Shown: positions 1 through 38,256 of the stretch, piece after piece
How positions within the stretch are numbered: the first letter of the stretch is position 1
Layout of the letters: each line of letters begins with the position of its first letter
Source of the DNA: Candidatus Neomarinimicrobiota bacterium
GTDB taxonomy: Bacteria; Fidelibacterota; SORT01
Length of the DNA stretch: 38,256 nucleotides
Direction: 5' to 3'
Assembly (NCBI GenBank): GCA_022573815.1
Contig: JACZTG010000023.1
Location: forward strand, 1 to 38,256
Program-made: the position numbers and the translations under genes
Notes under the pieces: model-generated
What the model saw: the letters and a program-made list of their open reading frames with translations, nothing else
Database searches by the model: none
What the model was told of the DNA's origin: nothing

Positions 1-2
1 AC

Positions 3-305
3 TTTTACAATTATATAGTCTCTTCTATCTTCAAGTATATTAACGCCGTAGGCGTCCCTACGGGACAACTTGAGCAAATAAAAGAAACTCTAAGTGAGAG
101 ATCTTGTCCTTATTTCAGTAGCACCATCTTCGCCGGTACTGAAAGTGGAGTTTTTTGGTCGGAGGACAACGGCGACAGCTGGACAGAAGTCAATATGGGT
201 TTGACTAATACTTTTGTCAGAACGCTTATTATAAATTCCGAGGGAATCATATTCGCCGGAACTGTGGGAAGTGGTGTGTTTAGGGGTATCGAAACTACTT
301 TTTAA
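3..305 (+). pseudogene. C-terminal remnant of a BNR/Asp-box repeat protein (partial)
   Basis: The frame is open from the left edge to a TAA at 303-305. Residues from about position 117 onward read as BNR/Asp-box propeller sequence (IFAGTESGVFWS, SEDNGDSW, then a second IFAGT...GVFRG blade). Such repeats are common in secreted FCB proteins. The part before position 117 does not look like propeller sequence and carries a small GC hairpin (46-63), so the repeat region may have been joined to foreign sequence. No sorting domain follows. I cannot tell whether this is the end of an intact gene that starts outside the window or a decayed fragment; a fragment seems somewhat more likely. Confidence 0.45.
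46..63. repeat. Small GC hairpin, possible REP-like element
   Basis: CCGTAGG and CCTACGG form a perfect 7-bp stem around a CGTC loop. GC-rich hairpins built on a TCCCTACGGGA core occur as dispersed palindromic repeats in FCB genomes. Only one copy is visible here, so the repeat assignment is inference. Confidence 0.3.
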
Positions 306-317
306 GTGCAGTGATGG

Positions 318-341
318 ACCGAATAAGAACAATTATTCGGT
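318..341. terminator. Hairpin between convergent genes
   Basis: ACCGAATAA and TTATTCGGT form a perfect 9-bp stem with a GAACAA loop. It lies between the end of the BNR fragment (+) and the end of the LVIVD gene (-), where a bidirectional terminator would be expected. There is no U-run on either strand, so intrinsic termination is uncertain. Confidence 0.45.
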
Positions 342-372
342 AGGTGGATTCAGCCATGAAAATTGAAAGAGC

Positions 373-1767
373 TTACTTCACTAAAACCATTTTGCCTGTT
401 GTGACGGCATTATTGGTTTGCAGCCGGTAAAAATACAGACCCGAAGCTACATTGGCGCCTGACCAAATTGGCGAATATGTGCCCGAACTGAGGTGTTCGT
501 CGAGAAGGGTCTGAATCAGTTGTCCACTCAGATTATAAACTGACAATTTCACTTCAGCTGATTGCGGCAGATAGAATTCAATTGTCGTTGTGGGATTAAA
601 AGGGTTCGGATAATTGTTGACTAACAACGGTTGCTTCAGCAAAGGTGAATAATCAATAGCGGTTATTACGGCGCTTGAATCAAACTCAAAAACATCGAGT
701 CTGCCTTCTATGTTGCTGACGAATACTGTTCCGTTCTGTGTATATGGATAGACACCCCATGCGCCGTTAAATGCCTCGTTATCGCTCTGCAGATATGTGT
801 CAAACGAGGCGTTCTCAAAGATATTTTCCGGGTCACTGATATCAAGCACATGAATGCCGGATTCGTAATGGCTGACGTATGCATAGTTGCCTTTGACGTG
901 TACGTTGTGGGCAAGGCGACTCGTGCCGAGCCATTCGCCCACGATTTTTATGCTGTCAGCTATGAGATTTGATATATCCCACATTTTAACTGTTATATCG
1001 GGTGCTTCCTGAGTAGAAAGAAGATACTTCCCGTCATCTGTGGGCCAGACATTATGAACGAATCCCGCTTCTGAAACTTGTTTTCTTACCAATAATTTCG
1101 GCATAATTTTATTTGTCAAGTCCCAAATACTGAAAGAGGGAAATCCAGCTTCAGCTATATAAAGAGTATCGTTCCGCGCGTATAAATCATGAATCTTAAA
1201 ACCATTATTTGGAAATTCCGCCACATAAGTTGGATTTTCGGGATCAGAAAGATCAAATATACTGAGCACACCGGGTAAATGTCCTTCGATATAAGCAAAT
1301 CCTTTTGAGGTGTCTATGCTCAAATTATGCGACCTGAAACCGCCAACGGTATCGATGGGAATTGAACGAATGAACACCGCACTGTCCGGAAGAAATTTGA
1401 GGTCGATAATCATCAAACCTTCATTGACACCCGTATTTTCGTTAACTACGTACGCATAATTCCTATATGTTTTAATATCTCTATGAGCCGGTCCGCCCGG
1501 TTTCGCGGGACCCGGCACGATCGAAACAACTTCCATAATATTGGTATTAATTATCGCGACACCGGCGGCTATACCCATTATCGCGTATTCTGTGCTATCG
1601 GGACCTGTCCATCCCCAAACATCAGAAGCGCCTGTGCTGTCAGTGCCGTTGATATTCGGCACGAATTGAATTGAGCCAATCCGTTGAAGCTTCCCGCCGT
1701 TTGCGTTTGATGGAACTATCTGCAACAGGAATAAGATTAACAAGGTATAGTTGAATGACATATTCAT
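373..1767 (-). CDS. Secreted LVIVD-repeat beta-propeller protein with T9SS sorting domain
   Basis: A 464-residue exported protein of unknown substrate. Residues 1-23 form a Sec signal peptide (a hydrophobic run ending near SNANG). The body is made of LVIVD-type blades, with recurring motifs such as YAYVVNE...GLMIIDL, HDLYARNDTLYIAEAG and NYAYVSHYESGIHVLDISDPEN. It resembles the choice-of-anchor-B/LVIVD family. Residues 381-464 are a type A T9SS C-terminal sorting domain: NYPNPFNP at 385-392, then VYNLSGQLI and GLYFYRL. The protein is therefore expected to cross the outer membrane by the Por system and be released or surface-anchored. It stands alone, divergent from msrP. The ATG at 1765-1767 is chosen because it opens the signal peptide; no strong ribosome site precedes it. 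Confidence 0.85.
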   Translation of the reverse strand: MNMSFNYTLLILFLLQIVPSNANGGKLQRIGSIQFVPNINGTDSTGASDVWGWTGPDSTEYAIMGIAAGVAIINTNIMEVVSIVPGPAKPGGPAHRDIKTYRNYAYVVNENTGVNEGLMIIDLKFLPDSAVFIRSIPIDTVGGFRSHNLSIDTSKGFAYIEGHLPGVLSIFDLSDPENPTYVAEFPNNGFKIHDLYARNDTLYIAEAGFPSFSIWDLTNKIMPKLLVRKQVSEAGFVHNVWPTDDGKYLLSTQEAPDITVKMWDISNLIADSIKIVGEWLGTSRLAHNVHVKGNYAYVSHYESGIHVLDISDPENIFENASFDTYLQSDNEAFNGAWGVYPYTQNGTVFVSNIEGRLDVFEFDSSAVITAIDYSPLLKQPLLVNNYPNPFNPTTTIEFYLPQSAEVKLSVYNLSGQLIQTLLDEHLSSGTYSPIWSGANVASGLYFYRLQTNNAVTTGKMVLVK

Positions 1768-1888
1768 AATATATTTTTACTTTTAAACTCTGTTGGAATA
1801 AAATCGTTCCTTAAACGTTTATTTGCCGGTTATTTCAAGCGCTTAAATATAGATGGAGCAAAGCAGATTTCAAAACAGATAACATATC

Positions 1889-1917
1889 TTGACAAATTCA
1901 CGTATAGGAGATATAGT
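1889..1917 (+). promoter_or_regulatory. Sigma-70-type promoter of msrPQ
   Basis: TTGACA (1889-1894), a 17-nt spacer and TATAGT (1912-1917). Predicted transcription starts near 1924, leaving a short leader with AAGGA at 1935-1939, 10 nt before the msrP ATG. Confidence 0.65.
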
Positions 1918-1949
1918 ATAATGAGAAAACCTGAAAGGAATCTTTGTTA

Positions 1950-2855
1950 ATGGCGAAAATAAAATCTTCTGAAATTACATCCGAATCTGATTATCTTAAT
2001 CGTCGGAAGTTTATGAAAGGAGCGGGTGTGGCGGCGGCGGCGACTATATTGAATCCTGCTTCCATTTTAGCCGGAATTAACAACTCCGCTCTGCCTGATT
2101 CAGAAAAATTAACTTCATTAGAATCCATCACCAACTACAACAACTTTTATGAATTCAGCACCGATAAAGAAGATGTGGCAAAGCTTTCGCAAAAACTGAC
2201 TGTTTCTCCCTGGGAAGTGGAAGTCGGCGGGTTAGTAGAAAAGCCGGGCGTGTTCAGTGTGGATGATCTTAAAGCCAAATATACACAGGAAGAACGCATA
2301 TACAGGCTTCGTTGTGTGGAAGGATGGTCAATGGTTATCCCGTGGACGGGGTTCCCTGTTGCATCGCTTCTGAAAGATGTGGTACCAAAATCGAAAGCAA
2401 AATTCGTGAAATTCACTACTCTGATGCGTCCGAAAGAGATGGTGGGGCAAAAAAGCTCGTGGTATGAATGGCCATATATTGAGGGACTACGCATTGACGA
2501 GGCGATGAATGACCTGGCTATTTTCGCCACAGGGTTATATGGAAAAGATATGCCGAAGCAGAACGGCGCTCCCATACGGTTGGTAGTTCCGTGGAAATAT
2601 GGTTTTAAGAGCATAAAATCTATTGTTAAAATCGAGCTGGTAGAGAAAATGCCCGTTTCGCTCTGGATGAAAGCGGCTCCAAATGAATACGGATTTTATT
2701 CAAACGTGAATCCGAAGAAGTCGCATCCGCGCTGGTCGCAAAAAACTGAAAGGCGAATCGGAGAATTCAGAAGGCGCAAAACTCTGATGTTCAACGGTTA
2801 TGAGAATGAAGTCGCAAGTCTCTATTCCGATATGGATTTGAAGAAGTATTTTTGA
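1950..2855 (+). CDS. msrP: Protein-methionine-sulfoxide reductase catalytic subunit MsrP
   Basis: The periplasmic molybdopterin enzyme that reduces methionine sulfoxide in oxidised envelope proteins, using electrons from membrane partner MsrQ. The N-terminus has a Tat signal with the twin-arginine core NRRKFMKG and a hydrophobic Ala-rich stretch. The oxidoreductase-molybdopterin fold carries RLRCVEGWSMVIPW; Cys122 is the molybdenum ligand equivalent. The C-terminal part contains the family motifs PIRLVVPWKYGFKSIK and HPRWSQ. Length (301 residues) is slightly below the E. coli enzyme. I chose the ATG at 1950 over an in-frame TTG at 1944 because AAGGA at 1935-1939 is correctly spaced for the ATG. 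The gene overlaps msrQ by 4 nt, so the two are co-translated. Confidence 0.95.
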   Translation: MAKIKSSEITSESDYLNRRKFMKGAGVAAAATILNPASILAGINNSALPDSEKLTSLESITNYNNFYEFSTDKEDVAKLSQKLTVSPWEVEVGGLVEKPGVFSVDDLKAKYTQEERIYRLRCVEGWSMVIPWTGFPVASLLKDVVPKSKAKFVKFTTLMRPKEMVGQKSSWYEWPYIEGLRIDEAMNDLAIFATGLYGKDMPKQNGAPIRLVVPWKYGFKSIKSIVKIELVEKMPVSLWMKAAPNEYGFYSNVNPKKSHPRWSQKTERRIGEFRRRKTLMFNGYENEVASLYSDMDLKKYF

Positions 2856-3469
2856 AACGTTTTTTGAAACCTATAGTTCATATAGCAAGTCTATTACCTC
2901 TATTGCTATTAATATTGGACTGGCAAAACGGGTCGTTAACGGCAAATCCGATTCAGTATCTTACGCTAAAAACCGGGAAGACAGCTCTGATTCTCCTGAG
3001 TATAACTCTTTCAATTACACCCATAGTTTATCTGACAGGGAAGAAATTTATCAGGCAATTCAAAAAGATGCTCGGTCTTTATACCGCTCTTTACGCATTT
3101 TTACATTTCAGCGTTTTCATTGCGCTTGATTATTATTTTGATTGGGAGCTCATTAAAGACGCTATCGTGGAAAAGCCCTATATATTAGTAGGATTTTCCG
3201 CTCTTCTGATATTAGCGACGCTGGCAGCCACTTCCACAAAAGGATGGAAATTGAGGTTGAAGAAAAATTGGAAACGTCTTCATCGGCTCGTTTACGTTGC
3301 CGGAATTCTCGTTATATTGCACTATACTTGGCTCGTGAAGGCAGATATCCGCGAACCGTTGATATACGGCGCTTTTATGGCTGTTTTTCTCATAATAAGG
3401 CTTCCATTTATACGTGACCAGCTGATAAAAGCAAGAGAACGTAAGACTTCACCGCAGGTTTCGTCTTAA
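2852..3469 (+). CDS. msrQ: Heme-binding membrane subunit MsrQ
   Basis: The integral membrane b-type cytochrome that passes quinol-pool electrons to MsrP. The 205-residue chain has about six hydrophobic segments, as expected for the ferric-reductase-like YedZ fold. His85 (YAFLHF), His144 (RLHRLVY) and His157 (VILHYTW) match the three conserved heme histidines of the E. coli protein in order and spacing. The start is TTG in a TTGA overlap with the msrP stop, and no better start is available without losing the first membrane helix. It is followed 2 nt later by an OsmC-family gene, so the operon is likely msrP-msrQ-osmC. Confidence 0.92.
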   Translation: MKRFLKPIVHIASLLPLLLLILDWQNGSLTANPIQYLTLKTGKTALILLSITLSITPIVYLTGKKFIRQFKKMLGLYTALYAFLHFSVFIALDYYFDWELIKDAIVEKPYILVGFSALLILATLAATSTKGWKLRLKKNWKRLHRLVYVAGILVILHYTWLVKADIREPLIYGAFMAVFLIIRLPFIRDQLIKARERKTSPQVSS

Positions 3470-3471
3470 AA

Positions 3472-3891
3472 ATGAAAGTTTATCTCAAACAAATCCACAA
3501 ACATTCTTTGGTTGCTAAAGGTGAATCAAATCACTGGGTGACAATTGATGACAAACCCGATTCCGGTCATGGCGCCGGTTCGTCGCCAATGGAACTGATG
3601 CTTATGTCAATTGCCGCATGTACCGCAATGGACGTAATTTCTATTCTCAAAAAGCGTAGAGCGAATTTATCCGATCTTGAGATTGAAATTGACGGCGAAA
3701 GGAGAGATGAACATCCCAGAATATACACCGATATTCATATAAAGTATCTGCTGACAGGAAAAGGGCTTAAAGTAAAAGACGTGGAGCGGGCGATTAGCCT
3801 GTCAGAGGAGAAATATTGTTCTGCCATCGGTATGGTAAAGAACACAGCGAAAATCAGCTCTGATTATCAGATTATAGAAAACGCGGATTAG
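3472..3891 (+). CDS. OsmC/Ohr-family thiol peroxidase
   Basis: A cytoplasmic 139-residue protein of the OsmC/YhfA family. Members with both cysteines reduce organic hydroperoxides. Cys50 (SIAACTAMD) and Cys116 (EEKYCSAIGM) are the two reactive cysteines at the usual distance, and the preceding SSPMELMLMS motif is typical. OsmC-like YhfA members are less well understood than Ohr, so the substrate is open. It begins 2 nt after msrQ and is presumably co-transcribed, which adds peroxide removal to a sulfoxide-repair operon. Its TAG stop overlaps the end of the convergent ygfZ gene, leaving no room for a terminator between them. Confidence 0.9.
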   Translation: MKVYLKQIHKHSLVAKGESNHWVTIDDKPDSGHGAGSSPMELMLMSIAACTAMDVISILKKRRANLSDLEIEIDGERRDEHPRIYTDIHIKYLLTGKGLKVKDVERAISLSEEKYCSAIGMVKNTAKISSDYQIIENAD

Positions 3892-4928
3892 GAATTATCT
3901 TCAGCAAATTCTGAGAAGCTTTCACCTACAATTGCGGTTTCCTTGCTATCCGAAATAAGAAGTTCGTTTCCCAATTCAGCGTGTTTGTTTTTGATGTAAC
4001 CGAGTCCGATATGTTTTCCGAGTTCGATCGAGTAAACGCTGCTGGTGACGATTCCCACGTTCCTGCCACCGGAAGAGAGAGTCGGCTTTGACGAATCGTC
4101 AACCTCCCCGCTAAAATGCAGTCTCCGTAATTGTCTGGCGACTTTGTCATAGGTGTCCATTCTGGCAATTACTTCCTGTCCGATATAGCAGCCTTTTGAA
4201 AAAGAAATTGAGTCGAATAATCCGGCTTCTAACGGATTGGCGGATTCGGTCAATTCGAACCCGAATCTCGGGATGCCCAATTCTATTCTGCGAATATTCC
4301 ATGCTTCACGCCCCACGGGAACGGCGCCCTGCTCTGATAAATTCGCCCAATATTCGGAGGCGTTCTCCTTAACGAGAACAAATGCGGAATTCTTATCGGA
4401 ATTAATTACATCGCATTTTAATGACGCAGCGATATCAGATGCGTTTTCGCCATATACGGCGAACACACCATATTTTCCCGATTCGTCTCTGATATCAAGT
4501 TCTTCGGAAAAATGATACTGTTCCAACCATCGGGCAACCATTTTACCGCTGCCGGCGCTCCCTACAAGCATCGCGCTCTGTTTTTGAGGACCTGTTATCA
4601 TCCATGCGGCGTCAATAATCCGTCCGTCAGCGTTTGTCAGTACATTGAGAGTTCTGTCGTTTTCGCCGGTGTTGATAACATCATTGGTTGACATCCTGTG
4701 AAGAAAATCCAAGGAATCTTTTCCTTCAATTAATACGACTCCATTATCTGAAAAGTCTATTGCTACCACACCTTCCTTAAACGCTACATATTCATCCAAG
4801 ACGTTTCCGTAATCATTCGGTATCAACCAACCGTTGGATTCAATCAGGTTTGCGCCTGATTTTAGTGATGCTTCATTAGTCACCGTTTTCAGTATCGCGT
4901 CTGTTTCTATATTAGAGGTCTTGTTCAT
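3888..4928 (-). CDS. ygfZ: Folate-binding YgfZ/GcvT-like protein
   Basis: A 346-residue tetrahydrofolate-binding protein that supports assembly or repair of Fe-S enzymes. The family signature KGCYIGQE lies at residues 245-252 with the conserved Cys247, followed by VIARMDTYDKVARQLRRL. The N-terminal GcvT-like domain includes DFLHRMSTND and GRIIDAAWM. Length is normal. The ATG start overlaps the stop of the upstream LysM lipoprotein gene (ATGA), so the two form an operon. The 3' end overlaps the convergent OsmC gene by 3-4 nt. Identification rests on the signature motif and overall layout; the aminomethyltransferase GcvT itself lacks the KGCYxGQE motif. Confidence 0.92.
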   Translation of the reverse strand: MNKTSNIETDAILKTVTNEASLKSGANLIESNGWLIPNDYGNVLDEYVAFKEGVVAIDFSDNGVVLIEGKDSLDFLHRMSTNDVINTGENDRTLNVLTNADGRIIDAAWMITGPQKQSAMLVGSAGSGKMVARWLEQYHFSEELDIRDESGKYGVFAVYGENASDIAASLKCDVINSDKNSAFVLVKENASEYWANLSEQGAVPVGREAWNIRRIELGIPRFGFELTESANPLEAGLFDSISFSKGCYIGQEVIARMDTYDKVARQLRRLHFSGEVDDSSKPTLSSGGRNVGIVTSSVYSIELGKHIGLGYIKNKHAELGNELLISDSKETAIVGESFSEFAEDNS

Positions 4929-5818
4929 TTGTTACCTTCCGTTTCGGTCTTTCTCACAGGAATATATAATAGGTCGTTAAGGTTAATTGCATTCACATTA
5001 CTAATTTTATTGATCTGAATAATCTGTTCGAGGTCTGAATTATATCTGACAGAAATCTTTGACAGCACATCGCCGCTCGCTATAGTGTGCAAGATTATAT
5101 TCGTAATCTTATTGGGAATCAAAATCTTTTGCCCGATTCTGATAGCATTTGCGCTTAATATCCCATTGATTATAACTAACTGCTCTGTTTCAGCGTCATA
5201 AAGACTGGCCAATGTGGAAAGATTGTCTCCCGGTTGAATTTCATATAAAAATAGACCTAATTCGTCAGATTCAAATGATCCTTCAGGATAATCCGGTGAA
5301 GGTATCGGCTCTATAATAGTTGTATCGTCTTCAACGGCGATATGGCTATCGGTTAGTTCTTCTGAAACAGGCGCTTCACTTTCAGAGCCGCTTGATGATT
5401 TAATGATTGTGTCGCTATCGGCATTCAGGATTGGCGGGTCAGTATGCGCTGTAACAGTGTCGACAATCAGATTTACGGACTCTGATTCATCGAGTGTCTT
5501 TTCCCTACTTTCTCTTTGCAGCTCTTTAAGTCGAGATTGTACGTTCATAAAGAAATTTCTCCATTCCGCCGGATTAGCTCTATACGTTTCCAATCTTAAG
5601 TCAATTTTTTCCATTGTTAAATTTTTTTCTGATAAGTATTTGTCAATTAGAATATTTTTATCAGGATTACTAAGATTAGAATCCTTAATGAGGGATATTT
5701 GTACATATACCTCAACTAATTCTTTATCTTGAACTGTTAGAGATTCTTTCTCTTCGGCGCCACATCCTAAAAAGAAAATCAGTATAAAAGTGAGGAATAT
5801 CTGAACATATTGCTTCAT
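4925..5818 (-). CDS. LysM-domain lipoprotein
   Basis: A 297-residue envelope protein. A type II signal peptide ends in the lipobox FLGC, so Cys19 is the likely lipidation site. A helical N-terminal region (about 30-110) includes LRLETYRANPAEWRNFF and resembles the DUF4296-type helical domain of FCB lipoproteins, though that match is tentative. An acidic Ser/Thr/Pro-rich linker follows, then two LysM modules at about 192-236 (YEIQPGDNLSTLASLY) and 244-288 (HTIASGDVLSKISVRY). LysM modules bind peptidoglycan, so the protein probably tethers to or senses the cell wall. No catalytic peptidase domain is present. It overlaps ygfZ by 4 nt; the functional link between them is not obvious. Confidence 0.85.
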   Translation of the reverse strand: MKQYVQIFLTFILIFFLGCGAEEKESLTVQDKELVEVYVQISLIKDSNLSNPDKNILIDKYLSEKNLTMEKIDLRLETYRANPAEWRNFFMNVQSRLKELQRESREKTLDESESVNLIVDTVTAHTDPPILNADSDTIIKSSSGSESEAPVSEELTDSHIAVEDDTTIIEPIPSPDYPEGSFESDELGLFLYEIQPGDNLSTLASLYDAETEQLVIINGILSANAIRIGQKILIPNKITNIILHTIASGDVLSKISVRYNSDLEQIIQINKISNVNAINLNDLLYIPVRKTETEGNK

Positions 5819-5895
5819 TTATCGTATCATAATATAGAAGAGACGAATAATCAATGCAAATGTAAGGTGGAACACATCGAAACTCGGGTGTTTTG

Positions 5896-5924
5896 TTGAC
5901 ATTATAGCGGATGAATAATATATT
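5896..5924 (+). promoter_or_regulatory. Sigma-70-type promoter for the peptidase/propeller/barrel gene
   Basis: TTGACA (5896-5901), a 17-nt spacer and TATATT (5919-5924), in the divergent gap after the LysM gene. A GGGAGA ribosome site lies at 5957-5962 before the ATG at 5970. Confidence 0.6.
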
Positions 5925-5969
5925 TTAAGTAAGAATTAATTTCCTTAATCCTTTAGGGAGAACTGAATA

Positions 5970-8900
5970 ATGAATACCCAGGGAAAAGCAGCTCTGATAT
6001 CAGGTAAACTTTTGACGGCATTTCTTATGCTGAGCGTCCTCTTTGACAGTGCGAACGGTCAAGGATTCGGTAAGAATAAAGTCCAATATAATGATTTCAA
6101 ATGGGAGTTTATTCAATCCGAACACTTTGATGTTTATTTTACCGAAGGCGGGCGGGAAATAGCGGAATTTGCCGCTACCGCTGCCGAATCTGCTTACGTA
6201 ACCATAAGCTATACTCTTAGATGGGATTTAAAGAAAAGAGTATCTCTGATTATGTATAATTCCCATAACGATTTTCAATCTACAAACGTGTCGCTTAGTT
6301 ACCTGGTGGAGGGAATAGGCGGATTTACCGAGTTGTTCAAGAATAGGGTTGTTATGCCCTGGGAAGGCTCATACAGCGATTTCAGAAGCACGCTTCATCA
6401 CGAATTAGTCCATGCAATGATAAACGATCTTGTCTATGGGGGTTCTGTACAATCCATAATTTCAGGGAGGGTATCGCTTGCAATCCCTATCTGGTTTAGC
6501 GAAGGATTTGCGGAATATTCTTCTGATATGTGGGATACAAGAGCAGATATGTTTATGCGCGACTTAAGCATCAATGGACAGGTACCGCCGATTCAATATT
6601 TAAACGGATACTATGCCTATAAAGGCGGTCAGTCTCTTATGAAGTATCTCGGTGATAAGTATGGAGAGGAAAAAATTGGAGAAATACTCTCCCGGATGAA
6701 GGGAACCCGCAGTGTGGAAGGCGGATTCAAAGCGGCTATCGGTCAGGACCTTGAAGAGCTTTCAAAGAAATGGCATAAATATTTAAAGAAATTGTATTGG
6801 CCGGATATTGCCGACCGACTTGAACCTGAAGAGTTTGCGTTGAGAATGACTGATCACGTAAAGCTTCAAAATTTCCAAAACGTCTCACCCGCCATCTCGC
6901 CCGGAGGAGGCAAGATAGCATTTCTTTCCGACAAATCCGGATATGCCGATATTTATCTCATGTCTGCCGTAGATGGAAGAATAATAGAAAGGCTCGTCAG
7001 CGGTCAACGCACCCCCGATTTAGAAGAGCTAAAATGGCTGAATCCGGCTATCAGCTGGTCACCGGACGGAAAAAAAATAGTTATAGCCGCTAAAAGCGGT
7101 GATCAAGACGGGTTGATTATACTTGATGTGAAAACGAAAAAAATGGAAAAATATAAATTCGGATTAGACGGTATATTTACGGCTTCATGGTCTCCTGACG
7201 GTAATAAAATAGCTTTTGTGGGAAATAAGGATGGCGCACGGGACATTTACGTCTTCAATATGGCAAATGACGAGCTGAAAAGACTTACCAATGACCCGTT
7301 TGATGATACCGAACCTTCGTGGTCCCCCGACGGGTCTCTCATTGCGTTTGCTTCTGACAGAGGTGATTATCTTTATAGCTCTCAACTGAATGGAGATTTT
7401 AATCCAAATAGCTATAAGTTCGGACAAATGGATATATATACAATGAAGTTCGATGGCTCTGATATGAAAAGAATTACTTCCACTTCTTTCAGCGAGAATT
7501 TTCCATCGTGGGCGCATACGGAAAATAAACTCGCGTTTACTTCTGACAGGGTAGGTATATGGAATATATATATACACGATTTTGATACAGGAAAAGAATA
7601 TCCTATAACAAACGTTATTACAGGCATTTTCCAGCTCTCATGGTCTGCCGATGATTCCAAGCTTGCCTTTTCAGCGCTTTCAAAAGGCGGTTATGATATT
7701 TATGTCCTGAAGAATCCTCTTTCCATTGGTGAAGACGAAATTGTTTTGCAGAAAACTCAATGGGTTAAAGAATTAGAAGAAGACGGATTAACTCCTGGGA
7801 CAGTAACTGCCGCCTATCATGCCAAAGCACGGAGAACAAACTTTAACAAAACCAAGCCGGACAACAAAGATTTCTCGAAATTTGATTTTTCCTCTGATTT
7901 CAAAACTGATTCAAGTAAAATTGCAGTAGCAAATAATCATGAAACAAGACTTGATTCGGGCATAGTTATAGGTGAGGACGGCTCTTATATAGCTCAGCCG
8001 TATAAGACAAAATTTTCTCTTGACCTCGTAGATGGAGTAGCCGGCTATAATACGTTTTTCGGGTTTCAAGGGACTACAGTACTATATTTTTCGGACGTGT
8101 TGGGAAATCATCAGATACAGCTTGGAGCCGATTTCTTAATTGATTTTGATAACAGTGATTATTTTTTAAGCTACTTTTATTTAGCGCGAAGAACCAACTA
8201 CGGTATTTCCGCATTTCATACGGCAGATTTTTTCAGCGGAAACAGATTTCAAGGAACTATCAGATACCGAACATACGGATTGGGATTGACCGTATCCCGG
8301 CCGTTCAACAAATTCAGAAGAATCGATTTTATTGCTACATGGTTCAATGTAAGCCAGGAAGCCATATTCGTTCCTGATTTGGCTCCTACTAAAGTGAGCA
8401 CAATCCTGCCTGAAATACGGTTGGTTCACGATAATGTCCTTTACGGGTTTACGGGTCCTATTGACGGCTCAAGAGCGATTCTAAGATGGCAGGTAAGTCC
8501 CAAATACAACAGTAACAGTTTTGAATTTCAAAAGATGGAAATTGATTTTCGTAAGTATTGGAAAATTAACTGGTTTCATTCATTTGCAGCCAGGTTCTCC
8601 GGTGGCGCAAGTTTTGGGGCTGATGCGCCTAACTATTTCCTCGGCGGTACACCGGGATGGATAAACTGGGGTGTTAATGAAGAGGAACTTAGTTTCAATG
8701 AACGTATCCAGGATGTCCAAAATATATATTTTTCTGAGTTTGAGGTTCCCTTAAGAGGCGGAAGTTATTATCAGCTTGTAGGTACTCGATATTTTCTTGG
8801 AAACTATGAATTTCGTTTTCCAATGTTCCGCAGGTTAGATTTAGGTTGGCCGCTTCCGCTCCGATTCCCGCTTATTATGGGCGTAGCATTCACTGATTTC

Positions 8901-9107
8901 GGGGTAGCGTGGGGACCGGGAAAATTAGTAATCTCCAAGCGGGATGAGTTCGGCGTAAAGAGGTTTGAAGACGCCTTCCTTGGGTACGGATTTGGTTTAA
9001 GGCTTCCAATAGGGTTTGCTATGCTTAAGATAGACTTAGCCTGGAATAATGATCTAAGCCGAACCTCTAAACCGAGATATTATTTCTCGCTTGGCACCGA
9101 TTTTTAG
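5970..9107 (+). CDS. Secreted metallopeptidase-like / PD40 propeller / outer-membrane barrel protein
   Basis: A 1045-residue envelope protein with three parts. After a signal peptide (1-30), residues about 35-285 form a gluzincin-like peptidase-MA domain: HELVH at 144-148 supplies two zinc histidines and the catalytic Glu145, and SEGFAEY (Glu178/Glu182) supplies the likely third ligand. Residues about 295-620 hold six PD40/TolB-type blades with SWSPDG...IAF repeats, enough for one closed propeller. Residues about 680-1045 are amphipathic strands rich in aromatic residues and end in SLGTDF; the terminal Phe suggests BamA-assembled outer-membrane insertion. The combination suggests surface or periplasmic proteolysis at the outer membrane. 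It is transcribed alone from its own promoter. Substrate unknown. Confidence 0.85.
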   Translation: MNTQGKAALISGKLLTAFLMLSVLFDSANGQGFGKNKVQYNDFKWEFIQSEHFDVYFTEGGREIAEFAATAAESAYVTISYTLRWDLKKRVSLIMYNSHNDFQSTNVSLSYLVEGIGGFTELFKNRVVMPWEGSYSDFRSTLHHELVHAMINDLVYGGSVQSIISGRVSLAIPIWFSEGFAEYSSDMWDTRADMFMRDLSINGQVPPIQYLNGYYAYKGGQSLMKYLGDKYGEEKIGEILSRMKGTRSVEGGFKAAIGQDLEELSKKWHKYLKKLYWPDIADRLEPEEFALRMTDHVKLQNFQNVSPAISPGGGKIAFLSDKSGYADIYLMSAVDGRIIERLVSGQRTPDLEELKWLNPAISWSPDGKKIVIAAKSGDQDGLIILDVKTKKMEKYKFGLDGIFTASWSPDGNKIAFVGNKDGARDIYVFNMANDELKRLTNDPFDDTEPSWSPDGSLIAFASDRGDYLYSSQLNGDFNPNSYKFGQMDIYTMKFDGSDMKRITSTSFSENFPSWAHTENKLAFTSDRVGIWNIYIHDFDTGKEYPITNVITGIFQLSWSADDSKLAFSALSKGGYDIYVLKNPLSIGEDEIVLQKTQWVKELEEDGLTPGTVTAAYHAKARRTNFNKTKPDNKDFSKFDFSSDFKTDSSKIAVANNHETRLDSGIVIGEDGSYIAQPYKTKFSLDLVDGVAGYNTFFGFQGTTVLYFSDVLGNHQIQLGADFLIDFDNSDYFLSYFYLARRTNYGISAFHTADFFSGNRFQGTIRYRTYGLGLTVSRPFNKFRRIDFIATWFNVSQEAIFVPDLAPTKVSTILPEIRLVHDNVLYGFTGPIDGSRAILRWQVSPKYNSNSFEFQKMEIDFRKYWKINWFHSFAARFSGGASFGADAPNYFLGGTPGWINWGVNEEELSFNERIQDVQNIYFSEFEVPLRGGSYYQLVGTRYFLGNYEFRFPMFRRLDLGWPLPLRFPLIMGVAFTDFGVAWGPGKLVISKRDEFGVKRFEDAFLGYGFGLRLPIGFAMLKIDLAWNNDLSRTSKPRYYFSLGTDF

Positions 9108-9294
9108 GTAAAAAGAGTTAGCGGTTTACCCCGTACGATTTGATAATTCCTGCTCTTGCGGAAGAAAATTTTAAGTTTCTTCTCAATCCCCTCATTTTTA
9201 TATCACATTTGTCTCATAAAATCTTATATATTATCGTTTGCCGTATTTTGTAATGCAATCACATTGAGCGATAAAAAATTATTCGGAAATCCGA

Positions 9295-10665
9295 ATGGCT
9301 ATAACGACAAAGACTAAAACGATATATATCTGCGCCAATTGCGGAGCTACCTCTCCCAAATGGAGCGGTAAGTGCTCCGAATGCGGTGAATGGAATACTT
9401 TCTCTGAAGAAATAGTCTCAAAATCGACAAAGAAAAAACTAACCCATCGTTCAGATTTGAAGAAAACGATTTCTCTCGGAGAGATTAACTCTGAGGGAAC
9501 ACCGAAAATTTCTACTACCATCGGAGAGCTCGATAGAGTTCTTGGCGGAGGTTTGGTAGCTGGCAGCATTGTATTGTTGGCAGGCGATCCTGGAATTGGA
9601 AAATCAACATTAATGCTGCAAATGGCTGCCGCGGTATCAGGTAATCTCAAGGGCGAGACTATTTTTTGCGCTGGAGAGGAATCCGGAAGTCAAATAAAAA
9701 TGCGGGCAGACCGTCTCGGGCTTGATGTATCAGGTGTCAATCTGCTTCTTGAAAGCAATATGGATATCGTCACAGAACTGCTTTACGCTAAGCAAGACGG
9801 ACTTATTATTGTCGATTCGATTCAAACGGCATTCACCGAAAATCTCGAGAGCTTCGCCGGAAGCGTATCTCAGGTAAGAGAAACGGCGGGAATGCTTCTG
9901 AAACTGGCAAAGAACAGCGGCAATATCGTTTTTATAGTCGGGCATATCACCAAAGAGGGTTCGATAGCGGGACCGAAGATGCTTGAGCACACGGTTGATA
10001 CGGTTCTCTATATGGAAGGTGAGAAGCTAAACTCATATCGTATTCTCCGGTCGATAAAAAATCGATACGGTTCCACAAACGAAATCGGCGTTTTTGAAAT
10101 GCGGGAGAAAGGACTTATTGAGGTAGAAAATCCGTCCGGCTTTTTCCTTTCCGGCAGAGAAGAACTCGTACCGGGTTCTGTTGTTGTGGCGAGCATGGAA
10201 GGAACACGACCGTTTCTGTTGGAAATTCAGGCATTGGTCAGCAGGGCTTCATACGGCACACCTCAGCGTAATTCTACAGGGATAGATAACCGGCGGTTGG
10301 CGATGATAATCGCTGTATTGGAAAAAAGAGCAGGAGTGCGGTTGGGAATGAGCGACGTGTTCGTCAATGCGGCAGGAGGGATGAAGATAACCGAAACATC
10401 CATAGATTTGGGGACAGCGGTGGCGATGGCATCAAGTTTTAAGGACAGCCCGGTGGATGACGGTATTGTCATTATTGGTGAAATCGGATTGGGAGGTGAA
10501 GTTCGCCCCGTATCGTATATTGATAGAAGACTCAAAGAGGCTTTCAATCTCGGATTCAAGCACGCCGTTATTCCGAAATCCAATGATAAGAACTTAAAGA
10601 CTCCTACAGGGATGCGGATAACAAAAGTTGCCTCGCTCTCGGAAACTCTGTCGGTCTTACTGTGA
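9295..10665 (+). CDS. radA: DNA repair protein RadA (Sms)
   Basis: The RecA-like ATPase that drives branch migration of recombination intermediates. All RadA landmarks are present: a four-cysteine zinc finger (Cys13, Cys16, Cys27, Cys30), Walker A GDPGIGKST at 97-105 with Lys103, the RadA-specific KNRYG motif at 255-259, and a C-terminal Lon-protease-like domain (VFVNAAGGMKITETSIDL, IGEIGLGGEVRPV). The length of 456 residues is standard. No strong ribosome site precedes the ATG. The stop codon overlaps the GTG of tgt, so radA opens a co-directional cluster that runs to about 18 kb. Confidence 0.97.
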   Translation: MAITTKTKTIYICANCGATSPKWSGKCSECGEWNTFSEEIVSKSTKKKLTHRSDLKKTISLGEINSEGTPKISTTIGELDRVLGGGLVAGSIVLLAGDPGIGKSTLMLQMAAAVSGNLKGETIFCAGEESGSQIKMRADRLGLDVSGVNLLLESNMDIVTELLYAKQDGLIIVDSIQTAFTENLESFAGSVSQVRETAGMLLKLAKNSGNIVFIVGHITKEGSIAGPKMLEHTVDTVLYMEGEKLNSYRILRSIKNRYGSTNEIGVFEMREKGLIEVENPSGFFLSGREELVPGSVVVASMEGTRPFLLEIQALVSRASYGTPQRNSTGIDNRRLAMIIAVLEKRAGVRLGMSDVFVNAAGGMKITETSIDLGTAVAMASSFKDSPVDDGIVIIGEIGLGGEVRPVSYIDRRLKEAFNLGFKHAVIPKSNDKNLKTPTGMRITKVASLSETLSVLL

Positions 10666-11825
10666 GGTCTAAATTTTTTACGCTTGAGAATGTTGACGGG
10701 GTCGGAGCGCGCGCGGGATTATTAGATACCGAACACGGCGTAATAGAAACTCCTGTCTTTATGCCGGTTGGAACTTACGGCGCGGTAAAATCGCTTTCTT
10801 CAGATGATTTAAAAGAAACGCGCACGCAAATAATTCTCGGAAACGCATATCATCTTTACCTCAGACCCGGCATAGAAACAATTAAAAAAGCGGGCGGACT
10901 CCACGAGTTTATGAATTGGGATGGTCCTATTCTTACCGATAGCGGAGGTTTTCAGGTGTTTTCTCTGCCGAAATTGACGAAAATAGATGACGAGGGTGTG
11001 ACATTTCAGGATCATATTGACGGGTCCACACACCGGTTTACCCCTTCAAAGGTAATTGACGTGGAGAGGAATATCGGTGCGGACATCATTATGAATTTTG
11101 ATGAGTGCGCTCCCTATCCAAGTACGCTTGAATACGCCTCCGAAGCGGAGATAAGAACAGCCAATTGGGCTGCGCGGTGCAAAGAACAATTTGACGCTAC
11201 CGAACCGCTTTACGGCTATAAACAGTTTCTTTTTGGGATCGTTCAAGGAAGTACATATAAAGAACTGCGAGAAAAAAGTACAGAGGCTATTACGGCGCTC
11301 GATTTTGACGGCTATGCGATAGGGGGATTGGCAGTTGGTGAGTCGCCGGAAAAGATGTATGATATTTGTGGCTTCAACGCTTCTCTATTGCCCGAGAATA
11401 AACCTCGTTATCTAATGGGAGTGGGAAAGCCGGAAGACCTGATTGAGTGTGTGGCACTCGGTATTGATATGTTCGATTGCGTTGTTCCCACTCGAAACGG
11501 ACGTAAAGGCACTGTTTATACCAATGAGGGGAAACTAAATTTGAACAATGCGGTCCATAAAACAGATTCATCGCCAATTGAAAATGGATGCTCTTGCGAA
11601 TCGTGTCAAAAATATTCCCGCTCTTATCTGAGGCACCTGTTTAAAATGGGTGAGACTTTAGCGGGTCGAGCTGCAACAATCCATAATCTTCATTATTATA
11701 TGAATCTTATGACCGGTATGAGAAACGCGATTATGGAGAATAAGTTCGGCGACTTCCGAAAAGAGTTTTATCAGCTGCGTAAAAGCAGTTCGAATCTGAC
11801 GGTGAGGGAGGAAATGGTTGAGTAA
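10662..11825 (+). CDS. tgt: Queuine/preQ1 tRNA-guanine transglycosylase
   Basis: Exchanges guanine-34 for preQ1 in GUN-anticodon tRNAs, the key step of queuosine biosynthesis. Asp93 in LTDSGGFQVF is the general base position and Asp272 in FDCVVPTRNGR is the covalent nucleophile. The zinc site is Cys310, Cys312, Cys315 and His341, with the family's 26-residue spacing between the last cysteine and the histidine. Length (387) is typical of bacterial enzymes. The GTG start overlaps the radA stop (GTGA). The 3' end overlaps the next gene by 8 nt. No other queuosine gene is visible here. Confidence 0.97.
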   Translation: MRSKFFTLENVDGVGARAGLLDTEHGVIETPVFMPVGTYGAVKSLSSDDLKETRTQIILGNAYHLYLRPGIETIKKAGGLHEFMNWDGPILTDSGGFQVFSLPKLTKIDDEGVTFQDHIDGSTHRFTPSKVIDVERNIGADIIMNFDECAPYPSTLEYASEAEIRTANWAARCKEQFDATEPLYGYKQFLFGIVQGSTYKELREKSTEAITALDFDGYAIGGLAVGESPEKMYDICGFNASLLPENKPRYLMGVGKPEDLIECVALGIDMFDCVVPTRNGRKGTVYTNEGKLNLNNAVHKTDSSPIENGCSCESCQKYSRSYLRHLFKMGETLAGRAATIHNLHYYMNLMTGMRNAIMENKFGDFRKEFYQLRKSSSNLTVREEMVE

Positions 11826-12702
11826 TCATAACCTTACCGCTGAATTAAAGAATAAAATCAGCAAAATTAAGCTAATCGCTCTTGACCTTGACGGCACCAC
11901 GCTGACTGACGATAAGAAGATTACCCCTGAAGTAACTGCGGCCATTAAAAAGGCGAAAGATAAAGGCTATGAAATTACGTTTTTAACAGGAAGGATGTTT
12001 GCAGCGGCAGCTCCGTATTTGAAATCTATGAATCTATCTGTTCCAATCGTGTGTATGAACGGTACTCTAATTGCGGAATCTCATACAGGAAAAGTTCTAT
12101 ATGAAAAAACCTTGGAAATAGGCTGTGTAAAACAGGCGCTAAAGGCTGTTGACGGCGCTCCGGTCTATCAGTTCATTTATAATGGGGATAAGATACATCA
12201 CAGCGTAAAAGACCCCGAGATACTTAAATACCTTGAATGGTGGGCGGTCAATTTCAATGAAGTTGCGGAAATCAACATAGATGATTATGAAAAAATATAT
12301 CAGCTTTTATTCATAGGCGAACTTGAGATATTAAATGAAATATCCAAAAATATCGACAGCGATTCCGAATGTAATCTGACTACATTCAGCTTTCCATCGC
12401 CGCGCTACCCGCTGCATTTTTTAGAAGTCAAGACACAGGGAGATTCAAAAGGGAAAGGATTGAAATTCCTTCGCAATTATTTCGGGGTGAACAAGGATGA
12501 GGTTCTGGCAGTAGGTGATTACCTAAATGATTTCGAGCTCCTAAAGGAAGCTGGAGTGGCGGTTGCTGTGGCAAATGCTGTGGATGATCTGAAAAATAAT
12601 GCTGATATTGTAACGAACAGGACCAACAATGAAGGAGCAGTGGAGGAAGTTATAGATTTGATTTTAGAATACGCCCACAACAGCCCGACAGAGAGAGAAT
12701 AA
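11818..12702 (+). CDS. Cof-type HAD-IIB phosphatase
   Basis: A 294-residue cytoplasmic hydrolase of the haloacid dehalogenase superfamily, probably acting on small phosphorylated metabolites such as sugar or nucleotide phosphates. Motif I is DLDGTT with nucleophile Asp23 and acid/base Asp25. The motif III lysine lies in GDSKGKGLKFL, and motif IV is VGDYLNDFELL. The large cap inserted after residue 85 marks the C2B (Cof) class. The TTG start lies inside the end of tgt, which implies translational coupling. The specific substrate cannot be read from the sequence. Confidence 0.9.
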   Translation: MSNHNLTAELKNKISKIKLIALDLDGTTLTDDKKITPEVTAAIKKAKDKGYEITFLTGRMFAAAAPYLKSMNLSVPIVCMNGTLIAESHTGKVLYEKTLEIGCVKQALKAVDGAPVYQFIYNGDKIHHSVKDPEILKYLEWWAVNFNEVAEINIDDYEKIYQLLFIGELEILNEISKNIDSDSECNLTTFSFPSPRYPLHFLEVKTQGDSKGKGLKFLRNYFGVNKDEVLAVGDYLNDFELLKEAGVAVAVANAVDDLKNNADIVTNRTNNEGAVEEVIDLILEYAHNSPTERE

Positions 12703-12710
12703 TACAGTAT

Positions 12711-13865
12711 ATGGACAATTCAGACGATATAATAAAAATCTCGCCTCTTCCGGACCCCAAAAAAGCGAAAAAATACGCCCACTTGAAATTGGCGGGGTCA
12801 CTGCTTAATACGATTCTATATCTGATGTTTACATTGGCAATTCTCTATACCGGATTCAGCAAAAATCTCGCTCAATATATTTCTACAATAACGGTAAACG
12901 ATTATCAAAAACTCTTACTCTTTTTTTTAGCGTTGGGATTTGCTCAGTCAATTATCGGGTTTCCGCTCAAATATTCTATCGGATTTAAAATGGAGCGTCG
13001 TTACGGATTATCAGACCAAAGTTTCAAGGGCTGGATTTGGCACGGATTCAAAGGGCTTTTAGTCTCCGTGGTCATCGGAGCTCCTCTGTTGTTGCTGTTC
13101 TATTATTTCCTGAGAAAATTCGGACAAATGTGGTGGGTTCCCACAGGTCTGATTCTCTTTGGCTTCAGTGTTCTTCTCGGAAGATTGGCGCCGACGTTGA
13201 TTTTCCCGCTTTTCTACAAATTCGTACCGCTTGATACGGGGGAGCTGGCTGACAAAATAAAATTGATGTCTGAAAGCGTGGGAATGAAGCTTAGCGGCGT
13301 GTACAGTTTCAACCTCAGCAAAACGACCAAAAAGGCTAATGCGGCTTTTGCCGGATTCGGTAAAGCCAAGAGAGTACTGTTAGGCGATACGTTGTTGGAG
13401 CTTATGACCGATAACGAAATATTAACAGTGATGGCTCATGAGCTTGGCCATTATCGGCTAAAGCACGTACCGAAACTTATTGCGGCAGGGATGATTACGA
13501 CTTTCTTCGGGTTGTATATCGCCGCAGAGCTATATTCATATACGCTGAGTTATTTCAGTTTCGGTAACATTGTAGAGATAGGGGCGCTTCCGTTGCTCTC
13601 TCTATGGCTAATGGCATATTCGTTTCTGACAAATCCCTTAACGAATATTCTTTCTCGCGAGTTCGAGCGGCAAGCGGATAAATATGCTCTGGATATATCG
13701 AAGGACCCGGAATCGTTCAAATCAGCGCTTATGAGGCTTGCAAGTTTAAATTTGGCGGATATAGAACCGCATCCGATTATCGAATTTATATTTTACAGTC
13801 ATCCCGCTATAACTAAACGGTTGTCAGCCATAGACTCTTATGAAAATAAAGGAGTAAATCTGTAA
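12711..13865 (+). CDS. M48 family membrane zinc metallopeptidase (Ste24-like)
   Basis: A 384-residue integral membrane protease. HELGH at 243-247 and ERQAD at 319-323 (Glu319 third ligand) form the gluzincin zinc site. Several hydrophobic helices flank it, with an N-terminal multi-helix region and the long PTLIFPLFYKFVPL segment typical of CAAX-protease-1/Ste24-type M48 members rather than HtpX. Bacterial members probably clear misfolded membrane proteins, since most bacteria lack prenylated substrates. Its stop overlaps the next ATG (TAATG), and AAAGGAG near its 3' end is the ribosome site of the selenoprotein candidate. Confidence 0.92.
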   Translation: MDNSDDIIKISPLPDPKKAKKYAHLKLAGSLLNTILYLMFTLAILYTGFSKNLAQYISTITVNDYQKLLLFFLALGFAQSIIGFPLKYSIGFKMERRYGLSDQSFKGWIWHGFKGLLVSVVIGAPLLLLFYYFLRKFGQMWWVPTGLILFGFSVLLGRLAPTLIFPLFYKFVPLDTGELADKIKLMSESVGMKLSGVYSFNLSKTTKKANAAFAGFGKAKRVLLGDTLLELMTDNEILTVMAHELGHYRLKHVPKLIAAGMITTFFGLYIAAELYSYTLSYFSFGNIVEIGALPLLSLWLMAYSFLTNPLTNILSREFERQADKYALDISKDPESFKSALMRLASLNLADIEPHPIIEFIFYSHPAITKRLSAIDSYENKGVNL

Positions 13866-14410
13866 TGTCCTGGATAGAGATGATTTCTTATGATGATTCC
13901 GAAGGCGATTTAAGGGAAAGGTTTGAACCTCTTCAATACGCCGAGGGTAAAATAGCCCATATAATGCAGATTCATAGTCTATTGCCTTCCACAATGACTT
14001 CACACTCCGGATTTTATCGTGATATAATGTTTGGTCGCTCGGATTTATCCCGCAAAGAGCGCGAGCTTGCGGCAACCGTGGTCTCTATCGTCAACGAATG
14101 TCATTACTGAACGGCACACCACGGAGAGGTTCTCCGTAAGCTGTCCCGAATGGACAATATAGTTGATGAACTCAAGAAAAATGAGCTGCCTGATTTTCTA
14201 TCTGACAGGGAAAAATCCATTGTGAAATATGTGCTAAAGATAACAAAAACACCCTCTGAAATGAGAAAGGACGATGTGGAAGAGCTGAAAAACGCGGGAT
14301 TATCAGAAGCGGCTGTTTTGAATCTCGTTCTTGTAGCGGGTTATTTCGCTTTCGTGAACAGGCTTGCTGACGGATTGGGTATTGATTTAGAGGATTACCG
14401 GAAGCGTTAA
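13865..14410 (+). CDS. AhpD-like peroxidase-family protein, candidate selenoprotein (in-frame TGA, Sec82)
   Basis: One 181-residue gene interrupted by a TGA at 14108-14110. The upstream part ends ...VVSIVNECHY, and the sequence after the TGA continues TAHHGEVLRKLSRMDN, both in the same frame. Together they match the carboxymuconolactone decarboxylase/AhpD 'peroxidase-related' family along the full length, including a C-terminal AGYFAFVNRLADGLG. With the TGA at position 82, Glu67, Cys79, residue 82 and His86 take the spacing of AhpD Glu118, Cys130, Cys133 and His137, so the TGA replaces the CxxC cysteine nearest the histidine. A bacterial SECIS-like hairpin starts 10 nt downstream. The AhpD role is hydroperoxide reduction through this redox pair. 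AAAGGAG at 13848-13854 supports the ATG start. The ATG at 14150 lacks a ribosome site, arguing against a second gene. Nonsense mutation is the alternative. Confidence 0.85.
14113..14146 (+). promoter_or_regulatory. Putative bacterial SECIS element
   Basis: Directly after the in-frame TGA, ACGGAGA (14121-14127) and TCTCCGT (14131-14137) form a perfect 7-bp stem capped by GGT. A lower helix pairs GG and ACA (14113-14118, bulged C) with TGTCC (14142-14146). The tip G at 14128 is 18 nt past the TGA. A G (or GGU) at the loop of a short stem at this distance is the recognised pattern for SelB binding; the fdhF element of E. coli has a similar AGGUCU loop. Confidence 0.75.
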
Positions 14411-14497
14411 CCGAAAATAGATTTCGCTCTGTCAATCGACAGAAAACCTTCACAAATACCGCTTTTAATTAGTATCAAATTTGAGTAAATTCATAGT

Positions 14498-16267
14498 TTG
14501 GATAAGGTTTTGACAGATAACTCAATTGCTGCGGGCATAAATAGTTATGGACTTTCTAAAAGGCAAAATTTTAAAAAAAGTTTTGCTACATCAGGAATCA
14601 TTTTCTTTATTATTTTCTTGTCGGGCTGTGCATCAAAAGGTCCTATTTTAGGCGGGCCTGTTGATGACATACCGCCTCTGATACTTAATACGGTTCCCGA
14701 GAATTTATCTCTTTCGGTTAGGAGTGATATTAAAGTAAAATTCGAATTCAATGAAAGAATGAATCGTTCAAGTGTGGAAAAAGCGATTTTTATTTCTCCT
14801 GTTCCCGAATCCAAACCTGAGTACAAATGGAACGGTTACAAGAAACTCACTCTGATTTTTACCGATGAGTTAACCGGAGACAGAACGTACGTGATAAGTA
14901 TCGGCAGCGGCGCAGCCGATGAGCATAAGAACAAAATGGGGGAAAGTTTTAATCTCGCTTTTTCTACGGGAAACCGCATTGATAATGGAACTATAGCGGG
15001 AGAGGTTTTCGGTTATGGAAGCAAAAGCAAGGTTTTGCTGTTCGCGTATCTTATGGAAGATTCGCTGGATATAGAACCGGCGGAGACAAATCCTGATTAT
15101 ATAACCCAACCGAACAAAAAGGGTGAGTATCGGTTTAAGCATCTTGCTTACGGCAGATATAGAGTTTTCGCGGTGGAAGACCTTGACGAAAATAGTAAAT
15201 ATTTCATAGGAAAAGACAAGATAGCAATCACCACAAAAGATGATGCAGTTTTAAATGAAGCAGACACCTCTTCCACCTTTTCTTTTTACGGATTCAGCTT
15301 AATTGACACGCTCAATCCGGTTATTGTATCTCTGCTGGCGGTTGATAACGGTCACCTGAGCGTTCGTTCGCTCGATCCGCTCGTGCTACCCGAAGATATT
15401 GATTCGATTTGGGCGCTGAATAAGACCGGGGAAGAAAAGATAATTCCATCGGTTATTTATCCCGATGCGGAGGAAGCGAATATTTTCCACCTGCACTTTG
15501 AAGAATTGAAAGATGATACGGAATATGATCTGTTTTTCGGCGGATTCGAGGACAGTTCGGGTAATAAAATGGATTCGATTTCAAGGAAGAGAACCTTTAC
15601 CTCATCAGCAGAGCGGGATACTACGCCACCCCAACTTCTCTCGGTGACTCCCCAAAGAGGAAATAAATTGGTATATTCAGGAGATCATATTAGAATTAAT
15701 TTCAATGAAGGCATAAATAAAGAAAGTATGTTATCGGCATTAAAAATATTCTTATCTGATACCGTTTCTGTTAATTATGATTTGGTCTCCAAATATTCCA
15801 ATAAGTGGGAAGCGTTCTCCGCCGATGGATGGAAGTCAGGAGGAAGTTATACTATCGAAATAAATCTTGGAGAAATCAGCGATTTACGTGGTAATTCAAT
15901 GTCCGATAGTTTGTGGACGAGTAATTTTCAAGTCGTAGAAAATGATACTTTCGGTATCATCAGCGGTTCGGTACTTGATGATTTAGAAAATAATATAGCC
16001 GTTCATTTAATTGCCGTACCCTTTGATAAAAAGGCGAGAAAAATAAATATGAAGGTAAATTCGGACGGGAATTTTCAGTTCGATAAAGTTTTACCCGGCA
16101 AATATTTTTTGAGCGCTTACGGCGACAGAGATGAAAACGGGGCTTACACATTAGGCTCACCCGTACCTTATACCCTTTCAGAGCGGTACTTTCAGGGAAG
16201 TGACACCGTTTATGTCCGTTCGAGATGGGAAACGGCAGATCATAAAATTGTATTCACTGAGGAATGA
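14498..16267 (+). CDS. Ig-like (Big_5) domain lipoprotein
   Basis: A 589-residue exported lipoprotein of a family common in FCB bacteria. The lipobox LSGC follows a hydrophobic helix (IIFFIIFLSGC), and the mature N-terminus has the GPILGGPVDDIPP motif typical of these proteins. Two Big_5/SbsA-type Ig domains are visible (about 62-155 and 375-485), each with an FNE(R/G)(M/I)N-like calcium-strand motif and a ...FST / ...SNF closing strand. Between and after them are carboxypeptidase-regulatory-like beta folds (RFKHLAYGRYRVFAVEDLDEN and FQFDKVLPGKYFLSAYGDRDENG). The TTG start is uncertain: it gives a long pre-signal tail and has no clear ribosome site; a TTG at 14510 is also possible. Function unknown. 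Confidence 0.8.
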   Translation: MDKVLTDNSIAAGINSYGLSKRQNFKKSFATSGIIFFIIFLSGCASKGPILGGPVDDIPPLILNTVPENLSLSVRSDIKVKFEFNERMNRSSVEKAIFISPVPESKPEYKWNGYKKLTLIFTDELTGDRTYVISIGSGAADEHKNKMGESFNLAFSTGNRIDNGTIAGEVFGYGSKSKVLLFAYLMEDSLDIEPAETNPDYITQPNKKGEYRFKHLAYGRYRVFAVEDLDENSKYFIGKDKIAITTKDDAVLNEADTSSTFSFYGFSLIDTLNPVIVSLLAVDNGHLSVRSLDPLVLPEDIDSIWALNKTGEEKIIPSVIYPDAEEANIFHLHFEELKDDTEYDLFFGGFEDSSGNKMDSISRKRTFTSSAERDTTPPQLLSVTPQRGNKLVYSGDHIRINFNEGINKESMLSALKIFLSDTVSVNYDLVSKYSNKWEAFSADGWKSGGSYTIEINLGEISDLRGNSMSDSLWTSNFQVVENDTFGIISGSVLDDLENNIAVHLIAVPFDKKARKINMKVNSDGNFQFDKVLPGKYFLSAYGDRDENGAYTLGSPVPYTLSERYFQGSDTVYVRSRWETADHKIVFTEE

Positions 16268-16270
16268 CCG

Positions 16271-17047
16271 TTGGCGAAAGAATATAAATTCTTAAAAATG
16301 CACGGGGCGGAAAACGATTTTGTAGTATTTAATGATATTGACGGTTCTGTTCCTGAGATCAGTGATAATACGGCAGCTGAAATCTGTGATAGGAAGAACG
16401 GAGTGGGAGCTGATGGAATTCTTATTTTCCTGAAAAAATCTTCCTCCGATTTTCATATGCGATATCTGAATTCGGATGGTTCTGAGGGAAGTATGTGCGG
16501 AAATGGAGCAAGGTGTCTGGTGAAATTAGCCGAAAAACTGTTTAATAAAAAGGAATTTACCTTTACCGCGCCGGACGGCGAGCATAGAGGATGGATAGAG
16601 GAAAACTCCGTTAAAGTCAGTATGCTGACCGATTCAAAGGTTAAACCCTGTTCGGTTAATGGTAGAAAAGGGTTCGTGATTGACACAGGCGCTCCTCATT
16701 TTGTCACGGATCTATTGGATGATGATTTAAAAGACCTATCAGGCGTGGGAAAAGAATTGCGCTACAGCAAGGAATTTAAATTCGGAGCAAACATTGATTT
16801 TATAAAAATTGAGAATGATAACATCTCTGTTTGCACCTATGAACGCGGCGTGGAGGCGCTTACTATGGCGTGTGGAACAGGGGCCGTGGCAGTAGCTCTC
16901 ACCCTCCGAGAAACGAGAGGGATTGAATTTCCGACCGAAATGCAATTTCCCGGCGGTCTTTTGACCGTTCATCAGAGCGATAGAGAAGGAGAAGTGATAT
17001 TGGAAGGTGCGGTAAGAATTGTATATAGTGGTAATTTATCATTATAA
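16271..17047 (+). CDS. dapF: Diaminopimelate epimerase
   Basis: Converts LL- to meso-diaminopimelate for lysine and peptidoglycan synthesis, a cofactor-independent cysteine racemase. Catalytic cysteines are Cys76 in MCGNGARC and Cys201 in ACGTGAVAV. The N-terminal KMHGAENDFVV motif is also diagnostic. The 258-residue length is at the short end of the family. The TTG start at 16271 begins 3 nt after the preceding stop; no in-frame ATG fits. The meso-DAP requirement implies a Gram-negative-type cell wall, consistent with the outer-membrane proteins nearby. Confidence 0.96.
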   Translation: MAKEYKFLKMHGAENDFVVFNDIDGSVPEISDNTAAEICDRKNGVGADGILIFLKKSSSDFHMRYLNSDGSEGSMCGNGARCLVKLAEKLFNKKEFTFTAPDGEHRGWIEENSVKVSMLTDSKVKPCSVNGRKGFVIDTGAPHFVTDLLDDDLKDLSGVGKELRYSKEFKFGANIDFIKIENDNISVCTYERGVEALTMACGTGAVAVALTLRETRGIEFPTEMQFPGGLLTVHQSDREGEVILEGAVRIVYSGNLSL

Positions 17048-17048
17048 T
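17019..17048 (+). promoter_or_regulatory. Possible promoter of manC
   Basis: TTGTAT (17019-17024), an 18-nt spacer and a perfect TATAAT (17043-17048) overlap the end of dapF. The -35 is weak, so this is a tentative call. GGGAGA at 17091-17096 serves the manC ATG. Confidence 0.4.
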
Positions 17049-17102
17049 AGAATTATTCATGATCAGTGTTCATTCAATATTTAAGCACGTGGGAGACATT
17101 TG

Positions 17103-18164
17103 ATGTATGGAGTAATTATCGCCGGCGGCAATGGTGAGCGATTTTGGCCACACAGCAGATCTCACAAACCCAAACAATTCTTAAAGATGGTCGGCAAAAT
17201 TACAATGCTTAGAGCTACGTTCAATAGGATAGTTAAAATTGTTCCTGTGGAAAATATAATTGTAGTCACAAACAAACTCTTGCTTAAGCTTGTACAAGAA
17301 CAGCTTCCCGAATTAAATGAAAAAAATATACTTATAGAGCCTAAATCAAGGAACACTGCTCCCGCAATTGCGCTGGCTGCTTTATATATCAATGAAATAG
17401 ACCCCGGCGCTACTATGGCGATATTCCCTGCTGACCATGTAATTAAAAACCAGGAAAAGTTCCGGCAGGCATTACGGCACGCGCGGAAATTGGCTGAGAG
17501 AACCGACGGATTGGTAACTATCGGTATTACGCCGGAAAGACCTGAAACGGGATATGGATATATACAGGTTAATTTTTCTAAAGAGGTTCAGGGAGGTTAT
17601 AGGGTAAAGACTTTTGCGGAGAAACCCACAATAGGAACCGCAAAACGTTTCATCGAAAGCGGAGACTTTTTCTGGAATAGCGGAATGTTTATTTGGCGAT
17701 CTTCGGTAATATTGCGCGAAATGGAAGAAAATATACCCGAGCTCTATCAGCCATTGGCTATATTAAAAGGACAATTCAAAACTAAGAACTTTTCAACAAA
17801 ATTAAAAAAGGCTTTCTCGGCAATAAAATCTACTTCAATTGATTATGCCGTAATGGAAGTTTCTAAAAATGTGTATATGGTTAAAGGTGAATTCGAATGG
17901 AATGATTTAGGTTCATGGGATGCGTTATACGAACTAAGCAGTAAGAATAAAGATGGAAATTCGATAGAGGGAAATGTGAGCGCGATAGATACGAAAAATT
18001 CTTTGATAAAAACCACAGGCAAATATGTAGCGACTATCGGGCTTGAAGAAATGATAGTTATCGCCACAGATGACGTCGTATTGATTGCTCCGCGGGAACG
18101 TGCTCAGGAGATAAAAGATTTAGTTGAATCGCTTAAAAAGAGCAGTAACAAAAAGTATTTATAA
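17103..18164 (+). CDS. manC: Mannose-1-phosphate guanylyltransferase
   Basis: Makes GDP-mannose from mannose-1-phosphate and GTP for surface polysaccharides. The nucleotidyltransferase signature GGNGERFWP is followed by KPKQFL, and later FPADHVI, the sugar-binding TFAEKP motif, and FFWNSGMFIWR. At about 353 residues it is the single-domain type without a fused phosphomannose isomerase. I start it at the ATG at 17103 rather than the TTG at 17100 because GGGAGA at 17091-17096 sits at a better distance. Together with the nucleotide-sugar dehydrogenase near 28 kb it suggests glycan assembly, although the two are not adjacent. Confidence 0.93.
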   Translation: MYGVIIAGGNGERFWPHSRSHKPKQFLKMVGKITMLRATFNRIVKIVPVENIIVVTNKLLLKLVQEQLPELNEKNILIEPKSRNTAPAIALAALYINEIDPGATMAIFPADHVIKNQEKFRQALRHARKLAERTDGLVTIGITPERPETGYGYIQVNFSKEVQGGYRVKTFAEKPTIGTAKRFIESGDFFWNSGMFIWRSSVILREMEENIPELYQPLAILKGQFKTKNFSTKLKKAFSAIKSTSIDYAVMEVSKNVYMVKGEFEWNDLGSWDALYELSSKNKDGNSIEGNVSAIDTKNSLIKTTGKYVATIGLEEMIVIATDDVVLIAPRERAQEIKDLVESLKKSSNKKYL

Positions 18165-18460
18165 TGAAATCAGATAAGATATTAGAAGAATTAGAAATTC
18201 TTGCCGAAAAACTCGGATTGACAGTAAGATACGAGAGAGGCGATTTTCAGGGGGATTTGTGTTTCATAGATGACGACGGCGTAATAATTATCCAGAAAAA
18301 AGCCATTATCGAAAAGAAAATTGCGGTACTTTCAAGAGGTATGAGCAGAGTAGACCTCAGAAACGTCTATGTTCTCCCTGAAATAAGAAAACTTCTCGAA
18401 TCTAAGGAAAAAGAGAATGCAGGCGAATCCGAGGGTGATTTGATTGATACCAAGCATTAG
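18164..18460 (+). CDS. Conserved small protein of unknown function
   Basis: A 98-residue soluble protein that I do not recognise as a named family. It starts with an ATG overlapping the manC stop (TAATG), which strongly suggests it is real and co-translated. The sequence has a helical N-terminus (LEELEILAEKLGL), a central beta region (VRYERGDFQGDLCFID, GVIIIQKKA), and a charged, Glu/Lys-rich tail. The pattern of short strands with an isolated RGDFxGDLC motif suggests a compact alpha/beta fold. There is no signal peptide, membrane segment or catalytic motif I can name. Confidence 0.7.
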   Translation: MKSDKILEELEILAEKLGLTVRYERGDFQGDLCFIDDDGVIIIQKKAIIEKKIAVLSRGMSRVDLRNVYVLPEIRKLLESKEKENAGESEGDLIDTKH

Positions 18461-18477
18461 TTTTCACCTTTCCAAGA

Positions 18478-20253
18478 TTGAGTCAAATTATAGATAAAAT
18501 TACCAAACCGTCTGAAATAGGAAAAAGTGTTGCTGATATTCAGGACATAGAGGACTACGTCAAAGGTTATAAATACGGCGGAGATTATCTTTCTTTCGTA
18601 AAAGAGTTGGCGGTTATACTGTCTGAAACGCTTGGAACTCGGATGACGGCTATATTTATGGATGTGGGCAAAGCATTTACTTTAGATGCGATTCATGGCT
18701 CTCTGTCGGGGAAAGTACTGAAGATGAGTGTCCTTGGAGGCGGGAATTTTGAGGAATTGCTATCATCTTCCGATGATTATTTAGAATTAAAAGAGGATTT
18801 ATATTTTCGGACGCCAGAAAATAAGCGTATATGCCTGATGTGTATGGATGCCGGATTCAAATACGTTATTCCATTGAAGATAGACGAAAAAATCGTTGGA
18901 ATGATATTTACGGAACGGTTGGACGATGACTATTTCAATGGCGAAAGCGGAACAAACTTTAAAGAGATATTATCTCTGCTCAGCCAAAAGCTCAGATTGG
19001 GAAAAGCTGATCTCATCCTTGAAAAAGAATCGCTAAGAAAAGCGACGATGATCGGGTTAACAGAAAAACTTTCGGCAATTACAGAAACAGAGGATTTGTT
19101 GAAATCCATTCTTGATTATCTGAAAAGTGTAGTAGATTATAACGCAGCCGGCATATTTCTGATAGAAGGGGATAACAAAAAAATAAAAGACAGGTATCAG
19201 GTAGGGTTCGATTTAGAACGTTTGGATAAGGTCGATATGAAGGTCGGCAAAGGAATTATTGGCTCAAGCATTGAATTAAGAAAAGCTATACTTACGCCTG
19301 ATGTATCTTTGGAGCCGAAATATGTCGTTGCCCGACAGGAAACAAAATCAGAAATATGTGTCCCTCTAATTCGCGGCGATAAAGTTTTAGGCGCTTTTAA
19401 CGTGGAGAACGATAAAAGTTATGCGTATGGATTTGATGATCTTGATATGCTGACGGGCGTTGCCAACATTGCGGCGGTTGTCATAGATAACGCCCGTTTA
19501 TTTAAGCTTTCCAAGGAAAAACAGGAAATTGAAAGGGATATAAAAATAGCCGCGGATATTCAAAAAGCCTTGCTTCCGCATCATTTACCGGAAGTGGAAG
19601 GATTGGATATGGCAGCCTCCACGATACAAAGTAAGATGGTGGGGGGCGACCTGTATGATGTGTCGATGTTCGCAAGCGGAAGAGTATCAATAACGATAGG
19701 CGATGTTTCAGGAAAAGGAATTCCTGCGGCTATTCTCATGGCCAATTTATACGCTTCATATAAAGGTCTCGCGCGAACGAATCTCCCTGTTGAGGAATTG
19801 GTGAATCAACTGAACCTACTAATCTACGGCGCAACGGACGATGACCGATTTGCCACATTCTTTTATGGAGTATATGACCCTGAAGATAAGCAAATGGCGT
19901 ATTGTAACGGCGGACATAATCCTCCTTTGGTTATTCGCTCCGACGGGAAAATCGAATTGTTGGAAGCAGGGGGACCTGCAATAGGATTTGTCACCGATAA
20001 GGAATATAAATCCGGAATAGTCAAGTTTAATAAGGGTGATTATCTGCTTTTATATACCGACGGCGTTACAGAGGCGGAAAACAGAAACGGAGATTTTTAT
20101 GGAATTGACAAATTATCCGATATATCATTGAAATCCAGGGGGAAATCAGCCATTGAATTGCATGATAATATCATACGTGATTTACAAAAATTCTCAAAAG
20201 GGTCTATGGCTAAATCGGATGATGTCACTCTCATTAGTATTCGCATAATTTGA
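18478..20253 (+). CDS. GAF-domain SpoIIE/PP2C-type serine phosphatase (RsbU-like)
   Basis: A 591-residue cytoplasmic signalling protein. Residues about 30-170 look like a divergent GAF domain, about 185-340 are a clear GAF domain (NAAGIFLIEGD, GKGIIGSSIEL, CVPLIRGDKVLGAFNVEN), a coiled linker at 340-365 follows (KLSKEKQEIERDIKIAADIQ), and 385-588 are a SpoIIE phosphatase. The manganese-binding motifs are GGDLYDV, GDVSGKGIPAAILMA and YTDGVTEAEN, with GGHNPP between them. Such proteins dephosphorylate anti-sigma-factor antagonists in partner-switching systems. No antagonist or anti-sigma gene is adjacent. The TTG start lacks a strong ribosome site. Signal unknown. Confidence 0.9.
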   Translation: MSQIIDKITKPSEIGKSVADIQDIEDYVKGYKYGGDYLSFVKELAVILSETLGTRMTAIFMDVGKAFTLDAIHGSLSGKVLKMSVLGGGNFEELLSSSDDYLELKEDLYFRTPENKRICLMCMDAGFKYVIPLKIDEKIVGMIFTERLDDDYFNGESGTNFKEILSLLSQKLRLGKADLILEKESLRKATMIGLTEKLSAITETEDLLKSILDYLKSVVDYNAAGIFLIEGDNKKIKDRYQVGFDLERLDKVDMKVGKGIIGSSIELRKAILTPDVSLEPKYVVARQETKSEICVPLIRGDKVLGAFNVENDKSYAYGFDDLDMLTGVANIAAVVIDNARLFKLSKEKQEIERDIKIAADIQKALLPHHLPEVEGLDMAASTIQSKMVGGDLYDVSMFASGRVSITIGDVSGKGIPAAILMANLYASYKGLARTNLPVEELVNQLNLLIYGATDDDRFATFFYGVYDPEDKQMAYCNGGHNPPLVIRSDGKIELLEAGGPAIGFVTDKEYKSGIVKFNKGDYLLLYTDGVTEAENRNGDFYGIDKLSDISLKSRGKSAIELHDNIIRDLQKFSKGSMAKSDDVTLISIRII

Positions 20254-20287
20254 TATTTTATCATCTATATAATGAACCCATAAGAGC

Positions 20288-20316
20288 TTGACAGTCCTCC
20301 AAAATTTAGTTATAGT
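20288..20316 (+). promoter_or_regulatory. Sigma-70-type promoter of the acyl-CoA synthetase
   Basis: TTGACA (20288-20293), a 17-nt spacer and TATAGT (20311-20316), identical in both hexamers and spacing to the msrP promoter. Transcription would start near 20323. Confidence 0.65.
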
Positions 20317-20332
20317 AAATGGCTTTTGGAGG
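20296..20332. promoter_or_regulatory. 9-bp inverted repeat overlapping promoter and ribosome site
   Basis: CCTCCAAAA (20296-20304) and TTTTGGAGG (20324-20332) are perfect inverted repeats 19 nt apart. The left arm sits in the spacer of the promoter and the right arm contains the GGAGG ribosome site of the next gene. It could be an operator on DNA, or, in read-through RNA from the upstream gene, a hairpin hiding the ribosome site. Confidence 0.45.
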
Positions 20333-20343
20333 AGACTTGACCG

Positions 20344-21855
20344 GTGAAAATACTCGATTATCTGAGACAAAACATTGAAAGGTATCCCGAGGGAATATTC
20401 CTTGTGTCGGGGGATGAAAGTTATTCCTACTCCCAATTTTACGACAAGATGAATCAATTCTCCGCTCGCCTGAAGGCGTTGGGAATAGGTAAGGGGGACA
20501 ATGTAGGCATTATGCTGCCGAACATTCCTGAGTGGATTATCGCTTATTATTCTATTTTGAAAATCGGGGCTGTGGTTGTTCCGATTAATATTATGCTGAA
20601 AGATAATGAGATTAAGTATCTGCTGACTGATAGCGGCGCAAAGAGTGTGATTTTTTGGGATGGATTCTCTTCGGATGTTATGAAAGCGGCTACGGGAAGC
20701 GGCTGCAATATTTTAATTAAGTGCGGGGGAAGTGAGATTGAAGGTATTCACGAGTTCGGAGAATCAGTGCCCCATTATGACCGGCAAGATGAAGAATCTG
20801 AGCTGAATGAGGATGATACCTGCGTAATTATTTATACTCCGGGCACAACAGGAAAACCTATGGGAGTTGAGCTCTCGCAAAAAGCTGTTGTCGAGAACGC
20901 TCTGTCTTGCTCTATCCTTCTTCCGGTGGGTCCTTCAGATACGATTATCGGAGTTTTACCCTTGTTCCATTCATTCGGGCATACTGCTGTTATGAATCTT
21001 ACGATGGTTATAGGAGCAAAATTGGTGCTGGTTCAACGGTTTGAGCCTTTAGAATTATCGAAGATGATTAAATCTTTATCTCCCAGCCTCTTTTTCGGTG
21101 TTCCGTCTATGTATCATGCCATTTTAAATGATAAACGAATCGAGGCTGATTCGTTTCAAAAAGTCAAGTATTGTATTTCCGGAGCCGCTAAATTAGCGGC
21201 GAACCTGCTTAAAGATTTTGAAAATAAATTTAATTGTGTGATACTTGAAGGATACGGACTGACGGAGGCGGGACCTGTTGTATCTTTCAACAAGAACGCG
21301 TCACTACGCAGACCCGGGTCCATTGGTTTTCCTATTGACGGCGTTGAAATGAACATCTTTGATGATGATGGAAATGAAATCGACCGCGGACAAATCGGCG
21401 AGATAGTAGTTCGCGGAGAAAGTGTTATGAAGGGATATCTAAACGACCCTGATGCCACTAAAAGAAGTTTTATAAATGGTTGGCTCCGAACGGGCGACCT
21501 TGCCCGTGTGGACGATGAAGGTTATTATTATATTGTTGACAGGAAATCCGACCTTATCATCAAACATGGATTTAACGTATATCCTAAAGAAATCGAAAAT
21601 GAATTACTGACTCATCCTGATATTAAGGAATGTTCCGTTATCGGGATACGCGATGATGCTGTTGGAGAAAAGATTAAAGTGTATGTGGTCCCCGCGAATG
21701 GCAATTCGATGAATGAAGAAGAAATTACTAAATACTGTTCAGAGCGAATGGCTGCGTATAAAGTACCGGATATCGTGGAGATAATAGCGGGATTGCCAAA
21801 GAATGCCTCGGGAAAAGTATTGAAAAAATCTTTGCGAATGCTGCATAAGTATTAG
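20344..21855 (+). CDS. Long-chain acyl-CoA synthetase (AMP-binding family)
   Basis: Activates fatty acids with ATP to acyl-AMP and then acyl-CoA. The adenylation core is intact: GYGLTEAGPV, GWLRTGDLARVDDEGYYYIVDRKSDLIIKHG (A7/A8 region), and the C-terminal catalytic Lys491 in PKNASGKVLKK. The phosphate-binding loop at 164-174 reads YTPGTTGKPMG, where Ser is replaced by Pro and the usual Lys by Met. Length (503) fits medium/long-chain FadD-type enzymes. The GTG at 20344 is 9 nt after GGAGGAG. Acyl chain length is not readable. Confidence 0.9.
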   Translation: MKILDYLRQNIERYPEGIFLVSGDESYSYSQFYDKMNQFSARLKALGIGKGDNVGIMLPNIPEWIIAYYSILKIGAVVVPINIMLKDNEIKYLLTDSGAKSVIFWDGFSSDVMKAATGSGCNILIKCGGSEIEGIHEFGESVPHYDRQDEESELNEDDTCVIIYTPGTTGKPMGVELSQKAVVENALSCSILLPVGPSDTIIGVLPLFHSFGHTAVMNLTMVIGAKLVLVQRFEPLELSKMIKSLSPSLFFGVPSMYHAILNDKRIEADSFQKVKYCISGAAKLAANLLKDFENKFNCVILEGYGLTEAGPVVSFNKNASLRRPGSIGFPIDGVEMNIFDDDGNEIDRGQIGEIVVRGESVMKGYLNDPDATKRSFINGWLRTGDLARVDDEGYYYIVDRKSDLIIKHGFNVYPKEIENELLTHPDIKECSVIGIRDDAVGEKIKVYVVPANGNSMNEEEITKYCSERMAAYKVPDIVEIIAGLPKNASGKVLKKSLRMLHKY

Positions 21856-21867
21856 GGAGGATTACGA

Positions 21868-23949
21868 TTGAAAGAATATAAATCAGAAGATATTAGGAAT
21901 ATTACGCTAATCGGACATTCCGGCAGCGGAAAGACTACGCTGACAGAAGCAATGCTATTTTCTGCGGGGGCTATAAACAGGCAGGGGAAAGTTGATGAAG
22001 GAACGACCACATCGGATTATCGAAGCGACGAAAAAGAAAGACAAATTTCAATCCAAACATCTCTTAATCAATTTGAATATAACGGATGTAAGATAAGCGT
22101 TCTTGATACTCCCGGATACTCGGATTTTGTCGGGGAAGTTAAAAGCGCTCTGAGAATTTCTGATATGGCCCTAATAGTATTCCATTCAGCAGCAGGCGTT
22201 GAGGTAGGAACCGAGCAGGCATGGGAGTTTGCAAGGGATAGAAATCTTGGAACCGTGTTTGCGGTAAACTTTCTTGACAAAGAAAACGCCAACTATGAAC
22301 AGGTGATAAAGGTCGCTAAAGAGCGTTTCGGACAGGGGATACTACCCGTACAATTCCCGGTTAATCAGGGAATTAATTTTGATTCGATTGTGGACGTCCT
22401 CTTGGGTAAATTACTGAAATTTTCCAAAGACGGGAGCGGCAAATCAACAGCTGAGGAAATTCCCGGTGAACATCAGGATCACGCCAATCATCTGAAAGAA
22501 GCGCTTATAGATGCCGCTGCCGAAACTGACGACAGTTTGCTTGAAAAATATTTGGAGAGCGGAGAACTCTCAGATGAAGAGCTGTTAAACGGCATAAGAT
22601 TTGGAATTGCGGCAGGAAAAATACATCCTGTTTACTGCATCTCGGCATCAGGCAATATGGGTGTGCGGGAAGTGCTGGACGGACTGACTACTTACGGTAC
22701 CTCACCGGTTGATACTCCTGATCCTGTGGGCGTGAAACCCGGAACAGATGAGGAAATCACGCGAAAGGTATCCACTGAAGAAAAGACGTCAGCGCTTATA
22801 TTTAAAACTGTAAGCGAAGCGCATGTGGGAGAACTTTCATTCTTTAGAGTTTATTCGGGAAGAATCAAATCAGGACTGGATTTGTCTAACTCAACCCGGA
22901 ACAATTCTGAGAGGATAGCCCAGATTTTTTCCATTACGGGGCATGAAAGAAAGGAAGTTCGTGAACTTCCTGCCGGGGACATCGGTGCGGTAGTTAAGCT
23001 GAAAAACACTCATACGGGCGATACTCTGAGTGATCCCAAAGACCAGATAGTTTACGAGCCAACGCAATATCCTACAGCTGTTTTGAGCGTAGCCGTATCA
23101 GCTCCAATTCCGGGGGAAGAAGATAAAATCGGAACGGGATTGGGTTCTCTTCATGAAGAAGATCCGTCATTTCATCTCGAGATTGACGCTGAATTATCTC
23201 AAATGGTGGTACATTCTCAGGGTGAACTTCATCTTGAGGTCATCCTTTCACGGTTGAAAAGGCGATTTTCAGTGGAGGTAATAACTAAACAGCCGCGAAT
23301 TCCTTATCGCGAAACTATCAGGTCTTCAGCCGACTTTAGGGCGAAATATAAAAAACAGTCGGGAGGAAGAGGACAATATGGCGACGCCCACGTTAAAGTT
23401 GAGCCGCTTCCGCGAGGAAAGGGATTCGAGTTTGTAAATAAGGTCGTAGGCGGAGTAATACCGACCAAATTCATTCCTTCCGTGGAAAGGGGAGTCAATG
23501 AGACTGTTTTGAAAGGAATAATTGCCGACAGTAAGATAGTTGATATAAAGGCGACGGTATTTGACGGTTCCTATCACGCTGTGGACTCTTCTGACGTGGC
23601 ATTCAAGATTGCGGGGTCAATGGCATTTAAACAAGCGTTTCTCGATGCTAAGCCTGTTATTCTTGAGCCTATCTATACTGTGCAGGTGAAGGTTCCTGAA
23701 GACCATATGGGCGATGTAATGGGCGATATAACGGCGCGGAGAGGGAAGATTTCAGGAATGGATGGTGATGGACATTTTCAGATTATCAATGCGAAAATAC
23801 CTCTTGCGGAATTATACAAATACTCTACTTCATTGAGGTCCATCACGGGCGGTAGAGGACTGCACAGCCAGGAATTTTCCCATTACGAAGAGACGACTGC
23901 CGATGTGGGCAGAAAAATTATGAAGGCAGCGGGCGGTGAGGAAGAATAG
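21868..23949 (+). CDS. EF-G-like translation GTPase (FusA2 type)
   Basis: A 693-residue translation-factor GTPase resembling the secondary EF-G (EF-G2) lineage. G1 is GHSGSGKTT, G3 is DTPGYSDF, G5 is SASG, and the C-terminal EF-G domains IV-V are present (GGRGQYGDAHVKVEP, GKISGMDGDG). The guanine-specificity motif NKxD is NFLD at 134-137, with Lys replaced by Phe (codon ttt), too far from aaa/aag to be one sequencing error. It resembles paralogs that assist stress or ribosome recycling rather than the main elongation factor, which is usually near the str operon. TTG start with GGGAGG (21855-21860) 7 nt upstream. Confidence 0.88.
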   Translation: MKEYKSEDIRNITLIGHSGSGKTTLTEAMLFSAGAINRQGKVDEGTTTSDYRSDEKERQISIQTSLNQFEYNGCKISVLDTPGYSDFVGEVKSALRISDMALIVFHSAAGVEVGTEQAWEFARDRNLGTVFAVNFLDKENANYEQVIKVAKERFGQGILPVQFPVNQGINFDSIVDVLLGKLLKFSKDGSGKSTAEEIPGEHQDHANHLKEALIDAAAETDDSLLEKYLESGELSDEELLNGIRFGIAAGKIHPVYCISASGNMGVREVLDGLTTYGTSPVDTPDPVGVKPGTDEEITRKVSTEEKTSALIFKTVSEAHVGELSFFRVYSGRIKSGLDLSNSTRNNSERIAQIFSITGHERKEVRELPAGDIGAVVKLKNTHTGDTLSDPKDQIVYEPTQYPTAVLSVAVSAPIPGEEDKIGTGLGSLHEEDPSFHLEIDAELSQMVVHSQGELHLEVILSRLKRRFSVEVITKQPRIPYRETIRSSADFRAKYKKQSGGRGQYGDAHVKVEPLPRGKGFEFVNKVVGGVIPTKFIPSVERGVNETVLKGIIADSKIVDIKATVFDGSYHAVDSSDVAFKIAGSMAFKQAFLDAKPVILEPIYTVQVKVPEDHMGDVMGDITARRGKISGMDGDGHFQIINAKIPLAELYKYSTSLRSITGGRGLHSQEFSHYEETTADVGRKIMKAAGGEEE

Positions 23950-23978
23950 TTGTTCGTTTTATTCTATGGATTAACTGA

Positions 23979-24497
23979 ATGATTCCGAATGATAACAAGT
24001 TATGGGCTCCATGGCGGATGGAATATATCAAACGGGAGATCGCCAATGAATCAGAGAGTTGTTTTCTATGCGATAAACCTAACTCTGAAGATAGTGAAAA
24101 AAACCTCATCTTGCTAAAAGGTAAACTGACGTTCGTTGTTATGAATCTTTATCCGTACAATAATTCCCACCTTATGATTTGTCCCTATCGGCACATATCG
24201 GATTTTACCGCTCTTTCTAAAGAAGAGAGAAGCGAATCTCAGGAAGTGATTTCAGGGTGCATAAAAATTCTGACCAAACATATGAAACCCGAGGGTTTCA
24301 ATATTGGATTGAATATCGGCAAGGCAGGAGGCGCAGGCATTGAAGAACACCTTCACTGGCATTTAGTTCCGCGCTGGATAGGGGATACAAATTTTATGCC
24401 CGTACTTGGTAACACAAAAGTAATAATGGAAGGGTTGACCGATTCATATAGAAAACTTCAACCTGATTTTGCAGACTTTGAGAAGTCAATATTATAA
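23979..24497 (+). CDS. HIT family hydrolase (Ap4A phosphorylase/GalT-like)
   Basis: A 172-residue cytoplasmic nucleotide hydrolase or transferase. The histidine triad is HLHWHLV with His124, His126 and His128, and the active-site approach reads GLNIGKAGGAGIEEH. N-terminal LWAPWRMEYI and a CFLCDK pair (Cys28, Cys31) mark the zinc-containing, Ap4A-phosphorylase-like HIT branch. Length fits. Likely substrates are dinucleoside polyphosphates or adenylated intermediates. It begins about 30 nt after the EF-G gene and ends just before a strong hairpin, so it is the last gene of that run. Confidence 0.92.
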   Translation: MIPNDNKLWAPWRMEYIKREIANESESCFLCDKPNSEDSEKNLILLKGKLTFVVMNLYPYNNSHLMICPYRHISDFTALSKEERSESQEVISGCIKILTKHMKPEGFNIGLNIGKAGGAGIEEHLHWHLVPRWIGDTNFMPVLGNTKVIMEGLTDSYRKLQPDFADFEKSIL

Positions 24498-24519
24498 TGC
24501 GAGCATCGCTTAGTAGAAA

Positions 24520-24547
24520 AGCAGCTTAATTTACATTAAGCTGCTTA
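24520..24547. terminator. Bidirectional hairpin between HIT and SDR genes
   Basis: AAGCAGCTTAAT and ATTAAGCTGCTT form a perfect 12-bp stem with a TTAC loop, the strongest simple hairpin seen between convergent genes here. There is no long U-run, but its position between two converging 3' ends fits a shared terminator. Confidence 0.65.
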
Positions 24548-24593
24548 ACAACTATGTTACCAATAGGACAAGTAACGTCTGCAATTCTCTGTG

Positions 24594-25352
24594 TTACTTA
24601 ACTCCCAAATTGACAATACCTCCGTCAACGCTAATGTCTTCTCCGACAATGAAAGATGACTCGGATGAGGCGAGAAAAAGCACAGTTTTTGCTATTTCTT
24701 CAGTTGTTCCAAATCTTTTTAAGGGAATTAAACTTTTAAAAGATTCTTTCATCCCATCTACTTGATCCTCAGGTATTCCCATTCTATCGAATATAGGAGT
24801 CTCAATCGGACCGGGGCTCACAACATTAACCCGTATTCCTCTTTCAGGTAACAGTTCGGCCGAAATAGTGCGTGCCAATGATCTTATAGCTGCTTTGGTA
24901 GCGCCATATACGGACATACCCGGGAAGCCCAATCTATGCGCTACCGATGAAACAATTATTATAGAAGCATTGTCATTCAAATGAGGTAAAGCTTTTTGTA
25001 TTGTAAAGAAAGTTCCTTTGAAATTGAGATCTACACCATCGTCAAATATAGATTCTTCAACTAATGAAAAAGGAACTACGCTGGCACCTCCGGCATTAAC
25101 CACTAACACGTCAATCTTGCCAAATTTACTTTCAGTTTGGTCGTAAAGATTTTCGATGTCAGCCATCTTTGTTATATCGCCTTGAATAACAAGCGAATCC
25201 TTACCTAACTTTTCTGCTGCTTCGTCGAGAGTTTTACGATTTCGCCCCAGTATCGTAACCGAGGCTCCTTCATTAATAAATTCTTTCGCGATGCCTAATC
25301 CAATACCGCTATTGCCTCCCGTTATTACAGCCGTTTTTCCACTTAATCGCAT
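24594..25352 (-). CDS. Short-chain dehydrogenase/reductase (SDR)
   Basis: A 252-residue classical SDR using NAD(P)H. TGGNSGIG at 11-18 is the nucleotide-binding loop, NAG at 86-88 stabilises the fold, and the catalytic set is Ser136, Tyr149 and Lys153 (YGATK). The Arg37 region (GRNRKT) suggests NADP preference. The substrate cannot be assigned; SDRs beside HxlR genes are often quinone or aldehyde detoxification enzymes. It diverges from an HxlR regulator across a palindrome-rich gap, which suggests control by that protein. Confidence 0.92.
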   Translation of the reverse strand: MRLSGKTAVITGGNSGIGLGIAKEFINEGASVTILGRNRKTLDEAAEKLGKDSLVIQGDITKMADIENLYDQTESKFGKIDVLVVNAGGASVVPFSLVEESIFDDGVDLNFKGTFFTIQKALPHLNDNASIIIVSSVAHRLGFPGMSVYGATKAAIRSLARTISAELLPERGIRVNVVSPGPIETPIFDRMGIPEDQVDGMKESFKSLIPLKRFGTTEEIAKTVLFLASSESSFIVGEDISVDGGIVNLGVK

Positions 25353-25424
25353 CTTATTTTGCTCCGTTTTTTATAATTATATAATTTTATTTAATTTCAT
25401 TCTGTTTTTAAGGATTCTTTTTAA

Positions 25425-25467
25425 TACTTGACAATATAATATATTGTAAAGTACTTTAAGTCAAGTA
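25425..25467. promoter_or_regulatory. Nested palindromic operator region (SDR/HxlR)
   Basis: Three dyads are stacked in 43 bp: outer arms TACTTGAC (25425-25432) and GTCAAGTA (25460-25467); a 17-bp palindrome ACAATATA-A-TATATTGT (25431-25447); and the perfect AAAGTACTTT (25448-25457). TACTT/AAGTA half-sites are typical of HxlR/YodB-type operators. They overlap the SDR promoter, and TATAAT at 25473-25478 could serve hxlR on the other strand. Confidence 0.6.
25436..25464 (-). promoter_or_regulatory. Promoter of the SDR gene
   Basis: Read on the minus strand: TTGACT, a 17-nt spacer and TATTAT. Both hexamers lie inside the palindromic region, so a bound dimer would block polymerase. Confidence 0.55.
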
Positions 25468-25515
25468 GGTACTATAATGTGTTATACGCACTAAAAGAAT
25501 ACTAAGAAGTCCATA

Positions 25516-25869
25516 TTGAATAACGCACACAAAACTTATTATATGCAAAAGACAATTTCCATTATTGGCGGTAAATGGAAGGTTCTGATTCTGTGGCATC
25601 TGAGTATTCAGACTTACAGGTTTGGGCAACTGAAAAAGTTATTGCCGGATATAACACAGAAAATGTTGACTCAGCAATTAAGAGAGCTGGAAGCAGAAAA
25701 GCTTCTTAACCGAAAAGTGTATGCTGTTATTCCGCCAAAAGTTGAGTATTCATTAACCGAGGAAGGTAAATCTTTAAAACCAATTCTGAAGTCTATGTGC
25801 CATTGGGGTAAAAACCACGTAGATCAAAAGGAATTGGAGAATTTCTTGATAGATACGAATGTTGTTTAA
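25516..25869 (+). CDS. HxlR family transcriptional regulator
   Basis: A 117-residue winged-helix regulator. IIGGKWKVLILWHL, FGQLKKLLPDITQKMLTQQLRELEAEKLLNR and the wing VEYSLTEEGKSL are standard HxlR features. The N-terminal redox cysteine usual just before this helix (as in YodB) is absent: the aligned position is Tyr8, and the only cysteine visible is late in the protein (SMCHWG). It may therefore sense a ligand rather than thiol oxidation. The TTG start at 25516 is tentative; an ATG at 25543 would give a shorter but still possible protein. The divergent SDR gene is the obvious target. Confidence 0.88.
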   Translation: MNNAHKTYYMQKTISIIGGKWKVLILWHLSIQTYRFGQLKKLLPDITQKMLTQQLRELEAEKLLNRKVYAVIPPKVEYSLTEEGKSLKPILKSMCHWGKNHVDQKELENFLIDTNVV

Positions 25870-25983
25870 GAGATTTTTATAATTCAGCAAGTCTCCAATC
25901 ACATCAGGGCATCTTCTTGCAATTTGCTGCACAAATAAGTAAATTATCTCCACTTTTGAAAATTTTATACTAAAGGTATTGAT

Positions 25984-26151
25984 ATGTTGAAAAAAGAACT
26001 ATTAGATATTTTGGTCTGCCCCAAGTGTAAAGGTGAACTTGAGCACCTGATTGAAGAAGCAAAGCTGATTTGCCACTCATGCAAACTATCGTACCGAATA
26101 GAGAGCGATATCCCTGTAATGCTGATTGACGAAGCAGAACCTGTCGATTAG
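25984..26151 (+). CDS. Trm112-like zinc-ribbon protein
   Basis: A 55-residue small protein. It starts MLKKELLDILVCPKCKGELE and has Cys12/Cys15 and Cys30/Cys33 as the zinc pairs, then IESDIPVMLIDEAEP. This is the Trm112/YcaR pattern; bacterial members are small helper proteins, and YcaR is often beside lipid A genes. The AAAGG at 25972-25976 supports the ATG. It precedes the YbhN-type gene by about 90 nt. Role here unknown. Confidence 0.88.
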   Translation: MLKKELLDILVCPKCKGELEHLIEEAKLICHSCKLSYRIESDIPVMLIDEAEPVD

Positions 26152-26242
26152 GATTTTAATTTACATCCCGATAGAATCAATCCCGAACATATCCGACAGG
26201 AAAACGATGAAACTAAAATTGAATATTCGAAAAAGTACATAG

Positions 26243-27259
26243 ATGATAAAAAGGCTCATATTAGGTTTGCTTATAAGCATGGTGTTTCTATACTTCGCGT
26301 TCAAGGATGTGAGTTGGGGTGATTTTCTGCATTTTATTTTAGGAATTCAGTATCAGTGGCTTATTCCGGCGGCGATAAGTGTGATAGCAAGTTTCATCGT
26401 CAGGGCGATTCGCTGGAAAATGCTCGTGGCGCCGATACAAAAAGTTACATTCGATAATACATTTTCCGCTACAATGATCGGTTATATGGGTAATAACGTT
26501 TTACCGTTCAGACTTGGCGACCTATTGAGAGCCTTTGCGTTTTCCAAAGACACCGGCATAAAAAAATCAACCACATTGGCATCGCTTCTTCTTGAACGAA
26601 TTCTTGATCTGCTGACGACTTTAATGGCATTAGGATTAGTATTAGTTTATTTCCCGCATTTTCCGCTTTGGGCTACAAGAGTAGGATATGCCGCTCTTAT
26701 GATAGTGGCAGGATTAATTACGTTCACGATTTTAATGCAATTCAAAAATGAATACATACTTCGATTTGCGAAGTTCATCCTCAAGCCTATGCCGGACAAA
26801 TGGAATTCCACCGTTGCGAAAAAACTCATTAGCTTTTCCGATGGGTTGCAGGTAGTATCGCAATATAAAAAGTACTTCGGTCTTCTTCTTGTTTCGATGC
26901 TTCACTGGCCTGTTTATATTTCAACGGTCTGGTTCACATTTCAGGCTTTCAATTTCAGCTACGGAATTATAGAAGCATTTGTCGTACTCGTGTTTATCAC
27001 TTTTGCCGTGGCGATTCCATCAGCGCCTGGTTACGTCGGGACGTTTCACGGTTTGGTAGTGGCATCTATGGCGCTGTTCGGTCTTGCCGGCGATTCCGCG
27101 AGAGCATTCGCCGTAGTATTACACGCAATAAATTATGTGCCTGTGACGTTGGTTGGTTTATATTACTTCTGGAAGCGGCAGATTACTTTGAAAGAGGTGG
27201 AATCTGAAGTGGAGGAACCCACTGATAATGAGGATATGAGCGGTTTCCCTGAGATTTAA
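26243..27259 (+). CDS. YbhN/UPF0104-type membrane protein (LPG-synthase-TM-like)
   Basis: A 338-residue polytopic membrane protein with about eight hydrophobic segments. RAIRWKMLVAPIQ, LPFRLGDLLRA and ASLLLERILDLL match the lysylphosphatidylglycerol-synthase membrane-domain (UPF0104) family, and PSAPGYVGTFHGL is its late signature. The family is implicated in lipid flipping or glycolipid handling. There is no cytosolic synthetase domain, so LPG synthesis itself is unlikely. The ATG directly follows a TAG closing an 11-codon reading frame. The neighbouring nucleotide-sugar dehydrogenase fits a cell-envelope setting. Confidence 0.88.
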   Translation: MIKRLILGLLISMVFLYFAFKDVSWGDFLHFILGIQYQWLIPAAISVIASFIVRAIRWKMLVAPIQKVTFDNTFSATMIGYMGNNVLPFRLGDLLRAFAFSKDTGIKKSTTLASLLLERILDLLTTLMALGLVLVYFPHFPLWATRVGYAALMIVAGLITFTILMQFKNEYILRFAKFILKPMPDKWNSTVAKKLISFSDGLQVVSQYKKYFGLLLVSMLHWPVYISTVWFTFQAFNFSYGIIEAFVVLVFITFAVAIPSAPGYVGTFHGLVVASMALFGLAGDSARAFAVVLHAINYVPVTLVGLYYFWKRQITLKEVESEVEEPTDNEDMSGFPEI

Positions 27260-27305
27260 TGAGTAATAAATACATTGTTTGAAGTTATTAACCTGAGAGG
27301 GAATT

Positions 27306-28619
27306 ATGGGTTACGGTAATAACAAAATATCGGTTATCGGTCTTGGATACGTCGGACTTCCGCTTGCGGCGGAGTTTGCGAAAAAAGGGCTTGAGACCGT
27401 AGGGATTGATGTTGATGAATCTAAAATCAAAAATGTCAGAGATGGCGTAAGTTACATTGAGGACATTTCGTCTGAAAGCCTGAAAGCTGTTGTCGATTCC
27501 GGAAAATTGACTGCGACGACAGACCTATCGGCGGTAGCTGAAACAGATACAATACTCATTTCAGTTCCTACGCCTGTGACAGAGCATAAGACACCTGAAA
27601 TCAAATTTATAAAAAGCGTTGTTGACGGCATTGCTCCTTATATCAGAAAAGGTCATATGATAATTCTGCGCAGCACGACCTATCCGGGAACCACAAGAGA
27701 ATTTATTGTTCCCAAAATGGAAGCTGCAGGATTGGAGATAGGTGTGGATTGTTATGTGGCGTTTGCGCCCGAACGGGTTGACCCCGGAAATGCTAAATAC
27801 GGTTTCTCTAATACGCCTGTTGTCGTGGGTGGCATCACAGAGGCGTGTACAGATGCAGCGGCAAAGCTGATGGAAGTCATAAGTGAAAAAACCGTAAAGG
27901 TTTCCAATCCTGAAGCTGCCGAGATGTCCAAGCTGTTGGAAAATATTTTCAGGAGCGTCAACATTGCATTAATAAATGAAATGGCTATGCTTTGCGACCG
28001 GATCGGCGGAATAGATATTTGGGAAGTTGTGGAAGCAGCTTCAACAAAGCCTTTTGGATTCACAAAATTTACGCCGGGTCCCGGAATAGGCGGTCATTGC
28101 ATTCAGATAGACCCGTATTATCTTTCGTGGAAAGCGAAACAGTATAATTTTTATACCGATTTCATCGAACAGGCGGCAAAAACAAATGAAAATATGCCTC
28201 ACTACGTGGCGGACAGAATTGTGAAAGCGTTAGCAATGACGACTACGCCTCTGCCTGAGAGCAAAGTTTTAATTCTCGGTCTTGCATACAAGCCTGATAT
28301 CAACGACCTTAGAAATTCACCCGGCGTGCATGTATGGGAAGCTCTGATACAGCGAGGACTTAAAAATATCGAATATTCCGATCCGTATATTGCTGAATTC
28401 ACAAGTGAGAATATAAATAAAACTTCGATGAAGCTTACCCCGGAGGTCATCCAAGAATTTGATTGCGTTATAATTATTACCGATCACACCAATTACGATT
28501 GGAAAATGATCTTCGACAATGCCAGGTCAATTATTGATACGCGAAACGCATCCTCGAAAGTAGATAGTGTTCCGCCGTACTATTACCTGCTTGGAAGCGG
28601 CAACATAGAAAGAACATAA
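27306..28619 (+). CDS. Nucleotide-sugar dehydrogenase (UDP-HexNAc/UDP-Glc DH family)
   Basis: A 437-residue NAD-dependent oxidase of nucleotide sugars to uronic acids, for capsule or LPS glycans. The N-terminal Rossmann motif is GLGYVGLPLAAEFAKKG, the catalytic Cys265 lies in GGHCIQIDPYYL, and the C-terminal domain has LGLAYKPDINDLRNSP. The TTYPGTT and APERVDPGN motifs favour the UDP-N-acetyl-hexosamine dehydrogenase (WbpA/WecC-like) branch, though UDP-glucose cannot be ruled out. GAGAGGGAA lies just before the ATG. It is followed 21 nt later by metH. Confidence 0.92.
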   Translation: MGYGNNKISVIGLGYVGLPLAAEFAKKGLETVGIDVDESKIKNVRDGVSYIEDISSESLKAVVDSGKLTATTDLSAVAETDTILISVPTPVTEHKTPEIKFIKSVVDGIAPYIRKGHMIILRSTTYPGTTREFIVPKMEAAGLEIGVDCYVAFAPERVDPGNAKYGFSNTPVVVGGITEACTDAAAKLMEVISEKTVKVSNPEAAEMSKLLENIFRSVNIALINEMAMLCDRIGGIDIWEVVEAASTKPFGFTKFTPGPGIGGHCIQIDPYYLSWKAKQYNFYTDFIEQAAKTNENMPHYVADRIVKALAMTTTPLPESKVLILGLAYKPDINDLRNSPGVHVWEALIQRGLKNIEYSDPYIAEFTSENINKTSMKLTPEVIQEFDCVIIITDHTNYDWKMIFDNARSIIDTRNASSKVDSVPPYYYLLGSGNIERT

Positions 28620-28640
28620 CTTGTTAAGGTATGATTATCT

Positions 28641-31600
28641 GTGACAGACAGGCTTAAAGAATTAAAGAAAGCTCTTCAGGAACGAATATTAGTCCTTGAC
28701 GGAGCAACAGGAACCGCTCTCGGAGATGTTGCCACAACCGCTGAAGCGTTCGGTGGAGAGCAATACGAGGGGTTATACGAAGCGCTGAACCTATTTTCCC
28801 CCGAGCTAGTGCTTCATTTGCATAAGACATACATAGACGCCGGAGCGGACATTATCGAAACGAATACATTCAGCGGTTCTACGATAGTCTTAGAGGAATT
28901 CGGTCTTGAATCCAGGACTCGTGAAATTAATCGCAGGGCGGCAGAATTAGCTCGGGAGGCGATAGAAAAATACGGTAACGGAAAGCCGCTATGGGTTGCG
29001 GGGTCAATGGGACCTTCAACAAAGACGATACAGGTTACAGGTGGAATTGATTTCGATGGAATCAGAGATGCCTATATGCCGCAGATTTTAGGATTGATAG
29101 AGGGCGGTGTGGATTATCTTCTTATTGAAACCTCTCAGGACTCTTTGAACATAAAATCACTTATTATGGCAGTTCAGGAAGCAAATGAAGAGCTTGGAAC
29201 TTCAATTCCGGTTGCGGTTTCCGTAACTATAGAGACTACAGGCACAATGCTTGCAGGTCAGAATATCGAAGCGGCTGCCTACACGTTTGCTCCATTCGAC
29301 CTGCTCTATCTTGGACTTAACTGCGCCACGGGTCCGGAATTTATGACAGACCATCTGCGTACGCTGTCGGAACTCTATCCCGGTTTCGTAGCTGTTGTTC
29401 CCAACGCCGGGCTGCCGAATGTTGACGGCGAATACGACGAATCCGCTGAGGATCTGTCAACCGTGCTACAGCGATTCGCGAAAAACGGTTGGGTGAATCT
29501 CGTTGGAGGTTGTTGTGGCACAAACGATGAATACGTTACTATGATTCACGATAAGGTAAGTAAAATCGAGCCGCGAATTCCTCCTACTGAAATTGACAGT
29601 TCTGCCACGGCGGGCTCGGAAGCCTTGGTTCTTGAGGAAGATAACCGACCGGTACTCGTAGGTGAACGAACAAACGTCATCGGTTCACGAAAATTCAAAC
29701 GGTTGGTGAACGAAAACCGTTTCGAGGAGGCTGCGGAAGTGGGGCGTGCGCAGGCGCGTGGGGGAGCGGGAATACTTGACCTTTGCGTGGCGAATCCCGA
29801 TAGGGACGAGGAGGAGGATTTTCTTAATATTTTGCGACCTCTTTTGCGGAAGACTCGAACACCGATAATGATTGATTCCACAGACAGCGAAGTTATTGAA
29901 GCCGCATTGAAATGTATCGGCGGGAGAGCAGCGATAAATTCTGTTAACTTCGAAGACGGCGAGGATAAAATTCGGAGTGTGGGAGCTCTCGCGAAAAAAC
30001 ATGGTGCGGTTCTTGTTGTGGGGCTTATTGATGAAGACCCAGAACAGGGAATGGCCATCACTGTTGAGCGTAAGCTTCAAGTTTCTGAAAGGGCGCACAA
30101 TCTACTCACACGAGAATTAGGTTTCAGCGGCGGCGAGATAATATTCGATCCGTTGGTGTTCCCGTGCGGTACAGGTGATGCGAATTATGTCGGCTCTGCC
30201 AAGCAGACGATTGAAGGCGTGAAGGCGATAAAAGAGAAGTTTCCTCTTTGCAAAACTATTCTCGGAATAAGCAATGTATCATTCGGTCTTCCGAAGGAGG
30301 GCAGAGAGGTGCTGAACGGTGTATTTTTATATCATTGCATTCAGGCAGGTCTGGATTTTGCCATTGTGAATACTACAGGATTGAAACGTTACGCCAGCAT
30401 CCCGGAAAATGAAAGGGAACTCTGTCTTGATCTCCTATATGACAGAGATAAGGACGCTATAGAAAAATTCACCGAATATTTCAGAGGCGCCAGACCTTCA
30501 AGCAAAGAATCGGTGAAAGATCTGCCTGTGAAAGAACGGATAGAATATGCCGTGATAGAAGGTGTGCGCGAGAATCTTATCGAAAATCTCGACGAGGCTT
30601 TGAAAGAGACTCCGCCTTTGGATATAATCAACGGTCCATTGATGGACGGGATGGCAATTGTCGGAGAGCGATTCGGGGCGAATCAGCTTATTATCGCTGA
30701 AGTACTCGAAAGCGCGGAAGTTATGAAAGCGGCTGTCAGTTATCTTGAGGGGAAACTCCCCGAAGGCGAAAAAGCTCAAAGCAGGGGGAAGATACTCCTT
30801 GCTACGGTAAAGGGAGATGTTCACGATATTGGTAAAAATCTTGTGGATATGATACTCTCGAACAACGGTTACGAAGTGGTCAATCTCGGAATAAAAATTC
30901 CGCCGGAGAAACTCATTGAAGCCGTGAGGGAGCATAATCCTGATATCATCGGGCTTTCAGGGTTGTTGGTAAAATCCGCTCAGATGATGGTAACAACCGC
31001 GGAAGATCTTAAAAATGTAGGCATCGAAACACCGTTAGTTGTCGGCGGCGCGGCTTTGACAAAAGATTTCACACTGACACGGATTTCCCCCTCTTACGGG
31101 AATATTGCGTTTTACGCTGAAGACGCCATGAAAGGGTTAACACTTTGTCATACGATTCAAAACCCCGCTGAAAGAGAAAATTTATACGAATCATGGCGGG
31201 AAGATCAGGCTGCCCGATTGGAACGCAAAAAGGAAAAAGTTTCTAAGAAGAAAGAAAAAGTGGAAATCATCAATGTGGGTTGGAAGGAAACTGATATTCC
31301 GAAAGCGCCCGATTTCGAAACACATCTTTTTGTCCCTGACGATCTTGAGGAAATTTTTTCATACATAAATAAGAAAATGCTTTATGGAAAACATCTGGGG
31401 CTTGCAAGATCCGAAATACGGCTAACCGATGCGGAGGATAAGCAGGCGCAAAAAGTCAGAAAAGCCGTAAGACGGATAAAAGATATCGCTATGGAAAGTG
31501 ATTGGTTTCAACCCAAAGCGCTGTATCAATGGGTTAATTCATGGTCTGAGGGAGACAGTATCATTTGGAATAACGGAAGCGGCAACGTTGAGATTAAAAT

Positions 31601-32078
31601 GCCGAGGCAGGATAAAGAACCCTTTTCGTGCGCTGCGGATTGGGTTGCTCCGGAAGGAAAAGAAGATACGATTGCGATGTTCCTGACCACCTGTGGAAAA
31701 GAACCGAATGAAGTAGCTCTGAAATGGAAAGAAGAAGGGAGGCTGCTTGATAGCTTTATATTACAGGTTCTGGCGATTGAAACCGCAGAAGCGTTGGCTG
31801 AATTGGTTCATAAGAAAATTAGAGCGGAGTGGGGAACTCCCGACAAAGAGGATATTACTCTAAAGGAGATGTTCAAAACAGCATATAGGGGCGTTCGATT
31901 GTCGTTTGGTTATCCTGCCTGTCCCGATCTTGAGGATCAGACTAAACTGTTCGAGATTCTCAAGCCGGAGAAAAGTGTGGGCGTTCGCCTGACATCAGGA
32001 TTTATGATGGAACCGGAAGCGTCGGTTAGCGCTATAGTGTTTCACCATCCCGATGGACGATATTTCCGCGCTGAATAG
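28641..32078 (+). CDS. metH: Cobalamin-dependent methionine synthase
   Basis: Transfers the methyl group of methyltetrahydrofolate to homocysteine via cob(I)alamin. Four modules are present: the homocysteine domain with zinc cysteines Cys228 and Cys291/Cys292; the pterin domain from about 330; the B12 cap and Rossmann domain with His728 in GDVHDIGKN; and the reactivation domain with RLSFGYPACPDLEDQ. The 1145 residues cover all modules, slightly shorter than E. coli MetH. The GTG start is 21 nt after the previous stop, leaving no room for a cobalamin or SAM riboswitch. Confidence 0.97.
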   Translation: MTDRLKELKKALQERILVLDGATGTALGDVATTAEAFGGEQYEGLYEALNLFSPELVLHLHKTYIDAGADIIETNTFSGSTIVLEEFGLESRTREINRRAAELAREAIEKYGNGKPLWVAGSMGPSTKTIQVTGGIDFDGIRDAYMPQILGLIEGGVDYLLIETSQDSLNIKSLIMAVQEANEELGTSIPVAVSVTIETTGTMLAGQNIEAAAYTFAPFDLLYLGLNCATGPEFMTDHLRTLSELYPGFVAVVPNAGLPNVDGEYDESAEDLSTVLQRFAKNGWVNLVGGCCGTNDEYVTMIHDKVSKIEPRIPPTEIDSSATAGSEALVLEEDNRPVLVGERTNVIGSRKFKRLVNENRFEEAAEVGRAQARGGAGILDLCVANPDRDEEEDFLNILRPLLRKTRTPIMIDSTDSEVIEAALKCIGGRAAINSVNFEDGEDKIRSVGALAKKHGAVLVVGLIDEDPEQGMAITVERKLQVSERAHNLLTRELGFSGGEIIFDPLVFPCGTGDANYVGSAKQTIEGVKAIKEKFPLCKTILGISNVSFGLPKEGREVLNGVFLYHCIQAGLDFAIVNTTGLKRYASIPENERELCLDLLYDRDKDAIEKFTEYFRGARPSSKESVKDLPVKERIEYAVIEGVRENLIENLDEALKETPPLDIINGPLMDGMAIVGERFGANQLIIAEVLESAEVMKAAVSYLEGKLPEGEKAQSRGKILLATVKGDVHDIGKNLVDMILSNNGYEVVNLGIKIPPEKLIEAVREHNPDIIGLSGLLVKSAQMMVTTAEDLKNVGIETPLVVGGAALTKDFTLTRISPSYGNIAFYAEDAMKGLTLCHTIQNPAERENLYESWREDQAARLERKKEKVSKKKEKVEIINVGWKETDIPKAPDFETHLFVPDDLEEIFSYINKKMLYGKHLGLARSEIRLTDAEDKQAQKVRKAVRRIKDIAMESDWFQPKALYQWVNSWSEGDSIIWNNGSGNVEIKMPRQDKEPFSCAADWVAPEGKEDTIAMFLTTCGKEPNEVALKWKEEGRLLDSFILQVLAIETAEALAELVHKKIRAEWGTPDKEDITLKEMFKTAYRGVRLSFGYPACPDLEDQTKLFEILKPEKSVGVRLTSGFMMEPEASVSAIVFHHPDGRYFRAE

Positions 32079-32682
32079 TTAGTGCACGGATTCTGTTTTA
32101 TCTTAATTTTATTTCCGCTAAAACCCATCCCTCCTTTCTAAGGAGGGGACAAAGGGGTGGTTGGATTATTTCGGTGGCGGGACAGGCAAAAAGCCCTAAC
32201 TGGCGCTATAATTCTCTCCCCTTGAGGGGAGTGTCCGCCGGCTGGCGGACGAGGGGTGTGATTATTTTTAACGGAAGATTTTGATAATATATCGGAATCA
32301 CACCCTCTCCCGATAAATCAGGATAAACTCACCTCCCTCCAGGGAAGAGGCTGTCTTAAATTTAGCAGGCAGAGTCAATCAGCCGGCGGATTCACAATGA
32401 CGGACTAAGATGATATCCACCTTATCGTCATTGCGAGGAGTCTGAAGGACGACGCGGCAATCTCAGCTCTTTCGGAATCAGAATAATCAGATTATTCTGA
32501 CTAAAAAATAAATTCTGCTTGTAATCGTCAAATCTGTATATTATTATTTTGCTAATGTATTTGATCATTTTACCTGCTAACAATTAGCGGGATATGGTGC
32601 CCGGAATGGCTAATATCCCAAACCTGACACCTATTACTATCTGTTTTTCTTTTCTGTTTTTAAATTCGCTTAAGATAATATT
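32079..32682. repeat. 604-nt non-coding block of palindromic repeats
   Basis: No credible gene. It holds: CCCTCCTT/AAGGAGGG (32129-32147); CTCCCCT/AGGGGAG (32216-32231) directly followed by GTCCGCC/GGCGGAC (32233-32250); the inverted pair GGGTGTGATT (32254-32263) and AATCACACCC (32296-32305); an ATTGCGAGGAG...GCGGCAATCTC element (about 32426-32464); and a 23-nt palindrome TCAGAATAATC-A-GATTATTCTGA (32478-32500). The block resembles stacked REP/MITE-like dispersed repeats. Confidence 0.7.
32573..32619 (+). promoter_or_regulatory. Two overlapping hairpins in the carA leader region
   Basis: Hairpin A pairs CCTGCTAA with TTAGCGGG (32573-32591, one T-G pair). Hairpin B pairs GGGATAT (32589-32595) with ATATCCC (32613-32619). 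They share the GGG at 32589-32591 and cannot both form. This could be a switch in the carA leader, but no transcription start is known. Confidence 0.3.
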
Positions 32683-33768
32683 TTGAAGGCTCGTCTTATA
32701 TTAGAAGACGGGAGTATCTTCACGGGGAATTCATTCGCATCGGAAAAAGATGCTTTCGGCGAGATAGTGTTTAATACTTCAATGTCCGGCTATCAGGAGA
32801 TTATCACAGACCCGTCATACGCCGGGCAGATAGTGATGATGACATATCCTCACATCGGTAATTACGGGGTGAACAGTGATGATATGGAATCAGAAAAACC
32901 CTTCCTGAAAGGATTTATCGTAAAGGAATTGTGCGAAATTCCGAGCAATTATCGCTCGGAAGAATCTCTTGAAGAATTTCTAAAACGTAATGGTATAACA
33001 GGTTTACAGGGTATTGATACACGAGCCGTCACTCGAAGGATACGGGAGACCGGAGCGATGCGGTGTATGATAACGACTTCTGATCTCTCCGATGAGGAAT
33101 TAGTCGCAAAAGTAATGAAATCCGAAGAGATGGCGGGCTCTGAACTCGCTTCGTTCGTCAGCTCGGAGAAACCGCAAACCTTCGGGAACGATGGCGCAAA
33201 ATATCACGTCGCTGTTCTTGATTTCGGAGTAAAAGGAAATATCCTACAGGAACTTCTGAACAGAGAATGCAGACTGACAGTTCTGCCGGCGAAGACATCA
33301 GCTGACGAGATATTAAAAATTAATCCTGATGGAGTTCTCCTGTCAAACGGACCGGGCGACCCAGCTGCCGTAGATTACGCAATCGAAAACATCAGAAAAA
33401 TGGTAGGGCAAATTCCGGTGTTCGGTATTTGTCTCGGGCATCAATTGCTTGCTCTTGCGTTAGGAGCGGAAACCTATAAACTAAAATTCGGACACCGCGG
33501 AGCGAACCATCCTGTTAAAGAACTTTCTACGGGGAAAGTAGAGATAACCGTCCAAAATCATGGATTTGCTGTTACGCCGGATTCGATAAACGATGATGAG
33601 ATTGAGATAACACATTTGAATTTGAATGACGGGACTATTGAAGGTTTGAGGCATAAGAAGTTACCGCTGTTCTCTGTGCAGTATCATCCCGAAGCCTCAC
33701 CGGGTCCGCACGACAGCCGATATCTGTTCGACAGGTTTATCGATATGATGAAGGAGAACGGCAGCTGA
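32683..33768 (+). CDS. carA: Carbamoyl-phosphate synthase small (glutaminase) subunit
   Basis: Releases ammonia from glutamine for CarB, feeding arginine and pyrimidine synthesis. The N-terminal CPSase domain has [19 protein letters not shown], and the class I amidotransferase domain has catalytic Cys250 (GICLGHQ), His335 and Glu337 ([10 protein letters not shown]). Length (361) is normal. The TTG at 32683 has no ribosome site, and an AT-rich GATAAT stands just upstream, so a leaderless or weakly initiated message is possible. It overlaps carB by 4 nt. Confidence 0.97.
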
Positions 33769-36700
33769 AACCCGATAGACCTAAATCGGTTTTAATCATC
33801 GGTTCCGGCCCGATAGTGATCGGGCAGGGAGCGGAATTCGATTACTCCGGCACACAGGCTTGCAAAGTTCTGAAAAGCGAGGGAATAAGGGTTATTTTGG
33901 TTAACAGTAACCCCGCTACGATAATGACAGACCCGGAAATCGCCGATGCTACATATGTTGAGCCTATAACGGCAGCCGTCCTCGAAGAAGTGATAAAGAA
34001 GGAAAAACCCGATGCGATATTGCCCACAATGGGCGGTCAGACCGGACTGAACGTTGCGGTAGAACTTGCGGAATCAGGTTTCTTAGACAAGCATAACGTT
34101 GAATTGATCGGCGCAAAATTGGAAGCGATAAAAAAAGCTGAAGACAGAGACCTGTTCAAAAAGGCAGCGGCAGCGGTGGGTCTGAATGTTCCTTTAGGCG
34201 ACATCGCGCGGTCTTGGGAGGATGCGGAAAAGCTCATTGAGAAAATCGGATTCCCGGCGATCATTCGACCCGCATTTACACTTGGCGGTTCAGGCGGAAA
34301 CACGGCATACAATATAGAAGAGTATAAAACTCAAGTCGAATGGGGCTTAGCGGCAAGTCCGGTTTCGGAGCTGATGATAGAGCAGTCGATAATCGGTTGG
34401 AAAGAATATGAGCTGGAAGTGATGAGAGACAGAGCGGATAACGTAGTGATTGTCTGCTCGATAGAAAATTTCGATCCTATGGGGGTGCACACCGGAGACA
34501 GTATTACAGTGGCGCCGCAGCAGACATTATCCGATGTGGAATATCAGGAAATGAGGGATAAATCCATCGCTCTCATACGTGAGATAGGCGTGGAAACGGG
34601 CGGCTCGAATATTCAGTTTGCCGTCAATCCGAAAAACGGCGAAATGATGGTGATAGAAATGAACCCGCGCGTTTCCAGGAGTTCGGCGCTTGCCAGCAAG
34701 GCTACTGGGTTTCCGATAGCGAAGATAGCTGCTCAATTGGCGATAGGCTACACGCTTGACGAGATCGTCAACGACATTACCGGGGAAACTCCGGCGTGTT
34801 TTGAACCGACGCTGGATTACATCGTTGTAAAAATTCCCAGATGGGACTTCGAGAAATTCCCCAAGACCGACAAGCGGCTCGGGGTTCAGATGAAAGCTGT
34901 CGGCGAGGTGATGGCGTTCGGCAGGAACTTCCGGGAAGCTTTACAGAAAGCGCTCAGGTCGCTGGAGATAGGAAGAAGCGGACTCGAAGAGGAATCGCTG
35001 AGCGTTTTATACGAAACTTCAGATGAAGAAAAGTTGAGCGAAATGCGAACCAACCTTGGAATGGTACGCAGCAGAAAAATATTCGATATTCGAGCGGCTT
35101 TTATTTTAGGAATGGAAGTTGACGAAGTAAACAAACTGACGCAGATAGACCCCTGGTTCCTGAATCAGATTAAAATGATAGTAAAGGACGAAAAAGAGAT
35201 AGCTCTGTTAGGGAGTAACGGCGGATTCAAAGACGCAGAGTCTATCAGGAAAGCAAAAGAAAACGGTTTTTCAGATGTTCACATCGCCTATATGACTGGG
35301 ACTACGGAAGAAGAGTTCCGCGCTAAAAGAAAAGAAATGGGCGTTAAGGCGGTCTTCAAAACAGTGGACACCTGCGCGGCGGAGTTTCGGTCTAACACGC
35401 CTTATATGTATTCCACTTATGAGCAGGAGGATGAGAATCAAAAAACCGGGAAGAAGAATGTCATTATTCTCGGCAGCGGTCCAAACAGGATAGGACAGGG
35501 GATAGAGTTCGATTATTGCTGCGTGCATGCGGTTATGGCGCTTAGGGAAGAAGGGTACGAAGTCTCTATGATAAACTGTAATCCCGAAACTGTCAGCACA
35601 GATTATGATACTACGGATAAGCTGTTTTTCGAGCCGTTGACTTTCGAGGATGTGATGAACGTTGTGGATTCGGAGGAGCCTGACGGCATTATGATTCAAT
35701 TCGGCGGGCAGACTCCGCTTAAGTTGGCTTCCGCACTTCAAAAGGCGGGCTGTACTATTCTCGGCACATCACCGGAGAATATAGATTTTGCCGAAGACAG
35801 GGAAAAGTTCGGGGAGGTTCTAAACGGTCTTAACATAAAACACCCTGATTACGGTGTGGCATATTCTGTTGAAGAGGCTGTGGAAGTTGCGGAGCGAATA
35901 GGATTCCCCGTGCTTGTGAGACCTTCATATGTTCTGGGCGGCAGGGGAATGCAAATTGCTTACGAGGTTGATTCCATGAGGATATTTATGAAACGCGCGG
36001 CGGAAGTGACCCCGGAGCATCCCGTTTTTATAGATAATTTTATTGAAGGAGCCACAGAATTTGATGTGGACGCTATCTATGATGGTGAGAAGGTGCTTAT
36101 CGGCGGGATAATGCAGCATATTGAGGAGGTCGGGATACATTCGGGAGATTCCGCTTGTGTGCTTCCCCCTTATCAGGTCAGCGGTAAGGAATTGGAAATT
36201 ATCAGGGAATATACGGAGAAGATAGCGATTGCATTGGAAGTCAGGGGGCTTTTGAATGTTCAGTACGCCACAAGAGACGGAGTAGTCTATGTCATTGAAG
36301 CGAATCCGCGCGGCTCGAGGACCGTACCGTTCGTCAGCAAATCAACAGGATTGCAACTTGCCAAGATAGCCGCGAAAGTCGCCGTAGGGATAACCTTAAA
36401 AGAACAAGGAATTGAAGAACCGCCCGAGTTGACTCATATAGCGATAAAAGAGCCTGTATTTCCGTTTACCAAGTTTCCCGGAATTTCGGTTTTCGGAGGA
36501 CCCGAAATGCGTTCCACAGGCGAGGTTATGGGGATATCCCATTCATTCGGAGAAGCGTTCGCCAAAGCGTTCTGGGCTAAAGGTCATAAACTCCCCGAAT
36601 CGGGAGGCGTTTTTATCAGCGTGAATGACGGCGATAAACGAAAAGCGGTGGAAATCGCCCGTGATTTCGCCGAATTAGGCTTTGATTTGATAGCCACCGA

Positions 36701-36998
36701 TGGAACTGCCAAAGTTCTGCGTCAGAACGGTTTGAACGCTAAATCGGTCCATAAAGTGGCTGAAAACCGCCCGAATGTTGTTGACCTGATAGTGAATGGA
36801 GAGATAAATATTATTGTGAATACGCCTCTCGGCAAGGCGTCTCGCTACGATGAGCGGGCTATCGGGGACGCGGCAATCAAGTATCAACTGCCGTGCATCA
36901 CTACTATTTCGGGAGCGGCGGCAGCTGTTCGAGGTATCAGAGCGCTGAAAAGAGGCGGCGTTCTGAACGTTAAAAGCCTTCAGGAATATCATAAGTAA
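33765..36998 (+). CDS. carB: Carbamoyl-phosphate synthase large subunit (CTG start)
   Basis: Assembles carbamoyl phosphate from bicarbonate, ammonia and two ATP. The two homologous ATP-grasp halves each carry GSGP(I/N)...IGQGxEFDY, and an MGS-like allosteric domain closes the chain. The usual start codons give a protein beginning at GTG 33816, which would cut off the first glycine loop. Reading back to CTG at 33765 restores [21 protein letters not shown], giving 1077 residues, the family's standard length. AAGGAG (33751-33756) is 8 nt before this CTG, and CTGA overlaps the carA stop. No ATG, GTG or TTG lies in frame nearby. Confidence 0.93.
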
Positions 36999-37012
36999 AT
37001 TCTGACGTTCCG

Positions 37013-38137
37013 TCAGATCTTGATATAGAGTTTCTTCCTGTCCATCAGCCACATCAGCAGTAAAAATCCGCTAATATAGGAAAGCGCCCACGCCAAGGAA
37101 GCGCCCATTGGAGGGAGCCACGAAGTATATAATGCGTGGTAAAGCACCTGTTGAAGATTTGTTGTACTGTTATCGGGATTGGTGAATTTTATCAGGAACG
37201 TTATCCGTGCTACGAAGCCTGAGAGGACAAATACCGCTATCGAGTTTTTGCCGTATAGAACGAACGGACGCGTCCATTTTCGCCAGTTCATTACCTCAAC
37301 AGCCCAGTAACAGAACGCAAGGAATATGAGAGCAAAGCCTGTTGTATAAACGACATACGAGCTGGTCCAGATAGCCTTATTCCAGGGGAACCACATATCC
37401 ATTATCCAGCCTATCAGAAGTCCGAGGTTTCCGGCTATCAGCATCCAGACAGTAATTTCTATCTTGGTTTTGTCCGCTTTCAGCCACCAGCCGGTGAGAA
37501 CACCGGTGAGCGTTGTGGCGATCGCAGGCAGAGTACTGAACAGACCTTCCGGATCCCAGGTTTTAGTCTGGCTCCACATATGCCCTGTCAGTAATTTCTG
37601 ATCAATAAACGCTGCAAAATTTCCTTCAGGCGACAGATCACCTGCGCCAAAGCCGGGTACGGGAATCAGATTCATAGCGAGCCAATAAAACGTAAGCAGT
37701 CCGAGAGCCCAAAATGCCTGTCCTTTCCACTTACTGTTGAGAACAATAATAGAGGTAAAGAAATAACAAACAGCGATACGCTGGAGAACACCGGGAATTC
37801 TGATGGTGGACAGATTGAAATATGGGAAGCCCGCTAAGAACATTCCAAGCGCAAAAATAATAATGCTTCGGCGGCTGACTGCAAGCATCAAAGATTTCTT
37901 GCTTGCTCCCGCCTCCAAGCGTTTCGGCATTGACAGCGTCATCGCCACGCCCACAATAAAGAGGAAGAAAGGGAAAATCAAATCGGTAAATGTCACTCCG
38001 TGCCATTCCGAGTGACGGAGCTGCGGATATACATTACTCCAGCTGCCGGGATTGTTTACGAGAATCATTCCGGCAATGGTTATTCCGCGAAACGCATCTA
38101 ACGAAATTAGCCGCCCGGAATTTCCGGATTCGCTCAT
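37013..38137 (-). CDS. Membrane acyltransferase of the HGSNAT/YeiB (DUF5009-like) family
   Basis: A 374-residue polytopic membrane protein with about ten hydrophobic segments. The N-terminus RLISLDAFRGITIAGMILVNN and HSEWHGVTFTDLIFPFFLFIVG are the hallmarks of the heparan-alpha-glucosaminide N-acetyltransferase-like family (NagX/DUF5009/DUF1624). These proteins are thought to transfer acyl groups across the membrane to sugars; the bacterial substrates are mostly unknown. It converges on carB with a gap of only 14 nt. A weak promoter is possible at 38172-38200. Confidence 0.9.
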   Translation of the reverse strand: MSESGNSGRLISLDAFRGITIAGMILVNNPGSWSNVYPQLRHSEWHGVTFTDLIFPFFLFIVGVAMTLSMPKRLEAGASKKSLMLAVSRRSIIIFALGMFLAGFPYFNLSTIRIPGVLQRIAVCYFFTSIIVLNSKWKGQAFWALGLLTFYWLAMNLIPVPGFGAGDLSPEGNFAAFIDQKLLTGHMWSQTKTWDPEGLFSTLPAIATTLTGVLTGWWLKADKTKIEITVWMLIAGNLGLLIGWIMDMWFPWNKAIWTSSYVVYTTGFALIFLAFCYWAVEVMNWRKWTRPFVLYGKNSIAVFVLSGFVARITFLIKFTNPDNSTTNLQQVLYHALYTSWLPPMGASLAWALSYISGFLLLMWLMDRKKLYIKI

Positions 38138-38171
38138 TATTGATACCTATATAGTGAAAGAATTAATGAAG

Positions 38172-38200
38172 AATATCTTACATACATTAGGAAGTTTCAA
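38172..38200 (-). promoter_or_regulatory. Possible promoter of the acyltransferase gene
   Basis: On the minus strand: TTGAAA, a 17-nt spacer and GATATT. Spacing is ideal but both hexamers are imperfect. Confidence 0.35.
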
Positions 38201-38256
38201 GGAGTATCTTCTATCTGGTTCTTGATTTTAGTTTCAGAACTAAGATATATTGGAAT

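Follow-up and report, generated by a model that had tools for sequence, protein, structure and literature searches.

Why does a frame encoding a small redox protein carry a stop codon exactly where the second cysteine of its CxxC pair would be expected? The locus lies in a window of 38,256 nucleotides, the whole stretch of DNA analysed here, which is contig C23 of a 2.39-Mb draft genome (65 contigs, 96% complete) that is closest, among named genomes, to those of Candidatus Neomarinimicrobiota / Marinimicrobia. Read directly, positions 13865-14407 form a frame that is open save for a single TGA at codon 82 and that closes with a TAA at 14408-14410. The TGA splits this frame into two half-ORFs of the same phase (13865-14110 and 14150-14410) which, as the original prediction held, together make one AhpD-family protein. 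We conclude, with very little doubt, that the gene encodes a selenoprotein of the AhpD-like, peroxidase-related family in the CxxU form of TIGR01926 (Table 1). Ordinary gene callers would probably cut such a gene in two or shorten it, and its active site would be missed.

Table 1. Positions of the gene, its signals and its neighbours within the window.
Feature	Position	Strand	Basis or remark
M48 peptidase, upstream gene	12711..13865	+	Pfam PF01435, PF16491
Shine-Dalgarno AAAGGAG	13848..13854	+	10 nt before start ATG; read directly
AhpD-like, peroxidase-related gene (predicted selenoprotein)	13865..14410	+	181 aa with putative Sec at 82; TIGR01926 and PF02627
TGT, putative resolving Cys79 of the CxxU pair	14099..14101	+	invariant in homologue alignment
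In-frame TGA, putative Sec codon 82, second position of CxxC	14108..14110	+	same-column TGA/Cys in homologues
Bacterial SECIS-like hairpin	14121..14137	+	7-bp stem, GGU apical loop; fold, covariation and Sec-Cys contrast
Ig-like (Big_5) protein with lipoprotein-like start, downstream gene	14498..16267	+	Pfam PF13205

The full-length translation matches TIGR01926 over residues 2-173 in an NCBIfam profile search, at 128.6 bits against a curated cut-off of 81.8, and also matches the Pfam CMD family (PF02627, 42.8 bits; cut-off 23). A further model, NF041238 (AhpD_rel_CFYUT, an alkylhydroperoxidase-related (seleno)protein), has a related core and shares the CxYUT motif. It is, however, 357 positions long, compared with 181 residues here, and the match to it (62.3 bits, residues 2-179) falls far short of the curated cut-off of 175. 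The best solved relatives (2pfx, 3c1l, 6k40, 2oyo and 2prr) are peroxidase-related and AhpD structures. Around the TGA the motif reads C79-H-Y-U82-T-A-H85-H86, and in an alignment of 17 homologues Glu67, Cys79, the Cys/Sec82 column and His86 are all invariant. Residues 61-107 align with residues 112-159 of Mycobacterium tuberculosis AhpD (1gu9; profile E value 0.002), which fits the register originally proposed. In that register the TGA takes the place of the second cysteine in the CxxC pair, in line with Glu67, Cys79 and His86, a placement that the alignment confirms; the matching AhpD residues are Glu118, Cys130, Cys133 and His137, which we take to be the catalytic positions in AhpD numbering. 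The M. tuberculosis enzyme (1gu9/1knc) has the same spacing of its Glu-CxxC-His core, although it is a remote relative and has a cysteine where the present protein would have selenocysteine. The AhpD-type catalytic core thus stands as predicted, whereas the family is the 'peroxidase-related' TIGR01926 rather than canonical AhpD, which works with AhpC and lipoamide.

This distinction bears on function. Selenocysteine could be inserted as proposed and the protein nevertheless be some other thiol/disulfide oxidoreductase, or act on a different substrate, a reading compatible with the gene encoding a selenoprotein. TIGR01926 is only 'peroxidase-related', the match to canonical AhpD is distant, and the CMD superfamily has other activities, such as that of the debrominase Bmp8. 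The invariance of the AhpD-type Glu, CxxC/U and His residues argues against such a departure, which we consider a serious possibility, if on balance a doubtful one.

A different reading takes the TGA at face value, as a true stop that leaves either a decaying pseudogene or two separate short proteins. That is its meaning in the standard code, and ATG codons lie on both sides of it, but neither half would then hold the full active site, and a fragment begun at the internal ATG (14150) would be without both U82 and H86. A Shine-Dalgarno sequence at normal spacing was sought before this ATG and none was found, bearing out the prediction that the downstream ATG has no ribosome site. The start of the full frame, by contrast with this internal ATG, has a Shine-Dalgarno sequence (Table 1), and a GGAG at similar spacing is found before the start in close relatives too. 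Among relatives at 72-76% identity, pN/pS is 0.15-0.18 before the TGA and 0.22-0.32 after it. The latter values are well below 1, implying that the product encoded downstream is under purifying selection and agreeing with the earlier view that the flanking frame shows no decay. In these close relatives the TGA is moreover the sole in-frame stop, and the same TGA recurs at one catalytic column in 68 homologues. Constraint downstream of the TGA, together with this conservation, excludes chance or decay as the origin of the frame, and we regard a true stop as very improbable.

Comparison of the selenocysteine column across 101 homologues, comprising the loci of this phylum and 80 loci from named genomes, gives TGA in 68, TGC in 22 and TGT in 11, with no other residue encoded. 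The 68 TGA and 33 Cys homologues together span about a dozen phyla, and the column is in every case Cys or Sec, as the prediction anticipated. Among 61 genomes of the phylum, a homologue with TGA is present in all four members of the same family and in genomes of four other families; the TGA form is clear in 14 genomes of the phylum, that of the window included. These observations bear on whether the TGA might be a misread or misassembled TGC or TGT. The window does belong to a draft assembly (65 contigs), but the TGA is found at the same codon in independently assembled genomes of the same family, of other families and of other phyla, and the hairpin described below shows a systematic difference between the TGA and the Cys forms. 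An error at this codon is thus extremely improbable.

Some loci in this comparison stand apart. Three of them (L029, L041 and L042) form a divergent second Sec subgroup with the motif C-[HF]-Y-U-x-E-S-H-G-D-D-F-R, in which the apical loop, in the present register, is TGA and not GGN; two genomes (G014 and G031) have, in addition to the subgroup gene, another related Sec gene at a different location. A distant homologue, L038 (G040:C4), has an additional in-frame TAG, and another (L039/L043, G051:C20) was matched in two separate pieces; decay or an assembly fault is possible in each.

Decoding of TGA as selenocysteine calls on selA, selB, selC and selD, and all four are present in the host genome. 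The tRNA-Sec gene, with anticodon tca (UCA), was found by both Infernal and ARAGORN (64.5 bits), selB scores 358.6 bits, over its cut-off, and selD scores 358.1 bits and has its own in-frame TGA in the active-site loop (GGUACK). These three were identified by model; selA was recognised by reading the ORF adjoining selB, which lies directly downstream of it, with mutS next. Across the phylum, tRNA-Sec is found in all 14 genomes with the TGA form and SelB in 13. The exception, G052, is 86% complete in 260 contigs, and neither SelB nor SelD was detected in it. Three genomes of family f5 that have the Cys form (G008, G018 and G042) are without tRNA-Sec, SelB and SelD, unlike the present genome, whereas G060 has the Cys form despite possessing the machinery, implying that having the machinery does not compel a genome to use the Sec form. 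The circumstances that would have told against the original prediction, namely missing selB or selC, or Cys and no hairpin in sister genomes together with an erroneous TGA, are not what we find, and the sister genomes keep the TGA.

Genome-wide reassignment of TGA, for example to Trp or Gly, exists in some uncultured lineages and would also keep the frame open. In this window, however, seven of the 26 ORFs examined end in TGA, implying that TGA still serves as a stop here. Reading past the TGA would lengthen six of the seven by no more than 3-19 codons and would simply carry the other one into the neighbouring dapF frame. With a complete Sec machinery present, and with Cys but neither Trp nor Gly among the homologues at this position, reassignment has a vanishingly small probability. 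Decoding as selenocysteine, at what would be the attacking residue, is by comparison supported by the machinery, the homologues and the hairpin.

The GGU-tipped, SECIS-like hairpin predicted to begin 10 nt after the TGA is borne out by the comparative data. Its arms are ACGGAGA (14121-14127) and TCTCCGT (14131-14137), with the loop GGT at 14128-14130; ten bases lie between TGA and hairpin, giving a UGA-to-loop distance of 17 nt. The bSECIS consensus quoted in PMC13188914 specifies a loop of 3-9 nt with a G in its first two positions, an upper stem of 4-16 bp, a UGA-loop distance of 16-37 nt and an MFE of -7.5 kcal/mol or lower. The predicted element, with its 3-nt GGU loop, 7 bp and 17 nt, agrees with all the constraints quoted there. 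Its folding energy, -14.3 kcal/mol for 43 nt, is only mildly unusual in single-sequence folding (z -1.6 to -1.9), and a search of the window against Rfam gave no RNA family at gathering score.

It is the comparative data, rather than the folding energy, that make the putative hairpin convincing. In TGA homologues it occupies bases 13-29 after the T of the TGA, and its loop is short, in most cases GGG, GGC or GGT; at least one of the first two bases of the loop is a G in all 62 distinct Sec sequences. Mean pairing in these 62 is 5.92 of 7, compared with 3.42 of 7 in the 33 Cys sequences, and the local hairpin has a mean energy of -8.3 kcal/mol in the former and -3.3 kcal/mol in the latter. Compensatory changes within the Sec set include A-T to C-G or G-C, C-G to T-A and, once, G-C to C-G. 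When the 3' arms were shuffled among the Sec sequences, the observed 367 pairs were reached in none of 2000 trials, a statistic that ignores kinship. The contrast with the Cys set, which pairs no better than its own shuffles, and the register control, in which sliding the register in the Sec set lowers mean pairing to 3.42 of 7 or less, point the same way. The Cys-containing TIGR01926-like homologues (e.g. L030, L031, L036 and L073) belong to the same family by sequence, but have CxxC and, unlike the Sec gene here, lack the hairpin. Within the phylum, one group of Cys forms also sits in genomes without the Sec machinery.

A tree built from 97 homologues suggests how the two forms are related. 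Sec forms part from Cys forms on a single branch (support 96/85) and their labels require only one change, in a sample that consists of the nearest matches to a Sec-dominated query and is biased toward a single change, with unsettled bootstrap and long branches. It could be that the Sec form in TIGR01926 is a single old lineage, spread over about a dozen phyla and hardly ever reverted to Cys, but we put this forward very tentatively and think it rather unlikely. If true, Sec would be functionally locked in here, unlike the frequent Sec-Cys exchange that is usually assumed.

Given the gene structure, family, machinery, hairpin conservation and co-occurrence described above, all of which are observed, we infer that selenocysteine is inserted at residue 82. 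SelB, carrying Sec-tRNA, would recognise the GGU-tipped hairpin just 3' of the UGA at 14108, and selenocysteine would be inserted co-translationally under the direction of this adjacent element. By analogy with AhpD, the U82 selenol, activated by a Glu67-His86 relay, would attack a peroxide or disulfide substrate; Cys79 would resolve the intermediate as a selenenylsulfide, which would then be reduced by a cellular thiol donor. Both the peroxidase or disulfide chemistry and the substrate are proposed here by family analogy.

The surrounding genes and the selD genes offer some further observations. The start ATG shares one base with the stop codon of the M48 peptidase gene (TAATG), and the two genes are probably co-transcribed. 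The peptidase gene lies directly upstream in G000 and G001 and is not there in L044 and L045. Over window positions 9295-17047, compared with L044, L045 and L023, a family-wide gene order is seen: RadA-like, queuine tRNA-ribosyltransferase, HAD hydrolase, the AhpD-like selenoprotein, Ig-like protein and DapF. A possible Sec read-through of the Ig-like gene, which would add 259 codons (window 14498-17047), was rejected, the extension being the adjacent dapF in the same frame. In this genome and many relatives SelD, too, is a selenoprotein (GGUACK), although in some families, f8 and f13 for example, it is long and uninterrupted, with an open frame of about 740 aa. In the selD set of family f1 (L017:1168-2211, G000:C21, and L124-L127), four of five lack any ATG, GTG or TTG in the interval from the preceding in-frame stop to the Sec codon. 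ATT or ATC stands at one shared codon in all five, and inspection by eye shows an AGGA-like sequence 5-8 bases before it; in L017 the Sec codon is codon 16, counting from the ATC. Where the scan matched a Sec site in the selD of other families of the phylum, ATG, GTG or TTG is present. AUU or AUC thus seems to serve as the start codon of f1 selD, judging from these sequences, and this is possibly more novel than the selenoprotein itself; an AUU start is known in E. coli infC.

Finally, the gene has clear precedents. AhpD-like CxxU selenoproteins were first reported in 2005, from 27 Sargasso Sea sequences (PMC1088965), and AhpD-like 1 and 2 followed in 2008 from GOS, with 299 and 70 sequences (PMC2398784). 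The AhpD-like selenoprotein is entered under TIGR01926 in a 2026 review of prokaryotic selenoproteomes, which, under the names searched, makes no mention of Neomarinimicrobiota (PMC13188914). The present gene adds a well-supported selenoprotein to this uncultured marine phylum and gives a clear comparative signature, hairpin and machinery accompanying Sec and, in one family, being absent with Cys; knowledge of selenium biology is otherwise unchanged. We conclude that it is almost certainly a convincing further example of a known selenoprotein family rather than a new kind of system. It resembles the published AhpD-like selenoproteins (PMC13188914, PMC1088965, PMC2398784) in its TIGR01926 membership, its CxxU motif with Sec second and its downstream hairpin, and differs from them only in host lineage and in sequence, the motif here being CHYUTAHH.
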